Source: Candidatus Fermentibacterales bacterium (lineage in GTDB: Bacteria > Fermentibacterota > Fermentibacteria > Fermentibacterales > JAFGKQ01). Taken from it: a stretch of 12,585 bases of DNA. Under the pieces are notes generated by a model, which was given only the letters and a program-made list of their open reading frames with translations, did not search any database and was not told the origin of the DNA. Shown here one piece after another: positions 1-12,585 of the stretch (positions are counted from its first letter, which is position 1; each line of letters opens with the position of its first letter). The DNA lies in NCBI GenBank assembly GCA_016928495.1, contig JAFGKQ010000116.1:1-12585 (forward strand), given 5' to 3'. A program made the position numbers and the translations under genes.

Positions 1-292
1 CCGGTTCTTGACAAGCTCTTCCCATCCAGGCGCCACCGGCCGTGGCCGCAGGGCTGCGCAGGAGCTATTCTGATCAAAGGGTGGCTGCCCCGTCGATTCC
101 GGGTGAACCCGCCCAGTGGTCTTCACCGGGAGACAGAGGTTCCGCTCTGGTAGCCCCGAGCCATCTGCACTATGTTGCTGGTCCGGCATGCCTGTGAACC
201 GGACTCGCCTGCTGATTATGGGCTCAATGGTGCTAGTAAATTGTCAGACAAGTTGAATTAGTTGAACTACGTCCCTTTCGAAGGAGGCTCGA
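1..292. other. Left-edge stretch with no convincing gene
   Basis: No reading frame here has a ribosome binding site or a recognisable product. Plus frame 1 is open from base 1 to a TAG near 153, giving about 50 residues without a familiar motif, so the tail of an upstream gene cannot be excluded. Two short inverted repeats are visible: GCCAC/GTGGC at 32-46, and GTCCGG/CCGGAC at 181-204. The last 60 bases are AT-richer and probably carry the promoter of the following gene. Confidence 0.4.
241..269 (+). promoter_or_regulatory. Possible promoter of the six-repeat protein gene
   Basis: TTGTCA at 241-246 matches the sigma-70 -35 box at five of six positions, but the hexamer 16-18 bases downstream (around 263-269) matches the -10 box poorly. 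The -35 box is part of a small inverted repeat, TTGTC-A-GACAA (241-251). It is followed by a 9-base direct repeat, AGTTGAATT then AGTTGAACT (251-268). These could be regulator sites. This is a weak call, made mainly because the area is the only AT-rich stretch in front of the gene. Confidence 0.25.
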
Positions 293-1030
293 ATGAGAAG
301 GCTCGTGCTCGCGTTGCTCGTTCTTGCGGTTGTCCCCGCTCTCGCTGCGGATCTCTACGCGATCCAGGGGGACATGCTCTACTGGGCAGACGGTGACACC
401 GGTGAGTGGGAGCCCCTGTCCGACACCTGGTCCGGCGCCGAGCTGATGGTCGCTCTCGATGGTGAGCTGTTCGTGATCCAGGGCGATGTGCTCTACGTCG
501 TCGACCCCTACGACGGCTCCTGGGAGGCCCTTTCCGAAACCTGGTCGGGCACCACGGCCCTCTGCGCCGGCAACGGCTGGCTCTACGCCTGCCAGGGCGG
601 GGTCATCTACGAGATAGACCCCGTCGACGGCTCCTGGTACGAGGTTGCGGGCTACTACGAGGGAACCCGGTTCCTGGAGTACTCCGGCGGGGCCCTCATG
701 GTCATACAGGACGACGTGCTCTACCGCACGGATCCGGTCAGCGGCGACTACAGCCCGCTTCCGTCGACCTACGCCGGCACCACGGCTGCAGCCGCCACCC
801 CCGACTACTTCTTCGTCATCCAGGGAGACGTGCTCTACAAGGTGGATCCCTACACCGGGGACTACGAGGACCTCGGCGGAGGCTACCAGGGAGCCACCGA
901 GATGACGGCCAAGGGCAACTACGTCTACTGCGTCTGGGAGGACGTGCTCTGGAAGACCGACATATGGAGCGGTGAATACGAAGGCCTGAGCGACACCTGG
1001 CAGGGTACTTCGGCTCTCTGCGCGCTCTAG
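293..1030 (+). CDS. Secreted six-repeat (6 x 38 aa) beta-propeller-like protein
   Basis: 245 aa. AAGGAGG at 281-287 is 5 bases before the ATG and fixes the start. Residues 1-18 are a signal peptide ending ALA, so the product is exported. The rest is six tandem repeats and nothing else: one of 37 residues (19-55), then five of exactly 38, the last ending one codon before the stop. Each repeat has the pattern (L/F)(F/Y)xIQGDVLYxxDPxxGxWxxLxxxWxGT; IQGD or a close variant recurs in four of them. Aromatic-rich repeats of this length and number are expected to fold as a six-bladed propeller, but I cannot name the family; tectonin, tachylectin-like and PQQ-like repeats are the nearest in style. There is no enzyme motif and no membrane anchor. 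The gene stands alone, with a strong terminator after it. A role in binding envelope sugars or proteins is only a guess. Confidence 0.85.
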   Translation: MRRLVLALLVLAVVPALAADLYAIQGDMLYWADGDTGEWEPLSDTWSGAELMVALDGELFVIQGDVLYVVDPYDGSWEALSETWSGTTALCAGNGWLYACQGGVIYEIDPVDGSWYEVAGYYEGTRFLEYSGGALMVIQDDVLYRTDPVSGDYSPLPSTYAGTTAAAATPDYFFVIQGDVLYKVDPYTGDYEDLGGGYQGATEMTAKGNYVYCVWEDVLWKTDIWSGEYEGLSDTWQGTSALCAL

Positions 1031-1052
1031 TTCAGGTAACACCGGTATCTCT

Positions 1053-1086
1053 GGAAGGGGCACGCGAAGGCGTGCCCCTTCCATTT
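1053..1086. terminator. Strong hairpin terminator between convergent genes
   Basis: A perfect 13-bp stem (GGAAGGGGCACGC at 1053-1065, its complement at 1070-1082) closes a GAAG loop and is followed by ATTT on the plus strand. It lies 22 bases after the stop of the six-repeat gene. It is the only strong hairpin before the stop of the facing minus-strand operon at 1099, so it may end both transcripts, although the minus side lacks a T-run. Confidence 0.75.
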
Positions 1087-1098
1087 CCGGAGAAGGGA

Positions 1099-2397
1099 CT
1101 ACCGGTCGACGCCAGCCTCTCGGGTCAGCACCCACCTGCCGTTCTCGCACAGCTCGATGCGCCCCGGGACGGACCACGGGTTGAGCATGTGGTTGCTCCA
1201 TCCAGAGAAGACCAGGTCGAGCAGTACTAGTGAGTCGCCGGACCATCGGGCGCTCGAAGGGCCCCAGACGCAGGTGATATCCGAGAACTCCACCGCCACG
1301 GTGTCTCCCTCGATCCTCAGTATCTCCACGCCGTTGTCGGTGAACCCCGCCATCAGGTCCCGGTAGGCACAGAGCAGCCTGGTGCCGCCCGGGCTGAGGA
1401 CAGGCCTGGATATCAGCGGTGAAGTGGTCCCCGTGGAGCAGCTTATCAGCATGACGGTCAGCCACTCAGGACCCACCTGCCGCACGGCCCAGAAGCCCTG
1501 TTCCGGGAACCAGTCCACCAGCCAATGGAGGCACTCGAAGCCGGGCGGGTCGATAGGATCCCGGTCCCAGAACAGGAGCGTGTCGCCTGCGGCAGTGACC
1601 AGGCAGAGCGTGTCCGGGCCAGGCCGGGAGGCTCCACAGCCCGGATGTTCGAGAAGCTGTTCTTCGGCCTCGCGGTATTCCAGCACCAGGCCCGGTCCGT
1701 CGCCGTAGTCCACCGGGCTGGTCACGGAGGACGGGCTCACCGTTTCCTCCGACGTTTCCCAGGCCCCCCGCGATGTGAGACGGAGCTCTCCCCTGACCCG
1801 ACGATCATCTGAAGCCGCACCGCGAGGCAGCATCATCTCGTAGGCGATCAGCGAGTCGCTAAGCCATCTGGCGCCGGTGGGAGCACGGAGGTCCTCTATG
1901 GCCAGGAACTCCTGGACAATGCCGTCCTCACCGACCCTCCAGATCTCCAGGCCGCTGTTCATGTGAGCGGTCTCCGGATCGCTGTACGCGCACAGAAGTC
2001 TGGTCCCATTCGGGCTGGCGACCGGTCGGCCGATCGCGCGCCAGGTTCTGCCGTCCCTGCCGCTGACCAGGAGCCAGTCCGAGAAGTCCCATTCCATCCT
2101 CCAGATGACCCAGAGTCTCTGCCGGGGAAGCCAGTCGACGAGGGTGCTGATCGAGCCCAATCCGGACTCCGCCATGCCGGCGGTGTCGGAGTAGACAAGG
2201 GTGTCCCCGTCATCGGTCACCAGGCACAGCGTGACGGAATCGGGCCTGAACGCTCTTCCAGGGGACTCCTCCAGGAGCTGGCTCTCGTGGACCAGGCGCA
2301 CGGGTCCCGCGACGTTGCACTCCTCCACGTAGTAGCCCGATCCGGCCAGCGCCCCCCACGCGAGGCACAGCATCGCCAGACAGGACCCGGCTCTCAT
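1099..2397 (-). CDS. Secreted protein of two tandem ~200-aa domains, PD40/TolB-like in style
   Basis: 432 aa. The ATG at 2397-2395 overlaps the stop of the preceding gene (ATGA), so the two are translationally coupled; the open frame runs further upstream, but that part is a shadow of the 169-aa gene. Residues 1-19 form a signal peptide without a lipobox cysteine. The mature protein is a duplication: TLCLVT at 56 and 263, LVDW at 86 and 293, RPV.SP.GTRLLCAY at 124 and 331, G.EI at 149 and 356, ARW..DSL at 176 and 383, all shifted by exactly 207 residues. The SP.GTRLLCAY core resembles the SPDG(K/R)xLA(F/Y) strand of PD40/TolB-type propellers, so the whole may be one propeller built from two halves. 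That assignment is an inference; the duplication is seen directly. Last gene of the four-gene operon. Confidence 0.85.
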   Translation of the reverse strand: MRAGSCLAMLCLAWGALAGSGYYVEECNVAGPVRLVHESQLLEESPGRAFRPDSVTLCLVTDDGDTLVYSDTAGMAESGLGSISTLVDWLPRQRLWVIWRMEWDFSDWLLVSGRDGRTWRAIGRPVASPNGTRLLCAYSDPETAHMNSGLEIWRVGEDGIVQEFLAIEDLRAPTGARWLSDSLIAYEMMLPRGAASDDRRVRGELRLTSRGAWETSEETVSPSSVTSPVDYGDGPGLVLEYREAEEQLLEHPGCGASRPGPDTLCLVTAAGDTLLFWDRDPIDPPGFECLHWLVDWFPEQGFWAVRQVGPEWLTVMLISCSTGTTSPLISRPVLSPGGTRLLCAYRDLMAGFTDNGVEILRIEGDTVAVEFSDITCVWGPSSARWSGDSLVLLDLVFSGWSNHMLNPWSVPGRIELCENGRWVLTREAGVDR

Positions 2398-2903
2398 GGG
2401 TAGTAGCCCCCTATGTCCTGCACTCCGAGCATGCCGACGTCGGGGGAGTTGCCGTCCGCCAACGGTGCATCGTTCAGCATCCGGGTGTACGACACGATCT
2501 TCTGCCAGCGGTAGGTGGCAAGAACGTACCCGTACTCGTAGCCCCTCGCCGTTCCGTCGAAGCGGACACCCTCCTCGGTGTCCCACCAGACCCTCTCCTC
2601 GCAGAGCCTCGCCCAGTCCTCGCTGTACTCGAGGAAGGCCGAGTGCGACCGGTCGAGGCAGTCCAGGAGCTCCGGCGCTCTGGAATAGAGCTGCCGCAGC
2701 TCCTGGTAGAGGCTGTCGACGGCCGACACCAGGGAGTCGAGATAGGCCACGGTCAGCATCTTGATCTCGAAGTTGGTCGTTCCCTGGCCGCAGTAGGCAC
2801 CCAGTGAGAACCGGTATATCTCGGGTTCTCCGTAGATCCCGGCAACCTCTGCAGCGGCTTCGTTCACACCGGTGATCGAAAGAACCAGCAAGATGGCGAT
2901 CAT
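2394..2903 (-). CDS. Secreted 169-aa protein, possibly LprI-like
   Basis: 169 aa, start ATG at 2903. In this frame a TGA lies nine codons upstream and no other start codon falls between, so the start is well constrained; GGAAGG sits about 11 bases before it. Residues 1-18 are a hydrophobic signal sequence ending near AAA. The rest looks mostly helical, with cysteines at 38, 82 and 101. The stretch around 86-101 (AFLEYSEDW then ARLC) and the following G-rich helix up to LATYRW recall lysozyme-inhibitor LprI-like proteins (DUF1311), which have an alanine/aromatic helix ending in cysteine and a second helix with an Arg. Not all of the family's cysteines can be matched, so this is a weak guess. 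It follows the 58-aa gene after 24 bases and is coupled by ATGA to the 432-aa gene, which suggests the two exported products work together. Confidence 0.75.
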   Translation of the reverse strand: MIAILLVLSITGVNEAAAEVAGIYGEPEIYRFSLGAYCGQGTTNFEIKMLTVAYLDSLVSAVDSLYQELRQLYSRAPELLDCLDRSHSAFLEYSEDWARLCEERVWWDTEEGVRFDGTARGYEYGYVLATYRWQKIVSYTRMLNDAPLADGNSPDVGMLGVQDIGGYYP

Positions 2904-2927
2904 GGAAGACGCATCCTTCCGCTCGCC

Positions 2928-3104
2928 TCAGGCGAGTAGCGCCCCCACGGGCAGGGCGACCGGCAGCGGGCACAGGAACTGCAGGAACCAGAGGACGAGG
3001 AAGGCCCTGCCGGTGACCATGCTGCTCCCCCCCGGATCGCAGAGGACCGTGAGGCCCCTTTCCCCGCGCCTGTGGTAGCTGAACTCCGATATAGCGACCT
3101 TCAT
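2928..3104 (-). CDS. Small 58-aa membrane protein
   Basis: 58 aa. The start chosen is the ATG at 3104, which overlaps the stop of the 43-aa gene upstream as TGATG; a longer version from an ATG at 3125 would add seven residues inside that gene and is less likely. The N-terminal half is polar (with HRRGER) and the C-terminal half, about residues 34-57, is one strongly hydrophobic segment. This would make a single-pass protein with its tail at or in the membrane. A GGGGGGAG stretch ahead of the start can serve as ribosome binding site. I do not recognise a family. It is supported by tight packing in the operon and by coding-type codons rather than by homology. Confidence 0.5.
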   Translation of the reverse strand: MKVAISEFSYHRRGERGLTVLCDPGGSSMVTGRAFLVLWFLQFLCPLPVALPVGALLA

Positions 3105-3235
3105 CAAACCCGCTCCCCCCGGCACAGGATCACCCTCGTGAACATGAGCAGCCTCGGCGAGACCGGGATCGGCACTGCAAGGCTCAGGACGGACACGATC
3201 AGAGCCGGGACGATGCTGGCGATCACGGCGGCCAC
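3104..3235 (-). CDS. Micro-ORF, 43-aa membrane protein, GTG start
   Basis: 43 aa, GTG start at 3235-3233. A very good ribosome binding site, AAGGAGG at 3251-3245, sits 9 bases before it. The stop TGA at 3106-3104 shares one base with the next ATG (TGATG). Residues 2-25 are a hydrophobic helix rich in Val, Ile, Ala and Leu; the tail is basic (PR, TR and CRGER), so it would be an inner-membrane protein with a cytoplasmic basic tail. No family recognised. It is easily missed because of its size and GTG start. Evidence for it is the strong ribosome binding site with no other start to serve, and the overlap with the next gene. An alternative is that it is a leader peptide controlling translation of the genes behind it. 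Confidence 0.55.
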   Translation of the reverse strand: MAAVIASIVPALIVSVLSLAVPIPVSPRLLMFTRVILCRGERV

Positions 3236-3292
3236 CTGATGGGCCCTCCTTTCGAGGAGCCGTGACGAGAAGCCGGGAAACCCGGGAACACG

Positions 3293-3321
3293 AAGATAGC
3301 TCGGGCGAGGGCAGCTCCCAA
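3293..3321 (-). promoter_or_regulatory. Possible promoter of the four-gene minus operon
   Basis: TTGGGA (3321-3316) and TATCTT (3298-3293) are separated by 17 bases; each matches the sigma-70 consensus at four of six positions. The expected RNA start near 3286 leaves a leader of about 50 bases before the GTG start at 3235. A small hairpin, CCGGG-TTT-CCCGG (3285-3273), lies at the start of that leader. Confidence 0.4.
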
Positions 3322-3355
3322 GCCCGCTGCCATCCCCCGGACTGCGAAGCGGCCC

Positions 3356-3361
3356 TATATT
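3356..3361 (+). promoter_or_regulatory. Possible -10 box of the three-gene plus operon
   Basis: TATATT at 3356-3361 is the only AT-rich hexamer in front of the gene starting at 3412 and matches the -10 consensus at five of six positions. No acceptable -35 box is present 16-18 bases upstream. A start near 3368 would give a leader of about 44 bases. Confidence 0.3.
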
Positions 3362-3411
3362 GCCGGATGATGCGCTGCGGAGCCCGCCGGCAGAAGGGGA
3401 AGGAGCGCGAG

Positions 3412-3864
3412 ATGGCGGTACGTGCCGACAGGGGCAGGTTCCTCTACCTGATGCTCGTCTTTCCAGCCCTGCTCATCCTCGCCGGGCTCTTCTTCATCCC
3501 GGACCGGATCACGGACAACGGAATACCGGCGAGGCCGCTGGCCATCGGGGTCGGGGCCTTCACGCTGCTGCTCGATCTGCCGGTGATCGCCTTCCTGCGC
3601 TACAGGCTACTCGGAAGAACCACGCCCGGAAGCGACTGGATCGAGTCCACGGGTGAGATCATGTCCGTAAGGAAGTCGAGCATCTACAGAGGCGAGAGCC
3701 CCGTCGCGGTGATCACACTCATGGTCCATCCTCCTGGTCGGCCGCCCTTCGAGGTCAGGCACATGCAGCAGGTGGACGAGGACTACCTGCAGCAGCTCCA
3801 TCCCGGAAGCCCGGTGAGCCTCAGGCTGGACCCCCGCAATCCGGCGAGGCTGGTCATGGCATGA
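3412..3864 (+). CDS. Two-TM membrane protein with C-terminal beta domain
   Basis: 150 aa. The start is the ATG at 3412, 6 bases after GGAAGGAG (3398-3405). The frame is open for 50 more codons upstream, but that part is charged, low in hydrophobics and has no ribosome binding site. Two transmembrane helices (about residues 10-29 and 43-62) are followed by a soluble domain of about 85 residues. That domain ends in a pattern I associate with DUF3592-like membrane proteins: VHPPGRPPFEV, a middle strand, then PGSPVSLRLDPRNPARL. The family's function is unknown. With so short an N-terminus the soluble domain is probably cytoplasmic, but topology is not fixed by the sequence. Its stop overlaps the next start (ATGA), so the two genes are coupled. 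Confidence 0.75.
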   Translation: MAVRADRGRFLYLMLVFPALLILAGLFFIPDRITDNGIPARPLAIGVGAFTLLLDLPVIAFLRYRLLGRTTPGSDWIESTGEIMSVRKSSIYRGESPVAVITLMVHPPGRPPFEVRHMQQVDEDYLQQLHPGSPVSLRLDPRNPARLVMA

Positions 3865-4355
3865 AGCCCCTCCGGGCTCTGTCCCTCTGCCTCGCGCTGA
3901 CCTGCGGCACCGCAGCTGCCGGTGTCCCCGGGCATGCTTCCGGTCTGTCGCGGAACGGCATCATGCCGACGATATCCGCGAGCTTCTGCACTCCCCAGAA
4001 GGGCAGCCTGGCAATAGGCATGACCTCCGTCGGATGGCTCAGCTTCTTCGGGACGAAGACCGGATGGGTCTTTTCCCTGGAGCCGGGCATCTCGGGAGGA
4101 GCGGTCAACCTGGGGATTGCGTCGGGCCTGAACCTCTTCTTCGTCCCCCTGGCCCGTTTCGACGCGGTGGCCACCCTGCTGCACACATGGAACGATCCCT
4201 GGTTCGAACTGGAGAACGGTCAGACCTACCTCGGCATCCGCGGGATCATGTGGGTACCCCTGGTCAACGCCTCTCTGGGCGTGCTGAGGCACATCGGCGG
4301 GGGCGACAGGGACCACGACTGGGTGGTCACTGCGGGGGTAGGGGTGGGCATCTGA
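3861..4355 (+). CDS. Secreted or outer-membrane hypothetical protein
   Basis: 164 aa. The ATG at 3861 overlaps the stop of the upstream gene, which fixes the start by coupling. Residues 1-20 are a signal peptide ending TAAA. The mature chain alternates glycine with hydrophobic and aromatic residues (ISGGAVNLGIASGLNLFF; FDAVATLLHTW; TYLGIRGIMWVPL) and ends VTAGVGVGI. That is the look of short amphipathic strands of a small outer-membrane barrel, although it lacks a clean C-terminal Phe or Trp signature. No family is recognised. It is the middle gene of a three-gene operon, and the next gene starts 43 bases on. Confidence 0.7.
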   Translation: MKPLRALSLCLALTCGTAAAGVPGHASGLSRNGIMPTISASFCTPQKGSLAIGMTSVGWLSFFGTKTGWVFSLEPGISGGAVNLGIASGLNLFFVPLARFDAVATLLHTWNDPWFELENGQTYLGIRGIMWVPLVNASLGVLRHIGGGDRDHDWVVTAGVGVGI

Positions 4356-4398
4356 GCGACTGATCGCGGAGCACTGCCGCATCCCGAGGAGGAGAGGC

Positions 4399-5298
4399 AT
4401 GAGCATGAAGTCTGTCGTTGCACTGCTGCTGGTTGCCGCAGTCGCGCAGGCAACGCACCCCGGCGAGAAGACCAGGACAGTCGAGATCGACGCCGAGCTG
4501 CCGCCGGACCCGGTCTTCCAGTACACGCTGGAAGGCGAGGCAGTCGAGCAGATCTCCCTGGAGGTCGTCGGCTTCGACCGCAACGACGTCATAGACTACG
4601 AGCCCTGGTTCCGGGAGCACTACTACCCGGCGGAGACCTACCACAACGGAGGTGTCAACGACGCAATCCGGGGCGAGGTCCCGACGCCGGAAGTGCCATC
4701 GAGCATCGTCGCCAACGGCAGGACCCTCTACCTCTATCAGGTCATCTATGGCTGGGACACTCTGCTTGCCACGTTCGGCCAGCCGCCCAACAGGTTCGGC
4801 GTGGTCCTGGATCCCACGGTGCTGGTCTCCTGGGACTACGAGGGCGAATCGCCCAGGTGGGCCGTCGACTTCCTGTCCTGGGGCAACGCGCCGGGTGCCG
4901 TCGTGGATCCGGAGTTCGTCTTCCAGGCGGTGAGATGGGCAGAGGAGTGGAACGGCATCCTCTACGTCAGCCACTTCCACAGGACCTACGCCGAGAGCTC
5001 CGGTGGACTCAACGCCTGCATCACCGCCATAGACCTCGATGACATGAGCGTGCTCTGGAGAAGCCAGCCGCTCGTCTCCAACAGCGAGAACTTCCTGGTC
5101 ATAGGCGACACCATCGTGACGGGCTACGGCTTCACAAACGAGGCGGACTACGTCTACCTGCTGGACCGCAGAACCGGCGAGGTCTACGACCGCGTGGACG
5201 TCAGGAGCGCCCCCGAGTACCTGGTGCATGAGGGGGAGATGCTCTACGTCCGCTGCTACGACGCGGACTACGAGTTCGAGATAGAGCGGAGGCACTGA
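4399..5298 (+). CDS. Secreted PQQ-like beta-propeller protein
   Basis: 299 aa. The ATG at 4399 is 6 bases after AGGAGG (4387-4392) within a longer purine run; an in-frame ATG two codons later is 12 bases away and less likely. Residues 1-18 are a signal peptide (MSMKSVVALLLVAAVAQA). The C-terminal part from about residue 205 has the strand pattern of PQQ-like repeats: ITAIDLDDMSVLWRSQPL, then VIGDTIVTGYGF, YVYLLDRRTGEVYDRVDV, and EGEMLYVRCY. The repeats are degenerate and no PQQ-binding or dehydrogenase residues can be identified, so this is a structural propeller rather than a quinoprotein enzyme. The N-terminal half (residues 20-200) is rich in Trp and Tyr and is probably further blades. Last gene of the operon starting at 3412. 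Confidence 0.75.
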   Translation: MSMKSVVALLLVAAVAQATHPGEKTRTVEIDAELPPDPVFQYTLEGEAVEQISLEVVGFDRNDVIDYEPWFREHYYPAETYHNGGVNDAIRGEVPTPEVPSSIVANGRTLYLYQVIYGWDTLLATFGQPPNRFGVVLDPTVLVSWDYEGESPRWAVDFLSWGNAPGAVVDPEFVFQAVRWAEEWNGILYVSHFHRTYAESSGGLNACITAIDLDDMSVLWRSQPLVSNSENFLVIGDTIVTGYGFTNEADYVYLLDRRTGEVYDRVDVRSAPEYLVHEGEMLYVRCYDADYEFEIERRH

Positions 5299-5355
5299 AG
5301 CGGCACCCCCTCCCGGCTTGCCCCGCGCACTCACGCCGAGCAGATTCCATGGACA

Positions 5356-5369
5356 GCCGGAGCTCCGGC
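5356..5369. promoter_or_regulatory. 14-bp perfect palindrome upstream of the ammonia-lyase gene
   Basis: GCCGGAGCTCCGGC is a perfect 14-bp palindrome about 95 bases before the preferred TTG start of the lyase gene, in a 164-base gap with no clear -35/-10 pair. It could be a regulator site or just GC-rich chance. If the lyase were started at the ATG at 5349, the palindrome would be coding. Confidence 0.25.
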
Positions 5370-5462
5370 ATTCCGAGAAGCACGAACATCGAGCCCCCGG
5401 GGACGAGCCCGCCGGGCCCGGACCATCGTCACCAACAGGATCCAGTGGAGGGACGGCATACC

Positions 5463-6977
5463 TTGATCCTCGACGGAACCAACCTGACCATCGAGAAGCT
5501 GGTGAAGATCGCCAGAGAGGGCGAAGAGGTCAGCCTCAGCCCTGAGGCAGAGCAGCGCATCGTCGAGTGCAGGAAGATGCTGGAGCGCAAGCTCGAGGCG
5601 CGCGAGGTCATGTACGGTGTGAACACCGGCATAGGCGAGTTCTCAGAGACGCTCCTCACGGACGAGGAGGCCAGCCAGTTCCAGAAGTACCTCGTTTACA
5701 ACCATGCCGCAGGCATCGGCGACCCGGCTCCGCAGGAGTACGTCAGGGCCGCCATGGCCTCCAGGATCAACGTGCACTGCCACGGGATGTCAGCGATGAG
5801 GCTCGAGATAACGAAGCTCATGGTGGACATGCTGAACAGGGGCGTCGTCCCGTTCGTATGCCAGAAGGGGTCCGTGGGAGCATCGGGCGATCTCGCGCCC
5901 ATGTCGCAGATCGCCCTGGTGATGATGGGCGAGGCCCAGGCGTGGTACAAGGGTGAGCTGCTGCCAGGCGTGGAGGCTCTGAGGCGGGCGGGGCTCGAGC
6001 CCATCGTGCTCAAGCCCAGGGACGGACTTGCGATAATCAACGGCTCCAACCTGCTCAACGCGATGAACGCCCTGCACCTCTACGACATGAACAGGTGGAT
6101 CAAGCAGGCCGAGATAGCCGCGGCCATGACGCTCGAAGCCCTGAACGCCAACATGAAGCCCTACGATGTCAGGCTTCACGAGGTCCGGGGTTTCCCCGGG
6201 GCGGTCCGGACGGCCAGGGCGCTCAACAGGTGCATCAAGGGAAGCGCAGTGCTGGAGCCCAGGAAGAAGCGGGTCCAGGATGCCTACTCCATGCGGAGCA
6301 CGCCTCAGGTGCTCGGTGCGGCGCACGATGCCCTGGCCTGGGCCAGGTCACAGGTCGAGATCGAGCTCAACGGTGTCGGCGACAACCCGATCTTCCTTCC
6401 GGACGAGAACAGGGTGCTCACCGGCGCCAACTTCCAGGGCTCGCCGGTCTCGCTTCCCATGGACATGATGAGCGTGGCCATCACCATGGTGTCGGTCATG
6501 TCCGAGAGAAGGCTGAACAGGCTCATGAACCCGGCCCTATCCGAGGGTCTTCCCCCGTTCCTGGCCGAGAAGCCAGGCCTCTACAGCGGCCACATGCTGA
6601 GCCAGTACACCGCCTGCTCGCTCATAGTCGAGCAGAGGATGCTCTCCGCTCCGGCGTCCTGTGCCTCCATACCCGCAGCTGCGGACCAGGAGGACTTCGT
6701 CAGCATGGGCATGAACACCTCGATCAAGAACGAGCAGATACTGAAGAACGCCCACGGCGTGCTGGGCATAGAGTTCATAGCCGCGGCCGACGGACTGGAC
6801 CATCGTGCTCAGAAGATGGGCGAGGGAAGCAGGGTGGCCCACGACGTCATCCGCAAGTACGTCTCGTACCTCGGCGAGGACAGGCCCCTCTTCCCTGACC
6901 ACACCGTCATGGCGAAGGTCGTCGAGTCCTGCGAGATCCTCGAGGCGGTGGAAGCTGCAATCGGCCCCCTGGAATAA
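5463..6977 (+). CDS. hutH: Histidine ammonia-lyase
   Basis: Removes ammonia from L-histidine to give urocanate, in the cytoplasm, using an MIO group made from an Ala-Ser-Gly loop. The start chosen is TTG at 5463, 10 bases after GGAGGG (5447-5452), giving 504 aa, the usual length. An ATG at 5349 would add a Pro-rich 38-residue leader unlike the family. With the TTG start the MIO triad is A140-S141-G142 in GSVGASGDLAP. Other conserved residues are Y51 (YGVNTG), H81 (YNHAAG), N193 (NGSN), Q272/Y275/R278 (QDAYSMR), F324 (NFQG) and E410 (DQED). These align closely with Pseudomonas HutH Y53, H83, N195, Q277, Y280, R283, F329 and E414. Glu in DQED, and Asn-His at the selectivity site, favour histidine over Phe/Tyr lyases or aminomutases. 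No hutU, hutI or hutG is nearby. The stop codon lies in a repeat element. Confidence 0.85.
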   Translation: MILDGTNLTIEKLVKIAREGEEVSLSPEAEQRIVECRKMLERKLEAREVMYGVNTGIGEFSETLLTDEEASQFQKYLVYNHAAGIGDPAPQEYVRAAMASRINVHCHGMSAMRLEITKLMVDMLNRGVVPFVCQKGSVGASGDLAPMSQIALVMMGEAQAWYKGELLPGVEALRRAGLEPIVLKPRDGLAIINGSNLLNAMNALHLYDMNRWIKQAEIAAAMTLEALNANMKPYDVRLHEVRGFPGAVRTARALNRCIKGSAVLEPRKKRVQDAYSMRSTPQVLGAAHDALAWARSQVEIELNGVGDNPIFLPDENRVLTGANFQGSPVSLPMDMMSVAITMVSVMSERRLNRLMNPALSEGLPPFLAEKPGLYSGHMLSQYTACSLIVEQRMLSAPASCASIPAAADQEDFVSMGMNTSIKNEQILKNAHGVLGIEFIAAADGLDHRAQKMGEGSRVAHDVIRKYVSYLGEDRPLFPDHTVMAKVVESCEILEAVEAAIGPLE

Positions 6978-7115
6978 GGGGACACTGAGATAAGGGGACA
7001 CAACACTTATCTCGATGACGAGACAGCCTGGCTCGACAGACTGCCATTCCCGGGGTCGTGCGCGGGGACAGGCGTGCCCGAACAGCCTCGGCGAGATAAG
7101 TGTTGTGTCCCCCTA
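6974..7115. repeat. Small inverted-repeat element (REP/MITE-like) at the lyase stop codon
   Basis: Two 24-base arms, 6991-7014 and 7092-7115, are inverted copies with one mismatch; the inner 21 bases (GGGGACACAACACTTATCTC plus G) match perfectly. A 77-base spacer separates them. The first 12 bases of the left end (ATAAGGGGACAC) also occur just outside it, at 6974-6985 and 6990-7001, and the lyase TAA stop (6975-6977) is part of the outer copy. ACAGCCT occurs inside both ends (7023-7029, 7082-7088). There is no ORF, no transposase and no visible target duplication. Ends of this GGGGACAC type remind me of repeats that travel with REP-associated (Y1, RAYT) transposases, but that is from memory. 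As RNA it would form a long hairpin and could act as a terminator between the convergent genes. Confidence 0.7.
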
Positions 7116-7121
7116 ATTGCA

Positions 7122-7147
7122 GAGGGCGGCCGTTGCCGGTCGCCCTC
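7122..7147 (-). terminator. Possible terminator hairpin after the RRM gene
   Basis: An 11-bp stem (7122-7132 with 7137-7147, one G-T pair) closes a 4-base loop, 18 bases beyond the RRM stop codon. The minus-strand continuation is TCTGCAATTA, not a real T-run, so termination would be inefficient or rely on the long hairpin of the neighbouring repeat. Confidence 0.4.
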
Positions 7148-7165
7148 CATCGTCCGAATGCGGCT

Positions 7166-7441
7166 CTATCGCCTGGGGCGCTCTCTCTCGCGCTCCCTTT
7201 CGGTGGCGTAGTCCACCCGGATGGTCCTGCCATCCAGTTCGGTCTCGTTCATCGCCTCCAGAGCAGCGCCGGCATCCTCCTTCGTCTCGAAGGTTACGAA
7301 GCCGAAGCCCCGCGACCTGCCGCTGTTCCGGTCCTTGATGACCCTGGCCTCCCTGATCTCACCGAACTCCGAGAAAGCCTCGCGAAGAGACTCATCCGTC
7401 GTCCCCCAGGACAGGCCACCGACAAAGAGCTTGTTAGTCAA
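7166..7441 (-). CDS. RRM-domain RNA-binding protein
   Basis: 91 aa, TTG start at 7441-7439, with AGGAG (7452-7448) 6 bases before it. It is a single RNA recognition motif of the small bacterial Rbp / glycine-rich-protein type: RNP2 is LFVGGL (residues 5-10) and RNP1 is RGFGFVTF (44-51), including the aromatic positions that stack on RNA bases. The C-terminus is a short Arg-Glu repeat (RERERER, then RPRR) instead of the glycine-rich tail of some relatives. Such proteins bind single-stranded RNA in the cytoplasm and are often linked to cold response or mRNA handling. The gene stands alone, with a recognisable promoter about 210 bases upstream and a hairpin-rich leader, which points to control at the RNA level, possibly by its own product. 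Confidence 0.92.
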
Positions 7442-7650
7442 GGCACGCTCCTACTCACAGGGGCTTAGGGCCCCTCCAGAACCGGGCTGAGCCCGGCGCT
7501 CCGGTTGCCCGGAGCCGTTCCCGGCTTTCACGGCGCCGGCCGCCGGGCCTTTCGGCCGCTTCTGCACGAATCAGAATCTCTTGGCACTGGGGGGAACGCG
7601 TCTCTGATAGGAGCTCGTGCCGGACCCAGACGCAAGACACCTGAATCTGA
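7442..7650 (-). promoter_or_regulatory. Long structured 5' leader of the RRM gene
   Basis: About 209 bases from the predicted RNA start (7650) to the TTG start. Reading the transcript 5' to 3' there are five closely set hairpins: GGCC-GAAA-GGCC (7557-7546), AGCCG-GGAA-CGGCT (7526-7513), GCTCCGG-GCAA-CCGGAGC (7515-7498), CCGGGC-TCA-GCCCGG (7496-7482) and GGGGC-CCTAA-GCCCC (7474-7460). The first three have GNRA loops, and the second and third share bases, so they exclude each other. GCTCCTA (7614-7608) is an exact complement of TAGGAGC (7453-7447), which contains the ribosome binding site. No known riboswitch or thermosensor class is recognised. The high GC content makes some stems expected by chance. 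Confidence 0.5.
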
Positions 7651-7656
7651 GCCGGC

Positions 7657-7684
7657 ACTATACCTGAAACCGGCTGGACGTCAA
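7657..7684 (-). promoter_or_regulatory. Sigma-70 promoter of the RRM gene
   Basis: TTGACG (7684-7679) and TATAGT (7662-7657) with a 16-base spacer; each box matches the consensus at five of six positions. The RNA start is expected near 7650. Confidence 0.65.
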
Positions 7685-7702
7685 GGGGAAAGCACCTTCC
7701 CC
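7685..7702. promoter_or_regulatory. Inverted repeat next to the RRM -35 box
   Basis: GGGGAA-N6-TTCCCC is a perfect 6-bp inverted repeat directly abutting the upstream side of the TTGACG box at 7684-7679. Position and symmetry suit a dimeric regulator. There is no known consensus to compare it with. Confidence 0.3.
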
Positions 7703-7779
7703 GGCAGACCTGCGCGGAGTCCTGCAAGGGGGGCGGTCACACAGACAGACCGGAACGGTCTTCTTTCTCCTTCTGTCGG

Positions 7780-7802
7780 AAGCTCCGGAGCTTGGCTATT
7801 AT
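7780..7802 (+). promoter_or_regulatory. Possible -10 box with overlapping operator-like palindrome
   Basis: TATTAT at 7797-7802 is the likely -10 box of the zinc-ribbon propeller gene, with RNA expected from about 7809. A perfect 14-bp palindrome, AAGCTCCGGAGCTT (7780-7793), fills the space just upstream, where RNA polymerase would sit. No good -35 box is visible at the usual distance (TGTCGG near 7774 is poor). This suggests an activator-dependent or repressed promoter. Bases 7703-7779, between this and the RRM promoter region, show nothing else. Confidence 0.4.
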
Positions 7803-7839
7803 TGGCCATCGGTGGGCCATCATCCCGAGGAGACCATAG

Positions 7840-8973
7840 ATGACACGCGAGTTCAAGTGCACTTCATGCGGTGCCGATCTCCAGTACTTCGGCAACGACT
7901 CGGCCATCACCTGCAACTACTGCGGGAGTGTGGTGATCGTGCCGAAGGAGCTTCGGCAGGCCGAGAGGGACGACAAGGGCATCGAAACCTACACGGAGCT
8001 GGCCACCGGCACGGTCCAAGCCGCAACAGCCGCCCGAAAGAGCTGCGCCTCCGCCATGGTCGGCGCAGCGGTGCTGCTGGTAGCCGTCGCCGGAGTGGTC
8101 GTCTTCCTGATCTCACACCAGGGCGAGAAGGTCCTGTCCGGCGTCGCCGACTCGGTCACTCGGGGAGATGTGAGCGTGGTGCTCGAGCTGGGCGGAGAGG
8201 GGCCCGGTCCCGGGCGGTTCATGGACCCGAGGGCGATCGCCGTTCAGGGTGACGACTACGTCTATGTAGGGGACTACGAAACCGGGAGAGTCCAGGTCTT
8301 CGACACCGATGGGGAGTACGTCAGCCAATGGACGGTCGAGGACGAGCATACCTACATGACCTCCCTGGCTGCCGGGCCGGAGGGCAGGGTCTACGTCCTG
8401 CTCTCCACCACCGACATCCTGATCTACGACGGCATCTCCGGCGAGAGGCTCGGTGAGCTGTTCTACCCGGGCTACCCCGGAGAGGGCTTCGAGGACGTGG
8501 TGACGGGTCCGGACGGCTCGGTGCTGGCCTTCAGATGGCACTTCAGTGACGACATCGTGAGGTTCGACCGGGACGGCAAGGTCGACATGGTCATAGAGGG
8601 CGCAGTGGAGTCGGTAACGGGCGACTCGGAGATGAACGGCAAGCTCGCGGTCGGCGGCCTGGGCGACATCTACCTGCTGGCCGGCTTCCAGACCGCGGTG
8701 TTCCACTACTCCAGGGAGGGCCGCTACCAGAACAGGTTCGGGAGCCGCGGCGACGAGGACGGTCAGTTCTCTTCGGGCATGGCCATCGAGGTCAGCCCCG
8801 AGGGCAACGTGCTGGTGTCGGACACCTGGAAGATAGTGGTGTTCGGCCCGGACGGGCGCTTCCTGCGCAACATCGAGACAACGGACTGGCTACTGGACAT
8901 GGAGTTCGACGACGATGGCTATCTCTGGGCGGTGACCTCCGACGACACCGTGCTGAAGCTCTCGCTCGAGTGA
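7840..8973 (+). CDS. Zinc ribbon-TM-NHL beta-propeller protein
   Basis: 377 aa. The ATG at 7840 is 7 bases after AGGAG (7828-7832). Three parts are visible in order. Residues 5-30 are a zinc ribbon with C7-x2-C10 and C25-x2-C28 (KCTSC, CNYCG), likely to hold one zinc ion. Residues 71-92 are one transmembrane helix. Residues 113-377 are NHL-type blades, starting with GGEGPGPGRFMDPRAIAV and VYVGDYETGRVQVFD, with similar units around 190, 215, 290-310 and 330-360. With RK just before the helix, the ribbon should lie in the cytoplasm and the propeller outside. NHL propellers bind proteins, RNA or ligands; no catalytic residues are apparent. The gene has its own promoter region and converges with a propeller lipoprotein, their stops only 3 bases apart. 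Confidence 0.85.
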   Translation: MTREFKCTSCGADLQYFGNDSAITCNYCGSVVIVPKELRQAERDDKGIETYTELATGTVQAATAARKSCASAMVGAAVLLVAVAGVVVFLISHQGEKVLSGVADSVTRGDVSVVLELGGEGPGPGRFMDPRAIAVQGDDYVYVGDYETGRVQVFDTDGEYVSQWTVEDEHTYMTSLAAGPEGRVYVLLSTTDILIYDGISGERLGELFYPGYPGEGFEDVVTGPDGSVLAFRWHFSDDIVRFDRDGKVDMVIEGAVESVTGDSEMNGKLAVGGLGDIYLLAGFQTAVFHYSREGRYQNRFGSRGDEDGQFSSGMAIEVSPEGNVLVSDTWKIVVFGPDGRFLRNIETTDWLLDMEFDDDGYLWAVTSDDTVLKLSLE

Positions 8974-8976
8974 GGC

Positions 8977-10080
8977 CTAACGGAAGAGGTAGACCCTGGG
9001 GTACTCGTCCGTGAAGGGCAGGGTGGCTGCCATGCCGTGCCTGTTCAGGTGCAGCAGCACCAGCTCGTCCTCCGGCACTCCTCTCAGGACCACCTCTCCG
9101 ACGTGCTCGCCATCGGGGGAGAACACGTCCCAGACATGATCGTCGACCGTTCCGCGCCTGGCCCAGAGGTTGCCGGCGGAATCCACGCCCATGTCCGCGA
9201 CGAAGGGGCGGAGCCCGGGCCTGCTCGACACGATCGCCCCTCCCGCCGAATCGTCTTCCTGATATCGCACGCCGACCGTGAACACCGGCATCACGTAGCC
9301 CACGTCGGTCTCCATGTCCATCTCGACCAACCCGGCGTCAAGCTCGAACGTGTCCAGGGGTGATCCGGCGGCGTCGAGAACCCGTATGCCATAGCGCTCA
9401 GCAGCCATGTCGGAGATGAAGACCCTGCCCCTGCCATCGGTGGCGACCGACTTGTAGGCCCCGCTGAAGTCCGGCTCGTCCTCCTCCATCGGCCTCATGT
9501 CCTCGAAGTAGACGCGCAGCCTCTGCCCGGAGCCGGCGGAGTACTCGGCGATCACGTAGCCCATGTCGAAGCCGTCAGCAGTGCGCTCCACGTCGAAGCT
9601 GTAGCCCAGGAAGCTGCTGTCCGTCAGGCCCTCGAAGCACAGGAACCGCGTGAACTGCCCGGTGGGGGCGGAGCCCAGGTGCCGGCCCGAGGCGCCGTAC
9701 CTCTCCACGCTCGCCCTCATCGAGTCGTGGACAAGCAGGTCCCCGCAGGGGAGCGCGGTCATGGACGAAGGCTCGAGGAGCTCGCCCGGCCCCTCCCCCC
9801 TTCGACCGAACGACCACAGGAAGTCACCCGTGGACGACGAGAAGACCGAGACCCGGCAGGAGATCCCGTCGAGCACGGCCAGCCTGCCTTCGCCGAGGGG
9901 AACCACACCGGAGATCCTGCCGAACATGAGACAGCTGTCGCCCATCTCCACGCCGATGGAATCGGCAGGCCGGAGGGTATCGGAGAACCACGGCCAGGAT
10001 GCGCCCCGTTCCTCTGGTGCCCCCCCTCCGCAGGCCGCCAGAAGGACCGCCAGACATGCGATGCAGCAGAGCGGTCTCAT
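8977..10080 (-). CDS. Six-bladed beta-propeller lipoprotein
   Basis: 367 aa. The start is ATG at 10080, with GGAGGGAG 9 bases upstream; the frame stays open further upstream but only as a shadow of the facing gene. Residues 1-17 are a lipoprotein signal with the box LLAAC, Cys17 being the lipid attachment site, and Gly next, which does not signal inner-membrane retention. The body has blades of the six-bladed propeller type common in Bacteroidota and Gemmatimonadota (PF17170-like): GRLAVLDGISCRVSVFSSSTGDFLWSFG then GEGPGELLEPSSMTALP, and later SVATDGRGRVFISDM, DMGVDSAGNLWARRG and WDVFSPDGEHVGEV. A binding or scaffold role at the outer membrane is likely; no enzyme motif is seen. It faces the zinc-ribbon propeller gene tail to tail. 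Confidence 0.85.
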   Translation of the reverse strand: MRPLCCIACLAVLLAACGGGAPEERGASWPWFSDTLRPADSIGVEMGDSCLMFGRISGVVPLGEGRLAVLDGISCRVSVFSSSTGDFLWSFGRRGEGPGELLEPSSMTALPCGDLLVHDSMRASVERYGASGRHLGSAPTGQFTRFLCFEGLTDSSFLGYSFDVERTADGFDMGYVIAEYSAGSGQRLRVYFEDMRPMEEDEPDFSGAYKSVATDGRGRVFISDMAAERYGIRVLDAAGSPLDTFELDAGLVEMDMETDVGYVMPVFTVGVRYQEDDSAGGAIVSSRPGLRPFVADMGVDSAGNLWARRGTVDDHVWDVFSPDGEHVGEVVLRGVPEDELVLLHLNRHGMAATLPFTDEYPRVYLFR

Positions 10081-10106
10081 CGGTGTCTCCCTCCGGTTCG
10101 GAGGAC

Positions 10107-10112
10107 ATGATA
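10107..10112 (-). promoter_or_regulatory. Possible -10 box of the propeller lipoprotein gene
   Basis: TATCAT (10112-10107) matches the -10 consensus at five of six positions. The best upstream partner, TGTTCC at 10136-10131 (18-base spacer), is poor. An RNA start near 10100 gives a leader of about 20 bases. Confidence 0.35.
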
Positions 10113-10169
10113 CCGCTTTCCATGCCGCCCGGAACAGGTCGGGGCCGGCTCCCCACCCTCCCGCCCCGG

Positions 10170-10187
10170 GGCCCTCAGGGCCATATT
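10170..10187 (+). promoter_or_regulatory. Possible -10 box with adjacent palindrome, 224-aa lipoprotein gene
   Basis: CATATT (10182-10187) is the only -10-like hexamer ahead of the lipoprotein gene. It is touched by the inverted repeat GGCCCTCAGGGCC (10170-10182). There is no good -35 box. The layout mirrors the palindrome plus TATTAT at 7780-7802. Confidence 0.25.
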
Positions 10188-10227
10188 CAGCCCCGGGTGG
10201 AACACAGAGGACCAGAGGGAGGAAATG

Positions 10228-10902
10228 ATGAAGAAGAACGTGTTTGTGGTGCTCTGCGCCATCGTGGCTTCGGCACTGATCCTGCTGGCCTGCGGCGAAG
10301 ACTCCACCGGGCCGAGCGGACCCCAGGGCGACGACTGGATGCCCCTGGCGATCGGCAATCACTGGCAGTCGGTCATCGAAGGCTACCTGACCGCGGCTGG
10401 CGACACGACAGATGTCGACGGCACCATAGACAGGCAAGTGATGGGCATCGTCTCCCACGACCAGGGCTTCGATGTCTGGGAGTTCAGGACCATCAGCTCC
10501 ATGACCTTCTACCCGCCCCAGGGAGGATCCTACAGCCTCTCGGAGACCACTCTGGTCTACCTCTACGCTGACAGCCTCGAGGTCAGGATCTACGAAGACA
10601 CGCTGACCGCCGACTTCGAGCTCGTCCTGGACCTGCCCCTCGAGGTGGGCAACACCTGGTACAGTTACCCCGACTCGTCCTGGATCTCCGAGGTAATCAG
10701 CCTGACCGCCTCGGTAACGGTCCCGGCCGGCAGCTTCACCGGGTGCGCTCACATCGAGGGAAGCGACCCTGCCCAGCCCGGCGACACCTACAACTCCTAC
10801 CTCTGCCGTGGGGTCGGCATAGTCAAGGAAGTCGTGGACGAGGACGACGTGCTTGCCGACAGCCACGTCGAGATGGAGCTGGAGAGCTACGACCTGAACT
10901 AG
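10228..10902 (+). CDS. Lipoprotein of unknown function
   Basis: 224 aa from the ATG at 10228. Another ATG immediately before it (10225) is only 2 bases from GGAGG (10218-10222), so the second one, 5 bases away, is preferred. Residues 1-22 are a lipoprotein signal (MKK, hydrophobic core, LLAC), with Cys22 lipidated. The linker is DSTGPSGP, a common flexible start in surface lipoproteins. The body opens with DWMPLAIGNHWQSV and ends with TVPAGSFTGCAHIEG and NSYLCRGVGIVKEV. This 'PL..G..W ... VPAG.F..C ... Y..GVGIVK' layout recurs in lipoproteins of several phyla, where the function is unknown. The conserved cysteines (in GCAH and LCRG) could pair. It is divergent from the propeller lipoprotein and shares a 147-base control region with it. 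Confidence 0.8.
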   Translation: MKKNVFVVLCAIVASALILLACGEDSTGPSGPQGDDWMPLAIGNHWQSVIEGYLTAAGDTTDVDGTIDRQVMGIVSHDQGFDVWEFRTISSMTFYPPQGGSYSLSETTLVYLYADSLEVRIYEDTLTADFELVLDLPLEVGNTWYSYPDSSWISEVISLTASVTVPAGSFTGCAHIEGSDPAQPGDTYNSYLCRGVGIVKEVVDEDDVLADSHVEMELESYDLN

Positions 10903-10950
10903 GACCGGCCGATCCTGGCCCGGGGCCGGGCGAGGGTGGGCTTCCGGGCA

Positions 10951-11085
10951 GCTGCGCAGCATTCTCACAGGCTCCGGCCCCGGTTGTCAGGGGCGGCGCG
11001 GGCGCGCCGCAGGCATGTCGGGCGGGCATGCGGGAGCCCGCCATCGTCCGGGGTCTACTGATTTATGGAGGGGGTTTCAACCCCC
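10951..11085. repeat. GC-rich hairpins between convergent genes
   Basis: The 229-base gap between the stops at 10902 (+) and 11132 (-) has no gene but several inverted repeats: GCTGCGCAGC (10951-10960), GCGGCGC-GGGC-GCGCCGC (10993-11010), GGCGGGC-N8-GCCCGCC (11021-11042) and GGGGGT-TTCA-ACCCCC (11070-11085). The last is followed on the minus strand by TCCATAAAT and is the best candidate terminator for the minus gene. None has a true T-run on the plus side. Confidence 0.4.
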
Positions 11086-11131
11086 GGCCGGAGATCCAGC
11101 CGCCGACCATCCCTGCCAGCCGCGAGGCTTC

Positions 11132-11770
11132 TCAGGGCGCAAGGGTCTCTGCCACTCCCCCGTAGGGCCCATCGTACGCGACCACGGATCCCGGGGGCAC
11201 GCTTCGCCAGGCTGCCGGCAGCTCCAGCCTGACATGGACGAAGCCCTCGTCCGGGTGGAGTTGCTCGACCCTGATCCCGTCGGTCAGCCACAGCCAGCCG
11301 CTCATGCCCAGGAACAGCCATTCGTTGGGCAGGGCTTCGATGTCCACCCTTCCGGCCGCGTTGAAGTCCACGTAGTACTCCCTCGAGGCCCCGGCCGCGA
11401 TCCCTCTCAGCTGGTTGAACGAGTAGTCCTCGAGGATCGATGCCTCCAGCTCGGGCGTCAGCTCGGGAGGCACCGGGGCGCAGATGTCGATGACCGTCAG
11501 CTCTGCCTCGTCGCTTCCCACGTACTGCACGGGCCGAAGCAGCTGCCAGTAGTCCCTGAGGTCCACGCCCAGGAACCCCTCGGTGCGGTTGAGCACCGCG
11601 ATCCTCACGAAGAAGCACCCGCTCGCGGAGGGAGCCTCGTAGAGCACGGGCTCCATCAGCACCGAGGCCATCTCCCCCTCGACGACGGGGAGCCAAGTGG
11701 CCATCCCCGGATCGGGCCCTCCCGCCAGCGCCACCGCAGCGAAAATGGGGACATGCACTATTTTCCTCAT
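11132..11770 (-). CDS. Secreted hypothetical protein
   Basis: 212 aa. The start chosen is ATG at 11770, 8 bases after GGAGG (11783-11779); an ATG at 11791 would put that ribosome binding site inside the gene. The N-terminus (MRKIVHVPIFAAVALAGG) is a short signal peptide, so the product is probably exported. The chain is beta-rich with many aromatic residues: FFVRIAVLNRTEGFLGVDLRDYW, then ASREYYVDFNAAGRVDIEALPNEW and EGFVHVRLELPAAW. This looks like an immunoglobulin-like or jelly-roll fold, but no family is recognised. The gene is divergent from the BNR-repeat gene; about 170 bases between their starts hold the promoter region. Confidence 0.7.
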   Translation of the reverse strand: MRKIVHVPIFAAVALAGGPDPGMATWLPVVEGEMASVLMEPVLYEAPSASGCFFVRIAVLNRTEGFLGVDLRDYWQLLRPVQYVGSDEAELTVIDICAPVPPELTPELEASILEDYSFNQLRGIAAGASREYYVDFNAAGRVDIEALPNEWLFLGMSGWLWLTDGIRVEQLHPDEGFVHVRLELPAAWRSVPPGSVVAYDGPYGGVAETLAP

Positions 11771-11856
11771 GTGTGATACCTCCGCCGCCATTCTAACCCC
11801 GGGCGGGCCTTCCGGGCAAAACAGCGCAGGTCAATCCCTGCCATTTGCGTATCCAA

Positions 11857-11885
11857 TTGACGCGACTCGGACCCGCAGCTATACG
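11857..11885 (+). promoter_or_regulatory. Sigma-70 promoter of the BNR-repeat gene
   Basis: TTGACG (11857-11862) and TATACG (11880-11885) with the ideal 17-base spacer. An RNA start near 11892 gives a leader of about 50 bases to the TTG start. This is one of the two best promoters in the window. Confidence 0.65.
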
Positions 11886-11941
11886 TCATCTACTGACTAC
11901 GGCAGCATTCCCGGATGGCATCCCGCGGAGGGGGGTTCGCC

Positions 11942-12585
11942 TTGTCTTCCTTCAGGGTCACTATCGCTCTCCTTGTCCTTGCAGCGATTCCGGCATCCGC
12001 CGACTGGCAGAGCATCGGCCCCTCGGGCGGGCCGATCGGATACGTGGCATCCTCGAGGACCCAGCCCCAGGTCGTCTACGCGACCTCCGGCTACAACCCG
12101 TTCGAGCTTCTCAGGTCGGACGACCAGGGGGACAACTGGAACCGGGTGGGGTCCTGCAGCGGATACGCCTATTGCCTGGAGACCAGCGCCTCGGACGTTC
12201 TGTTCGCAGGAGGTTACGCCGCGATCTACAGGTCCACCGACGGCGGCCATACGTGGACCACGAAGAGCCTGCCCAACACCTACATCTACGCGATGGCCGT
12301 TCATCCGACGGACCCATCCACGGTCTACGGCTCAGGCTACACCAGCACCGGCAGCATCGCCTTCCTGAAGACGACCGACGGCGGAGAGTCCTGGTCCGTG
12401 AGCACTATCGCCGCGGGCTACGGCAGGTGCATAGCCGTCAGCGAGTCCAGCCCCTCGACCATCTTCGTCGGCGGGTACGTCTATTCGGGAAGCTCGACTC
12501 CCCTCCTCTACAGGTCGACCAACGGGGGGGGCAACTGGTCCCTGGTCACCCCTCCGGGCGCGAGCAGCGACTACTACATGCACTC
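11942..12585 (+). CDS. Secreted BNR/Asp-box (sortilin-like) beta-propeller protein, 3' end cut off by window
   Basis: At least 214 aa; the frame is still open at the window edge. The start preferred is TTG at 11942, 10 bases after GGAGG (11927-11931, within GGAGGGGGG). An in-frame ATG at 11915 would add nine residues and swallow that ribosome binding site. Residues 1-20 are a signal peptide (SSFRVTIALLVLAAIPASA). Four Asp boxes follow, at 59-66 (SDDQGDNW), 98-105 (STDGGHTW), 144-151 (TTDGGESW) and 192-199 (STNGGGNW), the loop motif of sialidase, sortilin and YCF48-like propellers. Between them are strands such as HPTDPSTVYGSGY. Sialidase catalytic residues are not evident in the part seen. 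Full-length relatives often run to 700-1000 residues and may end in a sorting domain; this cannot be checked here. Confidence 0.85.
   Translation, partial: MSSFRVTIALLVLAAIPASADWQSIGPSGGPIGYVASSRTQPQVVYATSGYNPFELLRSDDQGDNWNRVGSCSGYAYCLETSASDVLFAGGYAAIYRSTDGGHTWTTKSLPNTYIYAMAVHPTDPSTVYGSGYTSTGSIAFLKTTDGGESWSVSTIAAGYGRCIAVSESSPSTIFVGGYVYSGSSTPLLYRSTNGGGNWSLVTPPGASSDYYMH

Follow-up and report, generated by a model that had tools for sequence, protein, structure and literature searches.

The RRM protein gene of the window (the whole stretch of 12,585 nucleotides analysed here) is preceded by a structured 5' leader (7442..7650, minus strand) whose homologues precede RRM genes only. Comparison with relatives showed that the leader and its stems are conserved, that its association with RRM genes is exclusive, and that P4, a hairpin segment in its 5' domain, is apparently matched to the region of the ribosome binding site (RBS). 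We put at roughly 60% the probability that the leader exerts translational control, most likely through autoregulation by the RRM protein, with P4 forming its own hairpin or else pairing with the RBS.

Gene, promoter and architecture of the leader

The RRM gene (7166..7441, minus strand) starts with TTG and encodes 91 aa, consisting of a single RRM and a short Arg/Glu-rich tail (Pfam RRM_1, E 1.8e-27). Three RRM genes are present in the window's genome (2.3 Mb, 81% complete). Upstream, on the same strand, the promoter (7657..7684) is composed of TTGACG (7684-7679), a spacer of 16 and TATAGT (7662-7657), an arrangement found once against 0.2 expected. TTGAC at the -35 place was kept ahead of all homologous leaders printed (15/15), and TTGAC(A) together with the -10 element was conserved ahead of homologous leaders. 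Since TTGAC is kept ahead of all 15 homologues, the RNA would start near 7650, about 209 bases before the TTG codon, as a sequence-only reading of this DNA had proposed. That reading had named an RNA start adjoining TTG as evidence against itself; the conserved promoter appears instead to adjoin the 5' end of the leader. No intrinsic terminator or attenuator was found within the leader. A coding role of the leader was rejected because small ORFs within the leaders vary in place and length.

On the other side of the gene, between the RRM gene and an aromatic amino acid lyase gene, we observed an element of about 140 bases (6980-7122) with 20-base inverted ends (GGGGACACAACACTTATCTC ... GAGATAAGTGTTGTGTCCCC). 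Its arms are found again on four further contigs (C299, C301, C74 and C34) and the genome encodes a Y1-type transposase, so the element may be REP- or MITE-like.

The leader is made of two parts, both on the minus strand. Domain 1 (7568..7647), which rests on covariation and covariance model matches, comprises P1 (GAUUCAG 7647-7641 with CUGAUUC 7574-7568), P2 (UCUUG 7637-7633 with CAAGA 7583-7579), P3 (CUGGG 7629-7625 with CCCAG 7591-7587) and the P4 hairpin CUC[CUAUCA]GAG (7602..7614; CUC 7613-7611, GAG 7604-7602), which holds the anti-RBS segment GCUCCUAUCA (7614-7605). This domain, which carried our whole-genome searches, was absent as a unit from the sequence-only reading. Five hairpins in series, which had been recognised there, follow as P5-P9. 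P5 (GGCC-GAAA-GGCC, 7546..7557) had 90.5% of cells paired and three pairs changed on both sides, with a loop that varies in relatives; P6 (CCGGC ... GCCGG, 7521..7539) and P7 (GCUCCGG ... CCGGAGC, 7498..7515) had 100% of cells paired, with two pairs and one pair changed on both sides, respectively; and P8 (CCGGGC ... GCCCGG, 7482..7496) had two such pairs. P9 (AGGGGC ... GCCCCU, 7459..7475), whose covariation was tested as helix 5 of the P5-P9 array, lies directly 5' of the RBS, and a hairpin-like inverted repeat at its place precedes the RBS in most of the listed RRM leaders of families f1-f3. The RBS region itself, UGAGUAGGAGC (7447..7457, minus strand), has GGAG at 7451-7448 and is the partner of P4.

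Some details of the sequence-only reading did not survive the comparison. The three GNRA loops are present in the window sequence but not conserved, as the P5 and P7 loops of orthologues read AUUCG, AUUAU or similar, and GNRA loops as tertiary contacts were rejected for the same reason. The argument that two of the hairpins overlap and exclude each other also failed: the GGAA hairpin is not conserved, and the conserved one of the pair is P6 (7539-7521). RNAalifold, applied to alignment A1, paired UCAGG...UUCU over a long range with the RBS and the start codon; this pairing competes with P1 and has few compensatory changes, and was likewise rejected. The leader folded moderately better than shuffles (z -2.2); as this single-sequence energy was unconvincing, relatives were needed.

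Homologous leaders and covariance model searches

RRM genes were collected from 60 related genomes and their upstream regions were aligned; among the genomes compared here, the order is the whole phylum. When the leader alone was compared as DNA, the best outside match (E 6.8e-6) lay directly ahead of the RRM gene of another genome, G003, and the remaining outside matches all had E > 0.01. About 24 leaders, drawn from families f1, f2 and f3, share a common plan: the 5' end is G(A/G)UUCAG or a variant, there are mutually pairing blocks, and hairpins continue down to the RBS. Most of these leaders place a CUC-N4..7-GAG hairpin at 32-40 nt, counted from the 5' end. Variants of P1 seen by eye were UGGUUCGG with CCGGUGCC (L065) and UUG..UCAG with CUGA..CAA (L078), and a variant of P3 was ACGGGG with CCCCG (L077).

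A covariance model of the 5' domain, R1, was trained on 12 leaders of f1 and f2, and the leader of the second RRM gene of the window's genome (C315) was kept out of the training. Over 42 whole genomes, R1 recovered the training leaders and the C315 leader (E 0.002), which was the sole further match in the window's own genome; one further match (E 0.17) lay in G007, on a contig other than that of its RRM gene. Searched against 100 loci (232 kb, 28 of them non-RRM), R1 gave 16 matches, all of them RRM leaders and four of them untrained. Three f3 leaders were found by R1. The 16 matched leaders were used to build a second model, R2, which added four RRM leaders at weak scores. R2 had no match in the 28 control (non-RRM) loci, nor in RRM loci of other phyla (L105-L121). 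Over the 42 genomes, all of its matches at E <= 0.1 (16/16) precede RRM genes, each with E < 1e-8 and placed where an RRM leader begins, while the same place in G007 scored E 0.64. Such an exclusive tie to RRM genes (16/16 in 42 genomes) is expected for a cis-acting leader. Judged from sequence, the leader is conserved ahead of RRM genes across the order, at the same position relative to the promoter.

Covariation of the stems

In domain 1, 87.4% of cells were paired versus 34-53% in slid registers, and 27 cells were changed on both sides versus 11.5 +- 2.7 in shuffles, figures taken from alignment A5, which was fitted to the covariance model and favours the model's own pairs. For P5-P9, the plain MAFFT alignment A1 gave 95.5% of cells paired versus 32-50% in slid registers and 18 double-changed cells versus 4.8 +- 1.8 in shuffles, the structure tested being derived from A1's own consensus. 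Because shuffles ignore relatedness, a tree-based null was added, in which substitutions were re-dealt along FastTree trees. It gave 11.3 double-changed cells for domain 1, where 1/500 replicates reached the observed 27, and 8.1 for P5-P9, where 11/500 reached the observed 18. The observed number of paired cells was reached in 0/500 for both parts, and the double-change score in 0/500 for domain 1 and 1/500 for P5-P9. Compensatory changes, which the sequence-only reading had proposed to look for in related leaders, were found above column-shuffle, slid-register and tree-based controls. As far as sequence shows, domain 1 and P5-P9 are conserved with such changes, so that the lack of conserved stems, which it had named as refuting, did not occur. 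The three stem pairs of P4 are invariant; as they never vary, covariation does not test the P4 hairpin itself.

The P4 segment and its predicted pairing with the RBS

The complementarity of GCTCCTA (7614-7608) to TAGGAGC (7453-7447), on which the earlier idea of an anti-RBS sequence was based, was confirmed. GCUCCUA falls within P4, in its 5' arm and its loop. In the window, the duplex with the RBS, flanks included, has about 10 pairs and one bulge (about 10 plus 2), and the anti-RBS segment outranks every other 13-base segment of the window leader as a partner of the RBS region. The P4 segment was the best RBS partner in the whole leader in L008, L015, L009, L016, L067, L063, L065 and L021 as well, and tied as the best in L077. 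It was among the best 13% in L006 and the best 8% in L005, in both of which another segment beats P4; the complementarity was weak and not notable in L023, L072 and L078, and the P4 pattern was not found in the leaders of L011 and L071. The duplex reached 14 pairs with one bulge in L008 and 12 pairs with one bulge in L063; examples are CGACUCAUUUCUGAG with CUCAGAAAUGGAGUU and UCUCCUUUCAGAG with CUCUGAAACGGAG.

The energy of P4-RBS pairing was -12.5 kcal/mol with the own RBS region versus -10.0 kcal/mol with foreign ones (p 0.002, from the small number of 12 lineages, by a permutation that ignores the tree). The preference for the own partner had p < 0.05 only in registers overlapping P4, and flanking segments gave no comparable signal. 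A two-sided change was observed at the last loop base, where L008 has U opposite A and L063 has A opposite U. In several lineages the anti-RBS segment has changed in step with the RBS region. The invariant CUC of P4 is expected if CUC must match GGAG. The P4-RBS pairing and the P4 hairpin are mutually exclusive, and as the RBS lies outside P1, the former would make a pseudoknot when P1 is formed.

It is unlikely, though far from negligible, that the conserved folded leader serves mRNA stability or provides a ribosome standby site, with the P4-RBS match as a by-product of a CUCC-type hairpin. Such a role would agree with an array P5-P9 that has no obvious alternative pairings, with the three to four pairs by which CUC necessarily matches GGAG, and with the lack of good P4-RBS pairing in some lineages. 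However, a by-product would not account for a preference of P4 for its own RBS region that is seen at the P4 place only, nor for a matched stretch that extends past CUC/GAG in L063 and L008 (12-14 pairs).

Discussion

Our preferred reading is that of translational control by alternative pairing of P4. Transcription would begin near 7650, and the first ~80 nt would form an elongated domain, with P1 as its closing stem and the P4 hairpin at its tip; five more hairpins (P5-P9) would follow and end directly 5' of the RBS. The P4 segment would then either form its own CUC/GAG hairpin or pair with the RBS outside P1, giving a masking pseudoknot. Binding of a factor, likeliest the RRM protein itself in a negative autoregulation, would shift the balance of P4. 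That the RBS is masked in cells, that the leader switches and that its ligand is the RRM protein are inferences. Among possible ligands the RRM protein comes first, because the element stands only ahead of RRM genes and, by analogy, because RbpB, an RRM protein of Bacteroides, binds its own mRNA (PMC11697453); in principle, the ligand could be any factor or metabolite. The leader probably tunes how much RRM protein the cell makes.

We think it rather improbable that the leader responds to temperature in a cold-shock-like manner, opening or closing without a protein. Rbp1 of Synechocystis, a related cyanobacterial RRM protein, is required for cold adaptability (PMC9333190), and the predicted RBS exposure was somewhat higher at 10 C than at 37 C in the window (0.01 to 0.19) and in L063 (0.06 to 0.24). 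However, other leaders had no consistent change in predicted exposure, for which the energy parameters are unreliable at such a level. Since the predicted exposure did not rise markedly on heating, a classical heat-melting thermometer is not favoured; the temperature switch that the sequence-only reading had thought plausible is weakened in that form, while some other temperature control could still operate.

A metabolite riboswitch that precedes RRM genes by happenstance is very improbable. A compact domain at the 5' end and an expression platform close by may resemble a riboswitch layout, but riboswitches usually precede several gene kinds of one pathway, whereas in the 42 genomes searched this element was confined to RRM genes, and it had no Rfam match. 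Chance stems in GC-rich DNA without any functional RNA, which had earlier been held likely and with which the moderate fold z-score would agree, are hardly credible against the conservation, the covariation over three kinds of control and the model matches confined to RRM genes.

The claim that the leader fits no known RNA class was upheld by the Rfam search suggested with it. No family matched in the window, and the leader region gave only chance-level scores at relaxed threshold; weak matches (Transposase-2, M23 and others) were far below gathering scores and were rejected. Ribosomal-protein leaders are structured leaders on the mRNA of an RNA-binding protein, whose product may bind and block translation. 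The window leader shares with them the principle of a structured leader on such an mRNA, but its gene encodes an RRM protein, and no relation in sequence or structure to them (e.g., the candidates in PMC7247131) was found. The closest analogue among named classes is Chlorobi-RRM, listed by Weinberg et al. (2010; PMC2864571) among RNAs that are probably structured and cis-regulatory. It is a conserved structured RNA ahead of RRM genes, as the window leader also lies directly upstream of one, and a match to its family (RF01697) lies upstream of the Chlorobium sp. N1 RRM gene. However, the window leader is not a member: Chlorobi-RRM has 73 positions versus about 210, occurs in another phylum and has different stems, and RF01697 had no match in 7400-7720 up to E 10. 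By eye, about 100 bases before the RRM genes of L109 (Thermodesulfobacteriota) and L111 (Deltaproteobacteria) were Chlorobi-RRM-like, with a GGCCAAU... hairpin and GUAAUU...GUUAC, below the Rfam threshold. The rbpB mRNA of Bacteroides thetaiotaomicron is similar in being bound by its own RRM-1 product, with autoregulation suggested; it belongs to another phylum, and a conserved leader structure of the window kind is not reported in the excerpted account (PMC11697453). The window leader, as a putative cis-acting leader of an RNA-binding-protein gene, is confirmed as a conserved structure.

Other RRM genes of the order have leaders of different folds. Those of genus g8 (alignment A6, L091-L103) occupy the final ~110 bases upstream of RRM genes, which often stand in tandem. 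They have a covarying hairpin at the 5' end and, immediately upstream of the RBS, a pseudoknot, GUGUCGUC/GAUGACAU; 92.4% of cells were paired (97.3% in the pseudoknot helix), with 35 double-changed cells versus 9.3. The leader of the second g2 RRM paralogue (A7) is a hairpin array, 94.6% paired with 7 double-changed cells versus 1.4. Both kinds resemble the window leader in being folded, standing ahead of RRM genes and ending at the RBS, and neither matched R2. We also observed that in leaders of the second g2 paralogue (L020, L024-L028, L068-L090) the RBS lies inside a possible GAAC-AGGA-GUUC hairpin and a GGUAC block is nearly invariant. The RRM gene copy of L101 (minus strand, start near 782) carries an internal TGA stop, and the g8 pseudoknot ahead of it looks degraded by eye, so that the gene seems to be decaying along with its leader.

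Tentatively, and at somewhat less than even odds, we suggest that the window leader represents an RRM-protein-sensing class in which the P4 tip and the RBS form an evolving matched pseudoknot, and that the order has several unrelated leader folds (the P1-P9 leader, the g8 pseudoknot and the g2 paralogue array) for autoregulating paralogous RRM proteins. Bacterial RRM proteins are widespread while their own regulation is hardly known, and the sole named leader class met here was Chlorobi-RRM. A second class of RRM leader with an explicit RBS-masking segment would make autoregulation directly testable, and the leader offers a natural RNA ligand for learning what bacterial RRM proteins recognise.
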